DNA of 64,000 bases from Blepharisma japonicum (Eukaryota; Ciliophora; Heterotrichea; Heterotrichida; Blepharismidae): the NCBI GenBank assembly GCA_949751835.1, contig CATKHK010000081.1, forward strand, positions 124,001 through 188,000, read 5' to 3'. The first letter of the stretch is position 1. Each line of letters starts with the position of its first letter. Shown piece by piece: positions 1 to 64,000 of this stretch. The translations under genes and the position numbers were made by a program. A model generated the notes under the pieces. The model saw only the letters and a list, made by a program, of their open reading frames with translations. It was not told where the DNA came from and did not search any database.

Positions 1-661
1 TTGTTAAAATGTCTGTCACTTCTCTTCCAACAGCTTTTCCTGTTTTTGGCTTTCTATTTTTTAATGTTGTTTCTGTCTGTTCGACGACAACTACTTTGTG
101 CCCTCGCTCTACAAGTATTTTTGCATTTTTTTCGAGAACTTTCTCAGGGAACCCTACATGTGCCTTTTTGCGGTCATTTCCCATTCATTTTAATTCAAGA
201 ATTTGCTGAGCTATGATTGCGTCTTGATAGAAAAGCTCGTAAAATTTACCTAATTTGAATAGGACAATTTTATCATAATGCTGAGATTTAATTTCCCAAT
301 ATTGTTCCATCGCTGGTGTAAATTTTTGATTTGGCGGGATAAAGAGACTGGAGGGATCATATTCAGGATCATCGGGTCTTCGACGCGATTTATCTTGGAT
401 TTTTTCAGGCCTGCAAAAGTCAGGCATTTCATACTCGTCATCATTGCTAGATTGAGAAGGTGGGGACATTGGAGTTGGTTTTGGCTTAGAATTAGACTTA
501 AATTCAAGTTTTGCAAGACTACCTTCAATATTTTCTGAGTTTTCAGAAGTATAGGATGGATGCTTTCTTTTTAAACTTAAATCTTGCTCGCTTGTTTGGC
601 TTTTTTCTTGAGGTTTTGATCTATTCGTAGGAGTGAAAAATGAGCTAATTGGTCTCTGCAT
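1..661 (-). CDS. MSH6: MSH6-type MutS homolog, N-terminal part (gene runs off the left edge)
   Basis: Mismatch-recognition subunit (partner MSH2 in MutS-alpha). Residues 2-9 (QRPISSFF) form a textbook PCNA-interacting box, Qxx[I/L]xxFF, directly after the chosen Met at 661; a TTG/other upstream codon at 685 is less likely. After a disordered linker comes the MutS domain I signature: DPEYDPSSLFIP, FTPAMEQYWEIKSQ, and KLGKFYELFYQDA, the mismatch-binding region with the Phe-x-Glu wedge (FYE). Frame continues through a TGA at about 183-185 read as Trp (LKWMGNDRKKAHVGFPEK), which matches MSH6 relatives and is one of the proofs of the altered code, then VVVVEQTET up to the window edge. Only about 220 residues of a protein normally over 900 are present. 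It is divergent from the EME1-like gene with about 170 bp between them. Family assignment is firm; MSH6 rather than MSH3 is from the PIP box plus the YDPSxLxIP motif. Confidence 0.93.
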
Positions 662-831
662 ATTTAGTATTTTAAAGAGTATCACCTAAATCTAAATTGT
701 ATATATTAATTATTGGAAATTATAATAAAAGATCAAATTAAAATCTTAACAATATTAGCATAATCTGATTTTATTTCTAAAAGTTTCTTTACATAATTTA
801 GCAATCAAAATAAAGGGGGATTTATATTGAT
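662..831. promoter_or_regulatory. Intergenic space between divergent MSH6 and EME1-like genes
   Basis: A short AT-rich spacer of 170 bp lies between two divergently transcribed DNA-repair genes, so it must hold both promoters and 5' UTRs. I see no clear TATA-like or other motif that stands out from the AT-rich background. Inference only. Confidence 0.4.
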
Positions 832-1560
832 ATGAAACAGATTTTATATGTAGACCCATCTCTAAGTGAAATAGTGAACTATATCCCAGAAGAAGGAATC
901 ACAACCGAAATCACAGATAGAATGTACCCATTTCCCACTCTAATTTTATGAGTCCGAGAAACTACTAGCTTCAATAATCTAGTTTGGATCATCATCTCTG
1001 TTTCCTCATACCAAAGATTCTTAACCAGCTCCAGGATAGAAGAAGGTTTTTCAGATCTAAAATCTTCTTTGGACAACTCGAAAATCTCATTTATTTATCA
1101 ATACTCAGTGCGAGAGAAGGCAAATTGAAAAGAAAATATTCAACCTCAGCTTCAACCTTTGATCGCCAAATGAATATTTAATTTTGGCTTTGATTTGCTC
1201 GAAATGGAAAATCTGAATGAAATTAGCCAATATATAATTCAAGCTTCTTCAGTTCTAATAAACTCTAAAACATCAGATGACTTACAAATGATCCAAAAGC
1301 AGCCTGAACGATTCCATCCTCACGAGACTTGAATAAAATTCCTTACCGCAATTCCTCAAATGTCCTTAGCTAAAGCCCAAGCAATAATATCAAAATATCC
1401 GTCCCTCACATCTCTTCTTGAAGCTTATGAAATAGCAGAAGCTTCTAAGCGTGAAACTTTGCTTATGTCTTTGACAGCTGGAAGTTTGCCAATCGGGAAA
1501 GCGTTATCAACAAAAATTTATACATATTTGACCTCACTTGACCCATTTACAATTTTATAA
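832..1560 (+). CDS. EME1: EME1-like non-catalytic subunit of the MUS81 structure-specific endonuclease
   Basis: Predicted 242-residue protein with three to four TGA codons read as Trp. The C-terminus resembles the tandem HhH region of EME1/Mms4: IPQMSLAKAQAIISKYPSL, then SLLEAYE, a KRETLL stretch, and PIGKALSTKIYTYLTSLDP, comparable to the order in animal EME1 (tandem helix-hairpin-helix, 'GPELSRRIY' helix, short tail). The N-terminal half is an ERCC4-like nuclease fold without the ERKxxxD metal motif, as expected for the inactive partner of MUS81. The protein is short compared with animal EME1 (over 500 residues), lacking the long N-terminal region. Start: an in-frame TAA lies at 811-813, so ATG 832 is the first possible start. 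MUS81-EME1 cuts branched replication and recombination intermediates. Assignment rests on motif order only; a diverged FANCM/XPF-like relative is the alternative. Confidence 0.7.
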
Positions 1561-1578
1561 TAACTAACTCTGCTTATT

Positions 1579-3021
1579 TTAAGTCGCAATTTCATACTCA
1601 ACGTCAGAAATATTGTTGGTCTTGTTTGCTTGAAATTCAAAATCAGTATCTGAGACTTCAACCTTCCCCCAATGAGTCACTAATAAAACCATGAATTTCT
1701 GATCCCTCATAATTATAATGCCATTTCTTGCGTAAATTGAAGAATTGACCTTGATGGCTTTGGCGATTTCTTCATTAGGAAGCTGTAACTTTATGCATCC
1801 AGTTTCATCACCGACTAGAACTTCCCATGCTGAAAATGATTTGCCTCTGAAAGAAGCTTTGATTTGATATGGCTGATTTATTGCTTTGCACTTTACGTTG
1901 AAACCTCTGAGTTCAGGCTCGAGTCCATTTATTAAAGTAAAGGTAGGGGCTGCTTTTTTGGTTTCTGGCTCGTGTTTTGGCTTATAATGAGGTTGTGGAT
2001 GGGCAGTTTCGACTTTTTGCTGTTGTTTTTCTTCATGAACTTCAGCCTGTCTGCTATCTCGATTAAAGCGGCCTCCTCTGTATCCTCTTCGCCGGTTGTT
2101 ATATCTGCCTCTACGTTGATTATTTTGATGATAATCTCCTCGAGGCCTTGCACTAGAGGACCTTTCCTGCTCTTTAGGACCTGCTTGAGTTTCTTCTGTA
2201 GCCTCCTTGTCCTTAAAGCGATCTGGAGATGTGTATGGGCGACCTCTGTTGAATCTTCTATTTCTGCCTCCTCTATATCTTCTTTCATGATATGGCTCAT
2301 AATGCTCATTTCTTTCGCCTCCTCGATGGCTTCTTTCTTGATGTGGCTCACTCCTTTCGCCTCCTCGATGACTTCTTTCTTGAGATGGCTCATGCTGCTC
2401 ATTCCTTTCGCCTCCTTTTTGGCTTCTTTCTTGATATAGATCAGTCCTTTCAAATCCTCTATGGCTCCTTTCTTGATATGACTCACGTTGCTCATTCCTT
2501 TGACCTCCTCTTTGGCTTCTTTCTTGATATGGCTCTCGGTGTTCATACCTTTGACCTCCTCTCTGGCTTCTTTCTTGATGTGGCTCATTCCTTTCTCCTC
2601 CTCTGTAGCTTCTTTGTTGATATGTGTTATCAGATTCCCTAGTTTGTCTTCCTTCATTTCTATGGTCTACTTTCTTTTCTTCGTATTGATTGCGTGTTTC
2701 TCTCTGATAATTCTCATCACTTTTTCCCTCTTCATAATACCTTTGACCACCTTGGTCATAATGCCTAAAATTGCCTCTTCTCCTGTTACCTCTGAAGCGT
2801 CCTCTTCTATTGTTATATCTGTTACCTTCAGGGTTATGCTCTTGCTGGCTTTCAGATGTATTTTTCGTGAATGGCCTTTTGTATCCACTAGCCTCACCTG
2901 TATTTTGGCTTTGAGCAGTCTCCTCAGCTCTAGTAGATTCAAAGCGCTCTGAATTAACTTTTCCGCGCTCACCCCTAGGTCCGCGGTATCTTCCTCGAGG
3001 CCTTCTATCGAGATTTGACAT
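1579..3021 (-). CDS. RGG/arginine-rich repeat protein with a C-terminal SOSS-B-like OB fold
   Basis: 480 residues from Met at 3021 (MSNLDRRPRG); the open frame extends 36 codons upstream, but the RGG region begins right at this Met. Residues 1-350 are highly charged and low-complexity: Arg/Gly clusters such as RRGRFRGNRRRGNFR, and about ten degenerate tandem units of 13-17 residues with the core YQERSxRGGxRNE (roughly residues 150-280). These units also make the DNA visibly repetitive at about 2290-2600. The last 120 residues look like a nucleic-acid-binding OB fold: INGLEPELRGFNVKC, then WEVLVGDETGCIKLQL, a VNSSIYARNGII strand and a closing KVEVSDTDFEF, the layout seen in SOSS-B/hSSB single-stranded DNA-binding proteins. 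Likely role: binding RNA or ssDNA, possibly in condensates. It is convergent with the EME1-like gene, 18 bp apart. The fusion of RGG repeats N-terminal to the OB fold is unusual. Confidence 0.75.
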   Translation of the reverse strand: MSNLDRRPRGRYRGPRGERGKVNSERFESTRAEETAQSQNTGEASGYKRPFTKNTSESQQEHNPEGNRYNNRRGRFRGNRRRGNFRHYDQGGQRYYEEGKSDENYQRETRNQYEEKKVDHRNEGRQTRESDNTYQQRSYRGGERNEPHQERSQRGGQRYEHREPYQERSQRGGQRNEQRESYQERSHRGFERTDLYQERSQKGGERNEQHEPSQERSHRGGERSEPHQERSHRGGERNEHYEPYHERRYRGGRNRRFNRGRPYTSPDRFKDKEATEETQAGPKEQERSSSARPRGDYHQNNQRRGRYNNRRRGYRGGRFNRDSRQAEVHEEKQQQKVETAHPQPHYKPKHEPETKKAAPTFTLINGLEPELRGFNVKCKAINQPYQIKASFRGKSFSAWEVLVGDETGCIKLQLPNEEIAKAIKVNSSIYARNGIIIMRDQKFMVLLVTHWGKVEVSDTDFEFQANKTNNISDVEYEIAT

Positions 3022-4371
3022 CTCTTTTATTTTATTATGGTTTATTATTTTAAAGCATTCATTAAATAATGGACTTAGGTTTGTTAATAATTTTGTAGAG
3101 AAAGGGAGATGGCCATATATATTCTTCAAAATTCAATTACCTTCACTTTTCTTATTGGAGATTCAGCTATTAGCGATTAATAGCAAGAAAGGAGAAAGAT
3201 GATTATAATTTTAAAATTTTCTATTAGCTAAGGGATAAAAATAATTTCTCGTTAATAAACCTTATGGATTAACAAAAAACCATTTTACTTAGTAAAGCAG
3301 CACAAACCCGCTGATAATTGAAGTAAAATTTTCAGCCTTTAATAATAAAATATGGTCAAACTGGTAATTTTGATGATTTTATAACTTAAAACTTTACGAG
3401 TAACACTAAATCTTAGAGTAAAAGTCTCTTGAGCCGAAGAAGATTGGCAAGATGAATTATAGAAGGCCAATCATACCAGTAGTCAAATTGTTAAAGATAA
3501 AATCTATATTTGGATATCCCCATAAAGTTATGATCAAGCAAGAAAAATGGTCAGAATAATGTTATAGGGCAAGCCATGCTTTTAATCACAGAAGCACATA
3601 GGGATAAAACAATGCTGTTACTCAAACTTCAAATAATTCTATATCGCATCAATACAAATACCATATTTTTTGAATAATTTTTCTTATAAGTTTTATTTAT
3701 ATATATTTGGCAAGTTTTAAAGATTGAATTAAAAATTTCTAGCTATAGAAGCAATAAACTTTACAAACGATATAAATGTATAAATCAATTTATTTCATAA
3801 ATATAATTTATTAACTAATAATGGCTATATTTTTGTTAATATTTAGTCAAGTTTATATATTTACATAAAATCTTTTAAAATAATTGCAAAATGATATAAA
3901 TAATGATTAATAAAATAAAATTTTCAAAGAGATTCCCAAGAAAGCTGTCAACAAAATACTCTATTCAAATTCAAAAAAATTAAACAAATTGTAATAATAT
4001 GTTTACCAAATCTATTTATTAATATTAAATGGTAATTTTATATGATCTAAAAAAATCAACATAATACGAATAATAAAGCTACATAATTCATCAATCCAGC
4101 GAAGAAAATAGTTCTACACAGTATAAACAGCTCCTAAAAACAAAGTAACTATAATTAATTCAACGCTATTGATATTAGCTTAAGTCGAGTATTCTTTTAG
4201 CAAACCAAGATTATTAATTTTCTTTAAATAAAATATACTACTAATCCTATTCAATAAAGGCTAAAGTATATTAAATTTTCTCTTTCTAATTAATTTCACC
4301 AGCCATTTTGAATTTTAAAAGTTATGGCTACAAACAGATATTTCCCAAAATTTTAGCTAATTATAAAAAAT
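3022..4371. other. Long AT-rich non-coding stretch
   Basis: About 1.35 kb without a supportable gene, the longest gene-free stretch in the left half. Most is very AT-rich with stops in all frames. A less AT-rich patch at about 3410-3660 is listed separately as a possible coding relic. No tRNA-like or repeat structure was recognised. Confidence 0.6.
3420..3665 (+). pseudogene. Possible coding relic
   Basis: One frame, with TGA read as Trp, gives protein-like runs broken by TAA/TAG: WAEEDWQDEL, KANHTSSQIVKDKIYIWISP, SYDQARKMVRIML, SQKHIGIKQCC. Base composition is less AT-rich than the surroundings. No family recognised and the frame is clearly not open, so this is either decayed coding sequence or coincidence. 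Confidence 0.2.
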
Positions 4372-4896
4372 ATGATTAAATTCGCAATTCTGATGACCTT
4401 ATCTCTTGCGGTCTTTGCCACAACACCAAAAATATTCAAAACAGAATTTGTAGAGACCGAAGGTATCGAGTGCGGCTCACAAGATGAACATAATGAATGC
4501 GATGAGCAACAAGTCAAAATTGTAAAAGGCGAAAAAGGAGAAAAAGGTGATAGAGGTTGTCAAGGCCCACCAGGCCCTCAAGGTCCAGCTGGCCCACAAG
4601 GCTGTCCAGGTCCAAAAGGAGAACAAGGCTGCAAAGGAGAAAAAGGAGAAACAGGTTGTCAAGGTCTTCAAGGACTACAAGGCGAGAAAGGAGAGAGAGG
4701 ATGCCAAGGTCTTCAAGGGCCACAAGGCTGCAAAGGAGAAAAAGGAGAAAGAGGACCAAGAGGAGTTTCTGTAAAATGCATTGAAGTCGATGAATGGGAT
4801 GAAAGTGACGAATGCAATGAAAGATCTGGAAGCTCTTATTCCTCAGTCAAATCTTCATGCAGCACAGCAAGCGGACAATGGAGCGCAGCACACTAA
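4372..4896 (+). CDS. Secreted collagen-like protein with cysteines inside the Gly-X-Y tract
   Basis: 174 residues. Residues 1-16 ([16 protein letters not shown]) are a clean signal peptide. Residues about 53-130 make 26 consecutive Gly-X-Y triplets ([18 protein letters not shown]... to GPRG) without interruption. Six triplets carry Cys in the X position (GCQ, GCP, GCK), regularly spread, which would allow inter-chain disulfides in place of hydroxyproline-based stability. The tract is flanked by acidic Cys-containing segments ([16 protein letters not shown] before; [13 protein letters not shown] after) and ends in a Ser-rich tail. Known of the family: Gly-X-Y tracts trimerise into a triple helix. 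Inferred: an extracellular or cortical/extrusome structural protein. It stands alone in a gene-poor region and its coding sequence is more GC-rich than neighbours because of Gly/Pro codons. Confidence 0.85.
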
Positions 4897-5266
4897 TACA
4901 GTAATCAATTTTCATATAAACTGTTCCTTTTTATACCAGTATTAAATCCTCCATTTTTTATAATAACCCCAGAATTGCTATTCTGATCAAAAAGGGCATT
5001 CCTGGCTATGGCCCTAATATTTATTTTATTTCTCTTAATCGAAACATTGCATTTCTTTGTCAAAGTAAATATACTTTTATTTTAATAATTGCTGGCTCCA
5101 CCTATAAAAAATTTAAATATCTAATTACAAGCTGCTATTATTACTATTTCGCATTCTCGATTTATTTCTTCAAATTTATTTAAATCAGTAATTTCAACCA
5201 TATAAGCCAAAAAACTTGTAATTTTAAACCCTCTTTCATAATTACATATTTTCATAAAGAAAAATT
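4897..5266. other. Non-coding spacer
   Basis: About 370 bp of AT-rich sequence between the collagen-like gene and the kinesin. Nothing recognised; it should contain the terminator of the first and the promoter of the second. Confidence 0.5.
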
Positions 5267-7039
5267 ATGCAAGTTTCATCACAAAAATCAACAGCTAGCA
5301 CTAGCAAGCCACCAATCAGCCATCCACCTTCAGTCAGTGGAAATTCCATAAGTCTTGAGCAAGAAGGAAGCGAAAGTATTCGTGTCTGTGTAAGAATTCG
5401 GCCACTTAACCAAAGAGAAGTTTCACAAGGAAATGCGAACTGCATTGAAGTTCGAAACCCCCAGCTTCTGGCTCTTCAAATGAAAGCTGGTGTGCGGCAA
5501 TATGCATTTCATCAAATTTTCGATGTTTCTACCAATCAGGCTGAAGTTTTTGCTGAAACTGGGATAAATTCTCTTCTAGAAAGTGCCTTAGAAGGATACT
5601 CATGCACTGTATTCGCATATGGACAAACAGGCAGTGGAAAAACCTATAGTATGGCAGGTGTCGAAGACAGGCTTGGTGGCGCTGAATATACCTCTGATGA
5701 AACTGATGGAATCATCCCAAGGTCGATTTCTTATATTTGGCAAAGAATGTCTTCCAAGCAAGAAAGATATTACGTCAAATCTGGCTTCTTTGAAATCTAC
5801 AATGAGCAGGTTCGAGATTTATTGAACCCAGGCTCAGGGGTCTTGCATTGCAGGTGGAACTCTAAGCAAGGATTCTTTGTAGAAGAACTTATGATCGTTG
5901 ACTGCACTAATATTGACGATTTAATTGCTGTGCTGCATGAAGGGATGAAAAATAGGAAAAGTGGAAGCCATGAGCTCAATGCGGACAGCTCAAGATCACA
6001 TTCAATTTTGATGGTTTATTTCATAAGTGAAATAACCTCAGAAGAAGGGCATAGCTATAAAAGGTATGGGAAAATGTACTTTGTGGATTTAGCTGGAAGT
6101 GAAAGAATCAAAGAGACTAAAAGCAGTGGCGGGATGCTGAATGAGACGAAAAATATAAATAAATCGTTATTTACATTAGGAAAAGTGATTTCATCACTTG
6201 GAGATAAGAAAGGGAATGCATTAAAGCCACATATACCATATAGGGATTCTAAATTGACAATGGTGCTGATGGACTCGTTAGGAGGGTCATCAAGAGCTAT
6301 AATGATTGCTTGTGTGTCGCCTGCTTCTTCATATATTGAAGAGACAGCAAGCACCCTGAATTATGCAACAAGAGCTATGAATATTCAAAATAAGCCTATC
6401 CTGCAGGTAGATAATAGCGAATACTTGATTCTAAATCTAAGAAGAGAAGCTCAGCTGCTTAAACTAGAAAACGAATATCTAAAAGAGCAGCTTGCCCGCG
6501 CCACAAATGGCCAGCCTCCTCTTATGGTTGACATTGCTAACAACTATAGCAACCCCAATAACCCTGCTCAAGACCCAGCTCTCCAAGAATTCACATTTGA
6601 AGTAAACAAGCTTAGAGAAGAAAACGCCAAACTCCGGGAATCCAAAGAAAAAGCAGAAGCATCTTATCATCAATCCATGATCGACAACCAAAGTATGCAC
6701 ATAAAACTCGAAAACTTAGAATATGCCTTTGTTGGCTCCACCAGCTTAAAAGATGAAGCTGCTCCAAAAATTTCCCAAGAGTATACGATTAGCACTCTCC
6801 TCAATGAAAATGCTAACCTGAAAAAACGATTATCTGCATTACAAGAAGAACAAGCACAGATGCTCTTCAAAAAAGGTGAAGGAACTCCCATGATAACCCC
6901 TCAAGAGGACATGGCACAACTAAGAGAATATAACGAACAAATGCAAAAAAGGGTTGAGCAGCTTCAAGCTCGAGAAAGAGAGCTGCTTGGCGATTTAATG
7001 AAGCTACAAAGAGGTAAGTCTCCTAAACCTAAAAACTAA
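5267..7039 (+). CDS. Kinesin with N-terminal motor domain (subfamily uncertain)
   Basis: 590 residues. The motor spans about residues 43-385: SIRVCVRIRPLNQRE, P-loop AYGQTGSGKT at about 117-126, switch I NADSSRSHSI, switch II VDLAGSERIKE, and the microtubule-binding loop HIPYRDSKLTMVL. An N-terminal Ser-rich extension of about 42 residues precedes it. After a neck (ILQVDNSEYLILNLRRE) a coiled coil runs to the C-terminus with a short basic tail. A plus-end-directed microtubule motor is expected from the N-terminal position of the motor. Sequence is closest by eye to KIF12/kinesin-12-like proteins but I cannot settle the subfamily. Only 14 bp separate its stop from the next gene, a tubulin-deglutamylase-type carboxypeptidase on the same strand, which fits a shared role on modified microtubules. 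Confidence 0.92.
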   Translation: MQVSSQKSTASTSKPPISHPPSVSGNSISLEQEGSESIRVCVRIRPLNQREVSQGNANCIEVRNPQLLALQMKAGVRQYAFHQIFDVSTNQAEVFAETGINSLLESALEGYSCTVFAYGQTGSGKTYSMAGVEDRLGGAEYTSDETDGIIPRSISYIWQRMSSKQERYYVKSGFFEIYNEQVRDLLNPGSGVLHCRWNSKQGFFVEELMIVDCTNIDDLIAVLHEGMKNRKSGSHELNADSSRSHSILMVYFISEITSEEGHSYKRYGKMYFVDLAGSERIKETKSSGGMLNETKNINKSLFTLGKVISSLGDKKGNALKPHIPYRDSKLTMVLMDSLGGSSRAIMIACVSPASSYIEETASTLNYATRAMNIQNKPILQVDNSEYLILNLRREAQLLKLENEYLKEQLARATNGQPPLMVDIANNYSNPNNPAQDPALQEFTFEVNKLREENAKLRESKEKAEASYHQSMIDNQSMHIKLENLEYAFVGSTSLKDEAAPKISQEYTISTLLNENANLKKRLSALQEEQAQMLFKKGEGTPMITPQEDMAQLREYNEQMQKRVEQLQARERELLGDLMKLQRGKSPKPKN

Positions 7040-7053
7040 TGTAAATTCTTATA

Positions 7054-8880
7054 ATGGATATTCAAATCAATGAATCCGAGCTGATGCGAAAATCGTCAGA
7101 AATTCATCTAATTGAGCTGTTTGAAGAGCCACCAGCTGAAATAATCCCAAATGAAGAAGTCAAAGATGACATAGAATCGCAGTTGCCAGCGTTTGCGAAC
7201 CCAGAGCAAAGCACATATCACCTTAATTTTAAAACGGGCACAGGGCTCACTATGATGCAGAGGCCTCACGAGTTCATCGAAGACATGGAGCCATATGAGC
7301 CTATTTCTGTCGCCAAAGATGGGATACTAGAAGAAAATATAAGGCGAGACGCAGAAAGAATGAGCCATCAAGAAAATTTAATGAACCGAGTTGTATATGA
7401 CAGTATCGATCCCAGTCCACAAGTCCATGAGCCAGAGTTCCCTAACCAGTTGCCTAGTTTTTATGTGCCTTCATCTAAAGATGATTACACCCTTGTATTT
7501 GAGTCCAGGTTTGAGTCTGGAAACCTGAGAAGAGCTGTCCAAGTATATGAGTTCGAGTATGATTTAATACTGAAACCAGATCATAATACAAGAGGAAATA
7601 CTCAATGGTATTTCTTTTCTGTAGAAAACACAAGGTCAGATAAAACTTATAAGTTCAATATCATAAATATGATGAAGCCAGACTCTTTGTATAACTTTGG
7701 AATGAAGCCTTTAATGTATTCAGTAAATGATGCAAATAGGCATAGAAGAGGTTGGGTCAGGTGTGGGCAGGATATTTGTTATTTTCAAAATAATATGAGG
7801 AGAAAAGCAGGGGGTTACTATTATTCACTTACATTTACAGTTAATTTTACATATGATTTTGATACAGTTTATTTTGCCCATTGCTATCCATATACTTATA
7901 CGGATCTGTGTAATTATATTACGACTATAACAACTGATCCGAAAAAGAAAAATAGGGTTAGAAGAAGTGTTTTATGTGAATCTGAAGCGGGTAATGACTG
8001 TGAAGTATTGACTATCACCACTTTTAATGACCCAGAAGCTATGAAAGGAAGAAAGGCTGTATTTTTAACTTCAAGAGTGCACCCAGGAGAAACAAATTCA
8101 TCATGGATCATGAAAGGAATTATTGATTATTTGGTTGGCCCTACTCTTGATGCGAAAATCCTCAGAGATAATTTTGTATTTAAAGTGATCCCTATGTTAA
8201 ATCCAGACGGAGTTATTAATGGATCATATAGATGTGGGCTTTCTGGAGTTGATTTAAATAGATGCTGAATTGAGCCGAATCGAAAGTTCAACCCTACAAT
8301 TTATCATGCAAAAAATTTGGTAAAAAAGACACTTGAAGAATATGATATTGTTTTGTCAGCTGATTTTCATGGGCATTCTCGAAAAAAAAATATCTTCATG
8401 TATGGATGCACAGGCCGCACAAAACTTAAAGAAAGAATTTTCCCAAGATTATTAGAAAGGGTTTCTGATATTTTTAGCTTTAAAGACTGTGTATTTGGTA
8501 TCCAAAAATCTAAAGAAGCCACAGCTAGAATTGTGCTCTATAAAGAATTTTCTATTATAAACAGCTATACCCTTGAATCTTCTTTTTGTGGGTCAGATTT
8601 TGGGAAACATGCAGATTTTCATTTTAGCACTGAGCATTTACAAGAGATTGGGCACAATTTTTGTGATGCAATATTAGATTTTTGTGACCCAGATAGAGGT
8701 AAAGTCAAAATGATTTTAGAAGAGCTGGAAATATTATATCCAAGAGAGCTTGAAGAAAATGATGATGATGCAGTTGATTCTGACTATTCAGGTGATGAAA
8801 ATCCTAAGAAGAAAAAGAAGAAGAAGATTTTAAACAGAAAGAAAATTCAGTCTGATAAGAGAAAGAAAATAATGTTATAG
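7054..8880 (+). CDS. Cytosolic carboxypeptidase (CCP/AGBL), tubulin deglutamylase family
   Basis: 608 residues, M14 metallocarboxypeptidase. A TGA at 8266-8268 is read as Trp in GVDLNRCWIEPNRKFNPTIYH, matching the Trp of the CCP signature. The CCP-specific N-domain is seen at about 145-290 (FESRFESGNLRRAVQV, TQWYFFSVENT). Zinc and catalytic residues are present: H343 and E346 in VHPGE, H439 in DFHGH, and the catalytic Glu E508 in TLESSF. The C-terminus is acidic and then very Lys-rich (about 555-600). CCPs remove glutamates from polyglutamylated tubulin and tune axonemal microtubules. The gene follows a kinesin by 14 bp on the same strand. Which CCP subtype (CCP1/4/5/6-like) cannot be told by eye. 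Confidence 0.92.
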
Positions 8881-8936
8881 AAAAAATTTATTAAAGTATA
8901 AATGGTAATTCCAGTTAATATTTATTAGGTTAATAA

Positions 8937-9746
8937 ATGGTATCACCGCTTTTATTAGGGTTTATGAGCTTGCTTGCTGAAGAATGAAATTACACTCACG
9001 GAGGTAATGATTGGGAAGGAAAATGTCAAGATGGCCTCAACCAATCACCAATAGACATTTTACCAGAAAATTTAACTGTAATCCAAAGAGGCTCAGAAAT
9101 TATGGACTCACTTGACTTGTCATTTAAAAAATTAGATGTTTTAGGCAACCTCACAAGTCATAATTACAAACTCAGTGGAAATTTCCTGAACATGACTGAA
9201 AAGTACGGAACCCTTGAAACTCATGGTAAATCCATCGGATTTCATTTTCATTCACCATCCGAGCACTTGATTAACCATAAGCAATTTGACCTAGAGATGC
9301 ATATTGTAATGACTGACGATGAAGATGGCATTATTTATTACGTTCTTGGCTTACTGTTTCAAGTTAATGGAAACACAAACAAATTCATAAATTCAGTGAT
9401 TGATGCATATACATCCCCGACTACAATAAAATTGAGTGATGCCTTTGACGGTGTCACACAAATAAACAATTTTTATCATTACCAAGGATCATTGACTACT
9501 CCGCCATGCTCAGAAATTGTAAACTGGTTTATATGGCCTAAGCTTCTTGACCTAGATTCAACTCAACTAAGTTGGTTTTCAAAGTTCTGGGCAGAAAATA
9601 AAGAATTTGCAAATGGGCATGGAAATAACAGGAATACGCAAGAATTAAACGGAAGAGTTATTTATTTCTTTGACGGGATCGATGCTCAAGAAAGCTTCAG
9701 CAAGTCACTTTTCATATCTGCCTTAATTCTGGGATTCTTTATTTAA
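8937..9746 (+). CDS. Secreted or membrane-anchored alpha-carbonic anhydrase
   Basis: 269 residues from ATG 8937. Residues 1-14 (MVSPLLLGFMSLLA) form a signal peptide, followed by WNYTHGGNDWEGKCQDG, where the first W is TGA. The family landmark NQSPIDI follows. The three zinc-binding histidines are H103 and H105 (HFHSPSEH) and H122 (EMHIV); GSLTTPPCSE contains the Thr of the active-site network. Two Cys (QDG Cys and TPPC) can make the conserved disulfide. The protein ends in a hydrophobic stretch (SLFISALILGFFI) without a cytosolic tail, which looks like a GPI-anchor signal. Interconverts CO2 and bicarbonate at the cell surface. Family certain; anchoring inferred. Confidence 0.93.
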
Positions 9747-9761
9747 TAGTTAGTTTAATAA

Positions 9762-10769
9762 ATGGAAGGAAAAGCCCAAGTGTTAGAAACCCCTGATTTT
9801 CAGAAAACAATTGAAGAAATCAATGAAGAGATTGAGCCTAAGGTTTTTTCACAAAGTTTGGGAATTGAGTCTAAGCAAAGAGACAAATCCATGACAGAAA
9901 TTTTTGATTATTTTAATTCACTGGGAAGAAAACAAGCCAGATATGATTACTTAAAGGAAAGAAAAGAAATTACTAATAGAAATGATAGGGTAAATATGCT
10001 AGAAAAAGAACTGCAATCAATAAGAGAGGAGCTGGAAAGTCAAAGGAAAGATATAAATGAAAACGCTGAACTATTTAATGAAGTCTCAGAACTAGGAGAA
10101 TTGATTGAAAATGTCAAAGCAAAAATGGAAACTGCCTCACATGTACAAATTCAGAACTCAAAAATTAATTTCAAAACAAATAAAGACAAAAAAGTAATCA
10201 ATGATGGGGAAAAACTAGCTGGAGGGTTTTCATTTGAAATACAGCTGAATGATTCAGAAGAAAAAAGCAGAATTGCGAGGCTTGATAATAAAGTAAGAGA
10301 GTTAGAGTTCGTTGTAGGAAACTGAAAACAATCTAAACCAGCTAATGAAAGCTTGGCTGAATTTATAGCGAAAACTAGGTTTATAAACTCAGAGTTACTG
10401 GAAAAGCTTACTGATCAAGCAAGGCATTTAGGTACCGATCTAGATATTATGCTGTCAAGCAGAACTGAAGTTCAAGCATCCCCAGAATCTATTGAAGCTA
10501 TAAAAAGCCTTCACAGAGACACATTTCAACATTTATCTGAAGTTTCAAAACTTCCGCAACTAATAGAAAAAATTAAATTTTCTTCTCCTATTTATGCTGC
10601 ACATTTACACTTGGACTCCCAACTTTTAGATTTAGAAACAAGCACTGATGCTTTACTTTCAGAAATTAACCAGTCAGGATCAATAGTTGAAGAATTAAAA
10701 GCAGGAATTGAGGCCAATCGAAGCTCGATTTCGAATAATGTTGCGATCTTGAATCAAAAAATTAAATAA
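9762..10769 (+). CDS. DCTN2: Dynamitin (dynactin subunit 2, p50)
   Basis: 335 residues; TGA at 10323-10325 is read as Trp (VVGNWKQSK). The N-terminus has the dynamitin pattern of a VxETPDF-like segment, then a Phe-dyad and coiled-coil (ELQSIREELESQR). The central RIARLDNKVRELEFVVGNW and the C-terminal coiled coils (LLDLETSTDALLSEIN, NNVAILNQKIK) follow the family's order and length (about 400 in animals). Dynamitin forms the shoulder of dynactin, the dynein activator. It lies 15 bp after carbonic anhydrase on the same strand and convergent with the copine gene (41 bp between stops). Confidence 0.82.
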
Positions 10770-10810
10770 TTATTTAAAAAATCAAAATTAACCCATACAA
10801 TAACAGTTAA

Positions 10811-12949
10811 TTATAAAATTTTTTGTATGCATTTCGTGACTCTGCTAGAACAAACAGGGCATTTACTTCCTATTAAATTAATGCATTGTAAGCAAGCAAT
10901 TTCATGCCCACAGTCTTTGATGTATAACTCTATAGGATTTGCATGACAAATCATGCATCTTGGAGAGTTTTCAAAGTTTGTGTTAGGTCCTTTTGGGGAT
11001 GAAGCTGCTGATGACTTTTTTAAAGCTGACTTTTTAACTGATTTAGAAGATTTAGCAATAGCTATAAGTTCTCCTGCTAACTGTGCATTCATACATGAAA
11101 TTCCTTTCTCAATTACTTCTAATATAGAATGCTTACTATGACCGATTTGTGATAGGTCACTTATAAATTGCGACTTCATTTTTTCCAACAAACCTGAAGT
11201 TGATGAGTTATTTGATCGAGTGGAAAGCATTTTACTAGTTTGCGTCCTCGTATAGCTTTTATTATACTTGCTTTCTTCTACCTGAGGCACATTCGGTTTA
11301 ATATCATGCATTTTCATATAACTTAAAAACTGATTTGGAACCTCGAAAAGGACTTCTTTTGCTAATCTCATAGGATTATCGTTAAACTTACTGAAAGGCA
11401 CAAATTGAACGATATCCCTAATTGCCCTCTTTTGGTATTTTTTTGAGTATAAAGGCTCCCCATCAGCATCCAGCTGTTGCATAGCAGAAAAATCTTCTTT
11501 TCCAACCCCAACGATTATAATGCTTAGAGGAAGCTCACTTCCTCTTACTACTTCATCAATTGTAGATTCAAGATCATTTATAATCCCATCTGTCAAAATT
11601 AACAAAATAAAATATTGTTGGGTTTTCTGTGATACATTTGCGTTAGCTGCAAAATCATTTGCTATGGTTGTTATTTCATTGAATATAGTAGGCCCATGGA
11701 ATTTCACTGAAGCTACAGCTGATTTATAAGAATCCAAAACACCATCAACCCCATTTACTTCAGGATCAAAGAAATTCCCATTAAGTGCAAAACAATGAGA
11801 AATAACATCAAAATTCGGCGGCAGCTTTGCCCCAAACCCATAAACAGGTATTTTTTTGTCCGAATCATAATACTGTAAAATATCACCTACCGCTTTAAGA
11901 GCATGAGTATATTCATTCAAATCTCCGCTATCCAAATTGTGTAAAGTTCCACTCGCTGATGGATCGCCATTACTTTTAGTAAAATCTATGCCAACTATCA
12001 AAGAAATTTCACATCCCCCAAAAACATAATCTAAAAAGCAAATTTTTTCTTCAAACACAAACTCTTTCAGCATAATTTGAGATATCACTTTTTCATTATT
12101 TGTAATAAAAGTTTGGAAATTTACGGTGCTTTTTAGCTCTGCTAAGGTAAAAATGCATAGGCCTAAAAATTCTTGTTTTTTGAGATCCGCTCTTAATAAT
12201 TCAAGTCTTATAGGCCGGCTTTCATCGCCTCTGCAGAGCTTATTCATTGACATTTCAATTGTGTGCCAAGCTAAAACTCCTTTAGTCAGGTAGCTTGACA
12301 ATGTCTCACTCTGATAAATAGGAACAAAATCTTTATCAGATGCTCTGGATAGCCTAATACATATGTTTCCTTTAATGTTTGAACTCATTCCCCACTTCAT
12401 TTTGACTAAAAAGTTTTTTGAGCTTGACTCTTCAAACCTGATCGTGATGGTTCCTATGTTCTTGGCCTTCATAGATAAATTTTCAATGTCCTTCGTAACA
12501 GCCATTTCTGATGAACAAACAATTTCGTGAATATTGAACAATGAGCAGCCTAGAAGTATCTGGGGCCTCAAGCTTTCATCATTTGGATACTTCATATCAT
12601 AGACTTCCAGCTTAAAATGCATCTGTTTTTCGAAGCTGTAGGATACCTTTACTGATGAAATAAATGCTGGATTATGGTTCCCTTTTTGTATTTCAGTTCG
12701 AGTGTCCTCAAGCCAATCTCCGCTTTCATTTTGGGTGTAGAAAACGACCATAGGGTTTATTGTTTTGCTGGAATCGCAAGGGAGGTTTTGACAACTTATA
12801 TTTAGCTCTACAATTGATTTTAAATCGAGGTCTTCTTCTAGAGCTGTTATGGGTAAATATGCGACTTGTTCGATTTCTTGAACTTCTTGTTGGATTATAG
12901 GTGCGAGTTTAACCTTATTACTTTGTTTTTTACAGGGAGCACAGCCCAT
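10811..12949 (-). CDS. Copine with a C-terminal RING finger and N-myristoylation signal
   Basis: 712 residues. MGCAPCKK at the N-terminus carries Gly2 for myristoylation and Cys3/Cys6 for palmitoylation. Two C2 domains follow (about 45-170 with LDLKSIVELNISCQNL, and 175-320), then a copine-type von Willebrand A domain (about 325-570) that starts IVGIDFTKSNGDPSAS, the MIDAS DxTxSN motif, and contains FGAKLPPNFDVISHCF and YFILLILTDGIIND. The C-terminus (about 660-705) is a C3HC4 RING: CMIC, DCGHEIAC, LQC, CPVC. Copines are Ca2+-dependent phospholipid-binding proteins; plant RGLG proteins join copine vWA to a RING E3 but lack C2 domains. Here both C2 domains and a RING are on one chain, suggesting a membrane-recruited, Ca2+-controlled ubiquitin ligase (inferred). 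Confidence 0.92.
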   Translation of the reverse strand: MGCAPCKKQSNKVKLAPIIQQEVQEIEQVAYLPITALEEDLDLKSIVELNISCQNLPCDSSKTINPMVVFYTQNESGDWLEDTRTEIQKGNHNPAFISSVKVSYSFEKQMHFKLEVYDMKYPNDESLRPQILLGCSLFNIHEIVCSSEMAVTKDIENLSMKAKNIGTITIRFEESSSKNFLVKMKWGMSSNIKGNICIRLSRASDKDFVPIYQSETLSSYLTKGVLAWHTIEMSMNKLCRGDESRPIRLELLRADLKKQEFLGLCIFTLAELKSTVNFQTFITNNEKVISQIMLKEFVFEEKICFLDYVFGGCEISLIVGIDFTKSNGDPSASGTLHNLDSGDLNEYTHALKAVGDILQYYDSDKKIPVYGFGAKLPPNFDVISHCFALNGNFFDPEVNGVDGVLDSYKSAVASVKFHGPTIFNEITTIANDFAANANVSQKTQQYFILLILTDGIINDLESTIDEVVRGSELPLSIIIVGVGKEDFSAMQQLDADGEPLYSKKYQKRAIRDIVQFVPFSKFNDNPMRLAKEVLFEVPNQFLSYMKMHDIKPNVPQVEESKYNKSYTRTQTSKMLSTRSNNSSTSGLLEKMKSQFISDLSQIGHSKHSILEVIEKGISCMNAQLAGELIAIAKSSKSVKKSALKKSSAASSPKGPNTNFENSPRCMICHANPIELYIKDCGHEIACLQCINLIGSKCPVCSSRVTKCIQKIL

Positions 12950-13467
12950 TATTGTTTATAAATAATTTTGAGGATTGCTTTTTGATATATAAAAATATTG
13001 AAAAATAAGGCTTAAAAGCTTGTAGAAGTGATTTACCATTAATGAGCAAACTTAGGTGAGGAATATAAAAAATGCTGGTATAATAGTTGAAATAAAAAAT
13101 TTAAATAGTAAAGAGGCGAACAAATCATTTTTCTTTAAAGGGTATAATTTACAAATTATTTAAGTAAGAGAGAGGTAACGGGTCCCAACCGTATACTATT
13201 TTGTGCATTATTTATGATTTATGGTAGGCTTTTATTAATTTAGCTAGTTTAAGCTCAGCTCTCTATAATAATAGATTTATTAATTATGATTCAAATGCAT
13301 TTTATATACTAAAATATAAAATGTAAGCTTTTCATATAGTTATTCATTTTATTAAATAATATAATCTAATGAATTTATAATTATTAAAGCACTATAATAA
13401 AATAAACATATAATTCAGATTTGCTGGAATCGGTGCTTACTATTTAGATTTTTCTTAAATTAAAGAT
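12950..13467. other. Non-coding spacer
   Basis: About 520 bp between the 5' end of the copine gene and the 3' end of the DUF1015-CAP gene. AT-rich, no open frame, no recognised RNA gene; a slightly GC-richer patch at 13160-13260 has no tRNA-like arms or GGTTC box. Confidence 0.5.
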
Positions 13468-15501
13468 TTAATTATCTTTAAATATATTCACCACCATCCC
13501 AGATCTTGGTTTTGGTTCAAACCACGTCGACTTTGGTGGCATAATCTGGCCTGCATCAGCAATAGCCATTACTTCCTCTACCTGCACTGGATAAAGTGCA
13601 ATTGCAGCTACACAGTCCTTTTTCACAAGTCCATTATCCTCCTTCACTTCATTTTCAGTGATCTGTTCAGTTCCATCGGACATTTCCCATATCTTCTTCA
13701 TAATTTTCCTAGTTCTCCCTCCAGCAGTTTCAGTTCTCAAATTGCAAGTCACTTTAACAGCTCCATCAAGCCAATCATAAACTTCATCAGCCAGCTCTGG
13801 AGCACCCCCAGGAATTTCTACACTATCAGATTCAGCACTATCATGAAAGTCTCCTGCAAAAATGATACTTGATGTAGTCTTATATTCTGAATGAGGGGCA
13901 GATCCAATTCCAACCTTATGGAAATCTGGGTTAAGCAATGCATGCCTGTGAGGACGTGTAGGAAGACCATCATCAATTAAAAATGCACATACAACTTCAA
14001 AACCATCAACTGAAGTATAGTCTAAAGCTTCTGCAAGACTTCCTGTCCACCTTCCGAAATATTCAACACGGTCTTGAAGGTTATTTTCCATTGACCCGAC
14101 ATGGCCAATAATTCCGAGTGATCCAGAGTCATTACAGTGAGCTTGTGCTGCTTTAGACAGACCTTCAGACCAAATTAAGGCATGCAAAGGTTCAGCTGCT
14201 TTAAGTGCATTAATGGCTTCAATAACAGCACTGATACCTTCTCTAGTCATAATAGGGACTGACCCAGCTCTATGCTTTGATCTATTTTCTTTGTAGCTTT
14301 TGAGGGTGTGCTCAATCCTTTCTGCAAATTTTTGTGGATTCGTTCTTGCTAAATTGATTTCGTTGAAAATACTTAGTATTATCTGATCCCAAGTCAATGG
14401 CTTGACATTTCCACATCTTTTTTCAAGCTCCTCTAAGCCTCTAATTCCTCCAACAAAGTCAATTCTTTCGCTTGTGGTCAAATCATCTATTCCTAAAATT
14501 GGTGCTAGGCATAATTTAGTCAATAAAAATGAGTCTAAATTGCTTACTGGGTCATCTCCAACAATTTTTTCGGGTCTAATTTTAAAGCCAATCCACTTCC
14601 CATTGAGATACAATGAAAAATGATGTTTTGCAGGAGGATGGGGATCTTGTATATCGTATAATTCAAAGTTTTCTCTCAAAGCCGTTAAGAACTGTTCAAC
14701 GGTTAATCCATTCAAATCTCTCAAAACTCTATTATAGTCAAAAATTTTAAGCTGATTATGCGGGAAATGCAATGCTAAGAAGTATTTGCTGCTTTTGGCT
14801 GGCTTTTCTCCTTTTTCTTCTGCTCTTTTTTGCCTAATTTTCCCTACATTGAAGGCTGAAGCAGCTCTATGATGCCCATCAGCAATATAAGTATGAGGAA
14901 CAGACTTAAATAGGTCAACTAACTCCCTAGATTCCTCCGTTGTGCACTTCCATAGGACATGTCTTATCCCATCCTCAGTAGTTGTATCTATAAATGAAGC
15001 TCTTGCTGCAACATTCCTGACTAGGGCATCTATCTCTTCTACTGCTTCATAAGTAAGAAATACCGGGCCAACGTTGGCACCTTGGGTGTCTGTTAATTTG
15101 GTTCTGTCTTCTTCTTTCTTTTTCCTTGTGAGTTCATGCTTTTTGATGCGGTTTTGCTCGTAATCTTTAACAGATGCTCCAGCCATAACTCCATACTGTG
15201 TTCGCCCATGCATGGTAATTGCGTAGACATAAACAATTTCGCTTTCTTCTTTAATTAGCCAGCCATTTTCAACAAATTTCTTTAAATTGTCATGACCTGT
15301 TTGGTAGACAATTTCAGAATATAGATCGACGTCGTGAGGAAGGTCGATTTCTGGTTTATTGCAATGCAAAAAAGAATATTGGTTACCTTCAGCCATTGCA
15401 CGAGCTTCGTCACTGTCAAGAACGTCATAAGGTGGAGCAATTAGCTTGTGGGCTATTTCTTGGTTAGCAACGTACCCATGAAATGCACGAATTTTTACCA
15501 T
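13468..15501 (-). CDS. DUF1015-family protein with an inserted CAP/SCP domain
   Basis: 677 residues from Met at 15501 (MVKIRAFHGY, the usual DUF1015 start); six further upstream codons are open but unlikely. Residues 1-363 are DUF1015: KLIAPPYDVLDSDEAR, YGVMAGASVKDYEQNRIKKHE, HTYIADGHHRAASAF, and RIDFVGGIRGLEELEKR. The domain then breaks and residues about 370-550 are a complete CAP (SCP/PR-1) domain: FNEINLARTNPQKFAERIEH, LSKAAQAHCNDSGSLGIIGHVG, RPHRHALLNPDFHKVGIG, IIFAGDF. After a linker the DUF1015 C-terminus resumes at about 628-677: CVAAIALYPVQVEEVMAIAD, then QIMPPKSTWFEPKPRSGMVV. No stop or frameshift lies at either junction. DUF1015 function is unknown; CAP domains often bind lipids or act extracellularly, but no signal peptide is present here. 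Confidence 0.93.
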   Translation of the reverse strand: MVKIRAFHGYVANQEIAHKLIAPPYDVLDSDEARAMAEGNQYSFLHCNKPEIDLPHDVDLYSEIVYQTGHDNLKKFVENGWLIKEESEIVYVYAITMHGRTQYGVMAGASVKDYEQNRIKKHELTRKKKEEDRTKLTDTQGANVGPVFLTYEAVEEIDALVRNVAARASFIDTTTEDGIRHVLWKCTTEESRELVDLFKSVPHTYIADGHHRAASAFNVGKIRQKRAEEKGEKPAKSSKYFLALHFPHNQLKIFDYNRVLRDLNGLTVEQFLTALRENFELYDIQDPHPPAKHHFSLYLNGKWIGFKIRPEKIVGDDPVSNLDSFLLTKLCLAPILGIDDLTTSERIDFVGGIRGLEELEKRCGNVKPLTWDQIILSIFNEINLARTNPQKFAERIEHTLKSYKENRSKHRAGSVPIMTREGISAVIEAINALKAAEPLHALIWSEGLSKAAQAHCNDSGSLGIIGHVGSMENNLQDRVEYFGRWTGSLAEALDYTSVDGFEVVCAFLIDDGLPTRPHRHALLNPDFHKVGIGSAPHSEYKTTSSIIFAGDFHDSAESDSVEIPGGAPELADEVYDWLDGAVKVTCNLRTETAGGRTRKIMKKIWEMSDGTEQITENEVKEDNGLVKKDCVAAIALYPVQVEEVMAIADAGQIMPPKSTWFEPKPRSGMVVNIFKDN

Positions 15502-15945
15502 TATTAAGATTTTTATCAAGTTGAGATTAGATAAAACGGTTAAAATAATATTTTTTTGTTTATCTTAAATGCTTCTAAGTTTCAAAAATTTTCCTCTGTA
15601 TTAACTGACCTGAAATGACTCTGCATCTTGATAAAGTAGCAACTAAAGCTTATAACCTATTTGAAATTAAACGTTTGTCATTCATTTGATTTTTCTATTA
15701 TTTTTAATAACCAAAAATTTCTTTTGCATGTATGTCTTCCAGATTTATTTCTTATTCATGCCAAATACATCCTTGACAGTTTTCTCAATTATTTTATTTA
15801 TTCTGCCAGACTAGTTTATGCTTATCCTTAACTCTTTTAACTTTCTCATACAAGGCCCATCTCTTTTTCTTTCAAATTTTATAGGTTCTAGCATCTCATT
15901 TTCTCTTGAAAACCTTTTTGTTAAATTTTAATATAAATCCAAGTT
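15502..15945. other. Spacer between divergent genes
   Basis: About 440 bp between the divergent DUF1015-CAP gene and the kinesin-14 gene, so it holds both promoters. Pyrimidine-rich on the plus strand (many CTT/TTTTC runs at 15700-15940). No motif identified. Confidence 0.45.
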
Positions 15946-17625
15946 ATGTCACAAACTCCTAAGCCGGAACTCATTGTCATTCCAAATAGGCTCCAGCCTT
16001 CAATTAAAGGTCAAGCTCTCAACCAGACTCCTGGAATTTATTTTTCTGAAAAACCAAAAAAAATATTGGGATCTTACAAAAAGGCCGCGCTTCTCATGAA
16101 AGTTCAAGGAACTGAGCTTTTAAAAGAGGAATATGAAATATTTTTTAAGTACTTGGAAAATTTCAAAAATATTCAATCGAAATTCCTTGAAAGAAGGGAA
16201 GCTCAAATACAATCAAAAATAAGCTCGTTGCAAAATTTAAATTCAGACATCGAATTAGAAAGCACAAAAATAAAAGAAATAGAATGTGAGCTAGAGAAAA
16301 CAAGAAACAATAAACTTGCAAGGATTTTTGAGCTAAAAGGCAAAATCGCACAAGAGAAAAACCAGCTAGAGTTTCTTCGTCCAAAAAGAGAAGCGCTTGA
16401 AAAGCTATCAATTGAAAAAAGTATAGATCTCCAAAACATTAAAGAAATTAAGCAAGCTGCACAAGTAAAACTTCAAAATTCAATTACAGAAAGAGACAAA
16501 ATAAAAAGCTTAGTGTTATATCAGCAAGAACAAATCGAAAATCTTGAAATAATAAAGCAGTCCTATGCTGAAGAGATTGATAACTTGCAAAGACAAAGGT
16601 TGCAAGATTATGCTGAAATTAAGGTGCTGCATAATAGGCTGCAAGAACTAAAAGGAAACATAAGGGTTTTCTGCAAAATTCGGCCATTATTGGAAAATGA
16701 AATGGAAGAACCAGCTAATATTGAAATAGATAGAAAACTTATCACAATTCATAAACCAGATAAAGCAAACTCTTTTAGATTTGATAGGGTATTTGGTCCG
16801 CAAGTCACAATTGATGAGCTGTTTGGAGAAATTTCTCAGCTTGTTCAAAGTGCTTTAGATGGCTATAAAGTATGTATTTTTGCATATGGGCAGACTGGGT
16901 CAGGAAAAACTTACACAATGGAAGGTCCAAAAGATTGTATGGGGATTTCCCAAGGAAAAGGGATTATTCAGAAATCTGTTGAGCAGCTATTTCAGAGCAG
17001 TGAAAAATTGAAATTACTTGGGTGGAATTTCAATTTTCAAGTTTCCATTATAGAAATTTATAATGAGCAGATCTTAGATTTACTGGAAAATTCAAAGAAA
17101 ATGACGGCATTCAGCGTATCAATGATAAACCCAGTATATATTGATATATACAGCTATGAAGATTTATACCCTCTTTTAACAAAAGCAAGGAAACAAAGAT
17201 CAGAAGCCCAAACTTCATGTAATGCTCATTCATCAAGATCTCATTGCTTATTTCAATTAAAAATTAATGGGAGAAAAGGTATTGAAGAAATTAATGGAAC
17301 ATTAAATTTAATTGACTTGGCTGGATCTGAAAAGTTAAAGAATTCTAACGCAGAAGGCGAAAGGTTAGAAGAAACAAAAAATATCAACAGGTCTTTAAGT
17401 GCACTAAGAGATGTTATTCAAGCTCTTGTTGAAAAGCGTGGATATATACCCTTCAGAAACTCCAAACTTACAACCATTTTACAGAATTCATTAGGAGGCG
17501 ATGGGAAAACCCTTATGTTTGTAAATATTTCTCCTCTTGCACTAAACTTGCAGGAAACGATTTATTCATTACTATTCGCACAAAAAGTCAATATTTGCTC
17601 ACTTCCACATCAGGGTATTAATTAA
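15946..17625 (+). CDS. Kinesin-14 type motor (C-terminal motor, Ncd/KIFC1-like)
   Basis: 559 residues. Residues about 45-235 are coiled coil (ESTKIKEIECELEKTRNNK and following heptads). The motor is at the C-terminus: LQELKGNIRVFCKIRPLL, in which the neck LKGNIRVFCRxRP is diagnostic of minus-end-directed kinesin-14; P-loop AYGQTGSGKT with its Gly at about 315; switch I NAHSSRSHCLF; switch II LIDLAGSEKLKNS; YIPFRNSKLTTILQNSLGG. The chain ends soon after the motor (KVNICSLPHQGIN), as expected for this class. Likely works in spindle or nuclear microtubule organisation. No TGA codons are needed in this gene. Family firm. Confidence 0.93.
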   Translation: MSQTPKPELIVIPNRLQPSIKGQALNQTPGIYFSEKPKKILGSYKKAALLMKVQGTELLKEEYEIFFKYLENFKNIQSKFLERREAQIQSKISSLQNLNSDIELESTKIKEIECELEKTRNNKLARIFELKGKIAQEKNQLEFLRPKREALEKLSIEKSIDLQNIKEIKQAAQVKLQNSITERDKIKSLVLYQQEQIENLEIIKQSYAEEIDNLQRQRLQDYAEIKVLHNRLQELKGNIRVFCKIRPLLENEMEEPANIEIDRKLITIHKPDKANSFRFDRVFGPQVTIDELFGEISQLVQSALDGYKVCIFAYGQTGSGKTYTMEGPKDCMGISQGKGIIQKSVEQLFQSSEKLKLLGWNFNFQVSIIEIYNEQILDLLENSKKMTAFSVSMINPVYIDIYSYEDLYPLLTKARKQRSEAQTSCNAHSSRSHCLFQLKINGRKGIEEINGTLNLIDLAGSEKLKNSNAEGERLEETKNINRSLSALRDVIQALVEKRGYIPFRNSKLTTILQNSLGGDGKTLMFVNISPLALNLQETIYSLLFAQKVNICSLPHQGIN

Positions 17626-17772
17626 TGACCATAAAAATCAAAATAAATGCTAATTTATTTCTGTTATAAAATGATAGTTTAGAACAAATATTTTTTATAT
17701 AAATTACCACTGGAAGTTATTAAATGCAAAATTAACGCTTGAAATGCTGATTATCTTATATAAACTGATAAA

Positions 17773-18561
17773 ATGGAAGTGGAGAGCCTATTAACAGGGA
17801 AGAAAGTCAATCGAAAACCATCATGAACTCACTATTTTTTGCAAGAAAACTGGAAAGATAGAACATCTCAAAGCTTATTTTTCATAAGAATCTTCATAGT
17901 CATTGCTTTTGGCACCCTTATCGTTGCTAATGCAATAACTGGTATCACATTACAATCAGCCAATGTAGATTGTATATGAGATGGCTTATTCCAAGCTACT
18001 CGCCCCATAAATCAATTCTTTAGAGAAAATGAAATCCCAAGGAGCATAATCCTTATTATTTCCTCTTTTCTAGTAGATATACTTGTAGTAAATTATGCTA
18101 CTAATTTTATCCTTTGGGGGAAAACATGAAGGACTGCAATTTGTCTTTTTTGTTTTTATGCCTTTAGAGGGCTTATACAAAATATTTTTGTTATGGAGTT
18201 TCCTTATGGGCAAGCTTGGGGGTATCCTGGTTTTCCTTCATTGACAGTATCTTATTATGTGACAAATGATTTTTTCTTTTCAGGGCATGTAGGTGTCATA
18301 ACTATTTTATCATTAGACAGCCATGCAAGGGGTAAAAGAGGTCTTATGTGGATATCAATTGCGACTGTTTTCATAGAGTTTTGGGTCATGATATTTTTGA
18401 GAGGACATTACACTATTGATTTAATTTCAGGGATTCTCATTGCCCATTATACGTGGATTATGAGCAAAAAAGTAAGCAGAGCTTTAGATAGAGTATCTGG
18501 ATATAAGAGACCATCAAATGAATACGGAATTGATAATGGAACTGAGTTCTCTAAAATTTAA
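17773..18561 (+). CDS. Multi-pass PAP2/sphingomyelin-synthase-like lipid phosphatase or transferase
   Basis: 262 residues from ATG 17773, joined across TGA codons at conserved-looking Trp positions (KPSWTHYF, CIWDGLF, WGKTWRTA). Five to six hydrophobic segments are visible (e.g. FFIRIFIVIAFGTLIVANAI, IILIISSFLVDILVV). Catalytic-type motifs of the PAP2 superfamily are present: S170-G171-H172 in FFFSGHVG and R210-G-H212-x-x-x-D216 in LRGHYTIDLISG. The spacing and the short luminal loop resemble the PAP2_C branch (sphingomyelin or ceramide phosphotransferases) more than classical lipid phosphate phosphatases. Substrate cannot be told from sequence. Located 148 bp after kinesin-14. Confidence 0.8.
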
Positions 18562-18673
18562 CACAATAATTTATAGATTTGTAAAACCTTGTAAAAAGTT
18601 TGCTTTTCTTTTTTAATATTATGTTTATAAATACTTAAAGTTATTTAAATTAAATGTTAGTAATTATTTCGTA

Positions 18674-19267
18674 ATGGGAGTTAAGAAAAAAGGTGATAAA
18701 AAAGGGAGCAATAAAGGCAAGCCAAAGAAAGAGCCAGAAAATCCTCTAGCTAATTTATCAGTTGAAGAGCAGTATAACGCTAGGCTAGTTGAATGGAGAT
18801 CTCTTCAACAAATTCTAATCCAAGAAACTGAATCAGCTGATAAAGAAAGAGCATCTGAAAACGAACTAAGGGCAAAAGTCAATATACTCTGCAATGATTT
18901 AGAAGAAGAAAAGAAAAGGACTTGGGACGTCACGTGTGACATGACCAGACAATATAAATCAATGCAGCAAGAAAAAGATGAAAAAATCAAAGTTTTAGAA
19001 GAAAGAATTGAGCAAAACCAAGTGAAAATCCAGCAAAGAGATTCACAGCTGCAAGAAATTATGAAAGAAAAAGAAGGAGTTTTGAGGGAGAAAGAAGAAG
19101 AAGTCAAGGAGTTAAGAAAGAAAATTGATGACATGTCTTCGAGGTTTGCAAGCATACTTAAGGATACTCTTGATCAGATGAAAGAAAAAATTGAGATGGT
19201 AAACAAAAACTGGGAAGAAGAAATGGAAGTTCCTATGCTGAAAAAACTTGAAGATTTTGCTCATTAG
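18674..19267 (+). CDS. DRC12: DRC12-like subunit of the nexin-dynein regulatory complex (CCDC153 family)
   Basis: 197 residues: a Lys/Gly-rich start (MGVKKKGDKKGSNKGKPKK) followed by an almost unbroken coiled coil (about 28-185), with the family-like NLEEEKKRTWDVTCDMTRQYKSMQ region, QRDSQLQEIMKEKE and SSRFASILKDTLDQMKEKIE near the end, matching the order of CCDC153/DRC12 (MTRQ..., then 'YEEILHDSLDRL'-type segment). The N-DRC links outer doublets in motile cilia and regulates dynein. Length is close to the human protein. Coiled-coil similarity is weak evidence by itself, but the MTRQ and ILKDTLDxMxxKIE landmarks support the call. Confidence 0.75.
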   Translation: MGVKKKGDKKGSNKGKPKKEPENPLANLSVEEQYNARLVEWRSLQQILIQETESADKERASENELRAKVNILCNDLEEEKKRTWDVTCDMTRQYKSMQQEKDEKIKVLEERIEQNQVKIQQRDSQLQEIMKEKEGVLREKEEEVKELRKKIDDMSSRFASILKDTLDQMKEKIEMVNKNWEEEMEVPMLKKLEDFAH

Positions 19268-19302
19268 AAAAACTGCTTAGATATTTAGTTTAATCATTAA
19301 AA

Positions 19303-20019
19303 TTATCGATTTGAGACTTTTTTGGAAAAATGATGGTAATCTGCAAGAATAGATGATGCATTTCGCTTCAAGTTTAGTGAGGAAAGAGAATTTGAATTCT
19401 CTTTATGTTTCAATAAACTAGGATTTCTTTTATGGCTAACCGGATTATCTAATCCTCTTGAAAAATTAGTAACCGCACGCACAGCCTTTCTTCCAAAATT
19501 TGTGATTTTATAATTACTTTCACCTGAGATTTCATAATCAAAAATTTTCGTGAATTCTTTTCTATGCAGACTGCGAGTTTTTCTATGAGACATTGATTTC
19601 CTACTTGACAAAGAAAGTGATGGCTTATGATTTGGAGTTCTTTGGTGGGCCACAATAATCCTGCTATCTTCAGTTACGTCATCTTTTTCTCCTAATGTAA
19701 TTTTTGTTAATTCGTTTACAGTTATCGGAGTAAATTCTCGTCTTCTTATGACAGAAATCACCCTGTTTGAATTAACTCGTCGATATACAATGAATGGTTT
19801 TGGGAGAATTTCAGTAGGCTCCTCAGGCTTTTTGTGCAACGGTGTAATTTTTTTACTTGGTGGATCTTTCATTCATGGTTCAAAACTTGAGTCATGACTG
19901 GGGTTTACTTCTTCTGTTATATGCTTTGTTATAAAATTGTTTTTGAATAGATGGATTGATGATTTCAGCAAATTATGTCGCTTCTCTTCAGCAATCCTCC
20001 GAATACTTTCAATTGACAT
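19303..20019 (-). CDS. Basic, probably disordered protein of unknown function
   Basis: 238 residues from ATG 20019; a TGA at 19873-19875 reads as Trp (FEPWMKDPP). The first 35 residues look helical (SIESIRRIAEEKRHNLLKSS), the rest is rich in Lys, Arg and Ser with proline near 55-70 (SKKITPLHKKPEEPTE) and no hydrophobic core, signal or membrane segment. Not recognised. Such Ser/Arg/Lys-rich proteins in ciliates are often cytoskeletal or phosphoregulated, but nothing here shows it. Convergent with DRC12 (35 bp). Confidence 0.7.
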
Positions 20020-20160
20020 TTATTTTCTGCCTTATTTATTGATTGATTTTATGCATTATTTTGATGAAATTTAATAGAATATTAATATGGCTTTTTATCA
20101 TTTATTATGTTTAAATATCATAATTATTAATCAAATAAAGTTTTACATTATAATTTGTGT

Positions 20161-22092
20161 CTATAGAATCCCATTACTATATCGTTGAAATGCATCATAT
20201 CTATTCGTTCTCCAATTATTAGCTGCATTATCAACTAGTGAATCAATTAATGCCATACACTTTTCATCAGTTTTACTAAGATGGAATCTTTCTCGAAATT
20301 CATAAACTGCTCGATCAAAATCTCTGAAACAAGGTAACTTTCTTCCAGGAGCCATCATAGAAATTAGAATTTCTAGCTTATCAACATGCTTTCTTAATTC
20401 TAAAAATCCTTGTATAAGCAAGCATTTATAGTATCTGAACATTTCACTGTCCATCCCACCCATAACTTCTATCATTTCTTTTGTAAGTTTGAATGGGGCT
20501 GTTTCAAAATTAATATTTCCTCCTGGGCTGTTTGTGAATAGGAACCCAAAATCTATATGAATTATATGTCCAGCTCCATCAATTAAGATATTCCCGTTAT
20601 GACGATCTTTAATGTTTAAAATGTAACATAAAAGAGAATATCCAGCTAAGCTATCAATAAAATTTTTTTGTGCTTCTTCGAAATTACTTGCCCAAGTCGC
20701 TAAATAAAAATCTAATAGCGAAGTGTAATTTTTTGAATTTTTTTTAATTGCGTGTATAGAAAGGGTGTCAGGCATATATTCAATCATTCCCATATTGTGC
20801 GAAACTACTAAAATGTCATAAGGCCTTAAAAATATTGAGAGGTGGGCTTCATCAAAAATAAGCTTCAATTTTTTTATAAATTGCATTGCAAGATATTCCT
20901 GCCTAAGGTCATCAAGTCCTTTAACAATTATTCCTCTAAGCTTTCACGAATTATACTGCCCAAACGGCGAATTATTTTTTATTCTTTTTGATAACTCTGA
21001 CCAAGACTCCCCTCATGGATTATCTGGAGCACTTGAATTATTAACATTATTTTCTGAGTCTTCTATAACACTATTTCCTTCTCTTTCTGTTTTTTGGACT
21101 TCTTCAGCGTAGTCTTCAAAACCTTGAAACCTCTCATTTTCCTTATTAACCATTTTATCGACTTGACTAACATCAATTTCATCTACTTCTTGGTCAACCG
21201 TAATATTGACTCCATTGGTTTCCATCTGAGTATTTTCTGACACAGTTGGTTCTATTTCACTCATTTCTACTGTTTCCATTAATAATTTATAAGGAACTCT
21301 TGCCTTTGTACAGAAGCAGCATGACTCCTCGCTAATGATTCTTACAACTTGGCTTATTCTTTCATCAGTATTCTCAACAAATTGAAATGGGATAAAAATT
21401 CCTCTAAAAATTCTTTTTGAGTATTCTGAATAAACACCATCATTATATTTTTGTTTAGTTTCCTTTAGCCAGCTATCCATCCCTGAAAGCCAATTTTTCA
21501 GTTTTTCGTTTCTTTGCTCAAGCGGGATTGTTAATAATGCAACTGAGATTTTGCATAAAAGTCCTATTGATTTTTGCTGATAGTTGAAATAGTCATTCCT
21601 AATGCTTTTTCTTGAAAATTTTTCAATTTCTGATTCTTCAAGATCAAGTGGAAATAAATGTGGGGTTTCTGTTGAATTGCTTTGCTTAGGAAGAGTAGCA
21701 TTGACGATAACCATTTCTAAATCATGGCCTATACGCTCAAGCTTTTCTTGTTTATTGGGAATTTCATCATTTAAGGCACCATTTAAAAATCAGTAAAATT
21801 TTATTGCGAAATCATGGGATTTGATACTAGACTCTAAAAAAAATCGCTCTAAATCCTCTGTGTCTTGTCTTTCGATTATGAGATTCATGAGCTGTGGAAT
21901 ATAAAAAGAAATATCTTCAATAGCGAATGTATAGAGTTTGTTGACAAGAAAACTACGAATTCCAGGTTCTTCACGCTTGTGTAAATAATATAGAAGGTGC
22001 TCTAATGTGAAATATTCTGAATTGAAAAAGCGCAGTAAAGACCCATCACTAGACATATTAGTGATAATAAAAATATCATATTTAGCATCCAT
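20161..22092 (-). CDS. Phosphatidylinositol 4-kinase, beta type
   Basis: 643 residues from ATG 22092 (the open frame has only a TTG further up), joined across TGA codons (FYWFLNGAL, NPWGESWSEL, YNSWKLRG). The N-terminal part (about 30-150) is the PIK helical/accessory region (LEHLLYYLHKREEPGIRSFLV, RQDTEDLERFFLESSI). A disordered acidic insert lies at about 290-360. The kinase domain occupies about 370-640: the ATP-Lys segment KLRGIIVKGLDDLRQEYLA, catalytic loop D496-RHNGNIL, and the DFG equivalent HIDFGFLF; FETAPFKLTKEMIEVMGG is typical of type III PI4Ks. Makes PI4P at Golgi/endosomal membranes. At 643 residues it is shorter than human PI4KB (about 800), mainly in the linker. Confidence 0.92.
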
Positions 22093-22267
22093 TATGTTCA
22101 ATCAAATAAAATTAAGCACAGATGGTATTATTAGCCTGTGTAAATATTAAGAAATAGAAATAACCTGTAAGTATTTAAAATTATTTTTGCAAAGCTCTTT
22201 TTAAATTAAAGAAAAGACACTCAAGTTAAAATTTAATTATTTCAATTAATCTTTACATTCATAAATA

Positions 22268-22673
22268 ATGGAACTTGAAGGACTTGTCCCAAAGGCTTTC
22301 CTCATCATTGCTGGAATCTCAATTCTTTGCTGCCTCGCTAGGCCAGATTTCAATTTGCCACTATTTGTATTTGCTTGGCTCATATGGTCTGAAGCTGACA
22401 AGGTGATAATTTATGTAGTCTCAAAGAATCAGGGTTTTCTATTTAATGATCATTACTTTTATTGTTGATTTTATTTGGCTTTGCTACTGGGGATCTGTCT
22501 GGAATAATGAAATTGACTCAGGAAACTGGGAATCTGGAGTCCATCACTTTGTGTTTGCATTATGTGTTATCAACTTTATTATAAAACTTGCGGCAATTGT
22601 TCTTGCTGGATTAACAGAAAAAGAAAACTTCAAAGAGAACCTCCCAAGCGTATTCAGTAGAGTTTTAGGCTAA
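22268..22673 (+). CDS. Four-pass membrane protein, AGTRAP-like
   Basis: 130 codons (129 residues) after removing a 16-nt intron at 22403-22418; without splicing the frame breaks. Four hydrophobic segments: FLIIAGISILCCLA, LPLFVFAWLIW, VFYLMIITFIVDFIWLCYW and FVFALCVINFIIKLAAIVL. The order short N-tail, paired helices, VDFIWLCYW with an aspartate in the third helix, and a fourth helix followed by a polar tail resembles AT1 receptor-associated protein (AGTRAP), a small Golgi/vesicle membrane protein. The similarity is modest. Divergent from the PI4K gene with 175 bp between. Confidence 0.6.
22403..22418 (+). other. 16-nt spliceosomal intron
   Basis: GTGATAATTTATGTAG. Its removal joins EADK to SQRIRVFYLM and restores a single frame for the AGTRAP-like gene; a 16-nt length shifts the frame, so the gene cannot be read without splicing. 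The GTG start is unlike the GTA start of the seven 15-nt introns here. Confidence 0.85.
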
Positions 22674-22918
22674 TAACTCCCTAACTTTTCTTAAGTTTAA
22701 TAAAAGAAAAATTAAATTAAGCTCTGTTTTAAAATTAATTCTAAAAATTAAAAATTAGCTTGGAAAAATATTTACAAAGATGCATACATAAGATTAATCG
22801 AGCTTATAGCTAGTTATAACTCTTAAGATTTTTTCCTTATTTTCCTTAAATTTTTAAAATTAATTGATCTCAATCTTTTATCAAGAAAATATTTATAAAA
22901 GAAAGCTTTGATATAAAT

Positions 22919-23125
22919 ATGAGTGAGCGAATGGAAGTTGAGGAATCAAAGCACCAGGTTTTGGCAATTGAAGAAGATGATGAATTAGAAGAGTTTGAGG
23001 ATGAAAATTGGGGGGAAAGCAAAGAAGAGGAGTTTGATATACAACAGTGGGAAGAGGACTGGGAAGAAGAGCAGCCAGGAGATATGTTTACACAGCAACT
23101 TCGCCAAGAATTGTTAAAACCTTAA
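22919..23125 (+). CDS. SEM1: DSS1/SEM1, small acidic subunit of the 26S proteasome lid
   Basis: 68 residues. The two acidic-aromatic clusters typical of DSS1 are present: LEEFEDENWGE and FDIQQWEEDWEEE, followed by the short C-terminal helix DMFTQQLRQELLK. Known roles of the family: proteasome lid assembly, BRCA2/RPA handling, TREX-2 mRNA export; ubiquitin and RPA bind the acidic-aromatic motifs. Length equals the human protein (70). The final residues after the helix are shorter than in animals. Confidence 0.9.
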   Translation: MSERMEVEESKHQVLAIEEDDELEEFEDENWGESKEEEFDIQQWEEDWEEEQPGDMFTQQLRQELLKP

Positions 23126-23416
23126 TTCAGCATAGGTCATAACTAAATTGCAAAAGTTAAATGTGTAATAATTAAAGAATGGCAATTTTGAAAGATAGCA
23201 AAATAAACAAATAAATATTGACTCATTAGACCTTTTTAATAGAATTTTGCCTAATACTTCTTAATTCATATCATAAATTTTATCAAATTTTTTTCAATTT
23301 TTATTAATGATTCAGCAGGCTTTCTTTACTTCAAGCGTTAATTTCTCTATAAAATTACGAATAAACCTAAAACACAAAGAATTAAAATTAATCCCATTAT
23401 CCACGTGGACTTATAA

Positions 23417-24622
23417 ATGGCAGCTGGCGAGGAGATTGATGCTCAAATAAGCCGAGAAAACGCTAGAAAAGGAGCTATGAAAGCTAATAAAAAGAAACCA
23501 AAAAGCAATATCAACACCTATATAGCCGTCGGAATCTTTGGCGGAATCATGGCAATCGTTATCGGTATCTTGATTTTCAATCCAGAAGTTCCTCTTCATC
23601 TCACCCCAGCCGTTGACCCTGCCTTTATTGAATCTCAAAACGCCTTAAAGCTTGGCTACACCCTCAAAGAAAACACATATTTCAAGGACTGGAATCTCAA
23701 AGACGTGACCCAAGCTTCCCAAACTTACATTTCTCAACAAGCCAAAACACTGACTCCTTGCCAAACTTATCTTAATGAAGGAGGACTTGTCCCAGACCAT
23801 TATGATGTCAGAGAAGAATTCCCTCACTGTATGTCAAATATTTATGTCCAAGGAAACTGCTCATCTTCTTATGCATTGGCTGTAGCTTCAAGTTTGAGTG
23901 AAAGATTTTGCATCCACAGTCAAGGAGCTGTTATGGCGAGCTTAAGTGGACAAGATTTAGTTTCCTGCGACAAAAAAAATAGCGGCTGCACACAAGGAAA
24001 TATTGATTCTGTATGAACCTATATAAGAGACGTTGGACTTGTCGATGATAAAGTTTTCCCTTACACTTCAAAAGATCTTACTGCACCTGAATGTCCTGAA
24101 AAGCTAGAAGCCGCCACTTTTAAGGTTAGTGAATTTTGTGCAAGTGCTACAGAGGCTGCTTTGATGAGAGAAATAAAGAAAAATGGGCCTGTAGTTGGAA
24201 TAATGCAAGTATTTACAGATTTCTTAGTCTATGGAGGTGGAGTTTATAAGCCACATATTGCTGCCACAAAGATTAAAGGTGCTCATGCAGTCGAAGTCTT
24301 GGGCTGGGGAACTGATGATAATCAGCAACCTTACTGGATTATTAAGAACAGCTGGGGACCTGAATGGGGAGAACAAGGATATGCAAAAGTTGCTAGAAAT
24401 GTCAAAGAAATTAGTCTGGAAGATTTCGTAGTAACTGGAACACCATTTATTTCTACAGAATCAGTAAAGCCCACCGCTATTCCTGTTGAAGTTGAAGATT
24501 TAGAAGATAAGAAAGGAGGAGATGTTGAAGACCTCAATGCACAAAAGACAGGTGAACCTGAAATAGTTAAAATTGAAGAAAAGCCAAAGACTGAAACCAA
24601 AGCATCAGAAGAATCGCAATAA
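23417..24622 (+). CDS. Membrane-anchored cathepsin B-like pseudopeptidase (catalytic Cys replaced by Ser)
   Basis: 401 residues with one TGA read as Trp (DSVWTYIRD). Residues about 36-58 (TYIAVGIFGGIMAIVIGILIF) are a single N-terminal membrane anchor. The papain fold follows: VPDHYDVREEFPHC, then QGNCSSSYALAVASSLSERF, where the family's QGxCGSCW becomes QGNCSSSYA: Ser151 stands at the catalytic Cys position and Tyr replaces the following Trp. Gln of the oxyanion hole, His290 (GAHAVEVLGWG) and Asn311 (IIKNSWGPEWGEQGY) remain. The C-terminal 70 residues are an acidic/Lys-rich tail. Same substitution occurs in the inactive TINAG proteins. Likely a non-proteolytic binding protein of endomembranes, or a Ser-variant; inference. 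No active-site Cys is shifted nearby. Confidence 0.9.
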
Positions 24623-24790
24623 GTTAACCAATAAGCCAAATCATTAGTTTATAGTTTTTTATTAGTATAATTTACTCTTTAAAACATTATAAATTATTTA
24701 ACCATAAAATCCAATATGGAGAAATTAAAAATTCAAAAATTTTTATTGTGTGAAGCTTCATTATTTCAAATTATTAAACTATTCAATTTT

Positions 24791-26434
24791 ATGGAAAATA
24801 AAAGCATGCTTCTCTATCTTTTGCTTGCATTTTATACAGCTCAAGGCCAACTTGACTGCCAAACATGCTTGATTGCAGCAGGGGCTCTACAATATCTTGT
24901 ATCAAATTCTTTATTTCAAGGCACTTTAAAGAACTATTTGATAGAAATATGCCAGAAAACAACAGATCCTAACTATTGCAACACAATTGGAAACTTAGGA
25001 CTTGGAGAAGTGGCTGATGTATTGCAAAGGAGATTTGTGAATGGAATTTTCCTATGCTCTAGACCAGGAATTTGCAATTCAGCTGAGTATGTACTTGAAG
25101 ATTTTGAGAGCTGGGCTAAAAGCATATTGAAAAACACTCCTGAATATCAAATTCCTATCAGAAGTCTAAATTATTTGCATTTCGCTCAAATTTCTGATAT
25201 AAGACTTGATAGGAAATATATACAAGGATCCTCAAATTTGTGTTTCTCAGGTCCTTGTTGTCGAAAAGGCACACCAAAAAATACGAGTGATACAGCAGGG
25301 CCTTATGGAGATTATAACTGCGAATTACCGTTGCCTACTTTGCGAAAAGCTTTAGATTCAATAGCTCAAAATAAACCTGATTTTATTATTTGAAATGGTA
25401 ATAGTGTAGCACATGACTTATTATTGTCATCATCAGATAGACTTAATGTGATTAAAAAAATCACCCAAGAAATTTTAAATAAATTCAACTCATATCTTAC
25501 CCCTGTTTTCCCAATTTTTGGACCTTTAGACTGTTATCCAGAGCATCAATATGATTTTCGTGCAGATTCCTATTTTTTGAAAAGTCTTACTAGTTTATGG
25601 TCAATATGACTAGGCAAGCAAGGAGCAGCTCAATTTGCAGCAAAAGGGGTGTATTCAGTCCAATATAAAAGCACAAACTTAAGAATAATTGGACTAAATA
25701 CGCTTTCTTGTGATATAAATAATTTTTACCTATTTGCTAATGTTACAGATCCAAATGGGTATATTTTATGGCTGAATAATGAGTTGGCTAATGCAGAAAT
25801 GTATGGATATAAAGTATATATTATAGGAAATATTGCCCCAGGATCAAAATCATGTGTAAATAGCTGAAGCAAACATTATTCTGTATTAATGGAAAGATAT
25901 CAAAATACTGTTATGGGTCAGTTTTTTGGTGGCGAAAGCGGAGATGAATTTAGGATAAACAAGGGCTATTTTTCAGGCAAGCCAACAAACATCCAATTTA
26001 CTTCTCCATCGCTTTCACCATATACAAATTCAAATCCGTCCTATAGAATATATCAAGCTGATGCCCTTTCTAAAGTCGTCATAAACTATACTCAATACCG
26101 TCTTAATTTAACTGAGGCTAATCCTTCATTTTTCCAAGCTTATGATTTCTTAAGCTTTTATAAGGTCGAAAATATGCTTCCGCTCACAATCTCAAATCTA
26201 GTGGCTGATATAAAAAAATATGAATTATTAATGATGAAATACGCGACAAACAAATACACAAATGGTCCAGATACTCCAATTGGATGTAAAACTCAATGTA
26301 TCAATGATTTTTACTGTGAGATTACAAATGACAGACAAGAAGAAGTTGAAAAATGCCAAGGCGTAGGAGAATCCATTAAAGAGTTTATATTAAATACTCT
26401 TTATGGAAAATGAACTTATATCGTAGATCTTTAG
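24791..26434 (+). CDS. Acid sphingomyelinase-like protein lacking metal ligands (pseudoenzyme)
   Basis: 547 residues. Chosen Met at 24791 starts a good signal peptide (MENKSMLLYLLLAFYTAQG); a longer start at 24716 would bury it. Joined across TGAs (FIIWNGNSV, SIWLGKQG, NSWSKHYS); the true stop is TAG 26432-26434. Residues about 25-110 are a saposin B domain (six Cys, CQTCLIAAGALQYLV). Then an ASM-type fold: YIQGSSNLCFSGPCCRKGTP, GDYNCELPLPTLRKALDSI. Every canonical metal site is changed: SDIH to SDIR (R138), TGDN to NGNS (N204), GNHD to GPLD (244-247), GHIP to GNIA (346-349), GHTH to GGES (380-383). Cys pairs and fold are kept, so it appears selected for binding rather than catalysis. Directly downstream (168 bp) of the pseudopeptidase. 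Confidence 0.88.
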
Positions 26435-26487
26435 TTATTCACTCAATTCCGATTAATAATGATTTATTTCTTATTAAAATATTCAAA

Positions 26488-27582
26488 ATGGACATTCCAA
26501 ATATCCGCCGTCCAACATCTTTAGAAGATTTCGAACTTCTAAGTGTCCTTGGCCACGGTTCTTATGGAAAAGTACTTCTTGTAAAAAAACGGGACACCCA
26601 AGCCCTTTACGCAATGAAAATTCTCAAGAAAAAGCATTTAGCTGTAAAAAACCAAATTCAGCATACTAGAACAGAAAGATGGATATTAGAAAATATTAAA
26701 CATCCATACATTGTAAAGCTGTACTATGCATTTCAAAACACACAGAAACTATACCTGTTAGTTGATTTCTGTCCTGGCGGAGAGCTCTTTTTCCATTTAT
26801 CCCGAGCCAAGCGGTTTGATGAAAATCGGGCTCGGTTTTATGCTGCCTGCATAGTGCTAGCCTTAGACCATCTTCATAAACAAAACATCGTATATCGTGA
26901 CCTAAAGCCAGAAAATGTCCTTTTAGATGCTGACGGATTTATCAAGTTAACTGATTTTGGGTTATCAAAAGATATGAGCAATAATTGCTTGACCAAAACT
27001 TTTTGCGGGACACCTGAATATTTGGCTCCAGAAACTTTGACCAAGCAAGGACATAGCTTTGAAGTGGACTGGTGAAGCTTGGGTTGCATCATCTATGAAA
27101 TGCTTATAGGCTTGCCACCATTTTATGTTAAAAGAAGAACAGATATTTATAGAAAAATCCTTTCAGAAGAAGTTAAATATCCAGCATCATTACCAGAAGA
27201 GGCTTCAGATTTATTGCATAGACTATTAGTAAAAGACCCTAAAAAGAGAATGGGGTCTTCACCTGTAGGTGCGGAAGAAATAAAAACTCATCCTTGGTTT
27301 TCTTCAATTGACTGGGATTTATTAGAGACAAAGCAGATTTTCCCACCTTTTGTGCCATTTCTAAGCAGCCCAACTGATTGCAGATATTTCAGTGAAGAAT
27401 TTACTTGTTGTCCTGCAAGAGATAGCACAGTTTATGATGGGACTTTGCTAAACTTGACGAATTCGCCTACATATGAAGGCTTCGCTTATACAATAAGTCC
27501 TCAGTTGTTTAGGAAAAATCAAGAAGAAGGACAAGTGCCTAGACAAGCTGAAAATTTAATATTGAGATATATAAGAAATTAA
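26488..27582 (+). CDS. AGC-family serine/threonine kinase
   Basis: 364 residues from Met at 26488 (MDIPNIRRPTSLEDFELL); an earlier in-frame ATG at 26410 overlaps the previous gene. Kinase domain about 13-275: glycine loop GHGSYGKV, YAMKILKKK, catalytic loop YRDLKPENVLL, DFGLSKD, and activation loop LTKTFCGTPEYLAPE with a phosphorylatable Thr (PDK1 site). TGA 27073-27075 is Trp in EVDWWSLGCIIYEM, a nearly invariant position and the cleanest codon evidence in the window. The AGC C-tail follows with a turn motif (LTNSPTYEG), but the hydrophobic motif reads YEGFAY, with Ala at the phosphosite. Resembles S6K/Akt/PRK kinases without a PH or other lipid domain. Confidence 0.93.
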
Positions 27583-27593
27583 GTTATTATAAA

Positions 27594-28508
27594 ATGGATA
27601 ATCTTGAGAATGAGATTATTGAAAATCATTATGAGCCTATAGACACAAAGCTGGCAGTAGTCTATTCTTTGTGCATTTTCCAATTAATTTCAGTTGTTTT
27701 CCTGAAAAATTGGAGAGAAAGCGTAAAAGATATTTAGATTGTTCGATATTACTCAGCAATTTTAGTATTTATCACATCTTATTACCAGTTTGCAAGTTAT
27801 GCTGGCAGCTATTATAAATATTTTATAGGCTTTTTATTTTTGCTAGAAGGATTTTTGCTTCTGTTAAGCATAAAAGACCTTAGATTTAGAAAGTCATTAT
27901 CATCGAAGATCCCCTATGTAAAACTCAGGGTTCATATAAGGACTCCAAACACAATTTTTTCACTGTTTTTCTCATCAGTGATAATAGTAAAGGCTATTTA
28001 GGGTATTTCCTTATTTTTTGACCTTGAAGCATTTGATTCTGTTCAATATCAAAGCACATTTTTAGCATATCTTTTATCACTATACCAATTTGTAGCTCCT
28101 CTTGAAGAGTCAAAAACAGTTTATTGCTTTATCCATCATGCACTATTTACTCAAATCCCAATGTTTATTAGTTTATTAGAAGTTTTTATTAACCTGCAGT
28201 CATTTGCTCTTTTTGACAGGCCTGACTTAGCATTTATTTGTCTAAGTATTTTAGTTACTCATTATTTTCGGCTTAAACCTACAGTAAAGCAATACAAAGC
28301 GAAGCCTCCAGCAATTCAAAACCCTAAAGAAGAGCATTACATAGATCCAGTAATCCAAGAAAGGCCTAGAAAAGATGGAGGAATTCAAGGTGAGCCTAAA
28401 CTTTCAGTTTATATGGACAACGAAGGAGATTTAGCTAATGAGTTTTATATAGAAAACCACAAAAAAATAACAAAAGTTGCTAAAACTAACTTAAAGAAAA
28501 TCAGGTAG
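27594..28508 (+). CDS. Polytopic membrane protein of unknown function (two 15-nt introns)
   Basis: 294 residues after removal of introns at 27723-27737 and 27987-28001; each contains an in-frame TAG, so the gene otherwise looks broken. About seven hydrophobic segments are visible (AVVYSLCIFQLISVVF, YFIGFLFLLEGFLLLLSI, TIFSLFFSSVIIGISLFF, STFLAYLLSLYQFVAP, ALFTQIPMFISLLEVF, LAFICLSILVTHYF), then a 95-residue polar cytosolic tail rich in Lys and Pro. Not recognised. It lies 11 bp after the kinase stop on the same strand. Confidence 0.75.
27723..27737 (+). other. 15-nt intron
   Basis: GTAAAAGATATTTAG, phase 0, in the polytopic membrane protein gene. Retention would put TAG in frame. Confidence 0.9.
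27987..28001 (+). other. 15-nt intron
   Basis: GTAAAGGCTATTTAG, phase 0, second intron of the same gene; retention would put TAG in frame. Confidence 0.9.
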
Positions 28509-28662
28509 GGAAAATATGCATTTAAGAACTATATATTAAATAAATCTGTGCTCTTTTGGCAAATTTCTTGACATATTGCCTTACAAAAGTATATTTTTAT
28601 ATTCTAAAAACGTTTAAACTTGTCTAAAAGATATAATATATATTAAACATAGTGTATGTTTG

Positions 28663-30375
28663 TTAATCTTCTCCTTTTGACTTAGGAGCACTCTGGTCCA
28701 TAAACTTTTGTAAGAATGACTTAAATCCTTTCCCGATCGAAGCATAAACCTCAACTGAAGGAGCCACAGTTTTTTCTTTGTCGTATTTAACAAGCTCATC
28801 AACATAATCACTATTAGTTTCTAAGCTATATAAGTCGGCGTTCATAAACTTCTTGTGAGTCATTCCTCCAAATACCAATACTTTTGTTCCATAAGTGCAC
28901 ATGCAGTGGCCTCATCTGCCTTCAGGTGCATTTCCATTGACTATAACGCTCTCCCAGGTAAGATGCTCTACATTAAAAATATGCAGGTCTCCTAAGCTAG
29001 ATTCGCCTGTTTCTTTGTACAATAAATCATTTCTCCCTCCAAAAATAAATAATTTTTCATTCATAGAGCATGCTGAGTGGCTATAACGCGGAGTTGGGAG
29101 TTTTCCAAAGGATTGGACTTCTGTTCAAACTAACTGACCATCACGCACATAAAGTCCATGAAGCGCATTTGTTGGGGTTCCTGTGCCATCTAGCCCTCCA
29201 AATAAATAAAAGCCGCTGTTCAATATATGTAATTCTTGCTTCATTTTCGATAAGCTCATCAAAATAAAGTCAAAATTCGCTTTCAATGCTTCATTGAAAA
29301 CTGCTGTGAACGTAGCATGAGACCGAGGCCCAGGATCTCCATAGACTTTTACTTCAGGAAGAGACCATTCTTTATCTTTTACATCGTAAATATATAGATC
29401 AGGCAATGCATGGGAAAGCTGGTCAACCCCTCCATAAACCAGCATGCTTTTTCCTAGCAAAGTGCAAGAGTGGTTTCTTCGCGGAGTAGGATTGGCTCCT
29501 CCTCCATGATATCGTTGTCAGTTCATGGTGTCTAGGCTTAAAACATACAATTTGTTTGAGCATCTTCTGATTCCTAAGTTCTGGCTATGTCCAGAACATC
29601 CACCAAAAGAAATAATTTTTCGCTTATATACAGCTAATGAGCATCCAAGTCTTCCGTTTGGAGAGTAATTTGAGTTTACCCTTCTTCATACTCCAGTTAT
29701 CATATCTAGCTCATGTAAGTCAGTGATTTTGCCTCTGGACTGTCCACCAAAAATATATATTTTTCTATTTATCACAAATAGTGAGCTTCCTTCACTTGAG
29801 TTTGGTTTTGATCCCATTGTCGCCTTTAGGCTTCAATGAACGATTTCCTCTTTTCTTTTTTTAAATTCATTTGTCTCATTCTCTTTAGCAGCTTGTTCAT
29901 CACTCAAAGCCATAGATCGCTTAGAGTTATTCTGAGGAAGAAAAAGAGATTGAATATTTCCCCTAGCAGCGAATTTATCTCCAAGCTGGTCTTGCAAGAT
30001 TTTAGTAATTGAGGCTGGTTTTTGACTGGACGATGGTAAAGAATTTCTTGTTTCCAAAGACCTAATCCACTGAAGGTTCTGCAAGCGATTAATATTTTCA
30101 TCAAATGTAGGACTTACAACTTTCCCTTGATCATTTAACGTTGATTTAAAATCATTTAGAAGTTCACGGGTTGGGCTTGTTTTTCCTGAAATTGAAGTAA
30201 AAGAGGGTTTTTGTGAATGGGGGTGAGGGGATTGTACAGGAGAAATTGGGACTCTAATTCTGAACTCTTTGCGAGATGTCACAAGAAGTTGCGTTTCTGG
30301 AGATGGTGTATATCGAACTAATCTGAATGGAACAACATCTCCTCCTTTCTTTTTTCTAAGAAGCGTTCTGTCCAT
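28663..30375 (-). CDS. Kelch-repeat protein with a disordered N-terminal extension
   Basis: 570 residues as one reading frame from ATG 30375, through TGA codons read as Trp (EEIVHWSLKAT, ITGVWRRVN, TMNWQRYHG, HLTWESVIV). Residues 1-185 are polar, Ser/Pro/Lys-rich (TPSPETQLLVTSRKEF, QSPHPHSQKPSF). From about 190 to 520 there are five to six kelch units with the Gly-Gly then Tyr/Trp pattern: KIYIFGGQSRGK...VWRR, IISFGGCSG...NWQR, MLVYGGVDQ...EWSL, FYLFGGLDG, LFIFGGRND...TWES, VLVFGGMTH. These fold as a beta-propeller for protein binding. A shorter start at 29817 (MGSKPNSSEG) would give only the propeller and cannot be excluded. Partner unknown. Confidence 0.85.
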
Positions 30376-30603
30376 ATTTAATAATTCTTATTTTTAAAAG
30401 ATTTTGATTTTTCAAATATATTCAGTAATTTATGCTGTTTAGCATCTTTATTATTTTTTATGATTGTTAAAGCATATTCGCTTTTTTTTTGTGAATTAAT
30501 TTAAATCTCAAAATATTAAATTTTATAAATTTATTGAAATGTGTTGATATTATAAATAAGATTTGGATGCAAAATTATGCAGTAAATCATTAAGAAAAAT
30601 ATT

Positions 30604-31260
30604 ATGGCTAGCCATAATATGTCACTCGCAAAGCCAAGTTTTCTCTCTCAACTACATCTCTTTCAGCAATATCAATTAAGCAAGCCAAAACTTCTAAAAT
30701 CTCATCACAGCAGTTCAAGTGCGATTTATAAATCATTGACACTCTTAGAGCCAATTCCAAAGAAAATGAGTGTAAAGCATGAAGATACTAAAAGAAGGAG
30801 TAAATCTGCTATAAAATCAAATTTCAACGACCATGAAAAACTGTTCGAAACTTTAAAAATCTCTAATTCAATTGAAAAATTACCGATTTATGGATTTTCA
30901 AGCCAAACAAAATTTCCGACTGATGAAATTAACCATCTTTCAAAGATGCGAAATAATATAAGAAAAGCTATTGGAGTGAGGCAGAAAGGATTTCCAAGTG
31001 TAAAACTCAAAAAAAAGCTTAGAATCGTTGGAAAAGTTGATACAACCCTGGTGAGTATTTCCAAAAAAATATTCAATATCAAGAATCATACAAATTGTAT
31101 AGAAAAAGAGTTGAAATCGATAAATAACCCCAAATATGTGTCTCATAATATGACCAATATGTCTATAAGCGCAAAAGTGCCTTTTTTAATGCAAGAGGTA
31201 CCTTCTTCAAGTGTATCAGACATTGAAGATGATGTATATTTTAAATCGATATATAATTAA
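30604..31260 (+). CDS. Basic protein of unknown function
   Basis: 218 residues, high in Lys and Ser, no signal peptide or membrane segment. Some polar-helical stretches (EINHLSKMRNNIRKAIG) and a short acidic end (SVSDIEDDVYFKSIYN). No TGA codons and no intron needed. Not recognised. Divergent from the kelch gene with 228 bp between. Confidence 0.65.
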   Translation: MASHNMSLAKPSFLSQLHLFQQYQLSKPKLLKSHHSSSSAIYKSLTLLEPIPKKMSVKHEDTKRRSKSAIKSNFNDHEKLFETLKISNSIEKLPIYGFSSQTKFPTDEINHLSKMRNNIRKAIGVRQKGFPSVKLKKKLRIVGKVDTTLVSISKKIFNIKNHTNCIEKELKSINNPKYVSHNMTNMSISAKVPFLMQEVPSSSVSDIEDDVYFKSIYN

Positions 31261-31281
31261 TTTCTGTTTAGATGAATAGTA

Positions 31282-32202
31282 TTAGATAAATGGAGATTTA
31301 ATTGCATCATCACTTGCAGCTCGAATCAGAGACATCAACCCGACTTTTCCTCTTTGATAGCCAATATAGCCCATGTACACAAGTCCAGCTGCAACAAACA
31401 CATCTACTCCTACAATCACACAAATTTGGATTAGCGCAAATCTATCAACTGTATCCCCTGGAGACATTGCGATCACAATTAAGAAGTAAAGCTTTATTCC
31501 CAGGCAAATAGGAGTTAATATCAAAAATGCAAGCAAAACCTTCATCTTTTCCTGGGTTGTCTAAATAAAAATTACAGCTAAAATACCCACAAATGAGTAG
31601 CATATCATTATAAAATAAAAAACTCCACACAAAACGAGACCTCCAAGCCTAAAACTGCTTCAATCAGCAAGAATATAATAAACAAAGGTCCCTGCTGTTA
31701 ATGTATATAATAAAAAGTCAACTTTTATGACTGATACAAAGGTTTCATATAATTTGAATGCTTTTTCTTTAATTTTCTGCGTCTGTAAATCATTTGTGAT
31801 TCTATGCGTGAATCTTTTATAGGCGAAATAGAAGGAGAAAAAATAAAAAGCTTGGGAAATGCTAAGGACCAAAATTGAGACAAGCGTCAAAGTCATATAG
31901 TTAGAGTGCATTATCGTTTGATAAATCCCATGGAAGCTAAGAATTGATGATATTATCATAAACGCTAATAATTCAAACGAATTTTCTTTTACAAGAGAAT
32001 GCCATGCAAAGTATATTGTGCCTACCATCAAAACTAAGATTGAGAAAATATAAAATAAGAACTGTGAAGAGGAATCGTTGTAGATGAATACAATGAGAGT
32101 TACCAGGAAAATGAGCTCAAGAACTAGTGTGGTTAGTAGTGCGCATGTGATTCTTTCAGCAATCTTTTCTTTCCAAGTGATTTTTACGTCTAAGGTCTCC
32201 AT
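31282..32202 (-). CDS. Polytopic membrane protein of unknown function (about eight passes, one 15-nt intron)
   Basis: 301 residues after removal of the intron at 31561-31575 and reading TGA as Trp in YYILADWSSFRLGG. Hydrophobic segments: LTTLVLELIFLVTLIVFIY, FLFYIFSILVLMVGTIYFAW, ELLAFMIISSILSFHGIY, LTLVSILVLSISQAFYFF, VDFLLYTLTAGTFVYYIL, LVLCGVFYFIMICYSFVG, VLLAFLILTPICLGIKLYF, IQICVIVGVDVFVAAGLVY. Short N-terminal cytosolic helix, short C-terminal tail. Not recognised; size and topology resemble several orphan ciliate membrane families. Convergent with the basic protein gene, only 21 bp between stops. Confidence 0.75.
31561..31575 (-). other. 15-nt intron
   Basis: On the minus strand GTAATTTTTATTTAG, phase 0, joining VGILA to TTQEKMK in the polytopic protein gene. 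Retention gives an in-frame TAG. Confidence 0.9.
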
Positions 32203-32523
32203 TTATTAAGTTAACTCGTTATTGTTGCATAATTAAAATACTTTCTATTTAGAAAATATAAGATTGCGATATATTATTCTCTGGAGTCGTATTAAGATTA
32301 ATCAAATACTTAGATAAAATTATAAGCTAATCCTACTCATATTATAATATATATGGATTATTTAACAAGTGAGTTACATAACATTACAATAGATAGTCTA
32401 GCAGTTAAGAGAGTTTGCTATGATTTTAGCTGCTAATTCAATTCATTAGAAGCAGATTTGATTTACATAATATAAAAATTATTGTTTTTATATATCTCTA
32501 TCAAGAGAAATAGCTTAAATTTA
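32203..32523. other. Non-coding spacer
   Basis: About 320 bp, AT-rich with TATATAT runs at 32340-32360, between the membrane protein gene and HIBCH. Nothing recognised. Confidence 0.45.
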
Positions 32524-33576
32524 TTAAAGTCTCGGGAGCTCTAATTTTCTTCCTTCTTCATTTATAAAATAAGGCCTTATTGTAGTGTCACCTATACTGG
32601 TAATTTTATCAGGAACCCAGCCTACTTCATGCTTATTTTTCGCTATTAGCTTATTTTTTACTGCATTTCTGAAGTTCTCAGCCCTATGATGTATAAGCTG
32701 TGATGCTAAATTATATTCCATAATAAAAGACTCTCTATAAGTAATATGCCTTCCTCTTCTAAAAGCTTCCTGCGCAATTACCAATGATAATGGGCAAACA
32801 ATTTTCATTCTTTCCAATGTTTTCAAGCTTCATTCAGTCCCTATTTCTCTTAATCTGTACATAATATATTCAATCCCTAAATAAGTGTTAAAACAATATA
32901 CCAAGTCTTTTAAATCTGGCCATAATTTTGACTTATTTTTATCAGGCTCCCTGTGATATTTTTCGAGGGTTGGTTTTAAAATCCCTGTTTCATACATTTC
33001 ATTGATGACTCTATCTATATTTTCTTCTATATAAAATTCTGATATACCAAATAAATAGCAGTCAACTCCATTGAGCCTTTCTCCTGTAAGTGATAAATAT
33101 AAGCCTAATTCTGGAGGATTTATTCTGCTTAAATGATAAGAGGCCCCGATATCAGGGATAAATCCTATAGTCACTTCTGGCATAGCCCATAATGTATTTG
33201 GGGTAGAAACTCTGATGGAGGATGACCAAGACAGCCCAACCCCTCCTCCAAACGTAATTCCACTCATAAATGCAATTCTCTCAGTTGGTAATAATGATGT
33301 AAAATAAGTGAGTTTATAAATTGTCTCAAATGCGATCTCTGGATTTATTTCACCTTTGGTCATTGCGACAATGTCAGCTCCTGCACTAAAAGCTCGACCC
33401 TTGCCTGAGATAACCAAATTTAAATTTTCATCTTTTGCTTTTTTGACTAAATAATGCATAGTGTTGAGCATCTCCATGTTGACAGAATTCAGAGATTCTG
33501 GTCGGTTGATTTTGATAAATAGTGTGTTATGCCTTTGATTGTAAAGAATTAAAGGACTGCATTGAACAGATGCCAT
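32524..33576 (-). CDS. HIBCH: 3-hydroxyisobutyryl-CoA hydrolase-like crotonase
   Basis: 350 residues, one TGA as Trp (EIGTEWSLKTLERM). Crotonase fold with oxyanion hole GKGRAFSAGADIVAM and GGGVGLSW, and the HIBCH-specific stretch MPEVTIGFIPDIGASYHLSR, in which the Glu and Asp correspond to the acid residues that distinguish the hydrolase from enoyl-CoA hydratases. The C-terminal part (SLVIAQEAFRRGR, IMEYNLASQLIHH, GVR-like end) is also HIBCH-type, and the length fits (about 350-385). The enzyme frees 3-hydroxyisobutyrate in valine breakdown. No convincing mitochondrial presequence is seen; the C-terminal PRL is at best a poor peroxisomal signal. Confidence 0.88.
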
Positions 33577-33791
33577 GTTAATTACAAAAAATTGTTTACG
33601 TCATTATGTGTATCTTAAGTTAAATTTTAAATTGGCGAAAAATTAAATTAAATTTTCTTAAAAAGTTTTCTTTTTATCTTTAATTATTAATAGAATAAAT
33701 TGAAAAATCATTGTAAGCTTTAAGCAAATACAATTAACGATCTCTGTTGCAAATCAGCCCGCAGACTGACAAAAATTATATATAATTAAAA

Positions 33792-34064
33792 ATGATGAAT
33801 ATTGATATTGAAGATCAAGTTTCAGATCTTCATTTATGAGAGAAGAGGAAATTGCTAAAAATGCTACTTACTGAACTCAATCTCTGGAGTAAAAAATTTT
33901 CAACTTGATCCTTTATGAAAGCCAATCGACTTTTTCAAAACGTTTTTGATAGTGAGGTCTTAGAAACAATTCTAAGAAATTCATGAAGATATTACACTAA
34001 GGAGTCATCAGAGAAACAGAAAATTCAAGATAATTCTGAAATTGATATATTTAATGAAGAGTAA
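33792..34064 (+). CDS. Small hypothetical gene, possibly a longer interrupted one (frame resumes to 34214)
   Basis: Ninety codons from ATG 33792, with TGAs as Trp (DLHLWEKRKLL, KKFSTWSFMKANRLF, RNSWRYYTK), end at TAA 34062-34064. The same frame remains open after the TAA for about 49 more codons (SQLNAQETKADNISLEAP, SKPKSLNFSAFVHNWKI) to TAG 34212-34214. No 15- or 16-nt GT...AG intron covers the TAA. Either the first part is a genuine small protein with an unlucky downstream frame, or the gene is a recent pseudogene. Helical and basic; not recognised. Confidence 0.45.
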
Positions 34065-34283
34065 TCACAGTTAAACGCTCAAGAAACTAAAGCAGATAAT
34101 ATATCACTTGAAGCTCCCCATGCGTCCAGCACCCTCACAGTAACTTCCATATCAAAACCCAAATCCCTCAACTTCAGCGCTTTTGTACATAACTGGAAAA
34201 TATGATGGCAATAGCAAAGATAATTTGATAAGAAATTTTCACGTGCAAGTCATATTTTGCATATAGGCTGAAATTTAAATTAA

Positions 34284-35630
34284 TTATATTTTCTTTACAA
34301 AACTTTCTATAGCTTTAAGAGCAGCATTTGGATCTTTTACTCTAAGGATATTATAAACCCTTTCTAAAAATTGACCATCAACACTTTTCTTAAGAGCCAT
34401 GTACTCTTCAAATAATCTTATTAGCCATCTTCATATTTGATGAGGAGTTGGGGCTTTCAAAAATGCTCCTTCAGGTGAAAACTGAATTATTAAATTTTCA
34501 ATTTTTTGGTAAAGCTCATTTATTTGTTTTTGCTTTTCTATTTCTTTTAGCATTTGAGTAATTTTAGGATAAATTTTCTTGGGATCGGAAACCCCTAATG
34601 CTAAGGATAGATCTTCGCAGATTTCACATTTAGAAGATTTATTATTATTCATTTTTTCTGAAAGCTCATCTATCTTTTCTTTTAAAGCTTCAATCTCATT
34701 TGCAGATTTATTATATTCATATTGCGCCTTTACAGTTCTTTCATTAATATAGCTTTGCTCTCTATTTTTTTCTTTTTCTTCAAAAATTTGTTCAGTTAGC
34801 TCATTAATATCCTTTTTAAGCTTTTCTATTATTTTTTCTTTTTCTTGATTAATTATATGAAGTTCATCAACAGTTTTCATCAAAACAGAATTTTCTTTCC
34901 TCAAAGAATTTGCATCGTTTACACGAAAACTGTCTTGGCTAAATTGATATTCTTCCTTTTCTTTATTTAATTTCAAAATTTCTGCATTCTTGTCTTGGAT
35001 TTGTTTTCTTAGCTCATAAATTGCATCTAAATTTTCGAATCCTGTCTTCATTTCTAGCTGAATCTTTAAGTCGCTAATTTGAGTTAAATATTCCTTTTCT
35101 TTAAAATTAGCCTGCTCAATCATCAGATTTAAATTCAAAATTTCATGGTTTTTTTGGTGTAATTGATCATTTATTAATTCTAATTCTTTTGCATATCCTT
35201 CTTTTACGGAAGTTATATACTCATTTTCTCTTTGAATATCTGGTTGCTTTTGTTCTAATTTATTCTGCAAGTCTTCTATATTAGCATATAACTCATTTTG
35301 CAGCGCTGACATTTCCCCTAATAATTGATCTTTGCTTGCTATTCGATTTTCTAAATTTTCGCATCTTTTTCGTTCATAATCTAAAAGCATTGTAAGTTCA
35401 CGAATATCACTTTTAGGGCTTCTATTTGCTTCTTCTGATAAGAGACTTTCACTTCGAAAGCTCACACCTTTCAAGTTTGAAGGTAGGGCATCTGAAAGGC
35501 GGGAATCATTAATGTCTTCATCAATTGTGTAATCCTAAATAATAATTACTTCTTCTACAAGTGAGGTTCCTAACTTATTCAAAGTCGCACGTAATGATGC
35601 GATTTTTTCCTCAAGCTTTGTTTCGTTCAT
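34284..35630 (-). CDS. Long coiled-coil protein (one 15-nt intron)
   Basis: 443 residues from ATG 35630 after removing the intron at 35535-35549, with TGA as Trp at 34431-34433 (HQIWRWLIRLFEEYM). Coiled coil runs from about 60 to 330 (ERKRCENLENRIASKDQLL, KEGYAKELELINDQLHQKN, and so on). A short Cys pair occurs at KCEICEDLSLALG. The C-terminal 100 residues, ending in a helical VYNILRVKDPNAALKAIESF segment, may be a small globular domain. Resembles centriole or ciliary scaffold proteins in general build; no family recognised. Confidence 0.78.
35535..35549 (-). other. 15-nt intron
   Basis: On the minus strand GTAATTATTATTTAG, phase 0, joining SLVEE to DYTIDED near the start of the coiled-coil gene. 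Confidence 0.9.
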
Positions 35631-35710
35631 TATTTATTTAAATAATATTAATATGAGATTGGCTCGGGTGCTGTATTTTAATTAAAATTGCTTCATATTA
35701 AATAAGTTAG

Positions 35711-36043
35711 TTAAAATTTATAAAGTGAATTTCTTTCAAATATAATATTACCTTCTTTGTATTTTTCTTCTTGTTTGGCTGCTCAAATGTATTTTCATCC
35801 CATTTTTCTTTCACAATTTTCGCAATAAACATAAGAAATTTCGTGAAGCCCTGTTAGTAGCTCTTTCCTCTTTGTATCTCCATAATAAACGTTAAAAGCA
35901 TTACTAAATAAATAAGCTCGACAACTACCAGATGTGAAGTTTTTTGATATAAGATGATCTTTACTTGATAAATGACATCTACAGTATTTGCATTTATAAA
36001 TATACTTTGAGGAATCTATATATTCAAGATATCTTTTGCCCAT
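35711..36043 (-). CDS. Yippee-like zinc-binding protein
   Basis: 110 residues from ATG 36043, TGAs as Trp (KMGWKYIWAAKQEEKYKEG). The Yippee pattern is complete: two CxxC motifs about 50 residues apart (YKCKYCRCHL and VYCENCERKMGW), GSCRAYLFSNAFNVYYG, the LLTGLHEISYVYC strand, then GWKYxxAxxxxxxYKEG at the end. Cys residues coordinate one zinc. Yippee proteins are small nuclear/centrosomal regulators, some part of the GID/CTLH network. Length fits (about 120). 80 bp divide it from the coiled-coil gene upstream on the same strand. Confidence 0.9.
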
Positions 36044-36301
36044 TATATATTTTTTGAAAAATATCAATCTATAAAAATATTTTCATAGCCAGAATAATAC
36101 AAATAATAAAGCCCCTCAAATTTTTTATTTAGATAGAATATTTTAATAGATTATAATATGATTTATATCCCCAAAGAATTTCACATTTCCTTAATGATTA
36201 TTGTTTAACAAGATAAATCAGACTCTTATTGGTTCACTCAATGAATCATTCAGTAAGTTGTAACTCTGATGAATTAAGCTCCTTTGCTTTGTATTATTTA
36301 A

Positions 36302-36802
36302 ATGGGTGCAGTTATGGCATCTCGCCAAAAAAAGCAAAGAGTATGAATAACTTAGACAGCTAAAGCTATAGAAGCAATTATTACAGATGATCCATATTTT
36401 CCTTTCAACCATGAAGACATCAAAATATCTCTTGAAGCCGTAATGAAGAAATAGAATAATTGAACGCTTTTGCACTTAGCTGTTTGGCTGAATAAACCAA
36501 TTGCACTAAAAAAATTGTTGGAATTAAAGCCTAACCTTGATGCTATAGATTCTAATTGTGAAACACCTATTCAATTAGCCCTGATTACTCAAAATGACAA
36601 TATTTATCGAATTTTAAAAGAAGCAGGGGCAAATGATAATAAAAAGGGTATTCCAAACGAAACTTTAGCAGATATTGATCTTCTTGGGGACCATACTAAA
36701 AAAATTGAAGTTCAAGCAACACCAACAGGAAAAACACCTAAAGCAGTAGTTTTGACCAAAAATGGGAATTTTTTCAGTGTTGAAACAGAAGGAGTTAATT
36801 AG
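36302..36802 (+). CDS. Small ankyrin-repeat protein (two 15-nt introns)
   Basis: 156 residues after removing introns at 36341-36355 and 36440-36454; both contain an in-frame TAG. TGA at 36461-36463 is Trp (NNWTLLHLAVWLNKP), the standard ankyrin TLLHLA motif. Two ankyrin repeats are clear (ALKKLLELKPNLDAID, TPIQLALITQNDNIYRILKEAGAN), then a tail of about 60 residues. Function unknown. Confidence 0.8.
36341..36355 (+). other. 15-nt intron
   Basis: GTATGAATAACTTAG, phase 0, in the ankyrin protein gene. Confidence 0.85.
36440..36454 (+). other. 15-nt intron
   Basis: GTAATGAAGAAATAG, phase 0, second intron of the ankyrin protein gene; removal yields SLEANNWTLLHLA. Confidence 0.87.
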
Positions 36803-37068
36803 ATGATTCTAATTTACAGCTAAATGTATATGTTGAATAATATTTTGAGGTCGATTTTATATTAAAATTAATTTTGAGAGATTTGAGCATTTTATTTATA
36901 AATTTCATTGCATTGAGGAGTTTCACTATATTTATAAGCAAATAAAAATATATTACGATGTTTTTTTAATTTTTTATCGATTATACATAATTAATTTTCT
37001 TTATTTGGCAAAAAATTAAAGAATATTAACCTTGCAATTTGGATTAACCTAATAAACTGATTTCCAAT

Positions 37069-39483
37069 ATGTCATTTGATCTAAATAGACTTTTCAATTA
37101 CTCAGATTTAACTAAAGTACTCGAATGGATTATCACCCAAATTAAATCACAAGAAAACCACATTAAAGATATAAAAGCAGCTCAAGCTGTTTTTCAAACA
37201 AAATCCGAAGATATGGACAGCTCAATTAAAATAATTCAAGAAAAATGCATAACCTTTGAAGAAGGCCTTGAAACGATAAATAAAATTTCTGATAAATTGG
37301 CATCATGAAGCGAAAGATTTAGGGTTCTTGACGAAAAAAACTTCCAATTTTCCATCGACATTGAAAATTTAAAAAATTCATTCGAAGCAAGTATTGATGA
37401 AATAAAGCTAGAAGGAAGGAGAAATTATGAAAAAATTTCTAACGAATTGAGAAGAGAAATTGCAATAAAAATTTCAGAAACTGATAAAGGATTTACTAAC
37501 CAAGTTGCAAGGACAATTGATGAAATTGATAAGCTTAGAAATGACTTACATTTCGCAACTGACAGAGTAAATGAAGTAGCTGACCACGCAAATGTGATGG
37601 AGCCTGTTACCACCCCTATCGATGTAAATCCTACAATGTCGAGACGCCCTTCTATTAGAAGAGGCGATATAAGGAGCAATACAATTGCAGCAGAAGTCCC
37701 AATAAGTCATTTTCATGCTTTAAGCAGCAGAGTTACAGCTCTAGAAGGCAAATATAATAATTATTTCGAAGCTCAAGGGGCTAGAGAAATCCGAAACATT
37801 CTAAAAGTTGATGATTTAAACTTAAAAGATAAAAGAGTTATGGACGATGTCGCAATAGAAGTTCAAGAAAGATATGATAAATTAGTAGAAGAAATGAGAT
37901 CTCTTAAAATCTTGCTTGAGGCTAGTAACTCAGATATGGTCCATGAAGATTCTGATAGTGAAAAAGCTCCAAAGTCCAAAAAATATTTATCAATAATTGA
38001 CAGAATATTTAAATTAGAAAGATCCAGCAAGGAAACCAAAAGATTTAAAGATAATTTCGAAAAAATATCGAAAAGTATCGAAGAGCACCACAAGTGAATT
38101 AGAGAAATTAAAGAATCCCAAGAAACGAACCATGATGTCATTAAAATCATAGAGACCAATGACCCTCCAGCATCTGAAATCCCTCATCTTTTACGTCCCC
38201 GAAGTGGAAGCTTTGACATTTCATCTTTAACTTCATCTTTATCCAGGCATGAAGAAATCATCGATTTTATATATAAAACCCTTCCTACATTAGCCACAAA
38301 AATTGAGGTAGAAGAAATAATCAATTCAACTAGCCTAAAAATCAAAGATGCAGCGAAACATCAAACTATTCCTGAAGAAGTGACTGATAAACTTAATGAA
38401 TTTGAACAAAGGCTTAATGGATTTTGAAAAGAAAGCAAAGATTTTTTAGAAGCTTTTGCCAAAATAGAAGCATGGAGAAAAGATATAGAAAATAATTTTA
38501 ATTATATTTCCGACGTAAAAATAAGCACAATAGAGCAGAGACTGTTGAATTTTGAAATAAGTCATAATAGAAGAGGAAGCGAGGAAAACGAAAAAATGGT
38601 GAAAGAAGTACAAAACACTTTTTCGGCTGAAAGTGAACAGTATTTCCGCAGTATGATTGTAGGACTAAGAACTGATATTGTGAAGCTAAAAGACTCAGTA
38701 GAACATGTGAAAAAAGATATAGAGAATGAAAAAAACCTTTTTCATATTGATATTGAAACTGCGATAGATGAAATGCAAGATCCAAACAACACAAGCAAAA
38801 TTATTACCACACTTAAAAAGCACGGGAATGCTATAAGATTTCTAGCAAATAGACTAGCGCCAGGCAGTGATGATAAAATTTTTAAAATTTATGAAGCTAA
38901 TGCCCAATTAAACTATTTAGAAGAGCTTAAAAAAGAAATGAAAGAAATGCTCAACAAGCAGGAAAACTCTAAAAGCCTGTCTAGTAAAGAAGTAGAATTA
39001 ATGCAAGAAATATATACAATGCTTGATTCAAAAATAAGCAAGCAGGAGCTAGGAAAGAAGGTAGATAAAGCAGAAATGCAAAGGATTTATAGGTTGTTGA
39101 AGAATCGAATTGATGATGTGGCGAATAATATGAAAAAGAATGAATTGACTTCTAGTAGAGGAGAAGATGCATTTTTCTCTAAAAAAAGATTGGATATGGA
39201 ATGTGCTTCTTGCGGACAATTTTTACCAGAAAAAGTGGATCAGCAAAGGTGATATTATGAATCGTGGAATCGTTTTCCTGCAAATAAAACTTCTTCATTT
39301 GGGCCTGGGTTTTCCAAAATATTAAATTCGCTTGTTATGAGCCCAACTGGGTCATTTGGGCTTCCAACAAAGAGATGTGAGTCAACTACACCTGACATGT
39401 TTCATACAGGGACAAGCACAGCAGTTCCTGCTTCTCGAAAAAATGCAATTAAAAGAAAAAAATTGCCGACTATGAATCTTTAA
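37069..39483 (+). CDS. Large coiled-coil protein with a C-terminal CxxC module (possible ciliary DUF4795/QRICH2-like)
   Basis: 804 residues joined across TGAs (ASWSERFRV, HHKWIREIKES, NGFWKESKD, QQRWYYESWN). Long helical coiled coil from about 10 to 700, broken by loops near 180-205 and 365-385. Close to the end there is a helical KISKQELGKKVDKAEMQRIY segment, then MECASCGQFLPE and a basic tail ending at LPTMNL. A coiled coil followed by KxxxxxxLxxLKxRID and a CxSCxxxL motif recalls the DUF4795 region of QRICH2-type flagellar proteins, but I can only suggest this. No signal peptide. Its neighbours give no functional hint beyond many microtubule genes in the window. Confidence 0.75.
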
Positions 39484-39929
39484 TTTTCGATTAAAAATTA
39501 ATTGATTACAATATAATAGGGAACATTTTTAATATAATTAAAAAAGGCTATAAAAGTATTCCCAAAAAAGAGCATACTTGTAAAGCTATGCCAGCTGATG
39601 TATTCCAATTAATATAAAATAATTATTGGAAAGCCTTAGCATAAACTAAAGATATAAAGAAATAAAAGGGTAATTTTTTCAATTAAAAGAGTTTATTTAT
39701 CGATTATGCTACTCTGAATAATATTATCAGATAGATCACATTTGCAAGAATTAAAATATTCGATATATAGCAAAATTTTTCTAAAAAGCTTTTCAAAAAT
39801 ATAAATCTATAATTTTGCAGAAAATAAAGGGTAATTATAATATTTATTTTATTTAGAATTTTAAACATTTTACTCTTTTTGCCATTCCAGCAGATTTTCA
39901 GTAACTTAATTTCGTTATAAAATTAAACT
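39484..39929. other. Non-coding spacer upstream of the first OSCA-like gene
   Basis: About 446 bp, AT-rich. A phrase 'aataaagggtaattataat' style segment at about 39820-39840 also occurs in altered form before the second OSCA-like gene ('aataaagggaatttataat', about 43203), so the two 5' regions are related by the same duplication. Confidence 0.45.
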
Positions 39930-42734
39930 ATGGGGTCACAGCAATCGATTTTTTCAGCTGTTGCAACACTTGTCATAGGCTCAGCAAACGAAAATGAATT
40001 AAAGAAAATTTTTGATGAAGGAAGGCTAAAAGATCTTAAAAATCCTCCAAACCTTGATGAGGCTAAAAAATTGAGAGAAAAATACTCAGTAGCTGATTTA
40101 GAAGCTGACAATAAAAAGCCGAAGGCATATAGTATATGATCTACTTCTCCAGAAAACCTTGGGAAATATGGAGTTGGGCTTGAGCTGTATTTTCTCTTTT
40201 TAAAGCAAATGGCTATTTTATTTTTCATTGTTGCCTGTATAAGTATTTATCCAGCCTACACTAACTCAAAAGGAACTTGAATTTTAGATGATGAAAGCCA
40301 AAATGGTTCAAGATTTACTTTGGCTAATCCATACTGACTAAAAAAAAGCGATAGATGCATTTTTGAAATGTGTGAAGGAACTATTACTGAAGAAAGGAAG
40401 CACGAGATACAGGATGATATTAATAAAAACTATAAAGAAACTTGAATTGTTGATGCTGCTTATACATGTATATTTTTGATTGGATTAGTTATAATTTTGA
40501 TTGTTAATAAAATAAAAATCAATCACAATACGTTAGGAAATGATAGAGTAGCAGACTATTCAATTGAAGTTGGAGGATTTCCTAATAAAACTATAGACAT
40601 ATTTGATGTGTTTAATCATTTTAAAGGCTTCGGAAACATAGTCGAAATTTACTTAGGCCGCTCGTATGGTGACCTTTTGTATTTCTATCGAGAAAAAGCA
40701 GAAGTTTCAAAGGAAATTAAAATTCATCAAATATTTTTAGATGCTGAAGTAAACAATAAAAAACTAAAAAAACTCAAAAAAAAACTAAAAAAGCTAAATA
40801 AAAATATCAAAAATTCAAGTTTTAACAAACTTAATCATGAACTTCCTGTGAACAGAGCTTATATCATTTTCCAATCTCAAGAAGATAGAGCAAGAGCCAT
40901 CACAAAATACAGAAAAAGATGTTGCCTTTGAAAAAATAACGATCCAAGCTTAAAGTTTCAAGGAGAATATCAATTAAAAGTTTACTCAAGCACTGAGCCG
41001 TCTGATATTATTTGGGAAAATTTGCAAATAGCTCATTGAGAAAAAGTTTTAAGAATTATTTCCTCAGTTATTATAGTTGTTATTTTAATGAGTATTTCAG
41101 TTGGGCTAATTTTTTTAATGAAAAGAGGGAGCCAAGATACATATGACGCCTATCGATGCATGAATGACCATAAAGAAAATGACATGCGTAAGCCTTTAAG
41201 CGATGTATTATCAAATTCAACAGATTGAGACTCAGATAGTGCTGAAATGCAATGCTGGTGCAGCCAACAGCCAGCATCAGATTGAGCACAAAAACCTCAA
41301 ATCAGATCAATATGCATGGACTATGTCATGAAAAAACTGTCCTCTGCTGCTATTAATTTTTTCATATGTTGTGGGATCGTGATTATCAATTATTCTTTGA
41401 GGCAGCTATTTACTATGCTATCTGAGTTTGAAAGACGTAAGAGCTATAATATAAAGCAGACTCATTTGATGTTAAAAATATTTGCAGCAATGCTAATAAA
41501 TACTGCTCTAGTTCCAATTATAATTCATTTACCATATCATAATAAGGATGATGAATTGATTGATCGGTATTTTAATGATATTACAAAGTACTGGTATGTA
41601 AAAGTAGGATCTATGTTCTATATTATGATGTGCATTAATGTAGTTTCTCCTCATTTAATTTTTAACTTTTTGGTCATGTATATGACAGGTTTATATAAAA
41701 GGTTTCGTAGCTATCTGGTTTACAAGACTCAGTATGAAATCAATAATGCTTTTATAGGCCCTGAATTCAGACTTGCTACAAGGACTTCTATGATTTTGAC
41801 AGTGATTTTTACGTGTTTTATTTTCTCTGGAGGTATCCCTCTACTGAATATAATTGCATTTTTAGCATTATTTGTGATATATTGGACTGATAAATTTTTA
41901 ATTCTCAGGCACTATAGAAAGCCCCCATACTATAGTCATCATGTATACAGCAGTGCCATAAAAGCTATGCCCCTGTGTGTTTTCTTTCACGCTTGCTTTT
42001 CTCTTTATGCCTATGGATGTGATGATGTTTTTCCACAGAACTTGGTATTAATAGATTTTAATGGAAATGGTTACTATGCTAATTTTAATTCTCAGAGCTT
42101 AAAGAAGAGAATCGCTATGGATCATGGGATTATGTTTTTTATTTTAATTATTATAAGCTTGGTTTTATTTTTTTTGTTTTATTTTTCAGAAAGGATAACA
42201 AAAGAATGCAAAAGAATTTTGCTTTTACAAGGTTATAAAGAAACCAAAAAATTTTCTAGCGCAAAAGAAAATATTGAAAAATATGCGCTTACAAGCTATG
42301 ATTTAGAGCAAAACCCAAATTACTCTTTTTTAATTAATGAAATGAACAAAGATGTAAAAGATGGAAAATTTGGCTGAAAAAGAACAAAAACAGCTAATAA
42401 ATTGACAGTGATAAATGAACGAGGGATTATAACTTCATCATGGTCTGATGAGCTTCAATATCTAAATCAGGATGGCAATCACAACAAGGTAAATGATGAT
42501 CGTCATGTAAGACTTAGCAAATCTTTGCCTAACATCGCATCAGAATATGCAGAGCATGGCAGTGTTCATCAGTCTAAAGCAAAATCAACAGATTTAAATA
42601 GAGATGATCTCTTTTATTGAGATGAAAAAAATGTTTCAAGTACAATTCCTGAAGGAAAAACGCCAGAAGTATCAAACGAAGAAGGCTCACAATCTATTCT
42701 AGTTGGCATTTCCAACAGATCGTACAGTGAATAA
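39930..42734 (+). CDS. OSCA/TMEM63 (CSC1)-like mechanosensitive cation channel, copy 1
   Basis: 934 residues joined across about twelve TGAs (AYSIWSTSPENLGKYG, DIIWENLQIAHWEK). MGSQQS at the N-terminus is a myristoylation signal. First membrane segment at about 90-115 (FLFLKQMAILFFIVACISI), second at about 180 (YTCIFLIGLVIILIVNKI), then a cytosolic RRM-like domain with YSIEVGGFP, a long Lys-rich helical pair, and AYIIFQSQEDRARAI. STEPSDIIWENL is the OSCA signature before the pore region; LRQLFTMLSEFERRKSYNIK, CINVVSPHLIFNFL and FSGGIPLLNIIAF are pore/transmembrane segments. The C-terminal tail (about 800-934) is polar. OSCA channels open on membrane tension or osmotic shock and pass Ca2+. Tandem duplicate of the next gene. 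Confidence 0.85.
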
Positions 42735-43300
42735 TTATTTAAAAAATCATATTTGAGTTAAGATTATTTAATAAATCTTTTTCTCAAAATTTTATTTGAT
42801 TGCTTTATCCTATTTAAAAATGAAACCCAATTAGCTTAAATTCTGTTTTTCTAATATTATCCTGCTTATTAGTGCAACTTTAAATTGCTCAAAAATATTC
42901 AGGGTTGATTGATGCATATTCTGATAAGCAAATTTTGATAAAAATTTTACAATTAAAAATATTTTATAAATTGTTGACTCAAGTCAGTTTTGAATAATTG
43001 AATTTAAATACAAGCTTGATAGATTGAAAACGCAAAGAAATCGATGCATTTTTACAATAAATTTTGACTTTCTGTCTCTAAGCTTATAGTTTGCAAGAAA
43101 TTTATTTTTATTTCAAATTTTCATTATGACTATATTATGGTATCAATCATTTTTTCAAAATTTGAACATATATGGATTAATTCATCTATATTTTATGTAA
43201 AAATAAAGGGAATTTATAATTTAATTTTCTTATGTGATCGCAAGGAATTTTCGATTCAAAAAGAAGAGAAAATTAATATATTAATTTGCATATATAATTA
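42735..43300. other. Non-coding spacer between tandem channel genes
   Basis: About 566 bp, very AT-rich, stops in all frames. Probably 3' UTR, terminator and promoter of the duplicated pair. Confidence 0.5.
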
Positions 43301-46129
43301 ATGGGATCTCAGCAAAGCGCTTTTGCAGTGATTGCAAACCTTGTATTAGGTACAAATGAAAACGAAAACCAAAAAATTGACATTGAGAGGCTAAAAGAGC
43401 TTAAACATCCTGCAGATCTAGAAGAAGCAAAACGATTTAGACTTAATAACTCAATTGTTGATAAAGAAACTGGAAAACTATATAATGTTTGATCAACTTC
43501 TCCAGAAAACTTTGGGAAATATGGAGTTGGGCTAGAGCTTTACTTTTTATTCCTGAAACAGATGATAATTTTATTTTGCATTATTGCAGGTTTAAGTATC
43601 ATTCTAATGGTTATTAATTCTGATGGTGAATTCATTAGAGACGATGAAAGTCAAAATGGCTCAAGGTACAGCTTAGCAAATTCTTGGAGTTATGATCAGG
43701 ATCTCTTAGATTTATACATTAAAAATGATAGCAAGTCAGAGAGCCACACTGTAATAATGAATGAAACGGATATTAACCACATTTTAGAGAGAACTGAAGA
43801 ACAGTATAAATGGGTGTGGATTACTGATGCAGTCATCACAAGTATATTTTTATTAGGATTAGTTATAATCCTAATTGTAAATAAAATAAAAATCCATAAC
43901 AATGAATTAGGAAATGATCGAGTTTCCCAGTATTCTATAGAGGTTGAAGGACTTCCAAAAGAAAATATAATGGAAGATGAGGTGAAAAATCATTTTGAGC
44001 GTTTCGGGGAAATCCATGAAACTTTTTTAGTCAGGTCATATGGAGATCTTTTATACTTCTTCAAAGAAAAAGACGAGGTAAAACAAGAAATCAGGGCAAG
44101 GAAAATTATTTTGGGTATTTCATCGAGCATATACACAGATGATCGTAAAATAGAAAAACTTCGTCAAAAGAAAACAAAAATAAATGAGCGCATTAACTCC
44201 TTAAATTTTAGGAAATCACACTATGAGTTTGATATATATAAAGCATATATTATTTTTGAAAGAAAAGAAGCAAAAGCAAAAGCATTATGAGAATATCGAA
44301 AAAACATTTTTGGATCTTTATCAAATAAAGACCCAGAATTAAAATTCAAAAATGAATTCCAGCTAAAAGTTCGCTCTTGCACTGAGCCTTCAGATATTAT
44401 GTGGGAAAATTTGGAAATAAATCACATTGAGAAAAAGTCAAGAAAATTTTTTTCTATCACAATAACCTTGATTTTTATGGCATTATCAGTAGGGTTGATA
44501 TTTTTAATGAGAAGAAAAAAATTGATTGATTATGACTCTTATGGCTGCATCCATATGAATGTTGATTATGACCGAAAAATTTGGGAAGTAAAGCAGGATA
44601 AAACGATGACACCTGAAATGGTTTTATGTTGGTGCAGAGAGAGATCAACTGATGATTGATTTAATCCAGCAATATATAATGAATGCAAAAAATATGCATT
44701 GAAAAGACTATCAGCAGGAGTTGTAAATTTCTTTATATGTGCTGGGATTGTTATTGTGAATTATTCACTTAGACTACTATTAACTACTTTAAGTGAATTT
44801 GAAAGACATAAGAGCTTTAATATAAAGCAAACTCATACATTGCTGAAAATATTTTTTGCAATGCTTTTTAATACCGTTTTAGTCCCAATTTTAACACATA
44901 TAGACTGAAGCGGTCAAAATATTGGTACTGAAGTAACCGATCAGCAGTTTGGCGACTTCGAAAAGTTATGATATGTCAAGGTCGGCTCTATTTTTAGTAT
45001 TATGATGTGCATAAATGTAGTTTCTCCTCACTTAATTTTCAATTTTCTGATCCTTTACATGAAAGGCCTCTATTATCGCACAAAAGGCTATGTAAAATTT
45101 AAAACACAGTATGAAATAAACAATGCATTTCTTGGGCCAATTTTTGTGCTATCTACAAGAACTTCAATGATTTTAACAGTCCTCTTTACTTGCTTTATTT
45201 TTTCTGGAGGTATTCCTCTATTGAATATCATTGCATTGTCAGCTTTATTCACAATATACTGAACTGATAAATTTTTAATTCTTCGGCATTATAGAAAACC
45301 ACCGCACTATAGTTATCATGTATACAGTTGAACTATTAGATTGATGCCTCTGTGCGTGTTGCTTCATTGCTGCATTTCTCTATATGCCTATGGGTGTCCA
45401 GATGTTTTCCCAACTGGATTTGTAAATAATAATTATTTTGATCCTTTAGAAATGAGTATAGAAGATAGGATAGAAATGGATCATGGAAAAGTATTTTTAA
45501 TTCTGATAATTATAAGCTTTATTATGCTTATTTTATTGTTTATATTCCCAGATAAAATAACAAAAGAATTTGAAATCAGATGGATATTTGAAGCTGATAA
45601 TTCAAAACCTTTTACAGAAGCAAAGGAAATTCTTGATAAATATGGGCTAACAAGTTACAATTTGGATAAAAATCCTAATTATAAGCCTCTGATTGAATCA
45701 ATGGATAAATATCAAGAAAAAGGGAACGAATCAAATGAGTTACCATCATTTCATAGTTTTGATAATCTAATTCATAACAATAATGAAAGTTTTGAAGGCA
45801 AAGAGTTTCATAATAGTCTGCAAAGCATCAGTATGGAACCTCCAATTAAAATTTATTGTTCAGATGACTCTCCTTTGCATGATAGCAGCGATTTGACTGA
45901 TGCTGGGCTTTCATATTTTTATGACCACGAAAAAAATATTGAACTAGATAAGCCAACTCCGGCAAATTTGCTGGAAATTTCAGTAGTTTTCGGAGAAATA
46001 TCATCTATGCCTAATACTTTTCGCTTAGAAGATACCACAGCGCGCTCTCGAAATGAGCCCCAAATTGAAGAAAAAATCCCAGATCAGCCGCCTACTTCCA
46101 TTTTCAATCAGTCAAGGCAAACCATTTAA
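43301..46129 (+). CDS. OSCA/TMEM63 (CSC1)-like mechanosensitive cation channel, copy 2
   Basis: 942 residues, joined across TGAs (YNVWSTSPENFGKYG, TDDWFNPAIYN, TIYWTDKFLIL). Same architecture as the preceding gene: myristoylation signal MGSQQS, YGVGLELYFLFLKQM first helix, RRM-like domain (YSIEVEGLPKENI... AYIIFERKEAKAKAL), EPSDIMWENLEI, LRLLLTTLSEFERHKSFNIK, FSGGIPLLNIIALSAL. The luminal/extracellular loops (43640-43800 and 44550-44690) and the tail (45590-46129) differ most, whereas the pore helices are nearly the same, so purifying selection has kept both channels. Duplication is not recent. Confidence 0.85.
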
Positions 46130-46153
46130 TTAATTTTCCTCTACTATTAAATA

Positions 46154-46711
46154 TTAACAAAAATTCCTCAGTTCTTCTTCTAAACTATTAATCCTATACG
46201 CATCCTTCAGCTCGATTTCTAACAGCTGCCGTTTAACTTCAACATTGCTTTCTTCACATCCCTTAATTAATTTTTTTAATTCTTCATATCTTTTCTTTAA
46301 TTTATCCATCTCTTTGCTATGATTTTCTTCTCTAAATTTTCTCATATCTCTGAATTTTTTTTCTCAGTCCTTTAATTCTTCCATTTCACTATGAATTTTA
46401 TTCCCCTGCAGCTGATAAGCTTTTGTTACATTCATAAAATCGTCTTCGGCCTTTCGAACTTTTTCGAAGGCTTCGTTACGCTCATCTTTTAAATTTTCGT
46501 TGATGTTTCGTATTTGTTTAAGTTGGCTTTCTAAGGCATTGATTTCGACCATTAGATTACCTTGATCTTGGAATGCAACGGTGACGAGGTCTTGAAGTTG
46601 TGTGTTTTCGCGTTCTAAAGCGAGGGTTTCTTGTGTTAGAGTTTGGACTTTCGATTTTGCTGTTGAAATTAAGGTATTTAGTTTGCTATCTAAAAGGGAA
46701 TTTTCTATCAT
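46154..46711 (-). CDS. Short coiled-coil protein
   Basis: 185 residues from ATG 46711, TGA as Trp in EELKDWEKKFRDMRKF. Almost wholly coiled coil: MIENSLLDSKLNTLISTAK, TQLQDLVTVAFQDQGNLM, ALESQLKQIRNINENLKDE, and so on to RINSLEEELRNFC. No domain recognised; general build of an axonemal or basal-body coiled-coil. Convergent with the OSCA-like gene (24 bp). Confidence 0.72.
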
Positions 46712-47105
46712 ATTTATCTCAAAATACTGTTTAATGATGCAGACTATTTGAAGCTGCAATGTGAAAGAACACTAAGCTAGCTATATTTTTTCTGCATGCA
46801 TTCTATAGCAAATTAGTGATTTTAACTTATTTTGAGTTAAATCTATGTTTTCTTCTGTTTGCTCATTTTTATAATTGAAACATAATTACTTCCAAAATAA
46901 TTTAGCAAAAAATATAAATAGTTATAAACTATTGATAATTCAGTCCCTAAAATTTAACAGATTTTGAGTAAAATGGAGTTCAATAATTTATATTTTAATA
47001 ATCATATTCAAAAACCTTATTACCCTTATTTAATCCTTATTATACCTCTTATAATCAACAAAATCAGATTTTTTGCCATTTTCTCTGTTTAAAATAATTG
47101 TTAAA
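46712..47105. other. Spacer between divergent genes
   Basis: About 394 bp, AT-rich, between the coiled-coil gene and the kinesin-1 gene, so it carries both promoters. No motif seen. Confidence 0.4.
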
Positions 47106-49352
47106 ATGAGTGATAAAACCCCACAATCATTTTTCAAAAGAAGTTCCAACAGATCTAACACAGAACAAGTAGAAACTGAAAGAAATCCTGAAGAAGATTC
47201 AGCGAAGGGCAATATAAAAGTTATTTGCAGATTTCGTCCATTAAATAGTAAAGAAAAAGAATATAGTGAAAAATCGTGTATTGAGTTTGGAAGTGACTTA
47301 AAATCTGTTAGGATGCTAAGCCAAGATGCTATATCTTTGCCAACTTTTAATTTTGATAGAGTCTTTTCTCCTGATTCAACCCAAGCAGAAGTGTATGAAA
47401 TGGCAGCAAGACCTGTAGTTGAGTCTGTGCTTGAAGGATTTAATGGGACCGTTCTAACATATGGGCAAACTTCATCAGGAAAAACCTTTACAATGAGCGG
47501 GCCAAGTCTTGATGACCCAGTCTATAGAGGAATTATTCCGCGTATGGTAAAAACTGTTTTTCAAAGCATTCAAGAAGCTGATGCACATTTAGAATTTGCA
47601 GTAAAAGTTGGATATTGTGAAATCTATCTGGAAAAAATAAAAGATTTATTCAATCCATTAAAAGGAGACCTAAAAGTCGTAGAAGACAGAACGAGAGGAA
47701 TTTTTATAGAAAATTTAACTGAGGAGTATGTATCACAGGAAGAAGAAGTTTACCAATTAATGAAAATGGGAGGAGGAAATAGAGAAGTTGCAGCAACAAA
47801 TATGAATGAAGGGAGCTCCAGATCTCATGCAATTTTTATTTTGACGATATCTCAAAGCAATACCACAGATATGAGTGAAAAATCTGGGAAATTGTATTTG
47901 GTGGATTTAGCTGGGAGTGAAAAAATCAGCAAAACTGGGGCTGAAGGTAAAAGACTTGATGAAGCCAAAAAAATAAACTTGTCACTTACTACGCTAGGGC
48001 TTGTCATTTATTCATTGACAGATGGGAAATCCACACATGTTCCCTATCGAGATTCCAAGCTTACAAGAATTCTTCAAGAATCCTTAGGAGGAAACTCAAA
48101 AACGACATTAATTTTGACATGCTCTCCTTCTTCTTATAATGAACAAGAAACAATCAGTACTTTAAGATTTGGAATGAGAGCAAAAGCAATCAAAAATAAG
48201 CCAAAAATTAATAAGGAATTTACAGTAGCAGAACTAAAACTTTTGCTAGCAAAAGCACAAGAAGAAATCAAGCAAAAAGAAATGAAAATTTGTTCGCTCG
48301 AAAAACGAGCTTTAGGGTCAGGTAGAAATAGCTCAAGAGATACTGAAGAAACATCAGCTAATGAAACTGATTTACAAGAAGTCATGCAAGAGCTTGAATT
48401 AGAACGAGCACATCTTGCTGAAGAAATTGAAAAAAATAATGAAATCTCCCAAGATTTAGCGATACAAACTGCTAGAGCCCAATCTTTAGCAAGAGAAAAC
48501 GAAGAAGTCAATTCAAAATTAATGGACATTTTATTTTCAATGCAAAGCATTGAGGATAAACTTCAAGATAGTGAAGAAGCGGTCTACAAATTAACAGCTA
48601 AAAATGAAAATTTAAAAAAAATAATTGGAGGTTTGGAAGAAGCTTTAGCAGAAGCAAATTTAACAATTTCAAAAAAAGAGATAGAAATGCAAAATTTACT
48701 ATCCAATACTGTACCGATTAAAGATAAAGAAGATTTATTAGCAGAAGTCCAAAATCTTAGAGAAAAGTATCAGCTACAAGAGGAGCAATTAAAAACTCAT
48801 TATTCAAGAGTTCTCCAAGACTGTAATATTGCGAAAGCTGCAGAAATCACATCCAATTCTAATGAAATAAAATTATTAATTGAAGATAAAATGCAGCTTT
48901 CTTCATTTTTAAGAGAGAAATGTGATATAATCTATTCGCTTGAGCAAAAAATACTGCAAAAAGACCAAGAAATCCAGAAAATAGAAACTGCGAGAAAAGA
49001 GTATGCGGATCATGTGAAGGGGAAAATGTTAAATACAGAAAAAAATTTTATGCAACTGATGAAAAAGACAGCTGATGATCAAAATGCATATAAACAGAAA
49101 TGCAGCATGTATAAAGAAAGATTGGTGAAATATAAAGAAAGATGTGAAAAACTTAAAGAAAGGCTAGATGATATCAAGCAGAAGTTTAGAGATTATAAAG
49201 GAACAGAAAATAATCCTCAAAGCCCTCAGAAGCAGCATGCACAAATTGTGAAGAAAATTAAAGGTGGAGCAAACTCAAGGCTTTTAGGCCTTTTGGCATT
49301 TTCAGCGTTTTCTCCTCCGTATAGAGAGGAGAATAGAAGAAGAATACCTTAA
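47106..49352 (+). CDS. Kinesin-1-type heavy chain
   Basis: 748 residues from ATG 47106 (upstream open codons have only TTG). Motor domain about 35-365: KGNIKVICRFRPLNSKE, P-loop TYGQTSSGKTFTM starting near 118, NMNEGSSRSHAIF, LVDLAGSEKISKTGAEG, HVPYRDSKLTRILQESLGGNS. The neck and a long coiled coil follow (380-690). Near the C-terminus QHAQIVKKIKGG (about 715-726) resembles the QIAKPIRPG autoinhibitory tail motif of animal and fungal kinesin-1, supporting the subfamily call; a Arg-rich end follows. The P-loop has SS where most kinesins have TG, as in KIF5 (GQTSSGKT). Plus-end-directed cargo transport expected. The chain is shorter than animal KIF5 (about 960). Confidence 0.93.
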   Translation: MSDKTPQSFFKRSSNRSNTEQVETERNPEEDSAKGNIKVICRFRPLNSKEKEYSEKSCIEFGSDLKSVRMLSQDAISLPTFNFDRVFSPDSTQAEVYEMAARPVVESVLEGFNGTVLTYGQTSSGKTFTMSGPSLDDPVYRGIIPRMVKTVFQSIQEADAHLEFAVKVGYCEIYLEKIKDLFNPLKGDLKVVEDRTRGIFIENLTEEYVSQEEEVYQLMKMGGGNREVAATNMNEGSSRSHAIFILTISQSNTTDMSEKSGKLYLVDLAGSEKISKTGAEGKRLDEAKKINLSLTTLGLVIYSLTDGKSTHVPYRDSKLTRILQESLGGNSKTTLILTCSPSSYNEQETISTLRFGMRAKAIKNKPKINKEFTVAELKLLLAKAQEEIKQKEMKICSLEKRALGSGRNSSRDTEETSANETDLQEVMQELELERAHLAEEIEKNNEISQDLAIQTARAQSLARENEEVNSKLMDILFSMQSIEDKLQDSEEAVYKLTAKNENLKKIIGGLEEALAEANLTISKKEIEMQNLLSNTVPIKDKEDLLAEVQNLREKYQLQEEQLKTHYSRVLQDCNIAKAAEITSNSNEIKLLIEDKMQLSSFLREKCDIIYSLEQKILQKDQEIQKIETARKEYADHVKGKMLNTEKNFMQLMKKTADDQNAYKQKCSMYKERLVKYKERCEKLKERLDDIKQKFRDYKGTENNPQSPQKQHAQIVKKIKGGANSRLLGLLAFSAFSPPYREENRRRIP

Positions 49353-49841
49353 ATTGATAAATATTTATTGGCATCTTTTAATTGAGAATTTTTAATAGCT
49401 ATTTCTTTGTTTATCTAATCACTATTTGAGGAAAAGAAAATTGCATAAGAATATTTTTAATGTGAATTTTATTAATGTTTCACTAGAACAATATTTTTAA
49501 ATCTTTCCAAAGGCTCTATACCTAATTTTTATTCTCTATTCTTTGTCTCATAGATGATTAAAAATTATACATATTTTACTGATGCTGGATTATTTTTCCA
49601 ACAGCCTGACTCATTGGAGAAAATTCTGTCGATAATAAAATGGCTGGATTTCAGCATGATAATTAAGGTGTATTAAGAATAGAAGAGATGATAAGATTTT
49701 GTAAATAATACTAGGTCATATTCATAATTTATAAAAATTAAGGAAAATTCGTCATGAGTAAAGTTTATTAAAAGTCAAAAAAACCAAACTTGTGAAATAT
49801 TTTGTTTTATTAAAAAAATGCAGTGATATAAAAATCCAAAA
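49353..49841. other. Non-coding spacer
   Basis: About 490 bp, AT-rich; nothing recognised. An alternative in-frame ATG for the next gene lies at 49818. Confidence 0.5.
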
Positions 49842-51029
49842 ATGGACGAAATAAAATCTTCTTACAGCAAGCTAAATTCAAATCATAGGCGAGCTCAATC
49901 ATCAAGCCTTTGTATATCAATTCCACAAGTTGGGAGGCATAGATCAGGATCATTTGGGACTTCGCCAAAAGCCACTAATTCATCCCCTTATGCAAAATTA
50001 GCAAGTCCAAAGAATTTATTAAATGGAACTCTTCCAGCATTTTTGCGAGCAAATAATATAAATAAAAGCAATCTTTCAGCAGCTCTTTCTTCCCCTTTAT
50101 CAAATTATATGTCTACTGAACCATCCAGTACAGCACATTCGCGCAAAAGTTCAGACTTGGAAGGATTTTATTCAATTTCTGTAAATAATGCAAGTGATAT
50201 AGATATGAATAATTATTCCCCTGAAAAAGTTCCTGAAGTAGAAAATCGAAATGAGCTAATGGCAAACAGATTGTCAATACCTTCCCAAGACAATTCTTGT
50301 ATTCCCAAAAGAAGGGTAAAAACACCTGAAGATAACAAAACATCTGATGAGGCTTCATATAAGGAATATATGCTTGTGTCTCAGCCTAATAGTGTTTTGA
50401 AAATAAAAACTCTTCAGATTTCAAGCGACGAGCTCATTGCTTTCAAAAATAGGCAGCCCATTTCAAATATAATTATCGATGCATGCATGACTGTTTTCAA
50501 ACAAAAAAATTACCTTATGCAAACCAAAAACGAAATTAAAGAAAATGTTCTGATTTCCAACACTGAATTTTCTCAAAGAATTTTTCACAGAAAGCATGGT
50601 CACTCATTTCATGCAAAAAATAACCCATTCAAATATAAGTAATTTTTACTTAGTATTCTATTGTTCCCATTATCAGTAGATCAAAGCTGAACTCTTTTAT
50701 CAGTAAATTTGAAAGAATTACTTATCGAGTATTATGATCCTCTACAGCTATTTAAGCACTCAAATGAAGTCTTTGTTTTAATCTACAAATTTCTGAAGCA
50801 AGAGCTAAAGCATCATGAAAATCGCGAAATTGAAGAAAGCCCCTGGCGTGATTTTACATACAAAAAAGTCAGCGAAAAATTAATTTTTACTGATAAGGAT
50901 TCTTCAGTTTATATTCTAATGAATGCATATCGCATTTCATTAGGAGTCAAAGACTCGTTTTCACAGTTCAATGTGAATGAATATAGAAGATTTCTTTATG
51001 ATTTGTTACTAGAATATGGTAAAATTTAA
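49842..51029 (+). CDS. Ulp1/SENP-family (C48) protein lacking catalytic His and Cys
   Basis: 390 residues after removing the 15-nt intron at 50639-50653; an in-frame ATG at 49818 could add eight residues. Residues 1-175 are disordered, Ser-rich. The rest follows the Ulp1 protease: ISSDELIAFKNRQPISNIIIDACM matches the 'LNDTMIEFF' start, FKYNILLFPLSVDQSWTLLSVN matches the strand with catalytic His (HW), YYDP keeps the Asp (D294), DKDSSVYILMN matches the 'DCGIYVCMN' helix, and YRRFLYDLLLE the terminal helix. His before Trp278 is absent (Ser277) and the nucleophile is Ser349. A former SUMO/NEDD8-type protease, probably a binding protein now. Confidence 0.8.
50639..50653 (+). other. 15-nt intron
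   Basis: GTAATTTTTACTTAG, phase 2. Unspliced, the frame ends at a TAA two bases in; spliced, NPFKYN runs on into ILLFPLSVDQ, restoring the Ulp1-like fold. Confidence 0.88.
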
Positions 51030-51042
51030 TTTTTTTAAATTT

Positions 51043-52101
51043 TTAAACTAATGGATAGCTTGGCTGCATTTGGATTCCGCAGACTCCGTCTCCATCTATA
51101 ACAGCGATTCTAATGTACCCAGCCTCTCCCCATTGTGCTCCCCATGAATTTTTGACTTTCCAATATGGAGGGCTATTATTCATATTATACCCTACCACTA
51201 GCACTCCATGATCCAAAGCATTTCCACAATTTTCTGTAATAACTCCAGTTGAGTAAAATTGCCAAGCAGTCTGGTCAGCTTCTACAGCAACACTTACAGG
51301 CTGATGAGAAACAGCTGCTTGAAGTGCATTAATATTATTTGGAGTAACATCAGCAAATGAAGTAATTCGAGCAGCAGGGATTTTCGTTTTGTCTTTACTA
51401 CATCTTCCGTCGCGACCTGTGTATGGATAGCTGTCTTCTGCTGAAATTCCATTATCTATAATGTATTTAAAAGCGTTGTCCATAAGACCACCATTACAGC
51501 CTAAATTCCCATATGAAGATGAGCAGTCTACAAGCTCTTGCTCAGAAAAAGGGGTTATAGGGTGTCCAGCTATAAACCAAGCCCCTTCTACAGAGCCTGT
51601 AGTTGAAAATGCCCAACAGCTTCCACATTGTCCTTGGTTTTTTACATAAGTAACTGCGCCACCAACAGTCCAGTCCACTTGTGCAGGAATTTCTGCATCT
51701 ATTTTATGGTTTTGTATGTTTAGACTAGTTTTATTTGGAATTTTTGTAGGAGTATATATACTTTTAAATTCGGATGGTGTCATGTCAGCAAACTCATTTA
51801 ATTTGAGTGTCCAGCTATGGCTTTGAGAATTAAAATTGCGGATAAAAACAGAATTTTCTTTGTAAATTTTAAATCGGGATTGATATTCTAGTTCACCTGA
51901 ATAAATTTTGTTTCATTTGGAAAGGTAATCTTGGAACTCATGCTCTTCAATTTGATACTGAGATGATTTGCAAGTACTTTGAGAACTGTTTAGGATTGAT
52001 ATTGTAGCTATTATACCTATGATGGCAAAAATGCTGAAAACTGATAGTAAAATTTTTTTAGATTGCTTTGGAGAAGAATCTAGTTGGCGGAATCCGTCCA
52101 T
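51043..52101 (-). CDS. Cathepsin L-like cysteine peptidase, membrane-tethered proenzyme
   Basis: 352 residues from ATG 52101 (MDGFRQLDSS), through TGAs as Trp (SKWNKIYSGE). Residues about 20-42 (LLSVFSIFAIIGIIATISIL) are a signal anchor. An I29 inhibitor propeptide follows (EFQDYLSKWNKIYSGE... ERFNIN-like FKIYKENSVFIRNFN and LNEFADMTPSEF). The mature enzyme is intact: QGQCGSCWAFSTTGSVEGAW with the catalytic Cys, CNGGLMDNAFKYI, DHGVLVVGY with His, and KVKNSWGAQWGEAGY with Asn. A lysosomal/food-vacuole protease is expected. Convergent with the Ulp1-like gene (13 bp). A decayed copy lies at 56361-57162. Confidence 0.94.
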
Positions 52102-52161
52102 TTTATTATAATTTTGAACAGAATCACTAATATGTAGACTTTTATTCCGTTTAATCAAAAT

Positions 52162-52660
52162 AAATGGCAATTTTTTATCAGAATTAGAAAAAAGAGAAAT
52201 AAAGGAAATTATATAATAATTCAAGCAATGTATATCAATATAAATTTTATATCTGACATTATATTTTTTTTAAAGCCAAAACGATTATACTGTTAATATT
52301 AAAAATTATTATTTCATAATTTCGGCCAATTTTTTATAAGAAATTCGTCCACTACCATCAATATCAGCCTCTCTGACTATTTCATAAAACTCCTCATTGG
52401 CTATTTTATTACATGGTCAGGTCATAATATGTTTAAGCTCAGTAGTACTCAGAATTCAAGTTTCATCTATCAAAGACTTTTAGAGCTTCGATTATTTCTT
52501 TTGTTTAATTATTTATCATTTTTGCCACAAGACTTAAAGACTCAGTAAATTAATAGTTTCATCGCCATCAGTGTTAAATTCTCGAGTCATATCTCCCACT
52601 CCTGCCTCTGATAGATTTTGATCAATTAATCATAATGCTGGGATAGATTGTTATTCCGCT
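52162..52660 (-). pseudogene. Truncated calmodulin-like pseudogene in the left unit of a tandem duplication
   Basis: From about 52311 to 52642 the minus strand matches the C-terminal three quarters of the calmodulin-like gene at 52805-53248, with in-frame TAA/TAG and small indels (for example 'tgtttaattatttatc' where the intact copy has 'tgtttcatcattc'). The match stops after the equivalent of codon 35 at about 52642 and the next repeat unit follows directly. The flank 52162-52310 also repeats at 52670-52804, showing one duplication unit of about 500 bp. Confidence 0.85.
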
Positions 52661-52670
52661 CAAACGATAA

Positions 52671-53178
52671 ATGGCAATTTTTTATCAGAATTGGGAAAAA
52701 GTATATAAATAATTCTAGCTATGCAAATATCAATATAAAATTTAGATCTGAAATTATATTGTTTTTAATGCCAAAAACGATATTACTGTAAATATTAAAA
52801 ATTATTATTTCATAATTTCGGCCAATTTTTTATAATCAATATGCCCATTACCATCAATATCAGCCTCTCTTACCATTTCATAAAATTCCTCATCGGTTAT
52901 TTTATTACATGGGCAGGTCATAATATGTTTGAGTTCAGCAGTGCTCAGAATTCCAGTTCCATCTCTATCAAAGACTTTCAGAGCTTCAATTATTTCTTTT
53001 GTTTCATCATTCTTGTTTATCTTTCGTGCCACAAGACTTAAAAACTCAGAAAAATCAATAGTTTCATCTCCATCAGTGCTAAGTTCTCGAGTCATATCGC
53101 TGACTTCCGCTTCTGTTAGATTTTGATCAATTAATCGTAATGCTGGGATAATGTCTTTTATTGTAATTGTTCCATTCA
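52671..53178. repeat. Right unit of a direct tandem duplication (left unit 52163-52670)
   Basis: Both units start 'aatggcaattttttatcag' (52163 and 52671), continue through an AT-rich 3' flank and then the C-terminal part of a calmodulin-like gene. Offset about 500 bp, roughly 80-85% alike by eye. The right unit carries the open gene, the left the pseudogene. Confidence 0.85.
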
Positions 53179-53248
53179 TTTCTTTGTCAAATAATGAAAA
53201 GACTTCTTTTAATTCTGTAATTTGATCTTTGCTTAACTGTTCTGTCAT
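52805..53248 (-). CDS. Divergent calmodulin-like protein with mostly degenerate EF-hands
   Basis: 147 residues, calmodulin length. Four EF-hand positions: DKEMNGTITIKD (no Gly at 6, Asp not Glu at 12), STDGDETIDFSE (Ser at 1), DRDGTGILSTAE (canonical), DIDGNGHIDYKK (Lys at 12). Only the third loop looks able to bind Ca2+ normally, so it probably acts as a partly Ca2+-insensitive relative of calmodulin. No central-linker change. Left member of a cluster of five minus-strand calmodulin genes; the conserved upstream element lies 33 bp before its start. Confidence 0.9.
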   Translation of the reverse strand: MTEQLSKDQITELKEVFSLFDKEMNGTITIKDIIPALRLIDQNLTEAEVSDMTRELSTDGDETIDFSEFLSLVARKINKNDETKEIIEALKVFDRDGTGILSTAELKHIMTCPCNKITDEEFYEMVREADIDGNGHIDYKKLAEIMK

Positions 53249-53280
53249 TGAATAAAAGTTATAAATACATTAAATAAATT

Positions 53281-53305
53281 TGCGACAATTTCCAAAACAA
53301 AATGG
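53281..53305 (-). promoter_or_regulatory. Conserved upstream element of calmodulin-cluster genes, copy 1
   Basis: Plus-strand TGCGACAATTTCCAAAAC followed by AAAATGG, 33 bp upstream of the start of the calmodulin-like gene at 53248. Same element with the same core GCGACA recurs at 56113, 59010 and 59832 upstream of other cluster members. Confidence 0.6.
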
Positions 53306-54096
53306 TATTATAGAATGATGATACCCGCGCGACTCTAGAAGCAATTGATTGCATTAGAACTGAAATTAGCCGATATGCTATCTATCACATGTTTATTATT
53401 TTATTCTATTGTTTATTTTTAATTTTTTGTGTTGCAGTGTTCGTATATCTTAAAAATGAAATTTATATATAAGTGATAAATCTTATGCAGCTTAAAACAA
53501 TATAACTTCTTTCTCTGCAAAGTCAATTAGAATAACTCCTAGAATCATTCACTTCTGCTCTTAAATCTTTTACAATGACACTACTTTAGATAAAAATTTT
53601 TATATGATTTTAAAAGAGATTTATAAAATAAGTATATAAGTCTACTTAATAAGCTTGCAAAAACATTCAAACTATAGCAACAGAAAAAAATCTTCAAAAT
53701 CCTTTATTAATTTTCATTTGCCTAGAAATCTAATTTTAATATATTTTATTTGTTAAATTTAGCTTATATTCTAATCATGGGATTAGCTTCTTGTATGCTT
53801 AAATGATAAGATATCTGATTTCCAATTCATAATAAATTTCTTTTTACACATTCCTCAAAAAAATTCTCAAAAATTTTTTTATCGGCTTATATTTCAAACT
53901 TGCATGGATAAATGCTCATAGTGAAAAAATTATAATTTATAATTTCTAGTAATTATATCCAGCGCTTTTGGGAGTATAAAATTGCTTATATATGTATAGA
54001 CTCATTGTCTAGGTGTTATGCAACCAGCATATAAAAAATTAAATGTCTCCTCTTAAATTCTGAAAATTAATAAATTCTTCAATTAAATTAAATTGG
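53306..54096. other. Non-coding spacer in the calmodulin cluster
   Basis: About 790 bp, AT-rich, no gene seen. No clear copy of neighbouring repeats recognised here. Confidence 0.45.
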
Positions 54097-54549
54097 TTAT
54101 TTAGCCAACATCATCCTTACGAATTCTTCATAACTGATATGGCCACTTCCATCTGTATCTGCTTCTTTAATCATCTCTTCAATTTCTTCATCACTCAGTT
54201 TTTCGCCCAAGGTTGCCATAACTTGCTTCAATTCATCAGCAGTGATAAACCCACTTCCATCTCTATCAAAAGCTTTGAAAGCTTCCATAATTTCTTCGGT
54301 AGGGTCTGTCGATGGTGCTATTCTTTTTGCCATAAGATTAGCAAACTCTGGAAAATCGACAGTTCCATTACCATCGCGATCCACTTCATTGATAATGTCT
54401 TGAAGCTCAGCTTCAGTTGGGTTTTGGCCTATAGATCTCATGACTGTTCCAAGCTCTCTGGTTGTGATCTGCCCATTGCCATCCTTATCAAATAGTGAAA
54501 AGGCTTCTTTGAGCTCAGCCATTTGCTCTTCAGTTAAATTGTTGGTCAT
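54097..54549 (-). CDS. Calmodulin-like protein, four intact EF-hands
   Basis: 150 residues. All four loops canonical: [48 protein letters not shown], each with Asp at 1, Gly at 6 and Glu at 12. Differs from the cluster's canonical calmodulin at about a third of positions (linker [16 protein letters not shown] rather than [15 protein letters not shown]). Probably a specialised calmodulin or centrin/caltractin-like sensor; the lack of an N-terminal basic extension speaks against centrin. Its upstream region lacks the GCGACA element of the other four. Confidence 0.92.
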
Positions 54550-55239
54550 TATTTATTAACAATGCAGCATATTTGAGGAATTTATGGGCATGAGCTCAAT
54601 TTTGAATATTTTACAAGCAATAAAATATAAGAAATAGTGTATTAAGCAATATTGAATTTGAATTGAATTAAAAGATGAGATAAAAAAATTAACAATTTTA
54701 ATAGTTTACTCTTTTCTCTTAAGCATTTTTATTATAAATTCTTCCTAAATGTGATTTTATATATAAAGAGAGTTATACATTTATTAAGCTGAGACTCGAT
54801 TAATATGGCACTTGATTAAATCTAAATAAATAGAAAATTTTTATTCTTTATAAAACTAAGATTGAAAGTTTCTATTTCTCAAGAGCCAAGCTAAATAAAT
54901 ATTTGCTATCTCCGTATTCGTAAATAAGCAGAGGGGAATAAAATGTTTTAATGATAACTTGAATATATTCAAATATAGAATAGTATCCATATATTGAAGC
55001 TCTTGATATAAAAATGAGCTGAATTACTTAAATAAAAGATTTTAAAATCAAAAACCTTTTTAAATAATTTAAGACTCAATATTTGAAGAATATACATTTC
55101 TCACATCATTTTTGCTAGGATAGCAAAACCAGAAAAAAATATTTCTAGGAAAATTTCGTTAATTGGAAAAATTTTTCAATCTAAGTCATTTCTATTATAA
55201 ATTATATTTATAAATAATTGCTGATTAAAATAATGATAC
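54550..55239. other. Non-coding spacer
   Basis: About 690 bp, AT-rich. The piece 54800-54915 is similar to 57275-57385 (both begin 'tatggc-cttgattaaatc') and marks another dispersed duplication. Confidence 0.5.
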
Positions 55240-55259
55240 TGCGACAATTTACAAACAAA

Positions 55260-55389
55260 TGGAGGGATTTGATATTTCAGAATTTAAACATAAAGCTAAA
55301 GAATATTTAATAGTAAATGCTATAAATGATAATAATCATATGGATCTGGAGACTAAATATATTTTTAAACATAAGTCTTTCTTTTCTTA
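55260..55389 (+). pseudogene. Short relic frame next to the upstream element, copy A
   Basis: ATG 55260 opens about 42 codons (MEGFDISEFKHKAKEYLIV, then NAINDNNHMDL, ending FFS). Copy B at 59032 opens a similar peptide (MEGSNMLESILKVKKYLIA, EAINDDNQMDL) with a different ending. The shared middle suggests a small gene or the 5' end of a decayed one, divergent from calmodulin. Weak. Confidence 0.3.
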
Positions 55390-55440
55390 AAGTAGTTTAA
55401 ATAGGAATTTTATATGTTTGTTACTATCCTAGCATAAATT

Positions 55441-55530
55441 ATAGGGATTTGCCCTTTTTAGAAGGCCTCTAGAATGTGGAGGATCACTCCCACATGCCAG
55501 AAGCCTCCCACAAAATGGGTAAGGCTTTAT
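55441..55530. mobile_element. MITE-like hairpin insertion (absent from copy B)
   Basis: About 90 bp with long imperfect terminal inverted repeats: left arm 'TTGCCCTTTTTAGAAGGCCT' then 'CTAGAATGTGGAG', right arm 'CTCCCACATGCCAGAAGCCT' then 'CCCACAAAATGGGTAAGG'. The two arms pair around a short loop near 55485. It is less AT-rich than its surroundings and is missing at the same point of copy B (59230-59245). Non-coding; no target-site duplication can be fixed with certainty. Confidence 0.6.
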
Positions 55531-55618
55531 ATTGGATTTTTATTCCATAAATAAAGCAACTTTAATGAAAATTTTCCTTATTATATATATAAAAAGCCTT
55601 TAAATCAAAAGAAAATAG

Positions 55619-56068
55619 TTATTTAGCCATCATCATTCTAACGAATTCTTCATAATTGATATGCCCATCTCCATCTAAATCTGCTTCTCTAATCATTTCA
55701 TCGACTTCTTCGTCAGTTAATTTTTCTCCCAAATTCGTCATTACATGTCTTAACTCAGCAGCACTAATAAGTCCATTCCCATCTCTGTCGAAGACTTTGA
55801 AAGCTTCAATGAGCTCTTCTTCAGTGTCTTGGTCTTTCATTTTTCTTGCCATAAGGCTTAAGAATTCAGGGAAATCAATGGTTCCGTTTCCATCAGCGTC
55901 GACTTCGTTGATCATATCTTGAAGTTCAGCTTCGGTTGGATTTTGGCCTAGGGATCTCATGACTGTTCCAAGCTCTTTAGTTGTGATGGTCCCATCACCG
56001 TCTTTGTCGAATAATGAGAAAGCTTCCTTGAATTCTGCTATCTGTTCTTCAGTTAATTGTTCTGCCAT
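55619..56068 (-). CDS. Calmodulin, copy A
   Basis: 149 residues, canonical calmodulin: [20 protein letters not shown], four perfect loops ([48 protein letters not shown]), linker [14 protein letters not shown], end VRMMMAK. The universal Ca2+ sensor that in ciliates controls swimming, ion channels and secretion. Its predicted protein is identical to that of copy B (59338-59787), although the DNA differs at scattered synonymous sites. Start and stop are unambiguous; no intron. Confidence 0.98.
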
Positions 56069-56112
56069 TATTTATTAGTTATGAAATTTTCGTGGATATT
56101 TATACATGGAAC

Positions 56113-56137
56113 TGCGACACTTTCCAAAACAATATGG
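56113..56137 (-). promoter_or_regulatory. Conserved upstream element of calmodulin-cluster genes, copy 2
   Basis: Plus-strand TGCGACACTTTCCAAAAC then AATATGG, 45 bp upstream of calmodulin copy A. Same spacing as in copy B. Confidence 0.6.
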
Positions 56138-56360
56138 TGTGTTAAGTAAAATTGGTATTTTTGGTAATTAAGAATTTGAAAGATAATTAAAGCTGTGGGG
56201 GCCTTATAAAAGTTTAAATTTAAGTTTTTAATATGATACTTTAAGAATTTTTTTTTTTAATTTATCAGATTAAATCAATATAGAGGATATTTTTATGCTT
56301 AATACGGTTATGCAAAGAACTAATTATAAATAATTTAAACGATAGAAAAGCATTAATTTT

Positions 56361-57162
56361 AGTAAAATTGCCAAGCAGTTTGATCAGCTTCTATAGCAAC
56401 ACTTATGGATTCCTAAGAAACAGCTTCTTGAAGTGCATTAATATTATTTGGAGTAATATCAGTAAATGAAATAATTTGAGCAGCAGGGATTTTAGTTTTG
56501 TCTTTACTACATCTTCTTCAACGAACTGTGTATGGATAGTTGTCTTCTGCTAAAATTTCATTAGCTATAATTTATTTAAAAGCATTGTCCATAAGGCCAT
56601 CATTCAGCTGAAATTCTCATATGCAGATGAGCAATCAGTAAGTTCTTGCTCAGAAAAGGGTTATAGGGTATCCAGCTATAAACCAAGCCCCTTCTTCCCA
56701 TTTTGCCTTTGGGGTTTTACATAAGAAACTTCACCACCAAAAGTCCAGATGGCTTGTGAAGGAATTTCTGCATCTATTTTATGGTTTTGTATGCTCAATC
56801 TAGTTTGATTTGAAATTTTTTAGGCATATATATATTTTTGTATTTGGATGGCAGTAAAATTATTTAACTTAAGTGTTCACCTGTCGCTTTAGAGTTAAAA
56901 TTGCAGATAAAAACAGAATTTCTTTATAAATTTTGAATCGGGATTAATATTCTAGTTTACCTGAATAAATTTTGTTTCATTTGAAAAGGTAATCTTGGAT
57001 CTCGTGCTCTTCGATTTGATACTGAGATGTCTTGAAAGTGCTTTTGGAATTGTTTAAGATTGGGATGGTAGCTCTTATACCTGTAATGGCAAAAATTCTG
57101 AAAACCGATAGTAACATTTTTAGATTGTTTTGGGGAAGATCTAGTTGGCAGAATTCGTCCAT
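56361..57162 (-). pseudogene. Decayed cathepsin L copy
   Basis: Minus strand matches the cathepsin L gene at 51043-52101 over its first three quarters, from MDEFCQLDLPQNN at 57162 (compare MDGFRQLDSSPKQ) down to the FYSTGVI region at about 56361, where the match ends. Many TAA/TAG codons, single-base deletions and a deletion across the active-site Cys region (about 56690-56720) rule out function. The 3' quarter, including His and Asn motifs, is gone; the break lies exactly where the calmodulin duplication copy A begins. Confidence 0.9.
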
Positions 57163-57430
57163 TTTATTATATAATTTTGAACAAAATTACCAATATGCAT
57201 ATAGATAAGATTACATTCCATCTTATTCATGGGCAGGATAATATGATAAATATATAATAAATTATAATATATTGATATGGCGCTTGATTAAATCTAAATT
57301 AGGGATATTTTATTCTTTATTAAAAGTAAGATTTGAAGATTTATATTCTAAAGAATTATGCTAAATATTTACTATCTTTACATGAAATAATTTCATTTTA
57401 TTTGCTTCATAAACAAAAAACTTAACTATC
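57163..57430. other. Non-coding spacer with a dispersed repeat
   Basis: AT-rich; 57275-57385 repeats 54800-54915. No gene. Confidence 0.45.
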
Positions 57431-57601
57431 TACCGCGGCTGGTCTAGGAGGATCTGCATTAAATGGAAGGTCAGATCTACCTTTGTCAGTATAATTGGGC
57501 TTTCACTAGGTCCTTGAGGTGTGCAGCAGCAAGCTTATCACGATTTCACGAAGTAAATAAAGGCTACAATAAGGCTTTGTGTTGAGCTGAAGGATGAAGG
57601 A
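57430..57601. other. Segment of unlike base composition beside the assembly gap
   Basis: From about 57430 the sequence becomes clearly less AT-rich ('ccgcggctggtctagg'...). On the minus strand protein-like runs appear (EELYSFLV, ELVAAGLILEVKIDWRW, TQSLIVAFIYFVKSW, SPIILTKVDLTFHL) broken by stops, continuing into the repeat at 57602-57728. Family not recognised; possibly a decayed gene or mobile element. Confidence 0.35.
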
Positions 57602-57728
57602 GGCCTAGACGATCATCTTCAGTCAATTTTTACCTCTAGGATAAGGCCTGCAGCCACTAGTTCTTAAACTAAAAAGGAGTATAGCTCTTCCCCAGAGATG
57701 GTGATGTCGCTCATAGGTGATGGCATCA
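57602..57728. repeat. 127-bp direct repeat flanking the gap, left copy
   Basis: Identical by eye to 57829-57955 ('ggcctagacgatcatcttc' to 'gtgatggcatca'). The left copy touches the first N and the right copy follows the last N, the usual signature of contig ends that overlap but were scaffolded with a standard gap. Confidence 0.95.
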
Positions 57729-57828
57729 NNNNNNNNNNNNNNNNNNNNNNNNNNNNNNNNNNNNNNNNNNNNNNNNNNNNNNNNNNNNNNNNNNNNNNNN
57801 NNNNNNNNNNNNNNNNNNNNNNNNNNNN
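57729..57828. other. Assembly gap of exactly 100 N
   Basis: A run of 100 N, a conventional size for a gap of unknown length. Nothing can be said about its content; given the identical flanks it may be an artefact. Confidence 0.99.
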
Positions 57829-57955
57829 GGCCTAGACGATCATCTTCAGTCAATTTTTACCTCTAGGATAAGGCCTGCAGCCACTAGTTCTTAAACTAAA
57901 AAGGAGTATAGCTCTTCCCCAGAGATGGTGATGTCGCTCATAGGTGATGGCATCA
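57829..57955. repeat. 127-bp direct repeat flanking the gap, right copy
   Basis: Same sequence as 57602-57728. After it the sequence returns to AT-rich non-coding DNA. Confidence 0.95.
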
Positions 57956-58526
57956 GACAATATTCTCAATTTTCTACATTTTCCATGGTGAATTCACTCC
58001 AAAGTCTATAGTAGAATTGATATGAAAGGAATACAAATTCTCAGACATTGCATATAAAGAATATCATGGCAACTTTATGCATTTTTAGAGATTTTAAATA
58101 GGCTCATTAAAAGTTTTTGAAGATTTTTGGGAGGCCAAAACATTAAGTTTTCTTCTAATTTTTCAATTATAAATTAGATTAGATAACGGTGCACTTATGG
58201 TTGCTTTTTCCTACAATACCATTTTCCAGTGAAAACACAAGGTGATAGTGGTGCTCGCATGGCTTTAATCTTCGACTTGAGCCCTGCAGAAATTTTATGT
58301 TTTCAGATAGTTGAAAATTATCCAATTAAAAACTGCTTTTATATAATTGAGGAAATTAAAGGGCGAATCTATGTCAGTTTCTTATGGATATTACCTTCTC
58401 ATAATAATTTCACCTGCATGGGCTCCTACATAAAAATTTATAAATTTATAAGTGGAGATTTAATAAAAGAATTTTTGATATTAATTATTTCAAAATAATT
58501 ATTGTCCATAACCATACAATTTTATA
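57956..58526. other. Non-coding stretch with one weak frame
   Basis: About 570 bp. ATG 58259 opens 79 codons on the plus strand to TAA 58498 (MALIFDLSPAEILCFQIVEN, KNCFYIIEEIKGRIYVSFLW), hydrophobic and without recognisable family; it may be a relic. Otherwise nothing seen. Confidence 0.3.
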
Positions 58527-58973
58527 TTAATAACCTATCATCATTTCTAAAAATTCTTCATAAATAGTGCATCCATCTTCATCTATATCAGCTTTCCTTA
58601 TCAATTCATCAACTTCTTCATCTTTCAATTTTTCTCCAGATCTCATTATAATTTCTCTCAGTTCAGCTAACCCTATTCGCCCGCTTCCATCTTTATCAAT
58701 ATCTCTAAACTCCCTAATAAGTTCTGTTTTAATTTGCAAAATCTTTATGATTTTTGAGACAATATCTAAGAAATCAGAAAAATCAAGAGCTCCAGCCTCA
58801 CATTCAACGCTCATAATCAATTTGATAAGTTGTGATTCAGCTATATTATATCCTAGATACTTAATAATTTGTTCAAGTTCTCTAGTAGTTATACTTCCAT
58901 CAGAGTCATTATCAAACCTAGAATAAGCTTCTCTTAGCTTTGTTATTTGATCTTGAGAAAAATGCTCTGCCAT
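58527..58973 (-). CDS. Divergent calmodulin-like protein
   Basis: 148 residues. Loops: [12 protein letters not shown] (canonical), [12 protein letters not shown] (degenerate, no Asp at 1), [12 protein letters not shown] (canonical), [12 protein letters not shown] (acceptable). So the second site is lost and the others kept. About half the residues differ from the cluster's calmodulin, showing rapid change while the fold stays. The upstream element lies 37 bp before its start. No counterpart is found at the matching place in duplication copy A. Confidence 0.9.
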
Positions 58974-59009
58974 TAATTATGAGAAAATTATGAAGTTAAA
59001 AATAAAAAC

Positions 59010-59034
59010 TGCGACATTTTACAAAACAAAATGG
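59010..59034 (-). promoter_or_regulatory. Conserved upstream element of calmodulin-cluster genes, copy 3
   Basis: Plus-strand TGCGACATTTTACAAAAC then AAAATGG, 37 bp upstream of the divergent calmodulin-like gene. The orphan match in copy A lies at 55240-55262. Confidence 0.6.
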
Positions 59035-59337
59035 AGGGATCAAATATGCTAGAATCTATACTTAAAGTTAAAAAATATTTAATAGCAGAAGCTATAAATG
59101 ATGATAATCAAATGGATCTGTATCGAAACTTATTATAAAATTAAAATCTTTGCTTTCTTTTCTAATTTTACGATTAAAGCCTTTTCAGTAAGAATTTTAT
59201 ATATTTTTACTATCCAAGCATAAATTAATAGGTAATATCATCTTATTTTATAAATAAACCCCTATAAAGAAAGCAACTTTGATGCAAATTTTCCTTATTA
59301 AATAGATAAAAAAGCCTTTTAAATCAAAAGAAAATAT

Positions 59338-59787
59338 TTATTTAGCCATCATCATTCTAACGAATTCTTCATAATTGATATGCCCATCTCCATCCAAATC
59401 TGCTTCTCTGATCATTTCATCGACTTCTTCGTCAGTTAATTTTTCTCCCAAATTCGTCATTACATGCCTTAGCTCAGCAGCACTAATAAGCCCATTCCCA
59501 TCTCTGTCGAAGACTTTGAAAGCTTCAATGAGCTCTTCTTCAGTGTCTTGATCTTTCATTTTTCTTGCCATAAGGCTTAAGAATTCAGGGAAATCAATGG
59601 TTCCGTTTCCATCAGCGTCGACTTCGTTGATCATATCTTGAAGTTCAGCTTCGGTTGGGTTTTGACCGAGGGATCTCATGACTGTTCCAAGCTCTTTAGT
59701 TGTGATGGTCCCATCACCGTCTTTGTCGAATAATGAGAAAGCTTCCTTGAATTCTGCTATCTGTTCTTCAGTTAATTGTTCTGCCAT
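59338..59787 (-). CDS. Calmodulin, copy B
   Basis: 149 residues, identical in predicted sequence to calmodulin copy A (55619-56068). DNA differences are synonymous (for instance 'ccatctaaatct' against 'ccatccaaatct', 'gatctttc' against 'ggtctttc'). All four EF-hand loops are canonical. The two genes are 3.7 kb apart, same strand, each with the upstream element at 45 bp, so both are probably expressed. Confidence 0.98.
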
Positions 59788-59831
59788 TATTTATTAGTTA
59801 TGAAATTTTCGTGGATATTTAAGCATGGATA

Positions 59832-59856
59832 TGCGACACTTTCCAAAACAATATGG
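59832..59856 (-). promoter_or_regulatory. Conserved upstream element of calmodulin-cluster genes, copy 4
   Basis: Plus-strand TGCGACACTTTCCAAAAC then AATATGG, 45 bp upstream of calmodulin copy B. Confidence 0.6.
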
Positions 59857-60055
59857 CTTGCTAAGTAAAATTGGCATTTTGGCAGCGAAAAATTTTTAAA
59901 GATAATTAAAACTGTGGGGCTTTATATAAAAGTTTAAATTTTAAGGTTTTTTAATTTACCAGATTAAATTAATATAGAGGTATTTTTATACAGAATAAGT
60001 TTATGCAAAGAACTAATAATAAATGTTTTAGCTAAAGAAAAGCATTAATTATAGT

Positions 60056-60506
60056 AGCAATCAATATTTGAAATTAAAATTTCAATAAAAAATGATAAGC
60101 ATTTTAGTTATATAAGCATATGTAGATCCATTAGTTAAAGGAAGCGGCAAAGCAGTTTACATGCATGCAATAGGTTTACCTTTAGTTTTTTTTTGCACTG
60201 ACTGTAAAAGATAAATGGGAAAATTACAGATTTAATGCTATTCTAGGTATAGAAATTGTGCCAGATCGCCAATTATTGATGAAGTCTAATTAAATTAAAT
60301 TTAATTATATGCTTGGCATTTAACTGGCATTTACAGCTATATGTTTTTACTGACTTATATTATACATTTTCAGTGTTAATATTTTGGATTTCGAGTGCAC
60401 AATTGTGCATCTATATCTGGAATAGTTATGAGCAAAAATAAAATTACTCATAATATCTTGCATTTAAATTAATAGAAAATTAAGGAATAGATAATTAGCT
60501 AAATAC
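60056..60506. other. Non-coding spacer with a channel-gene fragment
   Basis: AT-rich; 60120-60230 is a decayed piece of the channel gene (listed separately). Otherwise nothing recognised. Confidence 0.5.
60120..60230 (-). pseudogene. Decayed fragment of the neighbouring TRP-like channel gene
   Basis: 'agatccattagttaaaggaagc' (read in parts) and 'gcaataggtttaccttt' here match 'agatccattaattaatggaagc' and 'tcaacaggtttaccttc' at about 61610-61725, which encodes NGSEASTKFLDS to GKPVECMITSLRLP of the channel. The fragment has stops and indels. It shows a partial duplication of the gene toward its 3' side. Confidence 0.75.
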
Positions 60507-63500
60507 TTATTCTAATTCTTCCCCACTTTCTTCTCCACTTTCTTCTCCACTTTCTTCATCACTTTCTTCATCAGAATCCTCTTCATCTTGTTTCTCTGCT
60601 TTCTTGTCTCCTTCTAACTTAGTCCATATCTTCTTCAGCATTTCTTCCATATTGTCAAACCTTTTGTTGTTCTGCAATTGAAATCTCCTTACATCTTTCT
60701 TGATAGTTGACACTCTGGTGTCAATATTTTTTTCTATTTCTTCAGATTCTTCACTCTTAAGTACTTGGAAATAAGATCTGTCTATACACTTTTTCTTCCA
60801 AAACATCAATGTTTCTATTTCACTGATCATTCCTAGTAATTCTTTTCTGTCTGCAATTTCTGCGTTTTCTTGAACTCTTCCAAAAGTGTCGCCCATGATT
60901 GAGATCAAGAGGTTTAGCATAATAATCATATTGATCATAGTAGCCAAGAACAAGCAGACCCATTGAGTTGAAGTAAAGCCAGTGGAGTCAAAATCTCCAA
61001 GGTCGAGTCTATATGAGAGTTTAATATAGTCGATTAGTTTAGGATCATTTTTATCCATAACTAAAAAGATAAATGCGAAAGCAAGAGTCGAGTAGAAGAG
61101 GAGGATAAGGAAAGATGTGATATCTTTTATTACTTGAGTAATCAGATTAATCATGTATCTCGTATTTTTAAAGACTCTGAAATAGGTGATTCCTCTCATT
61201 CACGAAACTACAACAAGTCCTACTAAAATATCGTAGCTAAGATCAGAGTGCTCGTTTTCTACCCAATTAAGAGATACATAGACTATAGTTAATATAGTTC
61301 TAATCGCATCAATATAATTCCAGACATCCTCTATATACTCCGAAGGTGATGTGATAAACTGGAATACTTCATAAGAAGACAGCAGTAAGCTGAAAATAAA
61401 AATAACCACCAAAGATAGCGATTGGCCTATAAAGTATAGTAAATAAACTGAAAGCAAAACCATATAGATTGTATATATGATTGCTTGCCAGTACATAGCC
61501 CATTTAAGATCTTCCCACTTATGATCTAATATATCTTGTATAAGCTTTGTCGTGAAAATAGCGGAATTAGGGCATTCTTCAAGGCTGTCTAAGAATTTTG
61601 TGCTTGCCTCAGATCCATTAATTAATGGAAGCCGCAAAGATGTTATCATGCATTCAACAGGTTTACCTTCAGACTTTTTTTGATCTTTCTGTAAGAAATT
61701 TGATTCTAATGGGTAAATTTCATTTGAGTGATAATAGATTGGGGTTTGCAATGACTCACCAACAAACTTAGCAAATTTCCCTTTATAAGGGGTGTAGATT
61801 AGCTTGTAAAACTTGGTTAAGGATGGATAGCCAAGCATATTAAGACCGATAATGCAGTCTTCTGATATGAAATTAAGGGCATTAGGATTTTCTTTTAAGA
61901 GCTTTCCAAAAGAAGACACAACTGCACTTACACAGCCTGATAACTGTTTTTTAATCGCAAAAGATAGAGCGTTTCCACCAAATTTGGTATTGAATAGTGA
62001 GCCTCCTTCATCAAGTGCTAATTTTAGCTGATTTGGATGGTTATAGTAAGAATAAAGGTGAAGAGTATTGATTCTATGCGGCATAATAATTCATTTGTCA
62101 TTCTCTGGCTTATGCTGCTTCCCTTTATAATTTATGAGGTCCATGACATATTTCATATAAGAAAACTCGCTGCCAGGTCCGGCAGCAATTGTAACCTCAG
62201 TTGCTAGAGGGTTTTTCTTAATAAATATATTATCAAGATAGCTTACCACTTCTTCATCTTCATCTTCATCTTCATCTTCATCTTCTTCTTCTTCTTCTTT
62301 TTCTTCTTTTTCTTCTTTTTCTTCTTTTTCTTGTTTTTCTTCTTCTTCTTCTTCTTTTTCTTCTTTTTCTTCTTCTTGTTCTTCTTCTTGTTCTTCTTTT
62401 TCTTCTTTTTCTTTTTTTTCTTCTTCTTTTTCTTCATTGTTTTCTTTTTCCTCATCTCCACTCTCTTCTTTTTCCTTATTTGGCTTTTGTTTTTTCTCGC
62501 TTTTATCTATCGCTGCCTTCTTTTTGTTTATTCTATATACTAAGTATTCTTCATCAGCTGTTAACAGAAAATAGATTATTTCCTGCTTGATATCATAATG
62601 AAATAGCTGATTATATGTATCAAGACTCCAAAATGAGATTTTTCCTTCATTGGTTACAACAATCATGTTTTTTTGATCTTCTACTATATGAATTTTATTC
62701 AAGGTTCCTCCAGCCTTTAATGTTGCTAATAATAATTGTACTTCCCAATTATATATAAATATTGAGCCATTATTACTACCAATTACAATGTTTTTTTCCT
62801 CTTGAAAAGTGCTTAATGCTGCTATTCTTTGATTTTTTTCTCCTTTAAGTGAAACCTTAAATTCCCCAGTAGAAATATCCCAGAAGTAAACAACCCCATT
62901 ACCATTTCCAGCAACAATAACATCGGAAGCTGGCAAGAAAATAATTTTTAAAATATATGAATCGCTTCCTTTGAATTCTTTGACTTTTTCCATGGTTTTC
63001 ACGTCCCATAAGAACACTTTTTGATCATACCCACCAGTTGCATAATATTTTTTATCAGGACTGACTGTTTGTGTTAAAATATAATCTGAGTTGTCATTTT
63101 CAAGAGGAATTTCAATATTTTCTTTGGTTATTAAGTTGTACTTTACTATCTCATACTCATTATGGAATATTATGGTATTCTCGTCGATGACTCTGTAATT
63201 CCCTACTCTGTAATCCTCTATTGGAGTTACCTCTTCAAACTTGTTAGTGGCCAAATCCCACTTTTTAAATGCGCCTTCATCATTACTTTTAATAAGCAAA
63301 TTATGTCCTGATGGAAAAATTTCGAAATCAGTTGCTTGTGCAGATAATTCTTTCGTGAACTCAGGAAAATTCAATGAGCAGAATTTCCCGTCAGGCCCAT
63401 TAGTGTATATAACTTTTCCATCAGTGGAAAGCTTCACAAAAACAATGACATTATTATGGACTTGAACTTCTGAGATTTGTTCCTTATTTTTAATATTCCA

Positions 63501-64000
63501 AAACTTAAGCTTTCCTTTTACATCTCCTGCAATTATAGTCTTTTCATCATTCGCTATTGCAATTGAGTGAATGTTTGTCTCCATTTTGAAAACTTTGAAG
63601 ACTTCCAAAGGGTTCACATTAACAATAACTGCAATTCCGTCAGAAGCTGCTATGATTTTGGATTGGCTAGGGGAGAACTCCAGATAGCGGATGATATTAA
63701 TGTCGATGTTCACTTCTTTTTTGCTTGAAGTTTGTAAATTCCTTAACATCAATTTACCATTGTTTGAACAAGTTGCAAACTCTCCAATTCTTGATAAAGC
63801 CATTTCATGAAAATTCCCTTTGAGGATATCTTCTCTTTCTTGAAAATTTTCAGGGTTGACTTTTACAATTTTTTCCCCGCTTAATAGGACATATAAAGAA
63901 TTTTGATCATACGACTGAATCATTTTTGAGATTTCGTTATAGAACTCGAAGGTTTTTTCTCTGACTGGTAAAAGTGAAGGAAGCTTAACTTCATAAAGAG
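60507..64000 (-). CDS. WD40-repeat TRP-like cation channel (5' end beyond the window)
   Basis: At least 1,164 residues in one frame; TGAs at 62088-62090 (ENDKWIIMPHRIN) and 61200-61202 (VVSWMRGITYF) are Trp. The first 560 residues are WD40-like units (SYDQNSLYVLLSGEKIVKV, KYYATGGYDQKVFLWDVKT, VVYFWDISTGEFKVSLKG), followed by a 70-residue Glu/Lys tract, a helical ankyrin-like region (HLYSYYNHPNQLKLALDEGG, NALSFAIKKQLSGCVSAVV), six hydrophobic helices (first YWQAIIYTIYMVLLSVYLLY) and a TRP-type pore region: FAFIFLVMD, a re-entrant YRLDLGDFD, and MINMIIMLNLLISIMGDTFGRV as S6. A coiled coil and an ESGEESGEE repeat end the protein. The GDFD segment suggests a Ca2+-permeable filter (inference). The frame is open to base 64000. 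Confidence 0.9.
62240..62460 (-). repeat. GAA/GAG-rich tract within the channel gene
   Basis: Long purine-only stretch on the coding strand (CTT/TTC on the plus strand) encoding the Glu/Lys linker and an Asp-Glu alternation (DEDEDEDEDEE). Likely prone to length change by slippage; also the reason a long spurious Phe-rich frame appears on the other strand. Confidence 0.9.

Follow-up and report, generated by a model that had tools for sequence, protein, structure and literature searches.

A CAP protein nested within a DUF1015 protein in Blepharisma japonicum, with the empty site kept in a paralogue

An open reading frame of the ciliate Blepharisma japonicum that holds a CAP domain in the middle of a DUF1015 protein raises the question of whether the two families have become a single protein and, if so, how this came about and what the inserted domain may do. 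The frame lies in a window of 64,000 nt, that is, the whole stretch of DNA analysed here (contig C81, positions 124001-188000, of a 45.2-Mb genome in 224 contigs), and a sequence-only reading had described it as apparently a true domain-in-domain fusion. The domain search suggested at that time placed both families in the 677-residue protein above their curated Pfam cut-offs: DUF1015 (PF06245) at residues 4-324 (E 2.7e-95; 319.5 bits against a cut-off of 25.8) and CAP (PF00188) at residues 428-542 (E 3.3e-8; 34.8 bits against 21.1). The curated DUF1015 model comprises 325 positions and stops before the insert site; the resumption of DUF1015 after the CAP part was therefore tested against relatives. 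Alignment bore out both points at which the DUF1015 sequence had been read to break and to resume, namely after GGIRGLEELEKRC (residue 363; window 14413/14412) and at KKDCVAAIALYPVQ (residue 627; window 13624/13623). In the predicted structure the insert adopts a CAP fold with fair to high confidence, and the block of residues 361-370, in the region of linker 1, has a mean pLDDT of 71. From the base composition, 263 codons without TAA or TAG would arise by chance with a probability of 2e-7; the homology of the junctions to paralogues, free-standing CAPs and prokaryotic loci is more decisive than this figure. The features of the gene are listed in Table 1.

Table 1. Parts and motifs of the fused gene, in window coordinates
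Feature	Position	Strand	Basis or remark
Fused gene, whole	13468..15501	minus	ATG at 15501, TAA ending at 13468; 677 aa; intron unnecessary
DUF1015 first part, residues 1-363 (Pfam match 4-324)	14413..15501	minus	Pfam, paralogue alignment
Linker 1, residues 364-370, entry into insert	14392..14412	minus	Model and empty site in plain paralogue
CAP core, residues 371-565	13807..14391	minus	
C-terminal tail of inserted CAP, residues 566-620	13642..13806	minus	Three strands (model); present in five free-standing CAPs
Linker 2, residues 621-627	13621..13641	minus	pLDDT <50 (model)
DUF1015 last part, residues 627-677, including MPPKSTWFEPK	13471..13623	minus	Homology to relatives
ADGHHR motif, DUF1015 core, residues 207-212	14866..14883	minus	Invariant in 26/26 prokaryotic rows; kept in 3/3 ciliate proteins
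MPPKSTWFEPK, residues 654-664, C-terminal of insert	13510..13542	minus	10/11 positions invariant across 26 prokaryotic rows
CAP signature His467	14101..14103	minus	Arg in C108 copy
CAP signature His518	13948..13950	minus	Alignment

Elsewhere in the window, five calmodulin-like open frames lie on the minus strand at 52805-59787, two of which (55619-56068 and 59338-59787) encode identical proteins, and a short open frame at 4372-4896 encodes collagen-like GXX repeats after a hydrophobic start.

A profile search of the contigs found at least three DUF1015 matches in the genome. Besides the C81 gene, C108:37185-39209 shows the same fused arrangement, its product being 64% identical to the C81 protein over residues 1-675 (327.0 bits for DUF1015; 26.3 bits for CAP, with the cut-off at 21.1), and C122:77625-78860 encodes a plain, uninterrupted DUF1015 protein of 423 residues (316.2 bits). 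The site is empty in the plain protein, reading ELEKRC-HE-DCQVAFALYP, and filled in the other two, as ELEKRC-[263]-KKDCVAAIALYP in C81 and ELERRC-[261]-KKDCVAAIALYP in C108. The frames of both fused copies are open across the whole insert. C108 and C122 have TGA at one and two positions, respectively, where the other copies have Trp, and UGA is reported to encode Trp in Blepharisma stoltei (PMC9942806). The plain C122 copy also carries an N-terminal extension, MLPRLVKRTISIS, that by eye resembles a mitochondrial targeting peptide; unlike C122, the fused copies begin directly at the DUF1015 domain, and the two types may therefore act in different compartments.

The DUF1015 relatives of bacteria and archaea consist of the same segments, and none of the best 80 of 242 confirmed places has an insert comparable to the 263 residues nested in the ciliate chain: in all 80, the insert site falls within one alignment piece, over which the lengths differ by -4 to +6 residues. 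The two DUF1015 segments are thus adjacent in the plain paralogue as well as in these loci, as had been claimed for ordinary members of the family. When searched with two ciliate CAP queries, the flanks of up to 5 kb of the 80 loci contained no CAP gene. The same flanks, which are unequal in length, contained a PGDH-like gene in 27 of the 80 loci and SerC in 20, and two annotated plasmid records show the gene order serC, then an NAD(P)-dependent oxidoreductase or 3-phosphoglycerate dehydrogenase family protein, then DUF1015. A DUF1015 match was present in 15 plasmid records, none of which covers 80% of the fused protein, and no relatives were found in viral contigs. In an alignment of 26 prokaryotic rows, of which 24 come from the 80 loci and two from the plasmid records, 65 columns were invariant, and their residues are kept at 62 positions in C81 and at 61 in both C108 and C122. 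The three changes in C81 (R342T, L644V and L665P) affect positions that are all changed in C122 too. The domain is present in 50 out of 140 genomes drawn from a single bacterial class, yet its name is scarce in the open-licence literature.

The insert comprises more than a CAP core: it corresponds to nearly the full length of free-standing CAPs (258-268 residues), from a point close to their start methionine to one close to their stop, tail included. Five free CAPs are 60, 60, 59, 51 and 42% identical to the C81 insert, and 44, 44, 46, 38 and 36% identical to that of C108. A genome search gave 15 CAP matches, which were grouped into 10 genes: the two fused ones and eight free ones, that is, five of the insert type, a distant one (C22), and the genes on C52 and C26, which carry five and two CAP repeats, respectively. 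The repeat genes (C52:188624-191905 and C26:332313-333785) are single open frames without an evident signal peptide. As judged from N-termini and hydropathy only, with no dedicated predictor, all 10 CAP genes lack an evident signal peptide; hydrophobicity peaks in a stretch of C52 with a mean of 1.78 over 12 residues. This lends no support to the earlier description of the domain as secretory-type, and sets these CAPs apart, on the same hydropathy criterion, from secreted CRISP/PR-1 type proteins, which have an N-terminal signal peptide. His467, Glu491 and His518, which we take to be CAP tetrad positions from the alignment among ciliate CAPs and from known CAP motifs, are all kept in C81; in C108 His467 is replaced by Arg, and Glu491 and His518 are kept. 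Among known CAP proteins, GAPR-1 (GLIPR2) is reported to reside on the cytosolic leaflet of the Golgi and to bind zinc via two histidines (PMC6900432); it is free-standing, whereas the ciliate CAP is nested and has an extra C-terminal tail. The bacterial SCP/CAP protein 4ifa is described as extracellular and, in contrast to the ciliate CAP, is un-nested. No sequence link to the Tetrahymena ciliary chain 8tid_P was found, and the main text of its presumed source paper does not contain SCP or CAP as a whole word. With paralogues, prokaryotic loci and predicted structure in agreement, the C81 gene is best read as what it had been taken for, a true domain-in-domain fusion in which a whole CAP protein lies in frame within a DUF1015 protein.

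In a DUF1015 tree of 43 proteins (three ciliate, 38 of the 80 prokaryotic loci and two plasmid records), the fused pair was recovered with support of 100/98 and the three ciliate proteins with 100/100 on a long stem. In a CAP tree of 14 of the 15 domains (C22 was omitted), the two inserts and the five free CAPs formed one set (100/100) whose internal order was unsettled: the inserts paired in 25% of 200 bootstrap trees, and constraining them together gave a log-likelihood 1.26 above that of the free search (p-AU 0.57). The CAP tree alone would therefore fit either a single insertion or separate insertions in C81 and C108. A single insertion is preferred because the junctions are the same and because of the DUF1015 tree, and one insertion followed by duplication appears to be the simplest history. 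The parts of the two fused proteins have diverged to different extents, with dN/dS ratios that are rough because synonymous sites are saturated: the DUF1015 first part is 73.6% identical (dN/dS 0.11), the whole insert 45.6% (0.26), the CAP core 51.0% (0.16), the CAP tail 31.5% (0.69) and the DUF1015 last part 90.0% (dN/dS undefined).

We therefore propose, with a probability of roughly 0.6 for the reading as a whole, that a cytosolic CAP gene was inserted into a DUF1015 gene, that the product was duplicated, and that the CAP lobe positions or regulates an enzyme with a SerK-like core. Of this reading, the domain architecture, the empty site and the family from which the insert came are direct observations, as are the junctions common to both copies and the conservation of DUF1015 core residues. 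In the proposed history, a complete CAP gene, core and tail, would have entered the DUF1015 gene in frame in a ciliate ancestor, at the end of a helix and directly before the next strand of DUF1015. The insertion would postdate the split from the plain C122 paralogue, and duplication of the fused gene would have given the C81 and C108 copies. Held on two flexible linkers, the CAP lobe might then position or regulate the enzyme from outside catalysis, for example by placing it at a membrane or a partner, by analogy with the cytosolic GAPR-1. The faster change of the CAP part than of the DUF1015 core (45.6% against 73.6% identity between C81 and C108) counts against such a role. It may instead be that the CAP lobe is a passenger tolerated at a permissive surface site, decaying slowly and without a role while the enzyme works. 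This would fit the low identity of the C108 insert to free CAPs (36-46%) and to the C81 insert (44%), with the C81 insert 59-60% identical to its three nearest, as well as the ratio for the CAP tail and the loss of His467 in C108; the open frames of both copies, the three signature residues kept in C81, the low ratio for the CAP core (at saturated synonymous sites) and the predicted CAP fold argue against it, and we regard a passenger as rather unlikely. For the C108 copy taken separately, the loss of His467 together with the faster change suggests that the protein may do without its CAP lobe.

As for the enzyme of the proposed reading, the DUF1015 part matches the ParB-type fold of the free serine kinases SerK and SbnI (PDB 5x0k, 5x0b, 1vk1 and 5uje), at an identity of only 12-17% and with an extra N-terminal region as a difference. 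Having such solved fold relatives, DUF1015 is no longer the orphan family that it had been called. A search of solved structures by sequence with the DUF1015 profile gave an unrelated amidase as the best match (E 0.043) and no SerK or SbnI chain up to E 10, and the link to SerK therefore rests on the fold. On this basis, the DUF1015 part may be a ParB-type, nucleotide-dependent enzyme that acts, like SerK and SbnI, on free serine or phosphoserine, although similarity of fold does not in itself prove serine chemistry. Clear-cut homologues of SerK were not found in bacteria and eukaryotes, as stated in the SerK paper (PMC5120207), and fusion partners of the ParB-CTPase fold are reported to include 'DU1015', probably DUF1015 (PMC12704722).

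A further possibility is that the DUF1015 part runs mainly from phosphoserine to serine and replaces SerB in the ciliate. The genome encodes SerC (514.9 bits, above cut-off) and a PGDH-like protein, one of two similar proteins, which when scanned was closest to TIGR01327 (277 bits, below the cut-off of 454), and no SerB above cut-off (best 35.8 against 144.15, among 59 weak matches); four of these weak matches were inspected and have a DKTGTLT motif, like P-type ATPases. The serine pathway of the ciliate may thus have a gap at SerB. In 50 genomes drawn from the 80 prokaryotic loci, SerC was above cut-off in 35 (41 at E<=1e-10) and SerB in just two, compared with seven of 14 control genomes. 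Sixteen of the 50 nevertheless matched SerB at E<=1e-10, as did two of three DUF1015-bearing controls (Bacteroides ihuae and Methanosarcina acetivorans, but not Thermotoga maritima). Among the 140 genomes of one class, 50 had DUF1015 and 36 SerB above cut-off, the latter in eight of 50 with DUF1015 against 28 of 90 without (p 0.069) or, at E<=1e-10, in 16 of 50 against 44 of 90 (p 0.074), a weak trend uncorrected for kinship, in genomes of unstated completeness. The phylogenetic profile is weakly compatible with DUF1015 standing in for SerB. A ciliate SerB too distant from the model, or another phosphatase, may account for the gap, and replacement of SerB seems doubtful. More ambitious, and more doubtful still, is a version in which a ligand of the CAP lobe (metal, lipid or partner) would control or place the chemistry of a SerK-fold serine or phosphoserine enzyme that possibly replaces SerB.

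Two remaining explanations concern the integrity of the product. The lobes could be translated as one chain and later cleaved within the flexible linkers, so that a nicked enzyme would remain once the CAP part is released; the low confidence of linker 2 and the mean pLDDT at linker 1 would allow this, but the segment after the insert contains invariant residues and would need to stay bound, and we consider cleavage very improbable. An error of assembly (a chimaera) or of the gene model, or an intron of unusual length, is very unlikely, since both junctions recur identically at a second locus with open frames and with non-matching neighbour frames, and introns are reported to be predominantly 15-16 bp in B. 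stoltei (PMC9942806). Comparison of the open frames of window positions 3001-27000 with the surroundings of the C108 gene (17.9 kb) and the C122 gene (19.4 kb) also gave no sign of a segmental duplication around C81 and C108, only the gene itself being matched between these loci.

The components belong to known families, and for their nested combination no report was found in a search of open-licence papers. When one whole domain is nested in another, the event has as a rule long passed by the time it is observed. This genome still contains the empty site, the donor family and two filled copies, which allows the steps of the event to be followed one by one. For DUF1015, an uncharacterised family, the case suggests a concrete activity that can be assayed, namely on free serine or phosphoserine together with a nucleotide. 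Several abstracts describe the way in which CAP domains act as elusive; the fusion would provide these domains with a covalently linked partner for tests. If the more ambitious version with a CAP ligand were true, the ciliate lineage would have assembled and retained an enzyme of a new type, with a CAP domain placed before the conserved C-terminal segment.
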